DNA from: Hyphomicrobiales bacterium
GTDB lineage: Bacteria > Pseudomonadota > Alphaproteobacteria > Rhizobiales > Beijerinckiaceae
Direction: 5' to 3'
Assembly: GCA_947455995.1 (NCBI GenBank)
Contig: CANGQA010000011.1
Coordinates: forward strand, 1 to 44,990
DNA: 44,990 nt
In this document: piece by piece, positions 1 to 44,990 of the stretch
How the letters are laid out: the number at the start of each line of letters is the position of its first letter
Position numbering within the stretch: the stretch's first letter is position 1
The notes under the pieces: model-generated
What the model saw: the letters and a program-made list of their open reading frames with translations, nothing else
What the model was told of the DNA's origin: nothing
Databases searched by the model: none
Program-made: the position numbers and the translations under genes

Positions 1-1663
1 CTGCCAGACCCATGACATTGGAGGTCTTGCCCTGATCCGTACCCATGCCAAGCGTGGTGTAACGCTTGAGATGCTCGACAGAACGATACCCCTCCCGATG
101 CGCCAACACGACATCATCGCTCGTGACATCATGCTGCAAATCAATGAAGGCCTTGCCTTTGCCTGCCACGGTCCAGACCGGACTGCCCTCGTGCAGATCA
201 TCCGAACACGGCAATGCCTCGTACGCACCGGCTTTGAAGCCGCAATCCTCCGCTGCTGCGGCCCCCTGCTGCCATCCTTGGGCCAGCGCCTCTTTGAGCG
301 AGAACGCGCCTGTAACCGCACCGGCGATCCGCATGCCTTGCGGTAATTGTTGCGGGATGAAGCAAGCGCGCCGTTCATCCCAAACCGGCTTGTTGTTGTG
401 GTGGCACGTCAGATGCAAAGCCGGGTTCCAGCCATTGGAAACAGCAACCGCATCGCATTCAATATGCTCCTCATAGCGATCAGTCGCTACCGTAATCCGT
501 TTCAGCCCCTGCGAGCCGCTGGTGTCGACGATCCGTGCGCCGAGCACCACCCGCACATCGAGACTGCGTGCTTTGGCTATCACATCGGCATTCACGGTTT
601 CACGCGCCTCGACAACACAGGTCTCCACACCTGCCGCATGGGCAGCAAAAGCCGTATTCCAGCCTTCATCATGGCTGCAATGGACCACAAGCCTTTTTCC
701 CGCTGCAACGCCATAACGGTTAAGATAGCTCCGTACAGCCGAACCGAGCATTACGCCGGGGCGGTCATTGCCTGCAAAAACCATCGGCCGTTCAATCGCG
801 CCACTCGCCAGCAGGCTTTGTCGTGCAACGATGCGCCACAGGCATTGTCGTGCATGGAAAGCATCGGGCACCACGCCTTCTGGCACCAGCCGTTGCACCA
901 CGCCATAACTTCCCGCGTCATATACGCCAAACACCGTAGCACGCGCCATCATCCGGACATTGGGCAAGGCTGCAAGCTCGGCCAGACAGGTGTCGAGCCA
1001 TTCACTGGCCGTGCCTTTGCCTATCCCGTAGTCCTCCGAAAGCAAACGGCCACCAAAGGCAAAATCATCCTCGCAGACAATGACACGTGCCCCTGTACGT
1101 CCGGCCGCAAGGGCCGCATTCAATCCTGCCGGGCCGGATCCGATCACGAGCAGGTCGCAAAAAAGATTGGCCTGCTCGTAACGGTCGGGGTCAGGCAGAT
1201 TGGAGGCCTTGCCCAACCCTGCCGCCCGCCGGATCAAAGGCTCATAGAGTTTTTCCCATAGTGAAGCGGGCCACATAAAGGTTTTATAATAAAAGCCTGC
1301 GGCCAGAATATCGGACAAGATATTATTGATGCCCATCACATCGAAAGCGAGCGAGGGCCAGCGGTTTTGACTTGTCGCTTGCAGTTGCGCACTCAGTTCG
1401 ACCGTTGTGGCGCGAATATTCGGTTCGGCACGATCCCCCGTTCCCAATGTGACGAGCGCATTGGGCTCCTCGGCGCCGGCGCCAAACAGTCCGCGTGGTC
1501 GATGGTATTTGAACGAACGACCGACCAGATCCACGCCATTCGCCAATAGTGCCGAAGCCAAACTGTCACCTGCCAAGCCTTGAAGGTTCCGGCCATCGAA
1601 TGAAAAATCTAGCCGGGAGGACCGATCGACAATCCCGCCTTTGGCCAGCCGAAACCCGCTCAT
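1..1663 (-). CDS. soxA: Sarcosine oxidase alpha subunit, 3' end cut by window edge
   Basis: This is the large subunit of heterotetrameric sarcosine oxidase, which oxidatively demethylates sarcosine to glycine and passes the methyl group to tetrahydrofolate. The minus frame is open from the ATG at 1661-1663 to the window edge, about 554 codons of a family that usually has about 1000. The N-terminus has the FDGR and GDSLASALLANGV pattern, then the VGRSFKYHRPRG motif of the ferredoxin-like [2Fe-2S]-fold domain typical of the family. A dinucleotide-binding motif, VIGSGPAGLNAALAAG, lies near residue 175. The C-terminal aminomethyltransferase-like half is outside the window. The ATG overlaps the soxD stop codon (ATGA), so translation is probably coupled. 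The partial state is only the window boundary; no frameshift was seen. The soxG gene expected downstream cannot be checked. Confidence 0.93.
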   Translation of the reverse strand, partial: MSGFRLAKGGIVDRSSRLDFSFDGRNLQGLAGDSLASALLANGVDLVGRSFKYHRPRGLFGAGAEEPNALVTLGTGDRAEPNIRATTVELSAQLQATSQNRWPSLAFDVMGINNILSDILAAGFYYKTFMWPASLWEKLYEPLIRRAAGLGKASNLPDPDRYEQANLFCDLLVIGSGPAGLNAALAAGRTGARVIVCEDDFAFGGRLLSEDYGIGKGTASEWLDTCLAELAALPNVRMMARATVFGVYDAGSYGVVQRLVPEGVVPDAFHARQCLWRIVARQSLLASGAIERPMVFAGNDRPGVMLGSAVRSYLNRYGVAAGKRLVVHCSHDEGWNTAFAAHAAGVETCVVEARETVNADVIAKARSLDVRVVLGARIVDTSGSQGLKRITVATDRYEEHIECDAVAVSNGWNPALHLTCHHNNKPVWDERRACFIPQQLPQGMRIAGAVTGAFSLKEALAQGWQQGAAAAEDCGFKAGAYEALPCSDDLHEGSPVWTVAGKGKAFIDLQHDVTSDDVVLAHREGYRSVEHLKRYTTLGMGTDQGKTSNVMGLA

Positions 1664-1914
1664 GATCCGACCCTCTCGTGTCGCGCCGGTGTGACAGTGC
1701 CAAGCGCATGGGTCTGGGTGTGCCGTTCAACGACAAGCCAGGTCCGGCAAACCGTGTGCAACCAATATTCCTTGTGCCATCCAAGCGGATTATCGCGAAG
1801 GTAGACATAATCGGCCATCTCCACATCCGCTTCGGGACGTTTCAGTCCGGCATCTCCGCGATTGATAAATTCTCGGGAATCCCGCTCACCGCAATAAGGG
1901 CATGGAAGACGCAT
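1660..1914 (-). CDS. soxD: Sarcosine oxidase delta subunit
   Basis: This 84-residue protein is the small zinc-binding subunit of heterotetrameric sarcosine oxidase. It starts MRLPCPYCGERDSREF; Cys5 and Cys8 with His53 and Cys56 (in the HTVCRTW segment) match the Cys/His zinc-site pattern of SoxD. The length fits the family, about 85 to 110 residues. It lies 14 bases after soxB and overlaps soxA by four bases, the standard B-D-A order of this operon. The role of SoxD is structural within the complex, as known from the family. Confidence 0.93.
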   Translation of the reverse strand: MRLPCPYCGERDSREFINRGDAGLKRPEADVEMADYVYLRDNPLGWHKEYWLHTVCRTWLVVERHTQTHALGTVTPARHERVGS

Positions 1915-1928
1915 GCGAAAGGCTTTCT

Positions 1929-3179
1929 CTAATGCAAATTGGGCTGGGCACCGACGCCCTTTTCATCGATCAACGCGCCATGGGCAAACCGGTCCAAACG
2001 CAGGCGATCCGCCACCGCATGGGGTTGATCAGTGGCGATCAAATGGGCAAAACAAAAACCCGAACCAGGCGTAGCCTTAAAGCCGCCATAGCACCAACCG
2101 GCATTCAGATAGAGATTGTCGATGGGTGTTTTGTCAATGATCGGCGATCCGTCCATCGACATGTCCATCACCCCGCCCCACGACCGTAACAGCCTTACAC
2201 GTCCAAGGGCGGGCCACAGCGCCATTGCCGATTCCATCACATCCTCGACAACCGGCAGATTGCCGCGCTGGGCATAGGAATTATAACCGTCGATGTCGCC
2301 ACCGAACACCAACCCGCCTTTGTCCGACTGGCTCACATAAAAATGTCCCGCCCCGAATGTGACCACTGTGTCGATCATCGGCTTCAAGGCTTCGGATACG
2401 AAGGCCTGCAAGACATGGCTTTCAATCGGCAGACGCATCCCCGCCATGGCAGCAAGCCGCGAGGAATGTCCAGCTCCCGCCAAAGCCACCTTGCCTGCCC
2501 CGATAAAGCCCCTGGTCGTCTCGAGGCCTACCACCACGCCCCTGTCGACACGCAGGCCCGTGACCTCGCAATGCTGGATAATATCGACGCCGCGTTGATC
2601 CGCCGCCCGGGCATAACCCCAAGCCACCGCATCATGACGCACCGTACCGCCACGTTTTTGCAGCAAGCCGCCTTTGATCGGAAAGCGGGCATTGTCAAAA
2701 TTGAAAAAGGGGACAAATGCCCGCACTTGTTCGGCATCAAGCAATTCGGCGTCCACCCCGTTCAGGCGCATGGCATTGCCGCGTCTGACATAGGCATCGC
2801 GCTGGGCATCGGTATGGCACAGATTCAATACGCCGCGTTGGGATACCATCGCGTTGAAATTAATATCCTGCTCCAGCCCTTCCCACAGTTTGAGTGACAA
2901 TTCATAAAATGCCGTATTGCCGGGTAACAGATAGTTGGAGCGGATGATGGTGGTATTGCGCCCGACATTACCCGACCCCACATAGCCTTTTTCCAAAACG
3001 GCAATGCGGCCGACATCATGATGCTTGGCGAGATAATGGGCGGTAGCCAGACCATGACCGCCGCCACCCACAATCACCACATCATAATGACTGGCAGGCT
3101 CGGGACTGCGCCATGCCGGACTCCAGCGACTTTGGCCGGACAGGGCATTCAGCAACAGACTGGCAAGTGAATAACGCAT
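1929..3179 (-). CDS. soxB: Sarcosine oxidase beta subunit
   Basis: This 416-residue flavoprotein subunit carries the amine-oxidising site of heterotetrameric sarcosine oxidase. A Rossmann motif for FAD (VVIVGGGGHGLATAHYL) spans about residues 34-50. The segment GGTVRHDAVAWGYA holds His182, at the position expected for the histidine that binds FMN covalently in this subunit (family knowledge; the exact alignment was not run). The start ATG is at 3177-3179 with an AAGG element upstream. Length and motifs are normal for SoxB. The gene follows the dimethylglycine dehydrogenase-like gene by 61 bases and precedes soxD by 14 bases, so all four genes probably form one transcript for successive demethylation of dimethylglycine and sarcosine. 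Confidence 0.95.
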   Translation of the reverse strand: MRYSLASLLLNALSGQSRWSPAWRSPEPASHYDVVIVGGGGHGLATAHYLAKHHDVGRIAVLEKGYVGSGNVGRNTTIIRSNYLLPGNTAFYELSLKLWEGLEQDINFNAMVSQRGVLNLCHTDAQRDAYVRRGNAMRLNGVDAELLDAEQVRAFVPFFNFDNARFPIKGGLLQKRGGTVRHDAVAWGYARAADQRGVDIIQHCEVTGLRVDRGVVVGLETTRGFIGAGKVALAGAGHSSRLAAMAGMRLPIESHVLQAFVSEALKPMIDTVVTFGAGHFYVSQSDKGGLVFGGDIDGYNSYAQRGNLPVVEDVMESAMALWPALGRVRLLRSWGGVMDMSMDGSPIIDKTPIDNLYLNAGWCYGGFKATPGSGFCFAHLIATDQPHAVADRLRLDRFAHGALIDEKGVGAQPNLH

Positions 3180-3240
3180 GAGATGACCTTAAACCGTCCG
3201 CCGACAAATTCCATCCATAATCGATGAAACAACCACGCGA

Positions 3241-5676
3241 TCATATCCGCATTTTAAGCCCTTTGGGATCGTAAATCGGCTCTGACTGCACAACAGCCGG
3301 ACGGCGCTCGCCCAGAATTTCGACCTCCCACACTGAGTGATCCGTTCCCTTTTGCACATGCTCACTGGTGACATAGCCGGTCGCAACCGAGCATTGGCTA
3401 AAGTGGCAATAGCCGCCCGAGGTGATCCAACCGACAACCGCACCGTCTTTCCAGACCGCCTCATCACCCAAAGCATCGGCATCCAGCGCGTCGATGATCA
3501 GGTTGATCCTTTGCCGCTTCGGACCCTGTTGCTGCTCTAGAGCGGCAGAACTACGGCCGATGAAATCGGGTTTTGCGAGATCAACAAACCGTCCCAACCC
3601 TGCCTCAAACGGTCCGTAAATCGGCCGGTACTCGCGCGCCCACGTGCCGAAAAATTTCTCGCGTGCCAGCGACAGCAAAGCCCTGCTGCCGAATGGTGTC
3701 ATGGCATGGCTCTGGCCAGCCTTCCACAAAGCCTCGAATACAGCGACCTGCTGATCGGGGCGCATCCACAATTCATATCCGGTTTCCCCGGTAAAGCTGA
3801 CCCGCCCCACCATGACCTGATGAAGGCCCACCATCATGGAAGGCCGAAAATCCATAAACCGGAACGCCTCGTTCGAGACATCCTCGTCGGTCAGTGCAGC
3901 CAATACCTCGCGGGCTTTGGGACCGGCAATGCCAATACCGACCAGATCAAGCCCGAACGCCCGCAAGACAACTGTTCCTGCCTCTGGCAAATGGTGTTGG
4001 AACCAGCGCATGTGGTATTTTTCAGCAGCCCCGGCACCAAACACCATGAAACGGTCTTGAGCCAATCTCGCCACCGTAAAATCGCCGATCAGCTTGCCTG
4101 CATGGTTGAGCATCGGCGACAGAGCCATCCGACCAATCGGCGGCAGCTTGTTAGCGAGCATCTTGGAGAGCCAATTCTCTGCTCCTTCGCCGCTCACCTC
4201 GTATTTGGCGAAGGTCGAGGTATCGGAAATTCCCACCCCCGTGCGCACCGCATTGACCTCGGCCTTGACAGCGTTGAAATCGCTGGAGCGATGGAATGAA
4301 AACGCATCCTTGGTGCCATCGGGAGAGAACCACAACGGGGTTTCCATGCCCCAGGCCTCGCCCATAACCGCACCAAGGCCCAACCAGCGGTGATAGAGTG
4401 GCGTGGTCCGTAAAGGACGGCCGGCTTCCAGCTCCTCATTGGGAAAACGAACACGGAACCGTCGTCCATAATTCTCAACGACCTTGGCATGGGTATAGGA
4501 CGGTGTGGCCCAATCGCCATAGCGCGCCACATCCATTGCCCAGACATCGAAACCCGGATCGCCATCAACCATCCAGTTCGATAGCGCCAGGCCGACACCA
4601 CCACCTTGTGAAAAACCAGCCATCACACCGCAAGCCACCCAATAATTCGGCAAGCCGTTGACAGGACCCACCAGCGGATTGCCATCGGGTGCGAAGGTAA
4701 AGGGACCGTTGATCACCTGTTTGATACCCGCAGTCTTGAAAGCCGGGAAATGGGTGAATCCGACTTCCAGATTATCGGCAATCCGTTCCAGATCATTGGG
4801 CAGCAAAGTCGGCCCGAAATCCCACGGCGTCTGCTTCGGGCTCCAGGGGACGCCGTGGCGTTCATAGGTGCCCAGCAACATGCCGCCACGCTCTTGCCGC
4901 ATATAGATTTCACCATCGAAATCGACCGCATGCAGCACCATCTTGCCGGTCGAAGCATTGATTTCCGCCACTTCGGGCATATCCTCGGTGATCAGATATT
5001 GATGCTCCATTGCAAGAATAGGCAATTCCAGGCCCACCATGCGCCCGACCTCGCGCGCCCATAGACCACCGCAATTGATCACATGCTCGCAGATAATGCT
5101 GCCCTTGTCGGTGTCCACCCGCCATTGGCCGTCGGGCTGCAACACCGTCCCCAGCACCCGCGTCTGGGTGTGGACGGATGCCCCCGCTTTGCGCGCCGCA
5201 CCGGCGAAAGCATAGGTGGTTCCGTTGGGGTCGACATGACCTTGTATCGGATCATACATCGCCCCGACAAACTGGGTCTTGTCGATCAGCGGCAGCAGGC
5301 GTTCGGCCTCGTCAAGTGACACCAGTTCCAGTTGCATACCCATATAACGGCCTTTGGAATGGATGTTTTTGAGCCATTCCCACCGCGCCTCGGTGGCAGC
5401 CAACATCAGACCCTCTGTCATGTGCAACCCGACAGACTGGCCGGAAATGGTCTCGATCTCCTGATAGAGATTGATGGAATATTGCTGCAATTTCGAGACA
5501 TTGGGATCACCGTTGACGGTATGCATCCCGCCTGCCGCATGCCATGTCGAACCCGATGTGAGTTCGAGCCGCTCGATCAGCGCCACATCATGCCAGCCCT
5601 TTTTGGTCAGGTGGTAGAGCACGCTTGCCCCCACCACACCACCACCGATCACCACCGCCCGATAATGGCTTTTCAT
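3241..5676 (-). CDS. Dimethylglycine/sarcosine dehydrogenase-like FAD-GcvT fusion protein
   Basis: The 811-residue protein fuses an N-terminal D-amino-acid-oxidase-type FAD domain to a C-terminal aminomethyltransferase (GcvT) domain, the layout of mitochondrial dimethylglycine and sarcosine dehydrogenases. The nucleotide-binding motif GGGVVGASVL is at residues 11-20. The SGSTWHAAGG motif at 41-50 holds His46, equivalent to the histidine that binds FAD covalently in that family. From about residue 430 the sequence reads as a folate-binding GcvT module (GDFTVARL, then a TGETGYELW segment). It should demethylate dimethylglycine, or a related N-methyl amine, and load the C1 unit onto tetrahydrofolate. 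Its place as first gene before soxBDA suggests that it feeds sarcosine to the oxidase. The exact substrate cannot be settled by sequence. An AAAGAG sequence precedes the ATG. Confidence 0.88.
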   Translation of the reverse strand: MKSHYRAVVIGGGVVGASVLYHLTKKGWHDVALIERLELTSGSTWHAAGGMHTVNGDPNVSKLQQYSINLYQEIETISGQSVGLHMTEGLMLAATEARWEWLKNIHSKGRYMGMQLELVSLDEAERLLPLIDKTQFVGAMYDPIQGHVDPNGTTYAFAGAARKAGASVHTQTRVLGTVLQPDGQWRVDTDKGSIICEHVINCGGLWAREVGRMVGLELPILAMEHQYLITEDMPEVAEINASTGKMVLHAVDFDGEIYMRQERGGMLLGTYERHGVPWSPKQTPWDFGPTLLPNDLERIADNLEVGFTHFPAFKTAGIKQVINGPFTFAPDGNPLVGPVNGLPNYWVACGVMAGFSQGGGVGLALSNWMVDGDPGFDVWAMDVARYGDWATPSYTHAKVVENYGRRFRVRFPNEELEAGRPLRTTPLYHRWLGLGAVMGEAWGMETPLWFSPDGTKDAFSFHRSSDFNAVKAEVNAVRTGVGISDTSTFAKYEVSGEGAENWLSKMLANKLPPIGRMALSPMLNHAGKLIGDFTVARLAQDRFMVFGAGAAEKYHMRWFQHHLPEAGTVVLRAFGLDLVGIGIAGPKAREVLAALTDEDVSNEAFRFMDFRPSMMVGLHQVMVGRVSFTGETGYELWMRPDQQVAVFEALWKAGQSHAMTPFGSRALLSLAREKFFGTWAREYRPIYGPFEAGLGRFVDLAKPDFIGRSSAALEQQQGPKRQRINLIIDALDADALGDEAVWKDGAVVGWITSGGYCHFSQCSVATGYVTSEHVQKGTDHSVWEVEILGERRPAVVQSEPIYDPKGLKMRI

Positions 5677-5813
5677 CTCTTTTAAATCCGCCCTGATACA
5701 CCCATCCTCGACTGCCCATCATCATTGCCTTCGCAACCGCCGATGTCAAAGAGCGGTTGTATCCAACGGCAAGATCGGTCAGATTGTCGCATCATAAATC
5801 AGGGAATATCGGC

Positions 5814-6500
5814 ATGGCTTTGTTGGGCAAGGGTGTTTTGGCAATTTGGAACGGGATGACCCCCGGTTTCGAGGAAGAATTTACCCGCTGGCATGTGCAA
5901 GAGCACATTCCCGAGCGCGTCGGACTGCCCGGTTTCGAGCGCGGCCGACGCTATATTGCGGTTGATGGCCATCCGCAATTTTTCAATTTCTATGAAACCC
6001 AAACCGTCGCCGATCTTGAATCACCTGCCTATAAAGAGCGGCTCAACAATCCGACACCGTGGACGCTCGCCACCGTCAAACAATTCACCGACACGTCGCG
6101 CACACTATGCAATGTCGCCCTCACACGCGGGCGCGGCGAAGGCGTATTTATCGAGACCATCGAGCTTGAGACCACCAAAGGCGATGACGTGTTCACCGCC
6201 ACCTTCGAATCCGCCCTTGACCATCTGGCGGGTCTGGACGGCGTGGTCGGCCTGCATCTGTTGCGCGGGCAGATCGGGCAGGACCAGACCATGACCGAGG
6301 AAAAGAAATTGCGCGGCGCGCCCGACCGCGAGGTCGCATGGCTGCTGCTGATCGAAACCATCGATCCCGAACCCATGATCGTGATCCGCGAACATGCGCT
6401 GACCGACGCCTTCCTGACCCAGATCGGATCGACCAAAATCAAACGCGGGATTTACCGCCTGCAATATAGTCTTGGAAAGACAGAGCTGTTGCGGGGATGA
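5814..6500 (+). CDS. Conserved protein of unknown function, DUF4286/EthD-like alpha-beta barrel
   Basis: The 228-residue product has no signal peptide or membrane segment. A run near the N-terminus, WHVQEHIPERVGLPGF (residues 26-41), resembles the WHxxEHIPER signature of small dimeric alpha/beta-barrel proteins often labelled DUF4286. The protein is about twice the size of a single such domain, so a second ferredoxin-like repeat may occupy the C-terminal half. I chose the ATG at 5814 because an AGGGA element lies about eight bases upstream; an in-frame TTG at 5757 would add 19 atypical residues. The gene diverges from the dimethylglycine dehydrogenase-soxBDA operon across 137 bases, which hints at a shared regulatory region and a role near methylamine metabolism. 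That link is inference. Confidence 0.72.
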   Translation: MALLGKGVLAIWNGMTPGFEEEFTRWHVQEHIPERVGLPGFERGRRYIAVDGHPQFFNFYETQTVADLESPAYKERLNNPTPWTLATVKQFTDTSRTLCNVALTRGRGEGVFIETIELETTKGDDVFTATFESALDHLAGLDGVVGLHLLRGQIGQDQTMTEEKKLRGAPDREVAWLLLIETIDPEPMIVIREHALTDAFLTQIGSTKIKRGIYRLQYSLGKTELLRG

Positions 6501-6677
6501 TTGTCGCCAAGGCATGTTTGAATTTGGCCTTTATTGACCAGCCCGTCTTGCGCCTTGCAGGGCTGCCCTGCTTCCCGTTCGCGGCAAATCGGCCCTTAAG
6601 GCTTGAGCCGGTGACATTATCCGTGCCAATAATCGGATGAAACGCTGTTAATCCGCTTTGTTGACCCGATTGGCCTG

Positions 6678-7877
6678 ATGTCTCTGATCCACACACCACT
6701 TCTGGCGCGGTTGCAAAGCGAGGCGTGGCGCACGGCGGCGTTTATTGTGCTGTTCACCTGCGATGCGGTGTCCCGCGCGATGCTGCTGTCGGTGGTGCCG
6801 TTGCAGGCCTATGAACTCTTGGGCGAGGCACGCAAGGTCAGTCTGGTCTATTTCTTTGTCGCCTTTACCGGCCTGTTCACCATTCTGATCATTCCAACGC
6901 TACTCAAAGGCTTGAACCGCCGGATTGCCACCTGTCTGGCGCTGGGCGCGCAGATCGGCAGCGTCGCTTTGCTGGCTTCTCACACCACCACGGGACTGGT
7001 CTGCGGTTTGATCTTGCAGGCTTTGGCCTATGCTTCGATGGATGTGATGCTGAGCCTTTATATGCTCGACCATATACCCCGCCGCGAGCTGAACCTGTTC
7101 GAGCCCAAGCGCATGATGATTGCCGGTGGCTCCTATGCCATTTCACCATGGATCGGCGTTGCGCTGCACCAGAATGTTGCACAATGGACCACCTATGCGG
7201 TGGCGGCCATGGCCTCGCTGACCTTGATGACGGTGTTTCTGGCTATGCAGTTGCAACCAAGCCAGACCATGACCTCCAATACTGTAGCAGGCACCAATCC
7301 GGTCAAATTGGCAGGGCGGTTTATCAGCCAGCCCCGTTTGCTGCTGTCATGGATTTTGGCGTTCGGTCGCAATGGCTGGTGGGTGGTCTTTTTTATCTAT
7401 ATTCCGATTTATGTCACCAGCGTCGGCTATTCTCCGGCGGTTGGCGGTGCGATTGTGACCATCGGCATGTTGCCGCTGATCCTGACACCCAAATGGAGCA
7501 GACTGGGCCGGCGCTTCGGGATCCGGAATCTACTCAGCCTTGCCTATGGCATGGCGGGAACCGGCAGTATTCTGGCTGCGATTGCCGCCTCTCTGGATAT
7601 GCCGCAAACCAGCATCGGCCTGTTTTGTCTGGCGGCCTTGTTTGCCTGCATGATTGATGGCGCAGGCAATGTGCCCTTCCTGCGGGCGGTGCGCCATTAT
7701 GACCGCACCGCGATGACTTCGATTTTCATGACCTTCCGCCATATCAGTCCGATTGTCATTCCCGGCATCATGGCCTTTGTTCTGTCTTTTCTGCCCCTGC
7801 CCTTTGTCTTTGTGACCAGTGGAGTCCTGACACTGACCATGGCAGTGTTTTCGCGCTTTTTGCCACGCAGGCTGTAA
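6678..7877 (+). CDS. MFS-type transporter
   Basis: This 399-residue, strongly hydrophobic protein has about twelve predicted membrane segments in two bundles, the major facilitator layout. The first helices are around residues 17-80, a central hydrophilic stretch (LQPSQTMTSNTVAGTNPVK) lies near 187-205, and the second bundle follows to the C-terminus. A basic loop with RLGRRFGIRNLL sits near residue 280, in the place of the second-half MFS loop 8/9 motif. The substrate is not recognisable. The gene follows the DUF4286-like gene by 177 bases and ends at a strong hairpin shared with the convergent binding-protein gene. Position suggests, but does not prove, a function linked to the neighbouring methylated-amine genes. 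The ATG has no clear Shine-Dalgarno sequence. Confidence 0.85.
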   Translation: MSLIHTPLLARLQSEAWRTAAFIVLFTCDAVSRAMLLSVVPLQAYELLGEARKVSLVYFFVAFTGLFTILIIPTLLKGLNRRIATCLALGAQIGSVALLASHTTTGLVCGLILQALAYASMDVMLSLYMLDHIPRRELNLFEPKRMMIAGGSYAISPWIGVALHQNVAQWTTYAVAAMASLTLMTVFLAMQLQPSQTMTSNTVAGTNPVKLAGRFISQPRLLLSWILAFGRNGWWVVFFIYIPIYVTSVGYSPAVGGAIVTIGMLPLILTPKWSRLGRRFGIRNLLSLAYGMAGTGSILAAIAASLDMPQTSIGLFCLAALFACMIDGAGNVPFLRAVRHYDRTAMTSIFMTFRHISPIVIPGIMAFVLSFLPLPFVFVTSGVLTLTMAVFSRFLPRRL

Positions 7878-7884
7878 TAAAAAA

Positions 7885-7915
7885 ACCTGCCGGATTGCTC
7901 CGGCAGGTCTGTTTT
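7885..7915. terminator. Bidirectional terminator between MFS gene and binding-protein gene
   Basis: A perfect 10-base-pair stem (7885-7894 with 7899-7908, loop TTGC) is preceded by an A-run and followed by TCTGTTTT. It lies eight bases after the stop of the plus-strand transporter and before the stop of the minus-strand gene, so it can end transcription from both sides. Confidence 0.85.
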
Positions 7916-7934
7916 CGCATCAATCCCTCAAGGA

Positions 7935-9182
7935 TCAATTTTCGAGGTTCTTTGCAGGTGGATAATCGCGGGAATAAACCGGATTGGCCAAAAATTCCTT
8001 CGGATTATAGGTCCAGAACTGCGACAGATTTTCATAGGTCTTGACCACGGAATTGACCAGACGGCCTTCCTTGCGCACAACCTTGCGGATGTAGACATTG
8101 CCGACGACATTGCCATATTCGTCAAACGATACCGGACCGCGGCAGGTCTCAACCTTGGTGGCGCGCAGGGCTTTCATCAAAGCGTTCTTGTCTTCGACAT
8201 TGCCATTGATCGCCTTGATGGCTGCTTCCAGAATCGCACCATTGGCATAGGTTGCCGCACCGTAGAAGCCGGGATCATAGCCTGCTTCCTTGCGGAAGTT
8301 GGCAGCGAACTGCTTGTTGATCGGGTTATCGAGTTCGGCCGAATACCAGCAGGATGTGACGGTGCCGAGGGCTTCGTCACCCATGTTGCGCAGCACTGAT
8401 TCATCGAGATGGGTCATACCGCCGACGATCGGCAATTTGTCTTTCAGACCATATTCGACAAACTGACGGGTAAAGCGGAAACCGTTAGACCCTTCAAATG
8501 ACGAGAAGATCGCGTCAGCCTTCAAGTTCAGCTGGGCAATATAGGTGGCATAATCAGGAACGGTCAGCGGAGCCCAGAGCTTCTGGACGATCTTGCCGCC
8601 GTTTTCTTCAAACACGCGCTGGAAGCCGGCGCACATTTCATGACCATAGGCGGTGTCGGAACCGATAGTGATCATCTTCTTGTATTTAAGCTCCTTGGCG
8701 CAATAATCGGCCAGCGGGCTCGAGCATTGCGACGAGGTCGAGGTTGCACGCACAAACCAAGGATTCGGCTTGCGCTGGGTCATGTCTTCGGCTGCAGCCA
8801 CCGACAGGGTTGGCACGCCTTTTTCAGCAATATAGTCCTGAATGGCCAGCGCTTCGAACGCCGCTAACGGACCAATATAGCAATGAACCTTATCGCGCTC
8901 GAGCAGCTCTTGTGCCTTGGTGCGAGTCTGTTGCGGATTGCTGGCCGTATCAGCCGAGAAGATTTCGACCTTGCGGCCGGCAATCATATTGTTGCGCTCT
9001 TTCATATACATGAGAAGACCGCGTTCCATATCGAGACCACCGGAAGCCAGCGGACCGGTTTTAACGGTCAGAAGGCCGATGCGGATGGGCTCCGAGGACT
9101 GGGCGTTGACACGCGTGCCAACCAGCGAAGCCAGACCGGCCGTCGCTGCCCCTTGAACCAAAGTACGCCGAGAAAGTGTCAT
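7935..9182 (-). CDS. Tat-exported ABC transporter substrate-binding protein, Leu/Ile/Val type
   Basis: This 415-residue periplasmic binding protein belongs to the type I (LivK-like, Peripla_BP_6) fold. The N-terminus carries a twin-arginine signal (SRRTLVQ at residues 4-10, then a hydrophobic stretch and a likely cut near VNAQ at 25-28). The mature part begins with PIRIGLLTVKTGPLASGG, typical of the class, and later has a VGGMTHLDE segment near the ligand hinge. Such proteins deliver amino acids, amides, urea or aromatic acids to an ABC permease. No permease or ATPase gene is in the window, so it is an orphan here. A strong AGGAGGA ribosome site precedes the ATG. It lies 41 bases after a CocE/NonD hydrolase gene on the same strand and is probably co-transcribed with it, perhaps binding that enzyme's product or substrate. 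Confidence 0.9.
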   Translation of the reverse strand: MTLSRRTLVQGAATAGLASLVGTRVNAQSSEPIRIGLLTVKTGPLASGGLDMERGLLMYMKERNNMIAGRKVEIFSADTASNPQQTRTKAQELLERDKVHCYIGPLAAFEALAIQDYIAEKGVPTLSVAAAEDMTQRKPNPWFVRATSTSSQCSSPLADYCAKELKYKKMITIGSDTAYGHEMCAGFQRVFEENGGKIVQKLWAPLTVPDYATYIAQLNLKADAIFSSFEGSNGFRFTRQFVEYGLKDKLPIVGGMTHLDESVLRNMGDEALGTVTSCWYSAELDNPINKQFAANFRKEAGYDPGFYGAATYANGAILEAAIKAINGNVEDKNALMKALRATKVETCRGPVSFDEYGNVVGNVYIRKVVRKEGRLVNSVVKTYENLSQFWTYNPKEFLANPVYSRDYPPAKNLEN

Positions 9183-9223
9183 AGTCGTTCCTCCTGTTGC
9201 AGTTTATTAAAGTCGTTGTTCGT

Positions 9224-10954
9224 TCATCCGATGATCGGCAGCAAGACATAATTATCATGCTGTGGATCGATATGGATCGTGGTGGTTCCGCCAAAAATCG
9301 ATAGCGGACGATCTCTGGGATCATCATGCAAGAATGGACCGCAGCCAAGCAACTCATTCTTGAAGTTTGACAGCTTTCTGCCAGTCGATTCCTGCCAGAT
9401 ATAATCACGGCCGCGAATACTCAATGCAACACGATGACCGGCAGGCACGACAATACCACTGGGCCAGAATTCAACTTCGACGTCGACAGGCGCGCCCGGC
9501 ACCAATGGCTGTTTTTCATCATGGGTATGATAGGGCCGGTAAGGCTGGGTCAAAGCAGGATCGAGTTTGCGATGGGATGCGCGCAGCCAACCCTGAAAAA
9601 TCGGGGTATGCGGGTCAATCGCACCCGGGAAAGTCACTTCACGCATATCGGGCGTGAACACCCGAACCACGAGGAACAGATCGGCATCTTCTGTGCTCGA
9701 TGAAATCGTCAGCTTGGCGGCGACCGGACCGGTGATTTCTGTCTCCTTGTCCAAAGGCTCGGACAAGAAGGTCAGGCCATCGCCCATCGCGTCAAAGGAT
9801 ACCGCCTTATGATCTTTGGGTGGCTCGAGCGATAAGGTCTGGCGATGCGGATCAAGATGGAATTTGGTCCATTGCGTCCGGGCCAGCGGCCATTCATGCT
9901 CGTCACGTTCAACAAAGCGATCGGTATGGCGGACATTCAGCTTCACACGCGGCTGCTGGTCCCATCCATTTTTTGCACCTTTGAGGAAATGGTCAAAAAA
10001 GCGTAATTGCAGATCGCGTCCATAGTCGGTGTAGAAATGGGTCCAATGTTCCAGACCATGAATTTCCAGCCACTTGTCCTTTGAGGCTGCCCTCACAAAT
10101 CCTTCGCAATTGCCGCGTGGATGCAGGCCCTGACCACCCCAGTTTGAAGCTGACAAAAATGGGACTTCGACATTTTCCCAAACCGGCGAACGGTCTTTAT
10201 GCCACTGGTCATCAAGCGGATGCGCCAGAATTTCATCGCCGAAACTCAGCAGATTTTTGGCCAATTCGTCATCGCTTAAACTCTCGTCACCACAGACCAG
10301 CATGCCGTTGAGTTTCGATGTCGGCCCGCGTACGCCGCGACCATATTGGACGGTCTTGACCTGCATGTCGTACCAATTGGCAAAGAAGGTACACATGATA
10401 CCGCCGTGATAGGCACCGTCTCGGTAGAAATCGGCAAAGCCCTCCCAGATGCACATCGCGGTCAGATGCGGCGGCTTGAGCGAGGCAACATGCCACTGGT
10501 TGCTGCCGTAATAGGAAATGCCATTCAGTCCGACTTTGCCGCTCGACCAAGGCTGGACACCTGCCCATTCAATGCAGTTGTAATAATCTTTGGTTTCGCG
10601 CGGTGAATAATGATCGATAAAACCGGGGGATCGACCCGCACCGCGTGAATCGACGCGGATGCAGATATAATCATGCGGCACCCATTTTTCCGGATCGACC
10701 ACTTCCCAATTCTGGTATTTATTGCTCGACCCATAGGGCACATCGGGATGGGCCGCGATCATTTCTGCCCAGGCGCTCGGATAGCCATCCTGAAAGGCCA
10801 GCCCTTTGGCATAGGGACCATAGGTCAGCAGAACCGGATATTGACCTGCCTTGATCGGGCGGAATATATCGGCTTTCAGCACAATGCCATCATCCATCGG
10901 GATTTCGACATCCCAATCAATCGCCATGCCGTCCTGAATTACTGTCTTGGCCAT
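9224..10954 (-). CDS. CocE/NonD-family (peptidase S15-like) hydrolase, copy 1
   Basis: This 576-residue protein joins an N-terminal alpha/beta hydrolase domain to a C-terminal jelly-roll domain of the X-Pro dipeptidyl-peptidase type, as in cocaine esterase. The nucleophile elbow is GISYYGSNQW near residue 145, after the RVDSRGAGRSPG motif that usually forms the oxyanion region. The expected GWYDG segment, which supplies the acid residue in CocE, reads SNWGGQGLHPRGN here, so the canonical aspartate is not obvious. The general-base histidine is probably in GLEHWTHF. No signal peptide is seen, so the enzyme is cytoplasmic. It is a close paralogue of the gene at 12869-14608. It heads an operon with the binding protein downstream. 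Substrates in this family are esters or amides and cannot be predicted here. Confidence 0.88.
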   Translation of the reverse strand: MAKTVIQDGMAIDWDVEIPMDDGIVLKADIFRPIKAGQYPVLLTYGPYAKGLAFQDGYPSAWAEMIAAHPDVPYGSSNKYQNWEVVDPEKWVPHDYICIRVDSRGAGRSPGFIDHYSPRETKDYYNCIEWAGVQPWSSGKVGLNGISYYGSNQWHVASLKPPHLTAMCIWEGFADFYRDGAYHGGIMCTFFANWYDMQVKTVQYGRGVRGPTSKLNGMLVCGDESLSDDELAKNLLSFGDEILAHPLDDQWHKDRSPVWENVEVPFLSASNWGGQGLHPRGNCEGFVRAASKDKWLEIHGLEHWTHFYTDYGRDLQLRFFDHFLKGAKNGWDQQPRVKLNVRHTDRFVERDEHEWPLARTQWTKFHLDPHRQTLSLEPPKDHKAVSFDAMGDGLTFLSEPLDKETEITGPVAAKLTISSSTEDADLFLVVRVFTPDMREVTFPGAIDPHTPIFQGWLRASHRKLDPALTQPYRPYHTHDEKQPLVPGAPVDVEVEFWPSGIVVPAGHRVALSIRGRDYIWQESTGRKLSNFKNELLGCGPFLHDDPRDRPLSIFGGTTTIHIDPQHDNYVLLPIIG

Positions 10955-11059
10955 TTCATCATCCCCAAAGTGGATTGTCTGTAATTATTATCTTGTTTTG
11001 TACCTATAAATCAGCAAGTTAAGCGCAATTACCACCTTGAATCGCTAAGGGAGAGCACA

Positions 11060-11887
11060 ATGCTGCAGATGGAAATGATCGAGATCACTACCGACAGCGA
11101 ACCGATGCACGGGCTGTTTTACCCTGCGCAGGGACATTGCCGTGGGGCCATCATGCTGTTGCATGGCAACTGCCATAATTTCTACACCGGTCCGTCTCGA
11201 TTTCTGCCGCCTGCGCTGACCAAAGCGGGTTTTGCCTGTCTGGCTTTTAACCGGCGCGGCCATGACATGGTCGCCTCCACGCATGGCCGCGAGATCGGTG
11301 GCGGGGCTTTCCAGACCTCGGCGCAAGCGATCGCCGACAACAATCTGGCAGCCCTTTGGCTCAAGCAGCGGGGATTTGATGCGCCTATTCTGGTCGGGCA
11401 TAGCAATGGAGGCATGCTGGCGGCCCAGCACGCGGCCGATCACCCCGAAACGCCGTTGGCTGTTTTGCTGTCCGCCCATTGCGGCGGCAAGGATATTGCC
11501 AAGCTCAACTCGGCCAACGGACTGTGGGCGCGCGATCGGCTGGATGAACTGACAGCCTTGGCCCAAACCATGGCGGCCGAAGGGCGTGGCCGTGAATTGA
11601 TGTTGCTGCCGGGCTGGTGGTGGGTCATCAGCGCGGAAGCCTTTCTGGATTATGCCTCCGGCGTCCCGGATACGGTGGACAATGCGGCGTTGATCCGCTG
11701 CCCTACGCTGGTGCTGCGCGGTGATCAGGAACGGGGCGACATCTACCCCACCGATGCCTTTGCCGCCAAAGCGATCAGTCCCTGCACAATACGCGTACTG
11801 CCCGATTGCAACCATTTTTACACCGGCCACGAGACGGCCCTGGCAGCTCTTGTAACCGAATGGATTGTCACCCATCATCCGGCATAA
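11060..11887 (+). CDS. Alpha/beta hydrolase
   Basis: The 275-residue single-domain hydrolase has the standard serine triad elements: an HGNCHNF oxyanion-region motif near residue 34, the nucleophile elbow GHSNGGM near residue 113, an aspartate in LRGDQERGD and a histidine in CNHFYTGHE near the C-terminus. No signal peptide is visible, so it is cytosolic. The start is well supported by AAGGGAGAG just upstream of the ATG. It stands alone on the plus strand between two minus-strand operons that each contain a CocE-type hydrolase, and it has its own terminator. It is likely an esterase or amidase in the same catabolic group, but no specific substrate can be assigned. Confidence 0.87.
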   Translation: MLQMEMIEITTDSEPMHGLFYPAQGHCRGAIMLLHGNCHNFYTGPSRFLPPALTKAGFACLAFNRRGHDMVASTHGREIGGGAFQTSAQAIADNNLAALWLKQRGFDAPILVGHSNGGMLAAQHAADHPETPLAVLLSAHCGGKDIAKLNSANGLWARDRLDELTALAQTMAAEGRGRELMLLPGWWWVISAEAFLDYASGVPDTVDNAALIRCPTLVLRGDQERGDIYPTDAFAAKAISPCTIRVLPDCNHFYTGHETALAALVTEWIVTHHPA

Positions 11888-11895
11888 GCTTACAC

Positions 11896-11928
11896 CCCGT
11901 CCCTGCTGTTTCGCGGGGACGGGCTTTT
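11896..11928 (+). terminator. Terminator of the alpha/beta hydrolase gene
   Basis: An 8-base-pair GC-rich stem (11896-11903 with 11916-11923) with a 12-base loop is followed by CTTTT, starting nine bases after the stop codon at 11887. Confidence 0.75.
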
Positions 11929-11974
11929 GGCATGCCTGTTTTGATGGGTTGATGGGCATCAACGTGTTATTTCC

Positions 11975-12829
11975 TTACACATCCCATTTGGGAGCGAATG
12001 GCGGGCTGACAATGCGGCCATCCGGCTTTTTCAAAGCCGAAATTGCCGCCATTTCTGCCTCTGTAAGACTGAAATCGAACACATCGAAATTCTCGGCAAT
12101 CCGTTCAGCATGAACGGATTTGGGAACCGCTACGGTACCGGGCTGCTGCACCTGCCAGCGCATGATGACCTGTGACGGCTTCTTGTTATGGGCTTTGGCA
12201 ATAGCAACAATGACGGGATCATCAAAGGCTGCACCCTTGCCGATCGGGCAGAACGAGGTCCACGACATGCCATGCGCCAAGGTCTTGGCCCGCAGCTTGG
12301 ACTGGTCGAGATAAGGGTGATATTCGCATTGATGGTTGGACAACGGTTCGCTGGCATGATGAACCGCCTCGTCCACCATCGCCAGCGTGAAGTTGGAAAT
12401 GCCGATATGACGGGCATAGCCCTTGCGCTTGGCTGCACATAAATCCGCCATTGTGTCCTTGATCGGCGTGGTCGGATGCGGCCAATGGATCAGCAACAGA
12501 TCGACATAATCCATCTCCAGCCGTTTCAGACTATCCTCGATGGCAGGCAGAACTGTGTTGACCGCCGGATTGTCCCATTCCGCGCCGTGCAGCACTTTGG
12601 TGGTGATGAACAAGTCGGAACGGGCAACACCGGAGGCACGCACGCCGGCACCAACCTCCCGCTCATTGCCATACATACGTGCCGTATCGATATGGCGATA
12701 TCCTGTTTTGATGGCCGAGACGACAGCCTTGGTGGCCTCCTCGCCTTCCGAACGAAACGTGCCAAGGCCGATGGCAGGGATGTCCAGACCATTGGCATGA
12801 ACCAGAGGGGCGTGATGCGTGTGCGACAT
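11975..12829 (-). CDS. Aldo/keto reductase
   Basis: This 284-residue NADPH-dependent oxidoreductase has the aldo/keto reductase barrel. The catalytic tetrad is visible: Asp48 and Tyr53 in HIDTARMYGNE, Lys78 in ITTKVLHG and His115 in LLIHWPHP. The C-terminal part contains the IAKAHNKKPSQVIMRW and AVPKSVHAERIAEN segments that bind the cofactor phosphate. The sequence is closest in style to 2,5-diketo-D-gluconate reductase-type enzymes, which reduce small carbonyl compounds. A clear AAAGGTGA ribosome site precedes the ATG. It lies 39 bases after the second CocE/NonD hydrolase gene and is probably co-transcribed, so it may act on a carbonyl released by that hydrolase; this link is inference. Confidence 0.92.
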   Translation of the reverse strand: MSHTHHAPLVHANGLDIPAIGLGTFRSEGEEATKAVVSAIKTGYRHIDTARMYGNEREVGAGVRASGVARSDLFITTKVLHGAEWDNPAVNTVLPAIEDSLKRLEMDYVDLLLIHWPHPTTPIKDTMADLCAAKRKGYARHIGISNFTLAMVDEAVHHASEPLSNHQCEYHPYLDQSKLRAKTLAHGMSWTSFCPIGKGAAFDDPVIVAIAKAHNKKPSQVIMRWQVQQPGTVAVPKSVHAERIAENFDVFDFSLTEAEMAAISALKKPDGRIVSPPFAPKWDV

Positions 12830-12868
12830 AAATCACCTTTATTGAGAGCAGAGAGGAGAGGATAACAA

Positions 12869-14608
12869 TCAGGCTTTCGGGATCACCGGCAGCATGATCC
12901 AGTTGTCGTGACCGGGCCCGATGTGCAGCGTGGTAGTCCCGCCATAGCGCGACATCGGCCGGTCACGCGGATCATCATGCAGGAAAGGTCCACAGCCACG
13001 GAACTCGTTTTTCATATTTGACAAGCGACCACCGCTGCCGCCGGTATAGACATAATCCTGTCCACGAACGCTCACGGCAATCCGGTAGCCTTTTGGCAGC
13101 ACCAGTGAGGTAGGCCACACTTCGATATCCACCGTATAGACCTTGCCCGGTTCGATCAGCTGCTTCTCGTCATGGCTGTGATAGGGCCGATAGGGCAGGC
13201 TCAAAGCCGGATCAAGCTTGCGGTGCGACACACGCAGCCAGCCCTGACCGATTGGTGTATGCGGATCAAGCGCCCCCTGGAATACGATCTCTTTCATATC
13301 GGGTGCGAAAGCGCGGACCACCACAAACAAATCGGCGTCATCGGTCGAGGAGGAGACGCTGAGCCGCATCGCCATCGGGCCCGTGATTTCGGTTTCATGC
13401 TTCAAAGGCTCTGTCACAAAGGTCAGCCCATCGCTGAAAGCCTTGAAGGAGACATGCGCTTTCTCGGTTTCAGCTGCCGTCGACAAGCTGCCGCCATCGG
13501 CATGCAGATTAAAATTCGTCCATTGCGTGCGCGGCAGAGGCCATGCCTCCTCGATGCGCTCGATGAACTTCTCGCCCGGATGGCGCACCTGCAGCCGTAC
13601 CTTCGGCTCGTTCTGCCATTCGGTCATATCGCCTTTGAGGAAGCGCGCGAAAAACCGCTTCTGCAAGGCAAGGCCGTAATCGGTGTAATAATGGGTCCAA
13701 TGTTCGATACCATGCACTTCCAACCATTTGTGCTCGGAAGCCGAGCGCAGATAGCCCTCAAAATTACCGCGCGGATGCAGGCCCTGCCCACCCCAGTTGG
13801 CCGCCGACAGCAATGGCACGGTGATTTTCGAGAAATCCGGGGTGCGACTGGTATAGAATTCATCTTCCAGCTCGTGCTGGATCACATCGGTATAGATATC
13901 ACGGCGGTTCGAGCCCAATTCCTCGTCGGTCAACGAGTCCGGACCCGATACCCAATCGCCATTCATGCGCGAGCGGTGACCGCGCTTGCCAAGCCCGTTC
14001 TGCACTGTTTTGACCTGCATATCATACCAGTTCTGCAAGAAGGTGCAGTGGATGCCGCCGTGACGGATCATGTCGCGGTAAAAATCCGCGCACCCTTCCC
14101 AGATGCACATGGCCGCCAGACCGCGTGGCTGCATCGCCGCCACCTGCCACTGGTTGATCGCATAATAGGAAATGCCGCTCAGGCCCACTTTGCCGTTCGA
14201 CCACGCCTGATCGGCGCACCATTCCACACAGGTGGCAAAATCCTGGGTTTCACGGGCCGACCAATGATCGACATAGCCCGGTGAACGGCCACAGCCGCGG
14301 CTGTCGACGCGCACGCAGACATAACCATCGGGAACCCATTTTTCGGGGTCGCAAACTTCCCAGCTCTGGAAGCGGTTGGACGAACCGGCAGGCACATCGG
14401 GATGCTGGCTGACCATGCGGTCCCATGCGGTTTTATAACCATCCTCGAAATGCAGCAGCTTGCCGTAAGGCCCATGCGCCAGCAGCACCGGATAACGCCC
14501 CTCTTTCAGGGGACGAAACACATCGGCGCGCAACACCAAGCCGTCATCCATGGTAATGGCGACATCCCAATCAATCCGCATGCCTTCTTGAACCGAGTGG
14601 CGTTCCAT
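12869..14608 (-). CDS. CocE/NonD-family (peptidase S15-like) hydrolase, copy 2
   Basis: The 579-residue protein has the same layout as the gene at 9224-10954 and aligns with it along its whole length. Shared blocks include RVDSRGCGRSPGYVDH, the nucleophile elbow GISYYAINQW (the residue after the tyrosines is Ala instead of Gly), NWGGQGLHPRGNFEGY, GIEHWTHYYTDYG and the C-terminal GCGPFLHDDPRDRP. As in copy 1, the usual WYD acid segment is replaced by NWGGQ. No signal peptide is seen. The two copies differ enough that they are old paralogues rather than a fresh duplication, and they may take different substrates. A GGGAGAG ribosome site precedes the ATG. The aldo/keto reductase gene follows on the same strand. 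Confidence 0.88.
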   Translation of the reverse strand: MERHSVQEGMRIDWDVAITMDDGLVLRADVFRPLKEGRYPVLLAHGPYGKLLHFEDGYKTAWDRMVSQHPDVPAGSSNRFQSWEVCDPEKWVPDGYVCVRVDSRGCGRSPGYVDHWSARETQDFATCVEWCADQAWSNGKVGLSGISYYAINQWQVAAMQPRGLAAMCIWEGCADFYRDMIRHGGIHCTFLQNWYDMQVKTVQNGLGKRGHRSRMNGDWVSGPDSLTDEELGSNRRDIYTDVIQHELEDEFYTSRTPDFSKITVPLLSAANWGGQGLHPRGNFEGYLRSASEHKWLEVHGIEHWTHYYTDYGLALQKRFFARFLKGDMTEWQNEPKVRLQVRHPGEKFIERIEEAWPLPRTQWTNFNLHADGGSLSTAAETEKAHVSFKAFSDGLTFVTEPLKHETEITGPMAMRLSVSSSTDDADLFVVVRAFAPDMKEIVFQGALDPHTPIGQGWLRVSHRKLDPALSLPYRPYHSHDEKQLIEPGKVYTVDIEVWPTSLVLPKGYRIAVSVRGQDYVYTGGSGGRLSNMKNEFRGCGPFLHDDPRDRPMSRYGGTTTLHIGPGHDNWIMLPVIPKA

Positions 14609-14947
14609 CTTGCTCTCCCAATATCCGTTTTGATGTGCTCTCGTGAGCCTCTGATATTTTATTATTTATAGCGTGATAAATTATGACCGCTTCTGTGCGA
14701 AGCGCAAATAGAAAAAACAGGCAGCAAGGCTATGTTTTTATAAAGCCAATCCCGTATTTTGCATCCAGACCACAAGTGTCTTAAAGATTGGCTGATATAT
14801 CAAGGCTTTATCAAAGCGCCTCCTGCAACCGTCCATCCGTGATTGCATGACAGGGGCAGGAAGCTATGCAGCAATGATCAAGCAGGCTAGAGCCGCTTAT
14901 GGGTGCTCGTCGCTGGGTCTTGGATCACAGACTAATGGGAGAAGGGA
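14609..14947. other. Intergenic stretch upstream of CocE copy 2 and downstream of purQ
   Basis: This 339-base gap is AT-rich near 14650-14760 and should hold the promoter of the minus-strand hydrolase operon and the end of the pur transcript. I saw no convincing ORF, RNA gene or strong terminator. No purL gene is present here although it often follows purQ. Confidence 0.5.
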
Positions 14948-15637
14948 TCAGGCCGCCTTGTTCAGGCTTGCGAACAAGCCGCGGCCATCGACGCCACCGA
15001 CCAGCGAGTCGATCAGGTTTTCGGGATGCGGCATCATGCCGAGCACCCGCAAATTGTCGGAATAGATCCCGGCAATGTCATGGATCGAGCCGTTGGGATT
15101 GCTCACGCCGCCGAGCTGGCCCTGTGCATCGCAATAGCGGAAGGCCACGCGGCCTTCGCCTTCCAAACGGGCGATGGTCTGGTCATCGGCGATATAATTG
15201 CCCTCGCCATGCGCGATGCAGACTTTGATCACCTGCCCCGCATGATAGGCCGAGGTGTAGGCGGTATCGTTGCGCTCGACACGCAGATGCTGCATGCGGC
15301 AGACGAAACGTAAATCGGCATTGCGCATCAGAATACCGGGCAACAGGCCGGATTCGACCAAAATCTGGAAGCCGTTGCAGATGCCGAGCACCAGACCGCC
15401 GCGTGCGGCATGGGCACGCACCGCATCCATGATCGGCGCACGTCCGGCAATCGCACCGCAGCGCAGATAGTCGCCATAAGAAAATCCGCCCGGCAATACA
15501 ACGAGATCGGTGCCCTGCGGCAGATCATGATCGGCATGCCACACCGCCGCCGGAGCCTTGCCGGTCGCCTGCGCCAAAGCCTTGACCACATCCTGCTCGC
15601 GATTGGAACCGGGAAAGGTAATGACTGCGGATTTCAT
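14948..15637 (-). CDS. purQ: Phosphoribosylformylglycinamidine synthase, glutaminase subunit
   Basis: This 229-residue class I glutamine amidotransferase supplies ammonia for step four of purine synthesis (FGAR to FGAM) together with PurS and PurL. The N-terminus reads [15 protein letters not shown] as in PurQ. The nucleophile cysteine is in [12 protein letters not shown] near residue 87, after [12 protein letters not shown]. The conserved HGEGNY and the C-terminal MMPHPEN with its catalytic histidine are present. Length is normal. An AGAGG element precedes the ATG. It follows purS by 25 bases, so purC, purS and purQ form one operon; purL must be elsewhere. Confidence 0.97.
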
Positions 15638-15662
15638 GGGAACCTCTTAGATAGAAGACTGT

Positions 15663-15905
15663 TCAATCCAGCAGATCGACTTTGAAATTCTCGATCACAG
15701 TATTGGCCAAAAGCTTATCGCCTGCCTGCTTAAGCGCAGCCTCTGCGGCGGATTTGTCCGTGCTGTCCAACACGATATCAAAGACTTTACCCTGACGGAC
15801 CGAGGCGACACCGTCGATCCCGAGTGAACGAAGCGCGGATTCAATCGCCTTACCCTGCGGATCAAGAACGCCGTTTTTAAGGGTGACGGTGACACGGGCT
15901 TTCAT
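15663..15905 (-). CDS. purS: Phosphoribosylformylglycinamidine synthase subunit PurS
   Basis: The 80-residue protein is the small PurS subunit that bridges PurL and PurQ. It begins MKARVTVTLKNGVLDPQGKA and has the GIDGVASVRQGKVFDI segment typical of the family. It has a GAGGA element before the ATG, lies 87 bases after purC and 25 bases before purQ. Size and order are as expected. Confidence 0.96.
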   Translation of the reverse strand: MKARVTVTLKNGVLDPQGKAIESALRSLGIDGVASVRQGKVFDIVLDSTDKSAAEAALKQAGDKLLANTVIENFKVDLLD

Positions 15906-15992
15906 GGCGTAATCCTCGGCAAAATCAGACAGTGAGAGATCTAGAATGTTGCGACGTGATTCGTCAGCCGAACCACGCCGGAAACAGGGGGT

Positions 15993-16757
15993 TTACTGCA
16001 CCAATTTGGGTGACGACCCGCCGATCGGCTCGTTCTCGGCGATAATGCCGAGGCGTTTGGCGACTTCGGTATAGGCCTCGACAAGACCGCCCATATCGCG
16101 GCGAAAACGGTCCTTGTCCAGCTTGTCGTTGGACTTGATGTCCCACAACCGGCAGGAATCGGGCGAAATTTCATCCGCCACTACAATGCGCATCATCTCG
16201 CCTTCAAACAGGCGGCCACATTCCATCTTGAAATCCACCAGACGGATGCCCACCCCAAGGAACAGACCCGAGAGGAAATCATTGACGCGGATGGCCAGCG
16301 CCATGATGTCATCGATTTCCTGCGGATTGGCCCAACCGAAGGCAGTGATGTGCTCTTCCGACACCATCGGGTCGTTCAAAGCATCGTTTTTGTAATAGAA
16401 TTCGATGATCGAGCGCGGCAATTGCGTGCCCTCCTCGATCCCAAGACGGGTCGAGAGCGAGCCGGCCGCGACATTACGCACCACCACTTCCAGCGGAATG
16501 ATTTCGACCTCGCGGATCAACTGCTCGCGCATGTTGAGCCGTTTGATGAAATGCGTCGGAACCCCGATTTCGTTGAGATTCGTAAAGACATATTCCGAAA
16601 TGCGGTTGTTCAGGACGCCTTTGCCGTCAATCACCTCATGCTTTTTGGCATTAAAGGCGGTGGCATCATCCTTGAAGTGCTGGATCAGAGTTCCCGGTTC
16701 GGGGCCTTCATAAAGGACCTTGGCCTTACCCTCATATATCCGACGGCGACGGGTCAT
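15993..16757 (-). CDS. purC: Phosphoribosylaminoimidazole-succinocarboxamide synthase
   Basis: This 254-residue enzyme joins CAIR and aspartate with ATP to make SAICAR in purine synthesis. It begins [18 protein letters not shown], as alphaproteobacterial PurC proteins do, and contains DDATAFN, the [11 protein letters not shown] loop, and the LVDFKMECG and [15 protein letters not shown] substrate-binding motifs. The frame extends 48 codons further upstream to 16901, but that extension is low-quality sequence unlike PurC, so I use the ATG at 16755-16757. No clear Shine-Dalgarno element is present there, and the upstream leader carries short repeats. It is first in a purC-purS-purQ operon. Confidence 0.96.
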
Positions 16758-17253
16758 CAGCGTGTACCGTATGTTTGGTGGTCTCGGGGTGTCGGTTGCC
16801 TGTCCCTCTCGCAAGGCGAGGGCGGAACGGACAATCGTTCGGATGCCTGTCCCTTTCAAAACCCTGTTGGAACGACTCACAACAAGCCCTTGGCGCGACA
16901 AGCTCTTTGTTCCTATCCGATCCTGACCCCAAGCACAACTTTCATCACTCGGTGTCCCCTGTTGAGTAAATTGTTGCTTTTATAGAGAGCGGCTATTTTT
17001 TCGGATGTCCGTCACGCAATCTTTGCTTTGGCCTGGCTTGGCTCCCCACCCACGATGATGACCGGGATGGCGTGGTAGACACACAAAGCAGGCATGCGTG
17101 ATCGTGGGTTTAACTGGGCACAACAGGCTTGCCGTTTGGTATCCCATGCCGTTAGGCTGGACGCATCAGCACGCTTGAGCAAAAGCAGAAAGAGCTGGAT
17201 ATCGGGCAGGAAGAGCCAAACTTCATAATAACCAAACGTCACAAGGAGCTATC
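16758..17253. other. Divergent intergenic region between purC and the aldolase gene
   Basis: This 496-base stretch lies between two divergent genes and should contain both promoters. I see a 10-base direct repeat, GCCTGTCCCT, at 16798-16807 and 16845-16854 in the purC leader, and a 9-base inverted repeat, ACCCACGAT at 17048-17056 with ATCGTGGGT at 17101-17109. A 76-codon minus-strand frame at 17012-17242 does not look like a gene. No tRNA or known riboswitch was recognised. Confidence 0.45.
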
Positions 17254-18051
17254 ATGAGCACACAGTCAGCCGTTGGCAGTCTATCTCACCGCCTTGCCAC
17301 CCGATCACGCGAGGCTGGATCGGCCCTGTTGACCGCTTGGACAGGAATTCCTGATGCACTGCTGGCAGGCGTGCTGGCGCGCGAGGATTTCGATTGCGTC
17401 ACACTCGACATGCAGCATGGCGCGCATGATATTGCCTCCATCGTGCCATCAATCGCGCAAGTGGCGCTGGCGGGCAAGCCATCGATTGTGCGGATTCCGG
17501 TCGGCCAGTTCGAAACCGCCTCGCGTGCCCTCGATCTGGGCGCGGCAGGCATTATCGCGCCGATGATCAATTCGGGTGCGGATGCCAAGGCCTTTGCCTC
17601 TTTCACCAAATATCCGCCGATTGGCGAACGCAGCTGGGGTCCGGCGGTCACACTCGGGCTGACCCGCCATGCGCCCGGTGATTATCTGCATCAGGCCAAC
17701 GCATTGCATGTCTCCATCGCCATGGTGGAAACCCGCGAGGCCCTGGCAGCGCTTGATGATATTCTGGGGACGGACGGTATTGACGGTGTGCTGGTCGGCC
17801 CGTCCGATCTGTCGATTGCTTTGTCGAATGGCGGCCATGTCGACCCAACCCATAAAGATGTGTTTTCCGCGCTTGATCATGTGCTGGCCCGCTGCCGCGC
17901 CCATAACAAGGCCGCAACGGTGTTTGCCACCACATCGGCCATGTCGGCCAAACTGGCGCGTGACGGGTTTGATATGATCGCGCTCGGGACCGATATGATG
18001 CAGTTGCGCGCTGGCATCAAATCCACTCTGGATAGCCATAGGAACGGGTAA
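17254..18051 (+). CDS. HpcH/HpaI-family class II aldolase
   Basis: The 265-residue protein is a metal-dependent pyruvate aldolase of the HpaI/GarL type (2-keto-3-deoxy sugar acid or 2,4-dihydroxyhept-2-enedioate cleavage). Expected active-site elements are present: His55 in TLDMQHGAHD, Arg80 in SIVRIPVG, the metal-binding Glu159 in AMVETREAL and Asp185 in VGPSDLS. The glycine-rich LGAAGIIAPMINS loop near residue 96 is characteristic. The family normally forms hexamers in the cytoplasm. AAGGAG lies just before the ATG. It stands alone, divergent from purC and convergent with the methyltransferase gene nine bases away. The precise substrate cannot be assigned. Confidence 0.9.
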   Translation: MSTQSAVGSLSHRLATRSREAGSALLTAWTGIPDALLAGVLAREDFDCVTLDMQHGAHDIASIVPSIAQVALAGKPSIVRIPVGQFETASRALDLGAAGIIAPMINSGADAKAFASFTKYPPIGERSWGPAVTLGLTRHAPGDYLHQANALHVSIAMVETREALAALDDILGTDGIDGVLVGPSDLSIALSNGGHVDPTHKDVFSALDHVLARCRAHNKAATVFATTSAMSAKLARDGFDMIALGTDMMQLRAGIKSTLDSHRNG

Positions 18052-18060
18052 TCAGGCCGC

Positions 18061-19020
18061 TCAGATTTCCTGTGCCTGTTTCAATGCATCGGCAAGCCGC
18101 ATCTGGGCCGAACCCGGCTTGAGCGGCTTTTGCTGACTTTCGTGCGGCACCCAGCCAGAAAACCAGATGATCTCGAAACTGGCCCTGATGCGGCCATCGG
18201 GATCACTGAAACGCTGTTGATACAGCTCGGATGCACGCAAAAGTGTCGTCTTGTTCATCGGCTGGCGTTGGCGTGCCAGCAGCGGATTGGTCGCACCCAT
18301 CGCACGCAAATCGGCGATCAGACCAAAAATATCCTTGTAACGCACCGTGACCTGATCGCTGTCGGTCACAGGCAAAGCGAAACCGGCGCGTTGCAAAAGC
18401 CCCCCCATATCCCTGAGATCGACAAAGGGAGCCACGCGGGGTGACAAACCACCCTCGCAGTCGATCTCGGCAGCGGCCATCACCTGCCGTAACTCCGTCA
18501 AGGTCTCGCCACCCAGCAGACACCCGATCAGGAGACCATCGGGCCGCAACACCCGCCGCAACTGGACCAGCGCACCAGGCAGATCATCGACGATCTGCAA
18601 ACCCAGCAACGAGGCTGCCAGATCGAAAGTCTGCTGCCCGAACGGCAGCAGACCACCATCGGCAACCACGCTGTGCCAAGGCGAGAAACCCGCCGCAAAA
18701 CCGGCCGGATCGGCCACAAAAGAGGCCCGCACGACCTGATCGACCCGGTCGGACGTAGCCAGCACTTCCGCCCCGTGAGGACCACAACTGGCCCAATCAA
18801 GTGCGTCCGGAAACCGCTTGGTCAGCACAGCCAAGCGGTCAACCAAATCATCGGCGACCCTTGCAAGCAAAAAATCTGCGGGACCATGCCGCATTGCCCG
18901 TTGCAAACGCAAGCGAATGGTCTTTTGATCAAATAAAGCAGGCGCTGATGGGGTATGTGGCGTGTTGGTCATCCTGCGCTTATCGACCGATTGAAGGATC
19001 AGGTCAAAACTTTTGTTCAT
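18061..19020 (-). CDS. SAM-dependent methyltransferase, NDUFAF5/BioC-like
   Basis: The 319-residue protein resembles the alphaproteobacterial relatives of the complex I assembly factor NDUFAF5. It has an N-terminal FDQKTIRLRLQRA segment, a LLPFGQQTFDLAASLLGLQ block (split here by eye into the motif II/III region), LRPDGLLIGCLLGG near the middle, and ETLTELRQVM, a family hallmark. The classical glycine-rich SAM motif I is poor (DWASCGPHGAE). The frame runs up to 19308, but I use 19018-19020, which has AAGGGATGG upstream; an inner ATG at 18970-18972 is the alternative. It diverges from comF with only 28 bases between the chosen starts. The substrate is unknown. Confidence 0.85.
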   Translation of the reverse strand: MNKSFDLILQSVDKRRMTNTPHTPSAPALFDQKTIRLRLQRAMRHGPADFLLARVADDLVDRLAVLTKRFPDALDWASCGPHGAEVLATSDRVDQVVRASFVADPAGFAAGFSPWHSVVADGGLLPFGQQTFDLAASLLGLQIVDDLPGALVQLRRVLRPDGLLIGCLLGGETLTELRQVMAAAEIDCEGGLSPRVAPFVDLRDMGGLLQRAGFALPVTDSDQVTVRYKDIFGLIADLRAMGATNPLLARQRQPMNKTTLLRASELYQQRFSDPDGRIRASFEIIWFSGWVPHESQQKPLKPGSAQMRLADALKQAQEI

Positions 19021-19048
19021 TCCACCATCCCTTCCCATGGGTAAGATC

Positions 19049-19903
19049 ATGATCCCCACAAGATCAACCAGCCATACGACATACGACCAAACCACTGGCA
19101 CGGCGGCTGATATAACCCCCGATCCCGCATCAGCCGGACAAGCCACGCCATCCTTTCTGAGACGCTGGATGGCGCATCTGCTCGACGCCCTATATCCGCC
19201 AACCTGCCTTTCATGCAGCACAGCGACAATCGAGCATGACGGACTGTGCGCGGCCTGCTGGCGGCAGATGGCTTTCATCAGCGCTCCGGTCTGTGACAGG
19301 CTCGGCATTCCTTTACCTTTCCAATCGGCTGGGCCCGCTTTGTCCCTGGCAGCAATCAGCAGCCCGCCCGTTTTCGAGAAAGCGAGAGCGGTAGCGCTTT
19401 ATGACGGGGTCGCGCGTGAAATGGTCCATCGCCTCAAATATGGCGATCAACTCCAGCTCGCCCGCCCGATGGCGCGTTGGATGAGCCGGAGCGGACAGGC
19501 CCTGATCGATGATTGCGATGTGATCGTGCCGGTGCCGATGCACGGCTTGCGGCTGCTGCAACGTCGTTTCAATCAGGCCGCGACACTGGCGAGCGAAATC
19601 GCAGGATTGAATGGAAAACCGCTGCTGATCCATGCGCTGCGCCGCGTCAAACGCACGAAGCCACAACCGGGCCTGAACCGCAACGAACGGGCAGAAAACC
19701 TGCAAGGAGCATTTAAAGCAGATGGCCGTGATGCCTTGATGTTGGCAGACCGGCGGGTCCTGCTCATCGACGATGTCCTGACCACAGGTGCCACCGGCAA
19801 TGTCTGCGCGCGGGCGCTTTTACGTTGCGGTGCAAAAAAAGTAGACCTGCTGTGTTTCGCCTGCGTGGCAATTGATCAGCAAACCCACTATATAACAGCC
19901 TGA
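19049..19903 (+). CDS. comF: ComF-family phosphoribosyltransferase-like protein
   Basis: This is the ComF/GntX-type protein, which couples a small zinc ribbon to a type I phosphoribosyltransferase fold; the family is linked to DNA uptake or amidophosphoribosyl chemistry, and its exact reaction is unclear. The zinc-ribbon cysteines are in PPTCLSC and LCAACW. The PRPP-binding motif VLLIDDVLTTGATGN is near the C-terminus, preceded by the RRVKRTKPQPGLNRNERAEN segment. Three starts are possible: 19037, 19049 and 19169. The last fits the usual length of about 244 residues, and the first 40 residues from 19049 are not conserved in character. It is followed by grxC and a Nit-type hydrolase on the same strand. 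Confidence 0.88.
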   Translation: MIPTRSTSHTTYDQTTGTAADITPDPASAGQATPSFLRRWMAHLLDALYPPTCLSCSTATIEHDGLCAACWRQMAFISAPVCDRLGIPLPFQSAGPALSLAAISSPPVFEKARAVALYDGVAREMVHRLKYGDQLQLARPMARWMSRSGQALIDDCDVIVPVPMHGLRLLQRRFNQAATLASEIAGLNGKPLLIHALRRVKRTKPQPGLNRNERAENLQGAFKADGRDALMLADRRVLLIDDVLTTGATGNVCARALLRCGAKKVDLLCFACVAIDQQTHYITA

Positions 19904-19939
19904 CCATCGGCTTTCACTGTTGCTTGACGGAGCATCGAC

Positions 19940-20197
19940 ATGACCCAAGTCACCATCTACACCAAATCCTGGTGTCCCTATTGTCAGGCTGCAAAAGCCT
20001 TATTGAATCAAAAGGATGTTGCTTTTCAGGAAATCGACGTCACCGCCGATCCCGAAGGCGAGCAGGCGATGATCACCCGCGCCAACGGTCGGCGTACGGT
20101 TCCGCAGATCTTCATCAACGATCATCATGTCGGGGGATGTGACGATTTGCATGCGCTCGAGGATGCGGGCAAACTAGACACTTTACTGGCGGAATGA
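19940..20197 (+). CDS. grxC: Glutaredoxin 3
   Basis: This 85-residue dithiol glutaredoxin has the active site WCPYC at residues 12-16 (in YTKSWCPYCQAAK), the TVPQIFIN cis-proline segment and the GGCDDLHAL glutathione-binding loop. It reduces disulfides with glutathione in the cytoplasm. It lies 36 bases after comF and 10 bases before the Nit-type hydrolase gene, an order common in Alphaproteobacteria. Size is normal. Confidence 0.96.
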   Translation: MTQVTIYTKSWCPYCQAAKALLNQKDVAFQEIDVTADPEGEQAMITRANGRRTVPQIFINDHHVGGCDDLHALEDAGKLDTLLAE

Positions 20198-20207
20198 GAT
20201 CACGATC

Positions 20208-21047
20208 ATGACAAAAGCACCCTTCATTGCGGCCTGCATCCAGATGCGTTCGGGCACAGACCCACTGGCCAATACGGATTTTGCGGTGAAAACCATCCGT
20301 GAAGCGGCCGCCAATGGGGCTGTCTATGTGCAGACACCGGAAATGTCGAATGCGGTCAACCGCAGTCGCGACGGCTTGCGTAGCACACTGGTGACCGAGG
20401 AGCGGGACGGCATGCTGGCCGCACTGCGCGATCTGGCGCGCGAAAAGCAGCTGCATATCCACATTGGCTCGCTGGCGATCGAAGTTGGCGACAAGGTAGC
20501 CAACCGCGCCTATATCATCGGCCCAGACGGTGAAATTACCGCACGTTACGACAAGGTGCATCTGTATGATGTCGATCTGCCCAATGGCGAAAGCTGGCGG
20601 GAGTCACGCACCTACACGGCAGGCAGCGAGGCTGTAGCGGTGGATTTGCCATGGGGCCGGTTGGGCGTCTCGATCTGCTACGATATCCGTTTCTCGCATC
20701 TCTATCGCCAATTGTCTGAAGCGGGTTGCGATTTCCTGTCTGCACCTGCCTGTTTCACCAAACAAACCGGCGAGGCGCATTGGGTCGTTCTGCATCGGGC
20801 ACGCGCCATTGAAAACGGGGCATTTTTCATGTCGGCGGCACAAGCGGGCCATCACGAGGATGGCCGCGACACGTTTGGCCATTCGATCATCGTAGATCCA
20901 TGGGGTCGCGTGCTGGCCGAAGCTGAGGCCGAGCCGGGCTATATCCTGGCAAATATAGATCCTGCTCTGGTCACAGACGCCCGCGCCCGTATTCCCACGC
21001 TGGTCCATGCCCGCACCGTCCCGGTGCATGTGGTTGAACTTGGCTGA
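20208..21047 (+). CDS. Carbon-nitrogen hydrolase, Nit/omega-amidase-like
   Basis: The 279-residue enzyme belongs to the nitrilase superfamily. The Glu-Lys-Cys triad is visible: Glu45 in VQTPEMSN, Lys116 in RYDKVHLYDVD and Cys157 in GVSICYDIRF. The HLYDVDLP and ENGAFFMSAAQAG segments match the Nit1/Nit2 branch, whose members hydrolyse deaminated glutathione or omega-amides such as 2-oxoglutaramate. That assignment fits the adjacent glutaredoxin gene but is family-based. The gene follows grxC by ten bases and is probably in the same transcript. Its stop codon lies within a short palindrome that also contains the stop of the convergent ubiG. Confidence 0.92.
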   Translation: MTKAPFIAACIQMRSGTDPLANTDFAVKTIREAAANGAVYVQTPEMSNAVNRSRDGLRSTLVTEERDGMLAALRDLAREKQLHIHIGSLAIEVGDKVANRAYIIGPDGEITARYDKVHLYDVDLPNGESWRESRTYTAGSEAVAVDLPWGRLGVSICYDIRFSHLYRQLSEAGCDFLSAPACFTKQTGEAHWVVLHRARAIENGAFFMSAAQAGHHEDGRDTFGHSIIVDPWGRVLAEAEAEPGYILANIDPALVTDARARIPTLVHARTVPVHVVELG

Positions 21048-21060
21048 GGCCAGCGCCTCA
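21045..21060. other. Palindrome containing both stop codons of nit and ubiG
   Basis: TGAGGC at 21045-21050 pairs with GCCTCA at 21055-21060 around a four-base loop. The first three bases are the plus-strand stop and the last three are the minus-strand stop. There is no T-run, so it is at best a weak two-way terminator. Confidence 0.5.
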
Positions 21061-21816
21061 CACCCGTTTGGCCACCAGCATATAGTTGACCGACATGTCG
21101 CGCGACAGCGACCATACATCCCGCAAGGGGTTGTAGACCACGCCGCTGTCATCGAACGCCTCGAAGCCGCTTTCGGCCAAAGCCTGATCCAGCTCGTCCG
21201 GTGTAACGAATTTATCCCATTGATGGGTCCCGCGCGGCAGCCAACCCAGCACATATTCAGCCCCGACAATGGCCAGAGCAAAAGCCTTCATGGTGCGGTT
21301 AAGGGTCGCGAGAAACAACAAGCCGCCAGGTTTGACCACCTGGCAGCAGCTGGTGATGAACAGATCGACATCGGCAACATGTTCGACCACTTCCATCGCC
21401 AGCACCACATCGAATTGCTCGCCCGCTGCCGCCAACTCCTCGACAGTGCGCGATTGATAGGCAATCTCCAGACCGCCTTGTTCGGCATGGAGCGAGGCAA
21501 CCGCGATATTGGTGGTGGCCGGATCAATCCCTGTCACCTTCGCGCCAAGGCGAGCGAGAGGCTCGCACAACAGCCCGCCGCCACAGCCGACATCCAGAAC
21601 AGACAGGCCGCCGAGCATGGACGGACCACCCGTCAGGCCAAAATGCAGGCCGACCTGATCTCTGATATAGGCGATGCGCACGGGGTTGAATTTATGGAGG
21701 GTCCGCATCGGCCCGGTCGCATCCCACCACGTCTTGGCCATACGGTCGAAACGGGCGACCTCGGCGGCATCGATAGTGCCGTGGGAGGGGGATGCGGAAT
21801 GATGTGCAGCTGTCAT
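21058..21816 (-). CDS. ubiG: Ubiquinone biosynthesis O-methyltransferase
   Basis: This 252-residue SAM-dependent enzyme carries out both O-methylations in ubiquinone synthesis. The N-terminus has [20 protein letters not shown] and [12 protein letters not shown], highly typical for UbiG. SAM motif I is [10 protein letters not shown] near residue 74, and the acidic GIDP follows. The conserved EVVEHV and the C-terminal [16 protein letters not shown] segment are present. Length is normal. It is convergent with the Nit-type gene and diverges from lysC across about 210 bases. Confidence 0.97.
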
Positions 21817-21961
21817 GATCTGGTCCTCTTGTCCAAACTCTTTATAACCTGCTTGTTGACAGCAGGCGATGGTGCCGCCATGAGGAACCGTCTGTTTTTT
21901 TAGATGACAGGTTTTTTTGAAGACAGGCGTAATTCGGTGACTCGCGCGTGACGGGGCAAAG

Positions 21962-21979
21962 TTCTCTTGCTAGAGAGAA
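21962..21979 (+). other. Small hairpin in the lysC leader
   Basis: TTCTCT at 21962-21967 pairs with AGAGAA at 21974-21979 around a six-base loop, about 50 bases before the lysC start. It is not a recognisable lysine riboswitch. Its role, if any, is unknown. Confidence 0.3.
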
Positions 21980-22026
21980 GCTTGAATTTGTTACCCACGC
22001 TCATGATCAGGGATGAAAAGGCGCGC

Positions 22027-23268
22027 ATGGCACGTCTCGTGATGAAATTCGGCGGCACATCCGTCGGGGATATGGACCGGATCCGCAATGTTGCACGGCA
22101 TGTGCAACGCGAGGTCAATGCTGGCTATGAGGTTGCGGTTGTGGTTTCGGCCATGGCAGGCAAGACAAACGAGTTGGTAGGATGGGTCAAAGACGGCTCT
22201 AAACTCTATGATTCGCGTGAATATGACGCGGTTGTGGCTTCGGGAGAGCAGGTTACATCCGGCCTTCTGGCCATTGTCTTGCAAGAAATGGGCATTCCGG
22301 CACGCTCTTGGCAGGGCTGGCAAATCCCTATTGAGACATCGGACGCACATGGCTCAGCCCGTGTGACAGCGGTGGATGGCACGCGCCTGCTCGCTGGCTT
22401 CAACACCCATCACGAAGTGGCGGTGATTGCCGGTTTCCAGGGCATCCATAGCCCGACAGGCCGCCTGACCACTCTTGGCCGTGGCGGATCGGATACCAGC
22501 GCTGTTGCGATAGCAGCAGCAATCGGCGCAGAGCGCTGCGATATTTATACCGATGTGGACGGGGTTTACACCACCGATCCGCGCATTGTCTCCAAAGCCC
22601 GCCGTCTGGAACGGGTTGCCTTTGAAGAAATGCTAGAAATGGCTTCAATGGGGGCCAAGGTTTTACAAGTGCGTTCTGTCGAATTGGCGATGGTTCATCG
22701 GGTGCCGACCTATGTCCGCTCTTCTTTCGATGATCCGGCCAATCCGGGTTTGGGAACTCTCATCTGCGACGAGGAGGATATCGTGGAACAACAGATCATC
22801 ACGGGCATCGCCTATTCCAAAGACGAAGCCCAGATCACCCTGCGCCGCGTGGCCGACAAGCCAGGCGTTGCCGCAGCCATTTTCATGCCGCTGGCCGAGG
22901 CCAATATCAATGTCGACATGATCATTCAGGTTGTGTCCGACAACTCGACGGCCACAGACATTACCTTCACAGTGCCTGCCGCCGAATATGAGCGCGCCCG
23001 CTCCCTGCTTGAAACTGCCAAGTCGGAAATCGGCTTCGAGCGTCTGGAAGGGGCCACCGATGTTGTCAAAGTATCGGCGATCGGGATTGGCATGCGCTCG
23101 CATGCAGGCGTTGCCGCCAAAGCATTCAAGGCACTGGCTGAAAAAGGCATCAATATCCGCGCCATCACCACTTCGGAGATCAAATTCTCCGTACTGATCG
23201 ATGAGGCCTATACGGAACTGGCTGTGCGGACGCTGCATGCGCTGTACGGATTGGATCACGCGGCGTGA
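22027..23268 (+). CDS. lysC: Aspartate kinase
   Basis: This 413-residue enzyme phosphorylates aspartate, the first step towards lysine, threonine and methionine. It begins MARLVMKFGGTSVGDMDRI with the KFGGTS phosphate-binding motif at residues 7-12. The LGRGGSDTSA and TDVDGVYTTDPR motifs follow, and two ACT domains (about residues 270 to 410) provide feedback control, with DMIIQVVSDNS and GIGMRSHAGVA as recognisable blocks. I use the ATG at 22027 because the 20 codons upstream in the frame are not part of the family. It is monofunctional. It lies upstream of ptsP with 149 bases between, an arrangement common in this class. Confidence 0.97.
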   Translation: MARLVMKFGGTSVGDMDRIRNVARHVQREVNAGYEVAVVVSAMAGKTNELVGWVKDGSKLYDSREYDAVVASGEQVTSGLLAIVLQEMGIPARSWQGWQIPIETSDAHGSARVTAVDGTRLLAGFNTHHEVAVIAGFQGIHSPTGRLTTLGRGGSDTSAVAIAAAIGAERCDIYTDVDGVYTTDPRIVSKARRLERVAFEEMLEMASMGAKVLQVRSVELAMVHRVPTYVRSSFDDPANPGLGTLICDEEDIVEQQIITGIAYSKDEAQITLRRVADKPGVAAAIFMPLAEANINVDMIIQVVSDNSTATDITFTVPAAEYERARSLLETAKSEIGFERLEGATDVVKVSAIGIGMRSHAGVAAKAFKALAEKGINIRAITTSEIKFSVLIDEAYTELAVRTLHALYGLDHAA

Positions 23269-23417
23269 TCAGCTGGTTCGGGCCGGTTAGCGTGCCTTGT
23301 CCTTTTTGCCTTTTTGCGTGAGGCTCGTTAAAGCGTTTGCAGCATTGAGCATTGACGATTCGCGCAATCGGATCGTCCCTTTCTGAGCAGGATGCTCCAG
23401 TTTAAGGATAGTTGGTG

Positions 23418-25682
23418 ATGCGAGGCGCACTCGGCGGTCCACGCATATTGCTCCGGCGGCTCCGCGAAGTGATGGCGGAACCCGTCAACGCGCAAGCTCG
23501 CCTTGATAAAATCGTCACATTGATTGCGGGCAACATGGTTGCCGAAGTGTGCTCGTTCTATGTGATGCGCGCCGATAATACGCTTGAACTCTATGCCACC
23601 GAGGGTCTTGCGCGCGAAGCTGTCCATAAAACCACGATGCGGGCGGGCGAGGGTCTGGTCGGCCTGATCGCCCTGCGGGCAGAACCGCTCAATCTCACAC
23701 ATGCCCAAACCCATCCGTCCTTCTCCTATAAGCCGGAGACGGGCGAAGAAATCTACCAGTCCTTTCTCGGTGTGCCCGTGCTGCGGCAGGGGGTGACACT
23801 GGGCGTTCTTGTTGTGCAGAATAAATCCTCCCGCCTGTATATTGAGGAGGAAATAGAGGCCCTGCAAACCACCGCGATGGTGCTGGCAGAAATCATCGCC
23901 TCGGGGGAATTGCAGGCCCTTGCCCCTCCGGGCACCGATATTGCCGTCAGACGACCGCTTGCGCTTGAAGGCCTGGCACTGGCCGATGGCGTCGGGCTCG
24001 GACATGTGGTGCTGCACCAACCGCGCATTGTCGTCAAAAACCTGATCGCCGATGATCCCGTCAAGGAAAAGGAGCGGCTGGAAAAAGCCCTGGCTGCCTT
24101 GCGCGAGTCACTTGATGCCATTCTGGAGCGCGGTGATCTGGCCCATGGCGGCGAGCACCGCGATGTGCTGGAAACCTTTCGCATGTTCGCCTCCGACCGT
24201 GGCTGGGCGAGACGGCTCACCGAGGCCGTGATGACCGGCTTGACGGCAGAAGCGGCGGTCGAGCGCGTCCAATCGGATAACCGTGCCCGCATGGTGCGAC
24301 AGACCGACCCTTATATGCGTGAACGTTTGCACGATCTCGATGAGCTGGCCGATCGTCTGCTGAACCTGTTGAGCGGCCGTGCGATGACCCGCACGGCAGG
24401 CGATTTGCCCGATAACGCGATCCTGGTCGCACGCTCGATGGGACCCGCGGCCCTGCTCGACTATGACCGCTCGCGGCTGCGCGGACTGGTCCTTGAGGAA
24501 GGGGGGCAGCAAAGCCATATCGCCATTGTGGCCCGTGCCCTGGGTATTCCGGCCGTCAGCATGATCAACAATGCCACTGGCCTTGTGGAATCGGGGGATG
24601 GTATTGTTGTGGATGGCGCCACTGGGTTGGTCCACGTCCGCCCGCCTGCCGATATTGAGCATACCTATCAGGAAAAAGCACGATTGCGGGCAAAGCGACA
24701 GGCCCAATATCGGAGCTTGCGTGATGTCAAGCCTGTCACCAAAGACGGCATCGAAATTTCGCTGCAACTGAATGCCGGCCTATTGTTTGATCTCCCCAAT
24801 CTGGCCGAAACCGGCGCGCAAGGCATTGGCCTATTCCGCACCGAACTGCAATTCATGGTCGCCGACCGCCTGCCGACGCTGGGTGAACAAACTGCCCTCT
24901 ACCGGTCAGTGTTTGAAAGCGCGGGAGATCTGCCCATCACCTTCCGCACGCTGGATATCGGCGGCGATAAAATTCTGCCCTACATGGCCAAGGTTGATGA
25001 GGAAAATCCGGCGTTGGGTTGGCGCGCCATCCGGATCGGATTGGATCGACCGGGCCTGCTGCGTGCGCAAATTCGGGCCTTGTTGCGGGCCGCTGAAGAT
25101 CGCGACCTAAAAATCATGTTCCCGATGATTGCAACGATTGATGAATTTGAACGCGCCAAAGCCATTGTTGGACGCGAACAGGCGCATCTGGCGCGTTTTG
25201 GCCATCCCGCACCACGATCCGTACAGCTCGGGGTGATGGTCGAAGTGCCATCCTTGCTGTTTGCAATTGACGAGATCGCAGCGCGCGCCGATTTCATGTC
25301 GGTCGGATCCAACGACCTGATGCAGTTCCTGTTTGCTGCCGATCGTGACAATCCGCAACTGGCCGGACGGTTCGACAGCTGCAATCCTGCCTGTCTGAGA
25401 GCCTTGAAACTGGTGGCCGATGCAGGTGCAAAGGCTGGCATTCCGGTCACTTTGTGCGGTGAACTGGCTGGACGGCCTATCGATGCCATGATGCTGCTGG
25501 CCCTTGGCTATCGCGGTCTGTCGATGTCGCCTTTGTCGATCGGTCCGGTGAAGGCGATGATCCTTGACCTTGAACTCGGGCCTGTGCGTCACAATATCGA
25601 AACCTTGTTGCGCAACAATCCTGAAGCGGCCAGCCTGCGCGAGGACATTATTAGCATGGCGCGCGATATGGGGCTGGTCTAG
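23418..25682 (+). CDS. ptsP: Phosphoenolpyruvate-protein phosphotransferase, nitrogen PTS enzyme I
   Basis: The 754-residue protein is EI-Ntr, which takes phosphate from PEP and passes it to NPr and EIIA-Ntr in the nitrogen-related phosphotransferase system. An N-terminal GAF domain (about residues 15-165) is followed by the EI N-domain, the phospho-histidine domain with His367 in GGQQSHIAIVARALG, and the PEP-binding barrel with GIGLFRTELQFM, FRTLDIGGDK and the near C-terminal catalytic cysteine in VTLCGELAG. The ATG at 23418 has AAGGA about ten bases upstream; the frame also has TTG and GTG just before. Length is typical of PtsP with a GAF domain. No hpr or EIIA gene is in the window. Confidence 0.97.
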   Translation: MRGALGGPRILLRRLREVMAEPVNAQARLDKIVTLIAGNMVAEVCSFYVMRADNTLELYATEGLAREAVHKTTMRAGEGLVGLIALRAEPLNLTHAQTHPSFSYKPETGEEIYQSFLGVPVLRQGVTLGVLVVQNKSSRLYIEEEIEALQTTAMVLAEIIASGELQALAPPGTDIAVRRPLALEGLALADGVGLGHVVLHQPRIVVKNLIADDPVKEKERLEKALAALRESLDAILERGDLAHGGEHRDVLETFRMFASDRGWARRLTEAVMTGLTAEAAVERVQSDNRARMVRQTDPYMRERLHDLDELADRLLNLLSGRAMTRTAGDLPDNAILVARSMGPAALLDYDRSRLRGLVLEEGGQQSHIAIVARALGIPAVSMINNATGLVESGDGIVVDGATGLVHVRPPADIEHTYQEKARLRAKRQAQYRSLRDVKPVTKDGIEISLQLNAGLLFDLPNLAETGAQGIGLFRTELQFMVADRLPTLGEQTALYRSVFESAGDLPITFRTLDIGGDKILPYMAKVDEENPALGWRAIRIGLDRPGLLRAQIRALLRAAEDRDLKIMFPMIATIDEFERAKAIVGREQAHLARFGHPAPRSVQLGVMVEVPSLLFAIDEIAARADFMSVGSNDLMQFLFAADRDNPQLAGRFDSCNPACLRALKLVADAGAKAGIPVTLCGELAGRPIDAMMLLALGYRGLSMSPLSIGPVKAMILDLELGPVRHNIETLLRNNPEAASLREDIISMARDMGLV

Positions 25683-25748
25683 CGAGACAGAACGATCTGT
25701 TTCTTCCGCTTTTGCCCCTCTGTGCTTTAAGACGATGACGGACCTGCC

Positions 25749-26828
25749 ATGTCGCTACCCAGCAATAAACTTGAGGCCATTCTGAGCCGTTATAATATCA
25801 TTGTGGAGCGGCTCTCCTCGGAGATGGAATCGGACACGATCATTGCACTGTCGCGCGAGCGGGCCGAGCTGGAACCACTTGTGGAAGCCATTCATGCCTG
25901 GCAGGCGGCGGAGCGGGAAGTCGCCGATCTCACCGCATTGATCAATGAAACGGGCACCGATCCCGAATTGCACCAGATGGCCGAGGACGAAATTGCCGCA
26001 GTACGGCAGGATTGCGAAGGCAAGGAACAAGCTGTCCGCGTCTTGCTGCTCCCCAAGGATGCCGCAGACGAACGCGGCGTCGTGTTGGAAGTCAGGGCTG
26101 GAACAGGCGGTGATGAAGCGGCACTGTTTGCCGGTGCCCTGTTTCGCATGTATCAGCGTTATGCCGATTTACACCGCTGGAAAATCGAAATTCTCTCGGA
26201 AAGTGAGGGGACTGTTGGCGGATACAAGGAAATTATAGCAGAAATTCACGGGAAAGGTGCGTTTGCCCGTCTGAAATTCGAAAGCGGTGTGCATCGGGTG
26301 CAGCGGGTGCCTGATACCGAAACCAGCGGGCGTATTCACACTTCCGCCGCCACCGTCGCTGTATTGCCGCTGGCCGAAGCCGTCGATGTGACCATTGATG
26401 ACAAGGATTTGGTCATCGAAACCATGCGCGCAGGCGGAGCAGGCGGACAGCATGTCAACAAGACCGAAAGCGCGATCCGCATCACCCATACGCCAACCGG
26501 ATTGGCCGTGATGATGCAGGAAGAACGCTCGCAGCACCGCAACAAAGCCAAAGCCATGGATTTGTTGCGCAGCCGCATTTTCGACCTGGAACGACAAAAG
26601 CTTGATCAGGCCCGTTCTGAACACCGCAAAAGTCAGGTTGGATCGGGCGACCGTTCCGAGCGGATTCGCACCTATAATTTCCCGCAAGGCCGCATCACTG
26701 ACCATCGCATCAATCTGACCCTGTTCAAATTGCCGCAAATCATCGCTGGTGAAGCACTGGATGAGTTGTTTGATGCCCTGATCACCGAATATCAGGCCGG
26801 ATTATTGGCCGAGGAGTCTGGACAATGA
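25749..26828 (+). CDS. prfA: Peptide chain release factor 1
   Basis: This 359-residue factor reads UAA and UAG stop codons and releases the finished peptide. The GGQ motif that reaches the peptidyl-transferase centre is in [17 protein letters not shown] near residue 233. The stop-codon reading loop region [22 protein letters not shown] is visible (its PxT element here is PDTET, near residue 188). The conserved [15 protein letters not shown] follows. Its stop overlaps the prmC start by four bases, so the factor and its modifying enzyme are translationally coupled. Confidence 0.98.
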
Positions 26829-27709
26829 GCGAGTTTATCCTTCCCCACGACATCACCCGGGTCACATCGCTGAAAACCGTCGGAGAGATGTTGCGCGCCA
26901 ATGGGATCGAAACCGCCCAACGCGATGCGCGTCTGCTGATGCTGGCTGCTGCAGGCATTGTCCATGCCGATCTGCTGCGCGAACCGCGCCTGCCCTTGGG
27001 AGAGGAAGTCGCCGAACGGTTGAGCAACTGGATCAGACAACGGCTCGAACGGGTGCCGGTCGCCCGTATTCTGGGTGAATGGGAGTTCTGGAGCCTGCCT
27101 TTCACCTTGGCACCCGAAACTCTGGTGCCCCGTCCCGATAGCGAAACGGTGGTCGCAGCAGCCCTGATCAATCTGGGTGACCGCCGACACCAGAGCGACG
27201 GCTTGCGCGTGCTGGACCTGGGGACAGGAACAGGTTGCCTTCTGGTCGCGTTGCTTCATGAATTGCCCGGTGCCACCGGGCTCGGTGTCGACCTATCAGA
27301 TGAGGCCCTGGCGATTGCGGCCATCAATGCCCGTCGCAACCATATCGGGGAGCGCGCACAATTCCAGCGGTCGGATTGGCACCACCATATCGAGGGATCG
27401 TTTGATCTGATTGTCTCCAACCCGCCTTATATCGCAGATCCGATCATCGATACGCTGGAGCCTGAAGTGCGATTCCACGATCCGCGCCTTGCACTCTCCG
27501 GGGGCCGCGACGGCTTGGATGCCTATCGCATTCTGATGCAAGGACTACCCAAACTGCTGGCCCCCAATGGCGTGGCTGTCCTGGAAATTGGGTCGGACCA
27601 ATCCGAAACCGTTGCCAAACTGGCGCGTGAAAGCGGCTTCTCGATCGATGGGCCCTATGCCGATTTCGGCGCACGCCCGCGCGCTTATGCACTTAGGATG
27701 AAACATTGA
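26825..27709 (+). CDS. prmC: Release factor glutamine methyltransferase
   Basis: The 294-residue enzyme methylates the glutamine of the GGQ motif in release factors. It has the family N-terminal helical domain, [14 protein letters not shown] near residue 80, SAM motif [12 protein letters not shown] near residue 130 and the NPPY catalytic motif ([10 protein letters not shown] near residue 198). The [16 protein letters not shown] and C-terminal GARPRAYAL segments are typical. It overlaps prfA, its substrate gene, by four bases. Confidence 0.97.
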
Positions 27710-28184
27710 CGATTATTTTCGGATTTTTGGCAGTATATAAATATTTTCCTTTGTCATCGCGCTCATCTTAGGTCATACTGTGCTTCGTCGGAGTCCATGG
27801 ATCTTTGGTGCGCATTGAGCCATCAAGTCCTGTGTCGTATCCTCGTTCACCATATAACATGCTATGTTGAGCAAGATACGGTCCCGATTTGCGCACTTTG
27901 ATCCTTGAAGGGGTCGGATGCGCTGACAAACGAACAAAGTTGAATTTCTCTGTTTTCCGGCGTGGAAAGCCCCTTGGTGTTTTGGGTTTCTTCCGGTTGA
28001 AAAACATCAAACGGCGAGCGTTCATTTCGCAGCCTCATCATTCAAGGTAATGATGGCAGGCAACATTGCTAAGGGCACCACATTGGCGACAGACTTTGCG
28101 TCGATTACCGGATTGATCCAGTCAGGCATTCAAACTGCCGGGATTGCCATCATCCATTCATATCATAGCATTTAAGGACCGTTG
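27710..28184 (+). other. Long leader between prmC and the DUF4167 gene
   Basis: This 475-base gap is unexpectedly long for a place where related genomes usually keep genes close. It contains AT-rich sequence at 27715-27765 that could hold a promoter, a possible 41-codon ORF at 28050-28175 (listed separately), and an 85-codon minus-strand frame at 27768-28025 that I do not accept. I saw no tRNA or known riboswitch. Confidence 0.4.
28050..28175 (+). CDS. Possible 41-codon upstream ORF before the DUF4167 gene
   Basis: An ATG-ATG start at 28050 has AAGG four bases upstream, and the frame runs 41 codons to a TAA at 28173. It encodes a mildly hydrophobic peptide (IAKGTTLATDFASITG near the N-terminus, then a Gly/Ile-rich end). 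The stop TAA is part of the TAAGGA that serves as ribosome site for the next gene, ten bases before its ATG. That placement would allow translational coupling, but a chance ORF is quite possible. No homologue is known to me. Confidence 0.3.
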   Translation: MMAGNIAKGTTLATDFASITGLIQSGIQTAGIAIIHSYHSI

Positions 28185-29174
28185 ATGAGACCTAATCATC
28201 AGAACAAGCGCATGCGTGGCCGTAGCCGTGGTGGAAGTGGTGGCAATGGAGGCGGAGGGGGCAAGGGACCAAATCCGTTAACCCGCAGCTACGAATCCAA
28301 CGGGCCAGATGTTAAAATCCGTGGAACTGCCCAGCATATTGCTGAAAAATACTTGCAAATGGGCCGCGATGCTCAGGCCACTGGCGATTACGTGACGGCT
28401 GAAAACTATTTCCAGCACGGCGAACATTACCTGCGTATCATTGCGACAGCGCATGAAGCCATGCGTCTGGCCAATCCGCAATTCAGACCCTATGAGCCAC
28501 AAGATGGCGAGGACGGGGACGAGGACGAGGAGGGAGCTCCCTTCGCACCGGGCACCCCTCAACCGGAAGTCCGCTACAACAATCCACCTCAGGCCGACTC
28601 CGAGCAGCCCGATTTCCAGCCGCAGCCCCGCGAATATCGCGAACGGCCACAGCAGGAACGGAGCCCTCGTTTCGAGCAGCGTCACGACCGCCGCGATGAC
28701 CGTCACGATGACCGTCGCCGCGAACATACCCAGCGGGATAGCCAGCCGCGTGACAGCCAACCTCGCGATCACCGTAGCGATGCAGCGCATGATCAGAGCG
28801 CTCCCAGAGAATATACGCCGCGGGAGTATACACCCCGCGAACAGACACCCAGGGAGTCGTCGCCGCGCGACCATCAATCCCGCGAAAGCGGACGCTTTGA
28901 CCGCCGCGAACGGTTCGAGCAGCGGCGCGGACCTTCGGCTGAACGCAGTCCAGCATCTGTCGAACCAGAAGTGCAGACCGGTCTTCCGGCCTTCATTACC
29001 GCGCCTGTGCGTCCTCTCTCCGAAGAACAGCCGGTAATCCCGCCCCAGTCAACGTCGCCTCTCTTCGAAACGGTCGCAGGCACAACAGAATTTCCGGTCA
29101 ATGAACGTCGCGGACGCGGGCGGCCACGCAAAGTGATCGAGGCAGCACCGGTGAAAGACCAAGCAGGCGAATAA
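28185..29174 (+). CDS. DUF4167 domain protein with long Arg/Asp-rich repetitive tail
   Basis: The 329-residue protein begins with a basic Arg/Gly-rich leader (MRPNHQNKRMRGRSRGG, then a poly-Gly run) followed by the conserved DUF4167 domain at about residues 30-105 (IRGTAQHIAEKYLQMGRDA, then AENYFQHGEHYLRI). After an acidic EDGDEDEEG patch, the rest is low-complexity: RDDRHDDRR-type runs and a short tandem repeat EYTPRE/EQTPRE. It ends with an AT-hook-like RRGRGRPRK at about 307-316. Family function is not established; nucleic-acid binding is a reasonable guess from the basic and RG-rich parts. I use the ATG at 28185 with TAAGGA upstream rather than the TTG at 28182. The neighbours prfA-prmC and clpB match the usual location of this gene. 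Confidence 0.88.
   Translation: MRPNHQNKRMRGRSRGGSGGNGGGGGKGPNPLTRSYESNGPDVKIRGTAQHIAEKYLQMGRDAQATGDYVTAENYFQHGEHYLRIIATAHEAMRLANPQFRPYEPQDGEDGDEDEEGAPFAPGTPQPEVRYNNPPQADSEQPDFQPQPREYRERPQQERSPRFEQRHDRRDDRHDDRRREHTQRDSQPRDSQPRDHRSDAAHDQSAPREYTPREYTPREQTPRESSPRDHQSRESGRFDRRERFEQRRGPSAERSPASVEPEVQTGLPAFITAPVRPLSEEQPVIPPQSTSPLFETVAGTTEFPVNERRGRGRPRKVIEAAPVKDQAGE
28680..28860 (+). repeat. Short imperfect tandem repeats within the DUF4167 gene
   Basis: Two blocks are visible. GATGACCGTC recurs near 28695-28715, encoding alternating Arg/Asp/His, and an imperfect 12-base unit at about 28806-28858 encodes repeated YTPRE or QTPRE. They expand the disordered tail of the protein. Confidence 0.6.
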
Positions 29175-29201
29175 GCGGCTTTTTTCATGACAATCACAAT
29201 C

Positions 29202-29227
29202 AGGAGGGCTTTGGCCCTCCTTTTTTT
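29202..29227 (+). terminator. Terminator after the DUF4167 gene
   Basis: An 8-base-pair stem AGGAGGGC/GCCCTCCT (29202-29209 with 29214-29221) with a four-base loop runs into seven T residues. It separates the DUF4167 gene from the lysis cassette, so the cassette needs its own promoter or read-through. Confidence 0.88.
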
Positions 29228-29260
29228 GTGCCCATTTCCCAGAAAAAAAACGGAGAAAGA

Positions 29261-29791
29261 ATGATGGATATGGCTAAATTGATGTCCAGCATCGCCACGG
29301 TTGCTCCAACAGTGGCATTGGCTTTGGGAGGACCAGTGGCAGGACTGGCCGTCACCGCATTGTCGCAAGCTTTAACAGACAAGCAGGACACCACGACGGA
29401 CCAATTGGCCCTATTGCTGGCCAAACCGAATGCCGACCAGATCACCAAGCTCAAAGAGGCCGAACTGGCTTTCACGCAGAAAATGAAGGAACTGGACATC
29501 AATATTGTCCAGATCGCCGCCAATGACATGGCCAGCGCGCGCCAGCGCGAAATAACCACAGGCGATCATCTCACCCCGCGTGTTTTGGCGGTACTGGTGT
29601 CTGTCGGCTTTTTCGGAATCCTGAGCTGGATGCTCAACAACGCAATTCCCGCCTCGGGCAAGGAGGCCCTGCTTGTGATGCTCGGCGCCCTTGGAACCGG
29701 GTGGACAGCTGTTTTGTCATATTATTTCGGCTCATCCGCCGGATCTTTCGACAAAAACGCCGTGTTGCAGCAGATCATCAAAACCAAATAA
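29261..29791 (+). CDS. Three-helix holin of gene-transfer-agent type
   Basis: This 176-residue membrane protein matches the layout of the GTA holin (3TM) family. A hydrophobic N-terminal segment (about residues 10-36) is followed by a long polar, partly helical stretch (40-105, KLKEAELAFTQKMKELD), then two clear membrane helices at about 107-125 and 134-156. Holins make pores in the inner membrane so that a cytoplasmic endolysin reaches the cell wall. The ATG at 29261 is preceded by CGGAGAAAGA; the open frame begins at 29228 but lacks a ribosome site there. A gene for a cell-wall peptidase follows 19 bases later, the classic holin-endolysin order. No phage structural genes are near. Family assignment is by pattern, not by search. 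Confidence 0.8.
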   Translation: MMDMAKLMSSIATVAPTVALALGGPVAGLAVTALSQALTDKQDTTTDQLALLLAKPNADQITKLKEAELAFTQKMKELDINIVQIAANDMASARQREITTGDHLTPRVLAVLVSVGFFGILSWMLNNAIPASGKEALLVMLGALGTGWTAVLSYYFGSSAGSFDKNAVLQQIIKTK

Positions 29792-29810
29792 GCGACAGGG
29801 AGATCCCGGG

Positions 29811-30335
29811 ATGGATGATCGATTTTCAACCCAAGAGCCTGTCTGGTTGCAACAAGCCCGCCATTTGCTCGGCACACAAGAAAGCCCCGGCGCCACCAAT
29901 AACGCGACCATCCTTGATTGGGCCAAGCAGGAGGGCGGTTGGGTCGAACGGTTCTACACCGCCGATTCCATCCCATGGTGCGGGCTATTTGTCAGCCACT
30001 GCCTGTTGAATGCCGGGATAGACGGCCCTAAAAATCCGCTCTCCGCGCTGGCTTGGGCCGATTGGGGAGAGGACGTGGCTTTGTCGGACCGCGAGGCAGG
30101 GTGCGTGCTGGTGTTTACCCGCCAAGGCGGAGGACATGTCGGCTTTTATGTCGGTGAGGATGCTGATGGATCGGCACTGCATGTGCTGGGCGGCAACCAG
30201 TCCGATGCCGTCACCATCACCCGCATCAGCACCGACCGTCTGCATGCAGTCCGCTGGCCCACAGGCCTTGCGCGCTCCAAAACGGGCCTTTTGACTAGAA
30301 ACCTGACGGCCAGCCTATCAGGCAACGAGGCCTAA
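29811..30335 (+). CDS. TIGR02594-type peptidoglycan endopeptidase (endolysin-like)
   Basis: The 174-residue protein resembles the TIGR02594 family of small Cys/His hydrolases related to NlpC/P60 and CHAP domains. The likely nucleophile is Cys57 in IPWCGLFVSHCL, the likely base is His109 in GGGHVGFYVGED, and a polar residue in the LGGNQSD segment near 128-132 may complete the site. The N-terminal WLQQARHLLGTQESPG pattern is typical of such domains. It has no signal peptide, so it would need the holin encoded just upstream to reach peptidoglycan. I use the ATG at 29811 (AGGGAG upstream) because the frame's earlier start overlaps the holin gene. In phages and GTAs such pairs carry out cell lysis; here it sits alone before clpB. 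Confidence 0.83.
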   Translation: MDDRFSTQEPVWLQQARHLLGTQESPGATNNATILDWAKQEGGWVERFYTADSIPWCGLFVSHCLLNAGIDGPKNPLSALAWADWGEDVALSDREAGCVLVFTRQGGGHVGFYVGEDADGSALHVLGGNQSDAVTITRISTDRLHAVRWPTGLARSKTGLLTRNLTASLSGNEA

Positions 30336-30419
30336 ACAGGCAAAAGATTTCGCTTTTCACCTCTTTTGTTCCTGAAAACCAATTCCTATCTAGATTAAGA
30401 GAGGAGCTGCCACATCGGG

Positions 30420-30443
30420 GCCCTCCAATTCAAGGGGCTTTTT
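30420..30443 (+). terminator. Weak terminator-like hairpin before clpB
   Basis: GCCCT at 30420-30424 can pair with AGGGGC at 30433-30438 (one bulged G), followed by five T residues. It lies about 85 bases after the endopeptidase stop and could limit read-through into clpB, or be a coincidence. Confidence 0.35.
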
Positions 30444-30484
30444 CCGTGTCTTATGAGCGGATTAGGCGGCCATAGGAGATAAAC

Positions 30485-33106
30485 ATGAATTTCGAGAAAT
30501 ATACTGACCGCGCCAAAGGGTTCATCCAAGCCGCGCAGACCATTGCGATGCGCGAAGGCCATCCGCAACTGACCCCGGAACATGTCCTCAAAGCCCTGCT
30601 GGATGACAACGAGGGTATGGCTGCAGGCCTGATCCGCAATGCTGGCGGGGATCCGAAAGCGGCTCTGGCCCATACCGATGCACTGATTGCCAAAATGCCT
30701 CGGGTCAGTGGGTCCGCCTCGGCCCAATCACAACCGACCCGTGATCTGATCCGCCTGTTCGGCAGCGCAGAGCAGTTGGCACAAGAAGCCAGTGACCATT
30801 TCGTCACGGCCGAACGGCTGCTTCTGGCCATCACAATAGACACCGGAATGGAAGCCGGACAGGCATTGGCCAAGGCAGGTGTCACCCGCAAAGGACTTGA
30901 TCAGGCAATCAGCGATTTACGCAAGGGCCGCACAGCCGATAGCGCGAACGCGGAAGGCGCCTATGATGCCTTGAAAAAATATGCACGGGATCTGACCCAG
31001 GCCGCGCGGGACGGCAAGCTCGATCCGGTGATTGGCCGCGATGAGGAAATCCGCCGTGCTATTCAGGTTCTCTCCCGCCGCACCAAGAACAATCCGGTCC
31101 TGATCGGTGAGCCAGGCGTCGGCAAGACCGCTATTGCTGAAGGGCTGGCTCTGCGGATCGTCAATGGCGATGTGCCCGAAAGTCTCAAGAACAAGCAACT
31201 CCTGTCGCTCGATATGGGCTCGCTGATTGCCGGAGCCAAATATCGGGGTGAATTCGAAGAACGACTGAAAGCCGTCCTATCGGAAGTCACAGCTGCCGCA
31301 GGCGAGATTATCCTGTTCATTGATGAGATGCACACTCTGGTTGGCGCAGGCAAAGGCGAAGGTGCGATGGATGCCTCCAACCTGCTCAAGCCTGCTCTGG
31401 CGCGCGGAGAATTGCACTGCATTGGCGCCACCACGCTGGATGAATACCGTAAACACGTTGAAAAGGACGCCGCACTTGCCCGCCGGTTCCAGCCGGTCTT
31501 TGTGTCGGAACCAACCGTGGAAGACACGATCTCGATTTTGCGAGGGCTCAAGGAGAAATACGAACTCCACCACGGAGTGCGGATCACTGACAGCGCCATT
31601 GTCGCTGCCGCGACTTTGTCAAACCGCTATATTACCGACCGCTTTCTGCCCGATAAAGCGATCGACCTGATTGACGAGGCCTCATCGCGCCTCAGGATGC
31701 AGGTCGACTCCAAGCCCGAAGAGCTCGACGAGCTTGACCGCCGCATCATGCAGTTAAGGATCGAACAGGAAGCCCTGCGCAAAGAAGAGGACGCCGCCTC
31801 AAAAGACCGGCTGGCCCGCCTGGAAAAGGAATTGTCGGAACTCGAAGAACGCTCGAACCTGCTGACCGCGCGCTGGAAGGCTGAAAAAGACAAGCTCGGC
31901 AGCGTCCAGAAAATCAAGGAACAGCTTGAACAGGCCCGCAATGATCTCGCCAATGCCCAGCGCAAGGGCGAATATCAAAAGGCCGGTGAATTGGCCTATG
32001 GGCTGATCCCGGATCTGGAAAAACGATTGATTGCCATTGAAGGCGAGGAAGCCAAAGGCACCGCGCTGGTTGATGAGGCCGTGGGAGCCAACGACATTGC
32101 GCAAGTGGTGTCGCGCTGGACCGGTGTGCCGGTCGAACGGATGCTGGCGGGCGAGAAAGAAAAACTCTTGATGATGGAAGCCAAGCTCGGTGAACGGGTT
32201 GTCGGCCAGATCGAGGCCGTCCATGCGGTTGCAACCGCCGTCCGGCGGGCACGGGCGGGCCTGCAAGATCCTCATCGCCCGATCGGCTCTTTCATGTTCC
32301 TTGGTCCGACCGGCGTCGGCAAAACCGAGCTGACCAAAGCTCTGGCCGGTTTCATGTTCGATGACGAAAGCGCTTTGCTGCGGATCGACATGTCCGAATA
32401 TATGGAAAAGCATTCGGTTGCCCGCCTGATCGGCGCCCCTCCCGGCTATGTCGGCTATGAGGAAGGCGGTGCGCTGACCGAAGCTGTCAGACGGCGGCCC
32501 TATCAGGTCGTTTTGTTTGATGAAATCGAGAAAGCCCATCCCGAAGTGTTCAACATCCTGCTGCAGGTGCTCGATGATGGCCGCCTGACCGATGGTCAGG
32601 GCCGCACGGTCGATTTCCGCAACACCTTGATCATCATGACCTCGAATCTTGGCTCGGAATATCTGGTCAACCAGCCCGAGGGTGAGGACAGCGAGGCGGT
32701 GCGCGAGGATGTCATGGGCCTTGTCAAAGCCCATTTCCGGCCCGAATTCCTCAACCGTGTCGACGAAATCATCCTGTTCCATCGCCTGCAGCGCAATGAA
32801 ATGGGAGCGATTGTTGATATCCAGATGCATCGGCTGGCCAAATTGCTCGACGAACGCAAGATCGTGCTTGATCTGGCTCCCGACGCACGCGAATGGCTGG
32901 CCGAACGCGGCTATGAGCCCGCTTATGGTGCCAGACCCCTCAAACGGGTGATCCAGAAGCACCTTCAGGACACGCTGGCGGAATTGATCCTGTCGGGTGC
33001 GATCAAGGACGGCGAGCATGTGGCCGTCAGCGCCGGACCCTTGGGACTGATCATCGGCGGCCATGCCAGCGAACCCAACCGGCCTGTTAAAGCCTTGTTG
33101 AATTGA
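30485..33106 (+). CDS. clpB: ATP-dependent chaperone ClpB
   Basis: This 873-residue AAA+ disaggregase works with DnaK to recover aggregated proteins after heat shock. It begins with the repeat N-domain ([30 protein letters not shown]). The first AAA+ module has Walker [14 protein letters not shown] near residue 208 and Walker B with [13 protein letters not shown]; a middle coiled coil covers roughly 400-520 (rich in Glu, Lys and Arg). The second module has [13 protein letters not shown] near residue 608 and [14 protein letters not shown], with the arginine-finger region in [10 protein letters not shown]. Length is normal. An AGGAGATAAAC sequence precedes the ATG. No clear sigma-32 promoter was found in the short upstream region. 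A strong terminator follows. Confidence 0.98.
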
Positions 33107-33112
33107 GATCAT

Positions 33113-33149
33113 GACGGCGGCACAGGCCTGTTTGTGCCGCCGTCCTTTT
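33113..33149 (+). terminator. Strong terminator after clpB
   Basis: A perfect 12-base-pair stem (33113-33124 with 33133-33144, loop of eight bases) is followed by CTTTT, starting seven bases after the clpB stop. It also shows that the downstream synthetase does not begin at 33111, where its frame opens. Confidence 0.9.
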
Positions 33150-33269
33150 GCCAGCCCACCTAGCCTTTGCAATCCGCCAACCCTTGCAAAGGTCTCTATT
33201 GCATTGCACCAAGATCCGCCGCTACAGTCTGCGCCGCTGATCCTGTGTCCAGAATGCAAAGAGTTCCCG

Positions 33270-34886
33270 ATGCTTCCTGATATGCGTGACGAGGCCCAAT
33301 TGCGTGCGGCGTTTCGCTGGTCGATCCCGCCGCATTACAATATCGGTGTCGATGTGTGTGACCGCTGGGCCATCACGGAGCCGGATCGGCCTGCTATTTT
33401 TGAAGTCGCACCGGACGGCGCGGTCAAAACCGCAACTTACGGCCAGATCCGCGATGCCTCCAACCAACTCGCCAATGCCTTGCGGGCGCTGGGCATAACA
33501 CGCGGGGACCGCATTGCCATTTTACTGCCGCAAGCCATCGAGGTCGCCCAAACCCATATGGCTGTTTATAAATCGGGGGCGATTGCCCTGCCGCTGGCGG
33601 CCCTGTTCGGGGTTGATGCGCTGGCCTATCGGCTGGAGGACGCCGGCGCGCGGGCGTTGATCACCAATGCGGCGGGCCTCGAAAAAATCCGCAAAATCGT
33701 CAATCTGCCTTCAACCCTCGAACTGATCCTGTCGATTGACGGGGCCGATGGCAACGCGCTCGACTATCACAGCACTCTGGCAGCTCAATCGACCCATTTT
33801 ATCCCTGTGAACACGCTGGCCGATGATCCGGCCATGATGATTTACACATCTGGCACCACCGGACATCCCAAAGGGGCCTTGCATGCCCATCGGGTCTTGC
33901 TGGGCCATTTGCCCGGTGTGCAGCTTCCACACGATTTTTTTCCGCAACCAGGCGACAGGATGTGGACACCCGCTGATTGGGCATGGGCAGGCGGGCTGCT
34001 CAACGGCCTTTTGCCGAGCATGCATTTCGGGGTGCCGACGATTGCCCGCAAATTCGACAAATTCGACCCCGAAGAAGCCTTTTCCCTGATGGAGCGGATG
34101 CAGGTGCGCAATACATTTGTGCCGCCCACCGCATTGAGAATGCTACGGGCCGTCAAAAATCCCCGTCAGCATTTCAAACTCGCCTTGCGGACCGTAGCAT
34201 CGGGTGGCGAGGCCTTGGGCGCGGAAACCTTTGCCTGGGGGCAGGAACAGCTCGGGTTGACGATCAACGAATTTTACGGCCAAACCGAATGCAATCTGGT
34301 GCTTGGCTCTTCGGCCGCGCTCGGCATGGTCAAAGCGGGGCTGATCGGCAAACCGATACCGGGCCATCAGGTCGCCATCATCCGCGAGGATGGCACACGC
34401 TGCGAGGTCGGCGAACTGGGCCAGATCGCCGTGCATCGGCCTGATCCCGTGATGTTTTTATCCTATTGGAACAAGCCTGAAGCCACCGCAGAGAAATTTA
34501 TCGGCGACTGGATGACCACAGGCGATCAAGGCGAGGTCGATCAGGACGGGTTTATCCGCTTTATCGGGCGCGATGATGATGTGATTACCTCGGCAGGTTA
34601 CCGGATCGGTCCGACCGAAATCGAAGATTCCCTGATGCAGCATCCGGCCATCGCGTTGGCGGCGGTTGTCGGCAAGCCCGATCCGCTGCGCACCGAAATC
34701 GTCAAAGCCTTTGTGGTGGTCAAGCCAGGATTTGATCCTTCACCCGCATTGGCCAGCGAAATCGGCACTTTCGTCAAATCGCATCTGTCGGCGCATGAAT
34801 ATCCGCGCGAGGTTGAATTCATTCACGAATTGCCATTGACCACCACCGGAAAAGTCATCCGCCGGCTGCTGCGCAATCGCGCCTAA
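33270..34886 (+). CDS. Acyl-CoA synthetase (AMP-forming), medium-chain/aromatic type
   Basis: The 538-residue enzyme activates a carboxylic acid to its CoA thioester by way of an acyl-adenylate. Family motifs are clear: MIYTSGTTGHPKGALHAH near residue 189, NEFYGQTECNLV near residue 334, the TTGDQGEVDQDGF motif, GYRIGPTEIEDSL (hinge region) and the C-terminal TTTGKVIRRLLR with the catalytic lysine near residue 527. The N-terminus (IPPHYNIGVDVCDRWA) is like that of the ACSM-type and benzoate-type ligases. I use the ATG at 33270, since the 53 preceding codons overlap the clpB terminator. Its stop overlaps by four bases the stop of the convergent CobW-type gene. The exact acid is unknown. Confidence 0.93.
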   Translation: MLPDMRDEAQLRAAFRWSIPPHYNIGVDVCDRWAITEPDRPAIFEVAPDGAVKTATYGQIRDASNQLANALRALGITRGDRIAILLPQAIEVAQTHMAVYKSGAIALPLAALFGVDALAYRLEDAGARALITNAAGLEKIRKIVNLPSTLELILSIDGADGNALDYHSTLAAQSTHFIPVNTLADDPAMMIYTSGTTGHPKGALHAHRVLLGHLPGVQLPHDFFPQPGDRMWTPADWAWAGGLLNGLLPSMHFGVPTIARKFDKFDPEEAFSLMERMQVRNTFVPPTALRMLRAVKNPRQHFKLALRTVASGGEALGAETFAWGQEQLGLTINEFYGQTECNLVLGSSAALGMVKAGLIGKPIPGHQVAIIREDGTRCEVGELGQIAVHRPDPVMFLSYWNKPEATAEKFIGDWMTTGDQGEVDQDGFIRFIGRDDDVITSAGYRIGPTEIEDSLMQHPAIALAAVVGKPDPLRTEIVKAFVVVKPGFDPSPALASEIGTFVKSHLSAHEYPREVEFIHELPLTTTGKVIRRLLRNRA

Positions 34887-36001
34887 CGGCGCAGTGACAA
34901 TGGATTATCGGCCAAAGCGGCGGCATCGGGCCGGTCAATTTGCGGTTGTCCGGTCAACGCCTTCCACAGACCTTGCACAAACTCCTCGTCAAGATTGCGG
35001 GTGATGAAAACCACTCGCGTGCGATGATCGGCATCGGGCCATTGTGCCAACCGCACCGGCGGGTGGAACACGTGCTGGACACCGTGCAACAGGATCGGCT
35101 GGTCATCATGATCGGCCAATTTGACTAATCCCTTGACCCGCAACAAATTGGGCCCGTGGGCCGAACGCAACAGGTCAATGAACAATTCAAGTGCGGAAGC
35201 GGCAATCGGCACATCGGTCAGCAATGAAAAAGCCCGGATATGGGCATCATGCCGATCGGGATCATGGTGATGGTGATGGTGATGGCCATGGTGATGATCG
35301 TGATGATGGTGATCGGCCGCATGCTCTGACTGCAACCATGCGGTGACCTCAGACAGTTTGGGGGCGGTCACAAATCCTGTCAGGTCGAGCAATTGATGCG
35401 GCGTGGCCTCGCCTTTGGCGGCATCGAGAATCCGCGCATAGGGATTGAGCCGATACAGCCGCGCCTTCAGACCATCGAGTACTTCAGGCTGATCGGCCAG
35501 CAAATCCGATTTGGTCAGCACAAGCACATCGGCGACAGCCGCCTGTTTGACTGCTTCGAGATTGGCATCAAGTGTTGCCTCGCCATTGACCCCGTCGACG
35601 AGGGTCATCACACCTTGCAGACGGTAACGCAGATTCAAATAGGGATGTCCGAGCACCGATTGCAGAACGGGTGCAGGATCGGCAAGCCCCGTTGTTTCGA
35701 TCACTACCCGTGAAAAGGCCGGAATCCGGCCATTATCGACATCGCGCAGCAGGTCTTCCAGTGTCGACACCAATTCGCCGCGCACCGTGCAGCACAAACA
35801 GCCCGAAGACAATAAAACCGTATTCTGGTCCTTAACCTCGATGAACAGATGATCCAATCCGACCGAACCGAACTCGTTGATAATCACAGCCGTACCCGCC
35901 ATGGCAGGATCATGCAGCAGTTGATTGAGCAAGGTGGTTTTTCCGGCCCCCAAAAAACCTGTAAGCACAAAAAGCGGGATCATGTCAGGCCGTTTGGTCA
36001 T
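34883..36001 (-). CDS. CobW/zinc-chaperone family GTPase with histidine-rich loop
   Basis: This 372-residue G3E GTPase belongs to the CobW/ZNG group that hands metal ions to target proteins. Walker A is GFLGAGKTT at residues 15-23, the metal-binding CxCC motif is GCLCC at 67-71, and TKSDLL is the guanine-specificity motif. Residues about 227-253 are almost entirely His with some Asp, a metal-binding insert. The C-terminal CobW domain has LLRVKGLV and DHDDQPILLHGVQ. I use the ATG at 35999-36001 because the frame's upstream part overlaps the transporter gene and is unlike CobW. Its start overlaps the DMT transporter gene by 17 bases. The metal may be zinc or cobalt; the histidine-rich loop favours a zinc or similar chaperone, and cobS/cobT about 5 kb away leave cobalt possible. 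Confidence 0.92.
   Translation of the reverse strand: MTKRPDMIPLFVLTGFLGAGKTTLLNQLLHDPAMAGTAVIINEFGSVGLDHLFIEVKDQNTVLLSSGCLCCTVRGELVSTLEDLLRDVDNGRIPAFSRVVIETTGLADPAPVLQSVLGHPYLNLRYRLQGVMTLVDGVNGEATLDANLEAVKQAAVADVLVLTKSDLLADQPEVLDGLKARLYRLNPYARILDAAKGEATPHQLLDLTGFVTAPKLSEVTAWLQSEHAADHHHHDHHHGHHHHHHHDPDRHDAHIRAFSLLTDVPIAASALELFIDLLRSAHGPNLLRVKGLVKLADHDDQPILLHGVQHVFHPPVRLAQWPDADHRTRVVFITRNLDEEFVQGLWKALTGQPQIDRPDAAALADNPLSLRR
35261..35315 (-). repeat. ATGGTG-type microsatellite encoding the histidine-rich loop
   Basis: Short imperfect repeats of GATGGT and GATGAT type on the plus strand encode runs of His on the minus strand inside the CobW-type gene. Such repeats can expand or shrink, which would change the length of the metal-binding loop. 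Confidence 0.75.
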
Positions 36002-36941
36002 TCTGCACTCCTGCACGCACCCGCCGCCGTTCGAAAGTGACATTGGTGATAATCGCTGCCAGTACCAGCAAACCGCCACAATATTGCAATGGGGTCAACA
36101 CCTCACCCAAAATCACATGGGCCGATAAGGTTGCCACCACTGGTTCGAGACAGAACGCCAGACCGCCGACCACAGCCGAAATACGGCTAAGGGCCAGTAA
36201 CTGGCAGAGAAAACCGACAGCATATCCGCCAATCGTCAACGCAACCGCCAATGGAGCCAGCAGCAAAATAGTCGGGGAAGGCAGGCCAGTGGTAGACAGC
36301 GCGATGCCTGCAGCCACCGGCAACATCACGAGTTGCATGACTATTGCTTTTGGAATCGTATGGGTTTTCGGTGAGCGCGTACCGAAGAAAAATTGCATCG
36401 TGGCCGACAGGCTGGCTCCGACCGCCAGCAAAAGACCCACCGGATCAAGCTGGTGCAAGGATGGCCCAACCACAATCACTACGCCGATGAAAGCCATGAC
36501 CACAATCAACACCAGATCGAGTGTCAGCTTCCGCCGCTCGAAAATCGGGCTGAGCATAACAACCAGAATTGGAAAGGTATAAAAAATCACCGCCGCCACC
36601 GTGACCGGAATAAAAGCCACCGAGGAGATATAGCACAGCCCGACACCGCTGCTCGCCAGTGCCATGCCAATGATCGCTTTCCACTCGGACCGCTCGATGA
36701 CGAAGGCCGTGCGCCCCACCAGCAAAATCAGCAGGCCGATCGGCACCATCAGAAACACCCGATAAAAGAAGATGGTCGGCCCCATAATTCCTGACTGGCT
36801 GGCAATCTGGGCGAAAATGATGTTGAAACCGTATGCACAGGCTCCGAACAAGGCGAAACCGAAGCCAATCATAAACCTTGTGGCTGCCGATTGCGGTAAA
36901 GCGGCAGGAGCAGACGAAGAAGCCACGGCAGGTTCCGTCAT
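35985..36941 (-). CDS. DMT/EamA-family transporter, copy 1
   Basis: The 318-residue protein has about ten hydrophobic segments in two EamA-type halves, typical of the drug/metabolite transporter superfamily. Recognisable segments include LFGACAYGFNIIFAQI near the N-terminus, the VGLCYISSVAFIPVTVAAV middle block, and SRISAVVGGLAFCLEPVVAT with ALSAHVILGEVLTPLQ in the second half. No substrate is implied. It overlaps the CobW-type gene by 17 bases, so the pair is translationally coupled, and it follows the carboxypeptidase gene by 11 bases. Function may relate to metal or metabolite export, but this is only positional inference. Confidence 0.9.
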   Translation of the reverse strand: MTEPAVASSSAPAALPQSAATRFMIGFGFALFGACAYGFNIIFAQIASQSGIMGPTIFFYRVFLMVPIGLLILLVGRTAFVIERSEWKAIIGMALASSGVGLCYISSVAFIPVTVAAVIFYTFPILVVMLSPIFERRKLTLDLVLIVVMAFIGVVIVVGPSLHQLDPVGLLLAVGASLSATMQFFFGTRSPKTHTIPKAIVMQLVMLPVAAGIALSTTGLPSPTILLLAPLAVALTIGGYAVGFLCQLLALSRISAVVGGLAFCLEPVVATLSAHVILGEVLTPLQYCGGLLVLAAIITNVTFERRRVRAGVQNDQTA

Positions 36942-36952
36942 GTCATTGTCCG

Positions 36953-38041
36953 TTATTGTGCTGCGGCAGGCGGTGGCGCTGCCTTTTTCGCGGGCTTTTT
37001 GGCAGGGACCGCCGTTTCATCTGGCTTGGCGGCAGTCGCTTTGACAGGCCCCAAAGTGACAAGGAGCGGCTCTGCTTTCTCGCGCGGCGGCAAAACCGGA
37101 GGCGCGGGACGGCTTGCGGTATGGTTTTGGCCGTCACTCGCGGCATCCGTCTCCCCAATATCCTTGCGGCCACAAATCACCCCGCGCAAGTCGGGCGGTT
37201 CGGACCCCGAACGGCGCGGCAAGGATTCGAGCAAAGGACCCTGCATGGAGGGCCCGAAGCCTTGGTCAAACAAATCCATGGTTTTCAAGGTTCGCTCTGC
37301 TGCCGAAGGCATCCCGAACACCACCGCAATCAATCGCTTGTTGCCGCGTTGGGCGGTGGCCACAACATTAAAGCCGGAGGCGCAAATAAAGCCGGTTTTC
37401 ATCCCGGTTGCGCCTTCATAACGGCCGATGATGCCGTTGGTGTTTTCCATCACCTTCTCGCCGATCTGGATAGCGGGGAGGCTGAAAAGGTTATTATATT
37501 TGGGAAAATCCAACATGATCCGGCGCGCCAGTATCGCCATATCGCGGGCGGTGCTCTGCTGCCCTTCAGCGAACAGGCCATGGGGATTGACAAAATGACT
37601 GTCAACCATGCCAAGCGCTGCCGCTTCGCGGTTCATCATGTTTGCAAAACCCTCGACTGATCCGCCAAGCCCTTCGGCAACAATAATGGCAATATCATTG
37701 GCGGATTTGACCAACAAAATCTTGATGGCAGCATCCAGTGTCAGGGTCTGGCCGACCTTCATGCCGATCTTGGAAGGCGGCATGGCCTTGGCCCGCTCGG
37801 ATGTGACCAGCGGCGTGGTCCATTTGATCCGCCCCGCCTGGACGGATTTGAAGGCCAGATAGACCGTCATCAATTTGGTGACCGAGGCAGGATACCATAA
37901 TTGCGTTGCATCATCGCTATAGATCACCCGGCCCGTATCGAGATCGGCGAGCAATAGCGGGGCTGCGCGCAGGGTTGATCCCAACAGGCCGAAGAAAATC
38001 CCGATCACAATCATTAAACGGTTTAACAGGCGCATCGGCAC
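36953..38041 (-). CDS. D-alanyl-D-alanine carboxypeptidase (PBP5/6-type)
   Basis: This 362-residue penicillin-binding protein trims terminal D-alanine from peptidoglycan stem peptides. A signal peptide covers about residues 1-26 (hydrophobic IVIGIFFGLLG). The active-site motifs of the low-molecular-mass class are Ser53-Val-Thr-Lys56, Ser113-Ala-Asn115 and Lys215-Thr-Gly217. The C-terminal part (from about residue 300) is a Pro/Ala/Lys-rich linker ending in AKKPAKKAAPPPAAAQ, without the amphipathic anchor helix usual for PBP5, so attachment to the membrane is unclear. It precedes the DMT transporter by 11 bases on the minus strand, probably in one transcript with it and the CobW-type gene. Confidence 0.94.
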   Translation of the reverse strand: MPMRLLNRLMIVIGIFFGLLGSTLRAAPLLLADLDTGRVIYSDDATQLWYPASVTKLMTVYLAFKSVQAGRIKWTTPLVTSERAKAMPPSKIGMKVGQTLTLDAAIKILLVKSANDIAIIVAEGLGGSVEGFANMMNREAAALGMVDSHFVNPHGLFAEGQQSTARDMAILARRIMLDFPKYNNLFSLPAIQIGEKVMENTNGIIGRYEGATGMKTGFICASGFNVVATAQRGNKRLIAVVFGMPSAAERTLKTMDLFDQGFGPSMQGPLLESLPRRSGSEPPDLRGVICGRKDIGETDAASDGQNHTASRPAPPVLPPREKAEPLLVTLGPVKATAAKPDETAVPAKKPAKKAAPPPAAAQ

Positions 38042-38173
38042 TTCCCCGAAAGGGCAAAAGACGGGCGAACCCGCTTAAACTCTGCTCTAGATCATCTTCC
38101 ACCGATTTGCCTAGAGACAACCTTGCTGATAGGCAAAAGCGATCCGTGTCACACCCCTCGCGAGGCTCGACCC

Positions 38174-39070
38174 ATGGCCTATCTCTGGATGATTGCAACT
38201 CTGATTGCCTCTGCCGCACAAACAGCACGCAATGCCATGCAACAAAGCCTGACAGCGACCATCGGCACCATCGGGGCCACCCAAGTGCGGTTTTTGTATG
38301 GTTTCCCCTTTGCCCTGATGTTCCTGTTCGGCACTTCATGGGTCACTGGCGTGGCGGTCCCGCCGATCAATAAAATGACCTTCGCCTTCGGCGTCTCCGG
38401 AGCCATCATGCAAATCATCGGCACGATTTTGATGCTGGTGGCCATGCGATTGCGCTCATTCGCGGTTGCGACAGCTTACCTGAAAACCGAACCCGTGCTG
38501 GTGGCCATTGCCGGTGCGCTAGTGCTGGAAGAGCATCTCGATCTTTATGCATGGCTTGCCATTGTCGTGGCGACCATCGGTGTGGTTGTACTCACATGGA
38601 AGCCGCAGGAGGGCGACCTCGGCTCGGCATGGAAGCCGGCTCTGTTCGGCATCGGTGCCGGCGGGTGTTTTGCGCTGGCTGCCGTGCTGTTCCGCGGTGG
38701 AATTTTATGGCTGGAACCCGCACCCTTCTACCTGATGGCCAGCACCATGCTGGCGTGGTCACTCGGTATCCAGTCCTTTTTGCTGATGGTCGGCATGCTC
38801 GTGTTCGATCGCCCTGCACTGGTCAACAGCATGAAAGCATGGCGGCAATCACTGTTTGCCGGATTTATGGGAGCCTTTGCCTCGCAATTCTGGTTTATCG
38901 GTTTTTCACTGACCTCCGCCGCCAATGTCCGTACGCTGGCTCTGGTGGAAGTGGTGATGGCACAGGGCGTGTCACGCGGTTTATTCAAGCAAAAGACATC
39001 GCTTCGGGAGTTGTCGGGCATGGCTCTTGTGGTCGGTGGCGTGGCGACCTTGCTGTTGCTCCATCATTAA
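38174..39070 (+). CDS. DMT/EamA-family transporter, copy 2
   Basis: This 298-residue membrane protein has about ten membrane helices in two EamA repeats. The first begins AYLWMIATLIASAAQTARNA, the repeat hallmark LKTEPVLVAIAGALVLEE is near residue 105 to 125, and the second half ends with the corresponding LVEVVMAQGVSRGLF and MALVVGGVATLLLL. I use the ATG at 38174; the 17 codons upstream in frame are not like the family. It diverges from the carboxypeptidase gene across 132 bases. The substrate is unknown, and similarity to copy 1 is only that of the superfamily. Confidence 0.9.
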   Translation: MAYLWMIATLIASAAQTARNAMQQSLTATIGTIGATQVRFLYGFPFALMFLFGTSWVTGVAVPPINKMTFAFGVSGAIMQIIGTILMLVAMRLRSFAVATAYLKTEPVLVAIAGALVLEEHLDLYAWLAIVVATIGVVVLTWKPQEGDLGSAWKPALFGIGAGGCFALAAVLFRGGILWLEPAPFYLMASTMLAWSLGIQSFLLMVGMLVFDRPALVNSMKAWRQSLFAGFMGAFASQFWFIGFSLTSAANVRTLALVEVVMAQGVSRGLFKQKTSLRELSGMALVVGGVATLLLLHH

Positions 39071-39159
39071 GGTCTTATCCGTTTTGACCGCTTGTCATCA
39101 GAGCTTGCGTGCGGCTTGATGAAGGATCACTTTAGAATATCGATAAGAGGAGACGAGGA

Positions 39160-40326
39160 ATGACAGCAGCAATTGTGGGTTGGGCGCACACGCCTTTTGG
39201 TAAGCTTGATGCAATCAGCGTCGAAAGCCTGATTGTCAGAGTCACTCGCGAAGCACTTGATCACGCGGGTCTGCAGCCCTCGGATGTTGACGAGATCGTT
39301 CTGGGTCATTTCGGCTCGGGTTTCTCGCCGCAAGATTTTACGGCCAGTCTCGTGTTGCAGGCCTCTAACGACCTTCGTTTCAAACCGGCCACCCGTGTCG
39401 AAAATGCCTGTGCCACCGGTAGCGCCGCAGTGCATCAGGCCATCAAAACAATCAATGCCAAGGCCGCACGTATTGTGCTGGTGGTCGGTGTCGAGCAGAT
39501 GACCGCCACACCTGGACCGGAAATCGGCAAAACGCTGCTTCGTGCCTCATATCTGGCTGAAGAGGGTGATACGCCCAACGGTTTCGCAGGGGTTTTTGGC
39601 AATATCGCTGCCTCCTACTTCCAGCGCCACGGTGACCAGAGCGATGCTTTGGCAATGATTTCCGCCAAAAACCATTTCAATGGTGTCAGCAATCCATATG
39701 CCCAGATCCGCAAGGATTTCGGGTTTGAATTCTGCCGCAACGAGAGCGAGAAGAATCCGTTTGTCGCCGGACCGCTCAAGCGCACCGATTGCTCGCTGGT
39801 GTCCGACGGTGCCGCCGCTCTGGTGCTTGTCGATCACGACATTGTCGACCAGTTCCCGCGCGCCATCGGCTTCCGTGCCACGGCCCATGTCAATGATTTT
39901 CTACCTCTATCCAAGCGCGACATCCTGCGTTTCGAGGGTTGCGCGACTGCATGGCGGCAGGCGCTCGATAAAGGGGGGGTCACGCTCGACGATCTGTCTT
40001 TCGTCGAAACCCACGACTGTTTCACCATCGCAGAATTGCTCGAATATGAAGCCATGGGTTTGACAGCCGAGGGACAGGGGGCGCGCGCCATCAAAGAAGG
40101 CTGGACCCGCAAAGACGGCAAATTGCCGGTCAATGCCTCGGGTGGATTGAAATCCAAGGGCCATCCGATTGGTGCGACGGGCGTATCGATGCACGCACTG
40201 ACCGCAATGCAACTGATGGGCGAAGCAGGCGATATGCAGATCGAAGGCGCCAATCTTGGTGGCATTTTCAACATGGGTGGCGCGGCTGTTGCCAATTATG
40301 TGTCGATTCTGGAGCGCTTGCGCTAA
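39160..40326 (+). CDS. Thiolase, SCP2/acetyl-CoA acetyltransferase type
   Basis: The 388-residue protein is a thiolase-fold enzyme. The nucleophilic cysteine is Cys84 in ENACATGSAAVHQA, the VETHDCFTIAELLEYEAMG segment carries the histidine/Cys motif of the lipid-transfer (SCP-x) type, and SKGHPIGATG near residue 340 is the catalytic histidine motif. It should catalyse cleavage or synthesis of 3-oxoacyl-CoA; the alphaproteobacterial members are annotated as acetyl-CoA acetyltransferases with uncertain chain length. A GAGGAGACGAGGA ribosome site precedes the ATG. It is convergent with the BolA gene, with a hairpin between them. Linked acyl-CoA genes (such as the synthetase at 33270) are nearby but not adjacent. 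Confidence 0.93.
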   Translation: MTAAIVGWAHTPFGKLDAISVESLIVRVTREALDHAGLQPSDVDEIVLGHFGSGFSPQDFTASLVLQASNDLRFKPATRVENACATGSAAVHQAIKTINAKAARIVLVVGVEQMTATPGPEIGKTLLRASYLAEEGDTPNGFAGVFGNIAASYFQRHGDQSDALAMISAKNHFNGVSNPYAQIRKDFGFEFCRNESEKNPFVAGPLKRTDCSLVSDGAAALVLVDHDIVDQFPRAIGFRATAHVNDFLPLSKRDILRFEGCATAWRQALDKGGVTLDDLSFVETHDCFTIAELLEYEAMGLTAEGQGARAIKEGWTRKDGKLPVNASGGLKSKGHPIGATGVSMHALTAMQLMGEAGDMQIEGANLGGIFNMGGAAVANYVSILERLR

Positions 40327-40334
40327 AAACAATA

Positions 40335-40359
40335 CTGGCAGGGCTATGTGCCCTGCCAG
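40335..40359. terminator. Hairpin between thiolase and BolA genes
   Basis: A perfect 10-base-pair stem CTGGCAGGGC/GCCCTGCCAG (40335-40344 with 40350-40359) with a five-base loop lies nine bases after the thiolase stop. Read from the BolA side it is followed by TATTGTTTTT, so it is best as the terminator of the minus-strand gene. Confidence 0.75.
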
Positions 40360-40382
40360 ACCTTGATCGATCTATGCCTCAA

Positions 40383-40643
40383 TCAATCGCTCTTGGCTTC
40401 GATGGCCAAAGCGTGGACACCCGAGGCCAGCTCGTTGGCCAGAACCGTATTGATCATGCGGTGGATGTCGACGCGGCTCTTGCCTTTGAAGGCCGATGAG
40501 ACGATGCGGACGCGGAAATGGGTTTCCCCTCCTTCGCGCCAGCCACCATGTCGGCGATGGTTTTCCGACTCATCGATCACATCCAGTAAAGTCGGTGCAA
40601 AAGCCCCTGTCAGCTTGGCTAGTATCCGCTGTTGTGTGGTCAT
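40383..40643 (-). CDS. BolA-family protein
   Basis: The 86-residue protein has the BolA fold: PTLLDVIDESENHRRHGG with the invariant histidines, ETHFRVRIVSSAFKGKSRV and the HRMINTVLANEL segment. BolA proteins partner with monothiol glutaredoxins in iron-sulfur cluster or iron sensing. I use the inner ATG at 40641-40643 (MTTQQRIL) because it matches the usual family start; ATGs at 40658 and 40673 are also in frame. It diverges from the J-domain protein gene, a pairing that recurs in Alphaproteobacteria. Confidence 0.92.
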   Translation of the reverse strand: MTTQQRILAKLTGAFAPTLLDVIDESENHRRHGGWREGGETHFRVRIVSSAFKGKSRVDIHRMINTVLANELASGVHALAIEAKSD

Positions 40644-40769
40644 GCTGTCTTTAAGGACCATCGAAAGCCTCATGTGTTTTTCGTTTCATTGCAGGAATCT
40701 GTGCCAGCTTGGCATTCATACAGCAAGAAATACTTGCCCCCAGCCCTGCCCTTCTCCTATGAAGGTGAA

Positions 40770-41384
40770 ATGAATCTGAACTCGCCCCTGTTTGACCGCA
40801 TCCGCACGCGCCGCAAAGCCGAGCAGGCTTCTGCCCGCGATGTGCCTGCGCAATGCGATCATGAAGGCTGTTCGGAAGCCGGTGGCTTTCGTGCCCCCAA
40901 AGGCCGCTCGGAAGAAGGCAAATACTGGAATTTTTGTCTCACCCATGTCAAAATTTACAATCAGTCTTACAATTATTTTGTGGGCATGAGTGATCAGGAC
41001 GTCGCCCGCTATCAAAAAGATTCGGTGATTGGCCACCGCCCGACCTGGTCGATGGGAGCCAATTCACGCGGCGCACATGCCAATGCCAAAGTAGACACCG
41101 CCAAATTTGGTGATCCCTTCGATCTGTTTGCAGATACGGCCTTTGCACAACGGCAAGCGCAGGCCGATGCTGCCCGCAAGCCCAGCATCGGACCTGTTGC
41201 TCTCAAAGCACTTGAAAGGCTCGGATTGAGCGACCAGGCCACAGCACAAATGATCAAAACCAAGTTCAAATCGCTGGTCAAACAGCTGCATCCCGATGTG
41301 AATGGTGGTGATCGCAGCTCGGAAGAGCAGTTACGCGAGATTATCGACGCTTATAATACCCTTAAATCGGCGGGTCTGGCCTGA
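40770..41384 (+). CDS. J-domain protein with C-terminal J domain
   Basis: The 204-residue protein has a J domain only at its C-terminus: ALKALERLGLSD then KTKFKSLVKQLHPDVNGGDRSSEEQ, with the HPD tripeptide that stimulates DnaK-type ATPases. The N-terminal half has a cysteine pair (QCDHEGCSEAGGF) and FCLTHVKIYNQSYNYF, a possible metal-binding module. The start ATG at 40770 has GAAGGTGA upstream; the earlier frame start at 40632 lies in the divergent BolA gene. It precedes cobS by 136 bases. Related proteins in Alphaproteobacteria occupy the same site next to bolA and cobST, but their client is not known. Confidence 0.92.
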   Translation: MNLNSPLFDRIRTRRKAEQASARDVPAQCDHEGCSEAGGFRAPKGRSEEGKYWNFCLTHVKIYNQSYNYFVGMSDQDVARYQKDSVIGHRPTWSMGANSRGAHANAKVDTAKFGDPFDLFADTAFAQRQAQADAARKPSIGPVALKALERLGLSDQATAQMIKTKFKSLVKQLHPDVNGGDRSSEEQLREIIDAYNTLKSAGLA

Positions 41385-41399
41385 TGCAAACCGGCGGGA

Positions 41400-41418
41400 G
41401 TGTTGCAATTAGCAACAC
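41400..41418 (+). promoter_or_regulatory. Perfect palindrome upstream of cobS
   Basis: GTGTTGC at 41400-41406 and GCAACAC at 41412-41418 form a perfect 7-base inverted repeat around AATTA, about 100 bases before the cobS start and 15 bases after the J-domain gene stop. There is no T-run, so it could be a repressor operator or a small RNA hairpin rather than a terminator. No known binding protein can be named. Confidence 0.4.
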
Positions 41419-41520
41419 AGACCTGCCTTTCTCGAATTGCATCGCGACCAAGCACGCCGTAAGTTAGATCACACTGCGCCGCCGGACCTAGGCGGCTTTG
41501 CTCGATTGGATGAGGATTTC

Positions 41521-42507
41521 ATGCTGGCTGCCAATGAACCTGTGCCCGGTTTGCCTGACCTGACCGTTTCGGCCAGGGAGACGTTCGGAATTGATAGCGA
41601 TATGATGGTGCCTGCCTTTTCGGCAAGCGACCCCAATGTCCCCGATCTCGATCCCGATTATCTGTTTGACCGTGATACCACGCTGGCGATTCTTGCAGGT
41701 TTTGCCCGCAATCGTCGCGTCATGGTGACCGGCTATCACGGCACCGGCAAATCCACCCATATCGAACAGGTGGCCGCGCGCCTCAAATGGCCCTGCATCC
41801 GCATCAATCTCGACAGCCATGTGTCACGTATCGATCTTGTCGGTAAAGATGCCATTGTGCTCAAGGACGGCAAGCAGGTAACCGAATTCAAGGACGGCAT
41901 CCTGCCTTGGGCGCTCCAGAATAATGTCGCACTCGTGTTCGATGAATATGATGCTGGCCGTCCCGATGTCATGTTCGTGATCCAGCGCGTACTGGAAGTG
42001 TCGGGCAAGCTGACCTTGCTGGACCAAAAGCGGGTCATCCGTCCCCATCCCTCCTTCAGACTTTTTGCGACAGCCAATACTGTCGGCCTGGGCGATACGT
42101 CCGGCCTTTATCATGGCACGCAGCAGATCAATCAGGGCCAAATGGACCGTTGGTCGATCGTGACCACTCTCAACTATCTGCCGCATGATCGCGAAGTCGA
42201 TATCGTGTTGGCGAAAGCACAGCATTTCAAAGGCAAAGAAGGCCGTGATGTTGTCAACCGGATGGTGCGTGTCGCCGATCTGACCCGCAATGCCTTCATC
42301 AATGGTGATCTGTCGACCGTGATGAGCCCGCGCACCGTGATCACATGGGCAGAAAATGCCGATATTTTCAACGATGTCGGTTTCGCCTTCCGCCTGACAT
42401 TCCTCAACAAATGCGATGAGCTGGAACGCGCTTTGGTCGCCGAATTCTACCAGCGTTGCTTCGGCGTGGAATTGCCTGAAAGCGCACTCAATATCGTGAT
42501 GAGCTAA
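41521..42507 (+). CDS. cobS: Cobaltochelatase subunit CobS
   Basis: This 328-residue AAA+ ATPase is a subunit of the aerobic, ATP-dependent cobaltochelatase (CobN-CobS-CobT) that inserts cobalt into hydrogenobyrinate diamide during cobalamin synthesis. The N-terminus has [20 protein letters not shown], Walker A is GYHGTGKST at 71-79, and Walker B is [34 protein letters not shown] is a strongly conserved family block. I use the ATG at 41521 with GAGGA nine bases upstream; the frame's TTG at 41437 would add 28 unlike residues. cobT follows after 91 bases. cobN is not in the window. Confidence 0.96.
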
Positions 42508-42517
42508 CCGAATCCCT

Positions 42518-42557
42518 CCCTTGCTCCTGGTGCGGTTGTTTGCACCGGAAGCGGGGG
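42518..42557 (+). other. Long imperfect hairpin between cobS and cobT
   Basis: Bases 42518-42533 can pair with 42542-42557 (16 positions, one mismatch and a few G-T pairs) around an eight-base loop. It begins 11 bases after the cobS stop. Only ATTTCT follows, so termination would be weak. It may protect or tune the cobS part of a cobST transcript. Confidence 0.5.
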
Positions 42558-42598
42558 ATTTCTGAACGCTTTTCCTCTATCCGACGGTCCTATCCCGC

Positions 42599-44476
42599 AT
42601 GAGTTCGAGCAACCGCAAGCCAGCCACGCCAAAGGAGGCCCCGACAGAGCCCTTCAAGCGCTCGGTTGCGTCCTGCATGCGGGCATTTGCACGTCGGCCC
42701 GAACTTGAAGTCAGCTTTGCCTCGGATCGTCCTTCACTGGTTGATGAGCGGGCCCGTTTGCCCGAACCACCACGCAAGATGACAGGCAAGGATGCGGCAA
42801 TATTGCGCGGATATTCCGACTCGATGGCCCTGCGTCTCGCCTGTCACGACACGTCCTTGCACCGTAAGCTCGCCCCGCAAGGCGACGAGGCCAAGGCCGT
42901 CTTCGATGCGGTCGAGCAAGCGCGTGTGGAAGCGCTTGGCTCACGCCGGATGGAAGGTGTGGCAGGCAATATCGGCGCGATGCTGGAAGACAAATATCAC
43001 CGCAGCAACTTTCAGGACATCACCGAACGGGCCGATGCCCCGCTGGCCGATGCGCTGGCCATGATGGTGCGCGAGCGGCTGACGGGCCTAGCCCCACCCC
43101 CTGCCTCCCGCAACGTGGTCGAACTCTGGCGGGAATGGATTGAGGAAAAAGCTGGAAAAGATCTCGACCGGATGGGCGAGGCCGTAGAGAACCAGCAACA
43201 ATTTGCCCGCACGATCCGAGAGCTGCTGTCTAGCCTCGATATGGCCGAAGAGTCCTCGATAGATCCCGAAAATTCCGAGGATGAGGACGAAGAGAGCCAG
43301 AATGACGAGAGTCAGGACGGCGATGACGGAGAGAGCGCGGATGAATCAGCCTCCGATCGTGATCAGATCGAACGCTCCGAGGAGACCGCCGACCAGCTCG
43401 AAGAAGGCATGCAGGATGCTCCCGACGGGCCGACGGGTGATATGCCCGAGGACATGGACGAGGGCGAAGGTGACGAGAGCTCCGAACCTTGGCGGCCTCC
43501 GAGCACCAACAATGCCAATAAAAATGCCAGCGATTACAAAGTCTTTGTCACCCGCTTCGATGAAACCATTCTGGCAGAAGACTTATGCGAAGCCGAGGAA
43601 CTGACCCGTCTGAGGGCCTATCTCGACAAGCAGTTAAGCCATTTGCAGGGTGTTGTTGCGCGTCTTGCCAACCGCCTGCAACGCCGCTTGATGGCGCAAC
43701 AGAACCGCGCTTGGGAATTCGATCTGGAAGAAGGCATGCTCGATCCCGTGCGCCTGCCGCGCATTGTCATCGATCCCTATCAGCCGCTGTCTTTCAAGCG
43801 TGAGCAGGATACCAATTTCCGCGACACGGTTGTCAGTCTGCTGATCGACAATTCCGGCTCGATGCGCGGGCGTCCCATTACGGTGGCAGCCACTTGCGCC
43901 GATATTCTGGCACGCACGCTGGAACGCTGCGGAGTCAAAGTCGAAATTCTCGGCTTCACAACCCGCGCCTGGAAGGGAGGACAATCCCGCGAGGCCTGGT
44001 TACAAGCCGGCAAGCCTGCCATGCCCGGCCGATTGAACGATCTTCGTCATATCATCTACAAAAGCGCGGATGCGCCATGGCGTCGTGCCCGTAAAAATCT
44101 CGGCTTGATGATGCGCGAAGGGCTGTTGAAGGAAAATATCGACGGTGAAGCACTTGATTGGGCCCATCAACGTCTGTTGGCACGCCCGGAACAACGCAAG
44201 ATCCTGATGGTGATTTCCGATGGCGCCCCTGTTGATGACTCGACCTTGTCGGTCAATGCCGGCAATTATCTGGAAAAACATCTGCGCCATAAGATCGAGG
44301 AAATCGAAAACCGTTCGCCGATCGAACTGATCGCCATCGGTATCGGCCATGATGTCACCCGCTATTACAAACGGGCCGTGACCATCGTCGATGCAGAGGA
44401 ACTGGGCGGCGTGATGACTGAAAAACTTGCCGAATTGTTCGAGGATGACGGACCGGGCAAGCGTAAAAAGAAATAA
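42599..44476 (+). CDS. cobT: Cobaltochelatase subunit CobT
   Basis: This 625-residue subunit pairs with CobS in the cobaltochelatase complex. The N-terminal half is helical ([19 protein letters not shown]). Residues about 218-300 form a very acidic Asp/Glu/Ser linker. A C-terminal von Willebrand A domain has the MIDAS motif [12 protein letters not shown] near residue 418, followed by [15 protein letters not shown] and [15 protein letters not shown]. These match CobT fully. Its ATG lies 91 bases after cobS, with a hairpin in that gap. Its stop is convergent with rpmB. The usual partner cobN would have to be elsewhere in the genome. Confidence 0.96.
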
Positions 44477-44519
44477 TTCAATCACTGGTCCCGAAATATC
44501 ACGACAATAAAGACCTGAG

Positions 44520-44550
44520 AAAAAAAACGGGCCTTTTTAATCAACGGCCC
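44520..44550 (-). terminator. Distal terminator for rpmB
   Basis: On the minus strand GGGCC pairs with GGCCC (44546-44550 with 44529-44533), followed by G and eight T residues (44520-44527 on the plus strand are A). It backs up the nearer rpmB terminator. Confidence 0.7.
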
Positions 44551-44562
44551 TCAAATCACAAG

Positions 44563-44597
44563 AAAAACCCGCCGAGTTTCCCCAGGCGGGCTTCTTT
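44563..44597. terminator. Terminator between cobT and rpmB
   Basis: CCCGCC at 44568-44573 pairs with GGCGGG at 44585-44590. On the minus strand it is followed by five T residues; on the plus strand by CTTCTTT. It probably serves rpmB first and cobT second. Confidence 0.72.
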
Positions 44598-44633
44598 GAT
44601 CCCCAGATCACTATTCTCAAAAGGCAAGCAGCC

Positions 44634-44933
44634 TTAGGCGTGGGCAGCAGCCTCAGCGCGCTTTTTTTCGATTTCGCGCTTCAAAACGCGTGCACCCTGA
44701 GACAGATCTGTCTCCGGAGCCTTTACGAGAAAAGCATCGAGCCCGCCACGATGTTCGACCGTGCGCAACGCATTGGCCGAAATCCGCATCCGTACAGAAC
44801 GAGCCAGCAAATCCGACTGCAATGTCACATTGCACAGATTCGGCAGGAAGCGCCGCTTGGTCTTGCGGTTTGAGTGGCTAACAAGATTACCGCTCAGGAC
44901 GGCTTTTCCCGTCAATTCGCAACGGCGAGCCAT
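44634..44933 (-). CDS. rpmB: 50S ribosomal protein L28
   Basis: The 99-residue protein begins [22 protein letters not shown] and has [17 protein letters not shown] and [20 protein letters not shown], all typical for bacterial L28. The C-terminus is extended and Ala/Glu/Lys-rich, as is common in Alphaproteobacteria. The start is supported by AAAGGAA upstream of the ATG. It is convergent with cobT and has two terminators downstream. Confidence 0.98.
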
Positions 44934-44990
44934 GATGGTATTCCTTTATTTAGAGCGTCTAACGTCAATATGAATTCTGATTTCCGATCC

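Follow-up and report, generated by a model that had tools for sequence, protein, structure and literature searches.

A holin-endopeptidase gene pair between the DUF4167 gene and clpB in Beijerinckiaceae, a candidate release module for a gene transfer agent coded elsewhere

The question raised by this locus is what a holin-like gene and an endopeptidase gene do between the DUF4167 gene and clpB, and whether they serve a gene transfer agent (GTA) whose structural genes lie in another part of the genome. Both genes are in the window, which is the whole stretch of DNA analysed (44,990 nucleotides, from a genome of the Beijerinckiaceae). A preliminary description of this DNA had suggested that the pair could be the release module of a GTA coded elsewhere, a domesticated lysis system or a holin-driven export route, and had asked if its expression is linked to stress through clpB.

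The gene pair and its neighbourhood

The holin-like gene and the endopeptidase gene are both on the + strand, at the place where they had been reported and with the reported gap of 19 bases between them (Table 1). The holin gene starts 33 bases after the end of the DUF4167 terminator, and the pair ends 149 bases upstream of clpB, which is on the same strand. The terminator that had been placed before the pair is real: its stem and T run are kept in the five genomes of the window's genus (g1), and a terminator is also found behind the DUF4167 gene in G012, a genome without the pair in which the DUF4167 gene, the terminator and clpB are consecutive with nothing between. The likely ribosome-binding site of the holin gene reads GGAGA in four of the five g1 genomes and GGAAA in G030. 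The orphan setting of the pair was confirmed as well. A Pfam scan of 30 of the larger open reading frames (ORFs) of the window, pair included, found no phage structural gene and no integrase, and the pair contains the only phage-like genes among them; no tRNA was found near the pair, and no repeats of at least 14 bases, which could be att-like, were found at 29000-30600. Elsewhere in the window, the minus strand shows two S15-family X-Pro dipeptidyl-peptidase-like genes near each other, at 9224-10954 and 12869-14608.

Table 1. Positions of the gene pair and of the neighbouring features in the window
Feature	Positions	Strand	Remarks
DUF4167 gene	28182-29174		Upstream neighbour of the pair
Intrinsic terminator of the DUF4167 gene	29202-29227	+	8-bp stem at 29202-29221, T run to 29227
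Likely ribosome-binding site of the holin gene, GGAGA	29252-29256	+	From sequence reading
Holin-like membrane protein gene	29261-29791	+	ATG to TAA, 176 aa, PHROG 1544 family, C-terminal GSSAGS motif
Signal-less NlpC/P60-fold (TIGR02594/CHAP-like) endopeptidase gene	29811-30335	+	ATG to TAA, 174 aa
Promoter-like element of clpB, CTTTTG ... CCTATCTA	30363-30392	+	Separate from the pair; from conservation
clpB	30485-33106		Downstream neighbour of the pair

No promoter was recognised for the pair; the scan found two predictions against 1.0 expected, and the only one on the + strand stands before the DUF4167 gene. A CtrA-type site (TTAA-N7-TTAA, with up to one mismatch) was found neither at 27600-30600 nor in the 900 bases before the GTA cluster. 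As a guess, the pair could be driven by read-through of the DUF4167 terminator, which fits the short distance between this terminator and the holin gene.

The two proteins

The first protein had been described as a three-helix holin of the kind linked to GTAs. The three helices are in agreement with the hydropathy, which shows three hydrophobic segments (residues 17-35, 108-126 and 136-154), and the AF2 model, whose confidence is modest (mean pLDDT 72.2, pTM 0.44), has long helices in its C-terminal part and shorter ones in its N-terminal part. The membership in GTA_holin_3TM (PF11351, with a curated cut-off of 24.8 bits) did not stand: this profile gives no match to the window protein at E 0.1 and none in the window genome (G000), hhalign between the alignments of the holin family and of PF11351 gave a probability of 0.4 % (with only six sequences on the PF11351 side), and only one of 36 aligned holin relatives touches the profile, at E 0.032. 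PF11351 was rejected as the family of this protein on these grounds, and the lysis context comes from other evidence. The protein matches PHROG 1544 (E 6.9e-17, residues 2-168 on positions 1-191 of a profile of 200), which carries no name or function annotation in PHROGs. The scores with PF21787, also seen in 14 of the 36 aligned sequences, and with NCBIfam NF001494 are below the cut-offs and were taken as chance.

Nine phage records were opened, of which seven are holin matches, and five of these seven show endolysins of several kinds near the holin relative. It adjoins a lysozyme in MW202557 and a GH108 protein in Rhodoferax phage P26218, M15-type peptidases are beside it in DSL-LC04, where it is annotated as 'Holin of 3TMs', and in Vibrio phage 1.243, and in MW202701 it is separated by some genes from an M15-type peptidase nearby. 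The annotation of Arash and H101 shows no endolysin near the holin relative. The neighbour ORFs of 34 de-replicated viral holin loci, 96 in number (two loci had none), include 10 matches to GH108, four to Peptidase_M15_3 and three to phage lysozyme, and a few further ones match SLT, M15_2 or glucosaminidase. Two genomes, G020 and G091, have a protein of 421-422 aa whose N-terminal part is the holin domain and whose C-terminal part is a GH108 endolysin. Because its relatives accompany endolysins of different kinds and the domain also occurs fused to an endolysin, the first protein is best read as a holin or a holin-like lysis factor, with a predicted hole-forming activity. The fused genes are located at L230:8413-9678 (G020) and L229:8458-9726 (G091), and no phage structural gene was recognised by eye around them.

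The second protein had been reported as a signal-less endopeptidase with catalytic Cys and His residues, which the analysis bears out. Its N-terminus shows no hydrophobic stretch by hydropathy, it matches TIGR02594 over the full model length (123.8 bits, against an NCBIfam cut-off of 70.55), and Trp56-Cys57-Gly58 and Gly108-His109-Val110 are invariant in the 58 aligned sequences. The hydrolase homology on which the earlier proposal depended is present. The best PDB matches of the AF2 model (pLDDT 90.7) are NlpC/P60 endopeptidases, led by MepS and the autolysin Acd24020, with CwlO at rank 24; normalised to the query length, their TM-scores are about 0.5. The Pfam models CHAP and NlpC/P60 match the protein only below their cut-offs. 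By sequence and model, the protein is an NlpC/P60-fold endopeptidase, predicted to cut peptidoglycan. The lack of a signal is as expected for a holin-dependent enzyme. One relative of the enzyme, a TIGR02594 protein that also has a peptidoglycan-binding part, occupies the endolysin slot in a canonical GTA cluster of G042, and others are downstream of GTA_TIM-type tail genes in prophage-looking loci.

The GTA cluster of the same genome and its endolysin slot

The search for GTA capsid and portal genes elsewhere in the genome, proposed in the preliminary description, found an RcGTA-type cluster. The window genome contains a GTA_TIM gene on C5, a contig other than that of the pair, and the cluster shows, in order, genes encoding terminase, portal, S78 protease, HK97-type capsid, connector, head completion, DUF2460, hub, NlpC/P60 and GTA_TIM proteins, all 10 of the 10 scanned ORFs matching the expected families. 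GTA_TIM is present in 116 of the 149 family genomes and in seven of the eight genomes with the pair; G121, which is 85 % complete, has the pair and no GTA_TIM match.

In many clusters of the family, g15 is followed by a DUF2793-like tail gene, an endolysin gene, a gene for a small exported protein and then the response regulator gene, the names of these genes coming from sequence reading. GH108 (PF05838) is found within 9 kb downstream in 43 of the 106 long-frame GTA_TIM loci (frame of at least 1000 aa). From these 106 loci 97 were examined, leaving out nine: G088:C99, G088:C56, G014:C137, G014:C89, G014:C113, two of G036, G065:C3 and G005:C7. The slot was considered in view if g15 and the response regulator were both shown, which is the case in 67 loci (within L224, L234, L269-L288 and L408-L484) and not in the other 30. 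A slot endolysin is found in 53 of the 67 clusters: 37 belong to GH108, eight to M15_4, five to GH24, and one to each of TIGR02594, Amidase_2 and GH19. In this count the GH108 genes of G022, G090:C4, G084 and G137 were placed by position, and the GH108-model matches of G014 and G119 were excluded as false, having arisen through a membrane tail. At least six kinds of slot enzyme are observed, and they differ even within a genus (M15 or TIGR02594 in g42).

The 14 clusters without a slot endolysin include the four visible in g1 and the three visible in the sister genus (g5), five of the six in g12, the one of G057 (g18) and G014:C155. The visible clusters of the pair-bearing genera thus contain a slot endolysin in none of seven cases, and this association of the pair with an empty slot rests on one evolutionary event. 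The other seven clusters (L470, L473, L474, L478 and L480 of g12, L445 of G057 and L466 of G014) have neither a recognised slot endolysin nor the pair, which shows that an empty slot alone does not require the pair. G147, which belongs to g12 and has an empty slot, contains a GH108 gene elsewhere in the genome, and G014 contains other TIGR02594 genes. Four endolysin families were searched in the eight pair-bearing genomes: GH108 (PF05838) and GH24 were found in none, M15_4 was found in one (G004), and TIGR02594 was found as one gene per genome, which is the enzyme of the pair. No GTA_TIM was found in G091, which has the fused holin-GH108 gene; in G060, a member of that genus, GTA_TIM is present and GH108 absent.

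The slot GH108 ORFs often have a hydrophobic C-terminal tail: 25 of the 36 scanned pass a simple cut for it, three of the 25 being separate small genes. Judged from these tails, the GH108 gene of the cluster appears to combine cutting of the wall with an action on the membrane, and this would explain a replacement set of two genes. The holin-like tail of many GTA endolysins reads SRTVWAN...GLD...STVFRVIATK, for example in L276:6348-7118 (G026) and L444 (G018), and is a separate small gene in G070, G122 and G141.

Origin of the pair and its possible role

The pair is found in five of five g1 genomes and in three of three g5 genomes, always between the DUF4167 gene and clpB. The holin query gives matches at E 0.001 in 15 of the 149 family genomes, of which only eight contain close relatives; with the enzyme as query, the same eight genomes give the best matches among 26 genomes matching at 1e-5. 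Of 30 DUF4167 loci, three contain the pair, and 11 of the 27 without it show clpB as well. Compared with three close species, the window has a dN/dS of 0.04-0.09 for the holin gene, 0.14-0.15 for the enzyme gene and 0.05-0.06 for prmC; five GTA genes, for which a comparison was possible in one or two of the three species, give 0.09-0.17. The pair is under purifying selection, in the range of that acting on the GTA genes. Its conservation in two genera together with the low dN/dS argues against chance ORFs.

Each protein of the pair has a single origin. The eight holins form one clade among phage holins (98/90), and the eight enzymes form one clade (98/85) in a tree that uses the full G046 row and omits four rows because of poor filling or great length (F_L209, F_L210, F_L216 and F_L218). 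The PrfA+PrmC+ClpB tree, from which G069 was left out and in which G010 and three others are under half filled, joins g1 and g5 (95/94), with G010 and G012 as nearest relatives, both of which have GH108 near the GTA. A single replacement in the ancestor of g1 and g5 is the simplest history suggested by these trees. The pair may instead have been gained earlier and then lost, given that the prmC tree alone groups g5 with G010 and G012 and not with g1, and that the g15 tree groups g1 and g5 weakly (79). To find phages in which a relative of the holin adjoins the enzyme, the C-terminal motif of the holin was sought around the enzyme in 158 loci. Seven gave a motif match, of which only L004, which is the sister-genus locus itself, contains this holin; the pairing of holin and enzyme therefore looks special to this lineage. 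No holin relatives in Rhodobacter phages were found among the 36 matching phage records.

The earlier proposal of a lysis cassette through which a distantly coded GTA is released fits a genome whose own RcGTA-type cluster is without the endolysin that most relatives carry. We consider it probable that the pair is a functional phage lysis cassette, now domesticated, which replaced the lysis gene of the GTA cluster and would now release the GTA from a distant locus. In most relatives, the GTA cluster ends with its own endolysin, usually a GH108 enzyme and often with a holin-like membrane tail. The ancestor of the window's genus and the sister genus would have lost this gene, and a phage-derived holin and NlpC/P60 endopeptidase would have become fixed between the DUF4167 terminator and clpB, although the order of loss and gain is one that we infer. 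In the few cells that make GTA, the holin would build up in the inner membrane and open holes, the endopeptidase without its own signal would pass to the periplasm and presumably cut the peptide cross-links of the wall, and the cell would lyse at the time of GTA production and set the particles free.

A domesticated pair could also lyse or permeabilise the cell independently of the GTA, for instance in phage defence, in the release of DNA or vesicles or in programmed cell death. The separate locus and the lack of a shared regulatory site in the regions searched are compatible with it, as are G121, with the pair and without a GTA_TIM match, and the fused holin-GH108 relative in G091, also without GTA_TIM. 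However, the G121 genome is incomplete, the GTA slot is without an endolysin in seven of the seven pair-bearing genomes with a visible cluster, and the GTA genes are under selection similar to that on the pair; we regard this reading as unlikely. Less probable still is a holin-driven export in which the enzyme is let out in small amounts for wall remodelling or protein export and the cell is not lysed. A signal-less enzyme behind a holin-like gene would suit such a route, and the fold is shared with the remodelling endopeptidases MepS and CwlO, but the close pair is present in only eight of the 149 family genomes and the relatives elsewhere are phage genes, many of them in lysis settings.

Two further readings have hardly any probability left. 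Both genes are of phage descent, but a prophage remnant decaying in place was rejected by their conservation (intact in eight of eight genomes), by selection (dN/dS 0.04-0.18) and by the lack of an integrase, another phage gene, a tRNA or a repeat found nearby; none of the related genomes seen has the pair within a degraded prophage. The stress-linked expression with clpB that had been raised at the outset would make the pair a co-transcribed partner of this gene, as its strand and its proximity to clpB would allow, and was dismissed as well. The promoter-like element between the enzyme gene and clpB, which may resemble a heat-shock promoter, is kept in the five g1 genomes, and its CCTATCTA part is also found in three g5 loci. 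Because this conserved element stands between them, clpB need not be driven through the pair. Moreover, the enzyme gene and clpB are about 0.9 kb apart in g5, with another gene-sized ORF between (seen in G046), and clpB follows the DUF4167 gene in relatives without the pair.

Release of the GTA by the pair can be extended, tentatively and with low confidence, to GTA release as a plug-in function. The slot behind g15 takes at least six endolysin kinds, and one lineage may have swapped the plug for a distant hybrid cassette that would stay silent until GTA production through conditional read-through of the terminator, as a second key; the dependence on read-through is suggested because the cassette is 33 bases behind a conserved terminator and no promoter was recognised.

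Among the known systems most like the pair is that of Rhodobacter capsulatus, whose gene rcc00555 presumably encodes a GH108 enzyme. Unlike rcc00555/rcc00556, the window genome has neither GH108 nor a PF11351 holin, and the enzyme here is of the NlpC/P60 type. The likeness consists in a two-gene module of endolysin and holin off the GTA cluster (PMC8601537, PMC3423380), the R. capsulatus lysis genes being apart from the structural cluster according to the consulted portions of PMC3423380, PMC8601537 and PMC9638019. The text available of PMC9638019 places CtrA half-sites at the R. capsulatus lysis genes, unlike the pair, at which no CtrA-type site was found in the interval searched. Caulobacter crescentus shows no holin-endolysin homologues and releases its GTA by LypABC, according to the parts seen of PMC9632790 and PMC13236601. 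The latter, in the same parts, describes a GTA release function that is coded off the structural cluster and lacks conservation between close relatives, which is similar to the pair; LypABC, however, are CARD-NLR-like immune proteins and not a holin and endolysin. The pair would serve the same need as the RcGTA-type endolysin slot of the family (GH108, GH24, M15, amidase, GH19 or TIGR02594), although slot endolysins are cluster genes, placed between g15 and the response regulator. A precedent for a cluster-adjacent endolysin comes from prophages of Methylobacterium nodulans, whose GTA-like clusters have relatives of rcc00555 next to them, in the portion consulted of PMC11409702.

Bursting of GTA-producing cells is known for R. 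capsulatus (holin and endolysin) and for C. crescentus (the unrelated LypABC), as given in the accessible part of PMC13236601, and the pair is a concrete candidate for the lysis module of a third lineage. The exchangeable endolysin slot behind g15 provides a rule for finding other GTA lysis genes. The loci described suggest that the lysis function can be lost and replaced while the particle genes stay, and if this is true, few components of this ancient system of DNA exchange would be swapped as readily as release. The available portions of PMC9836097 and PMC9662315 say nothing about lysis genes of the order, and no description of the pair or of an exchangeable slot was found in the titles and abstract beginnings of the open-licence papers that the literature searches gave.

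Related enzymes are also encoded by two free phages of Rhodobacter, RcSimone-Hastad and RcRudolph, in which no relative of the holin was found. Their cell wall hydrolases are TIGR02594-like, share 47.5 and 49.7 % identity with the enzyme of the pair, and are encoded 2.3 and 2.1 kb, respectively, after the GTA TIM-barrel gene.
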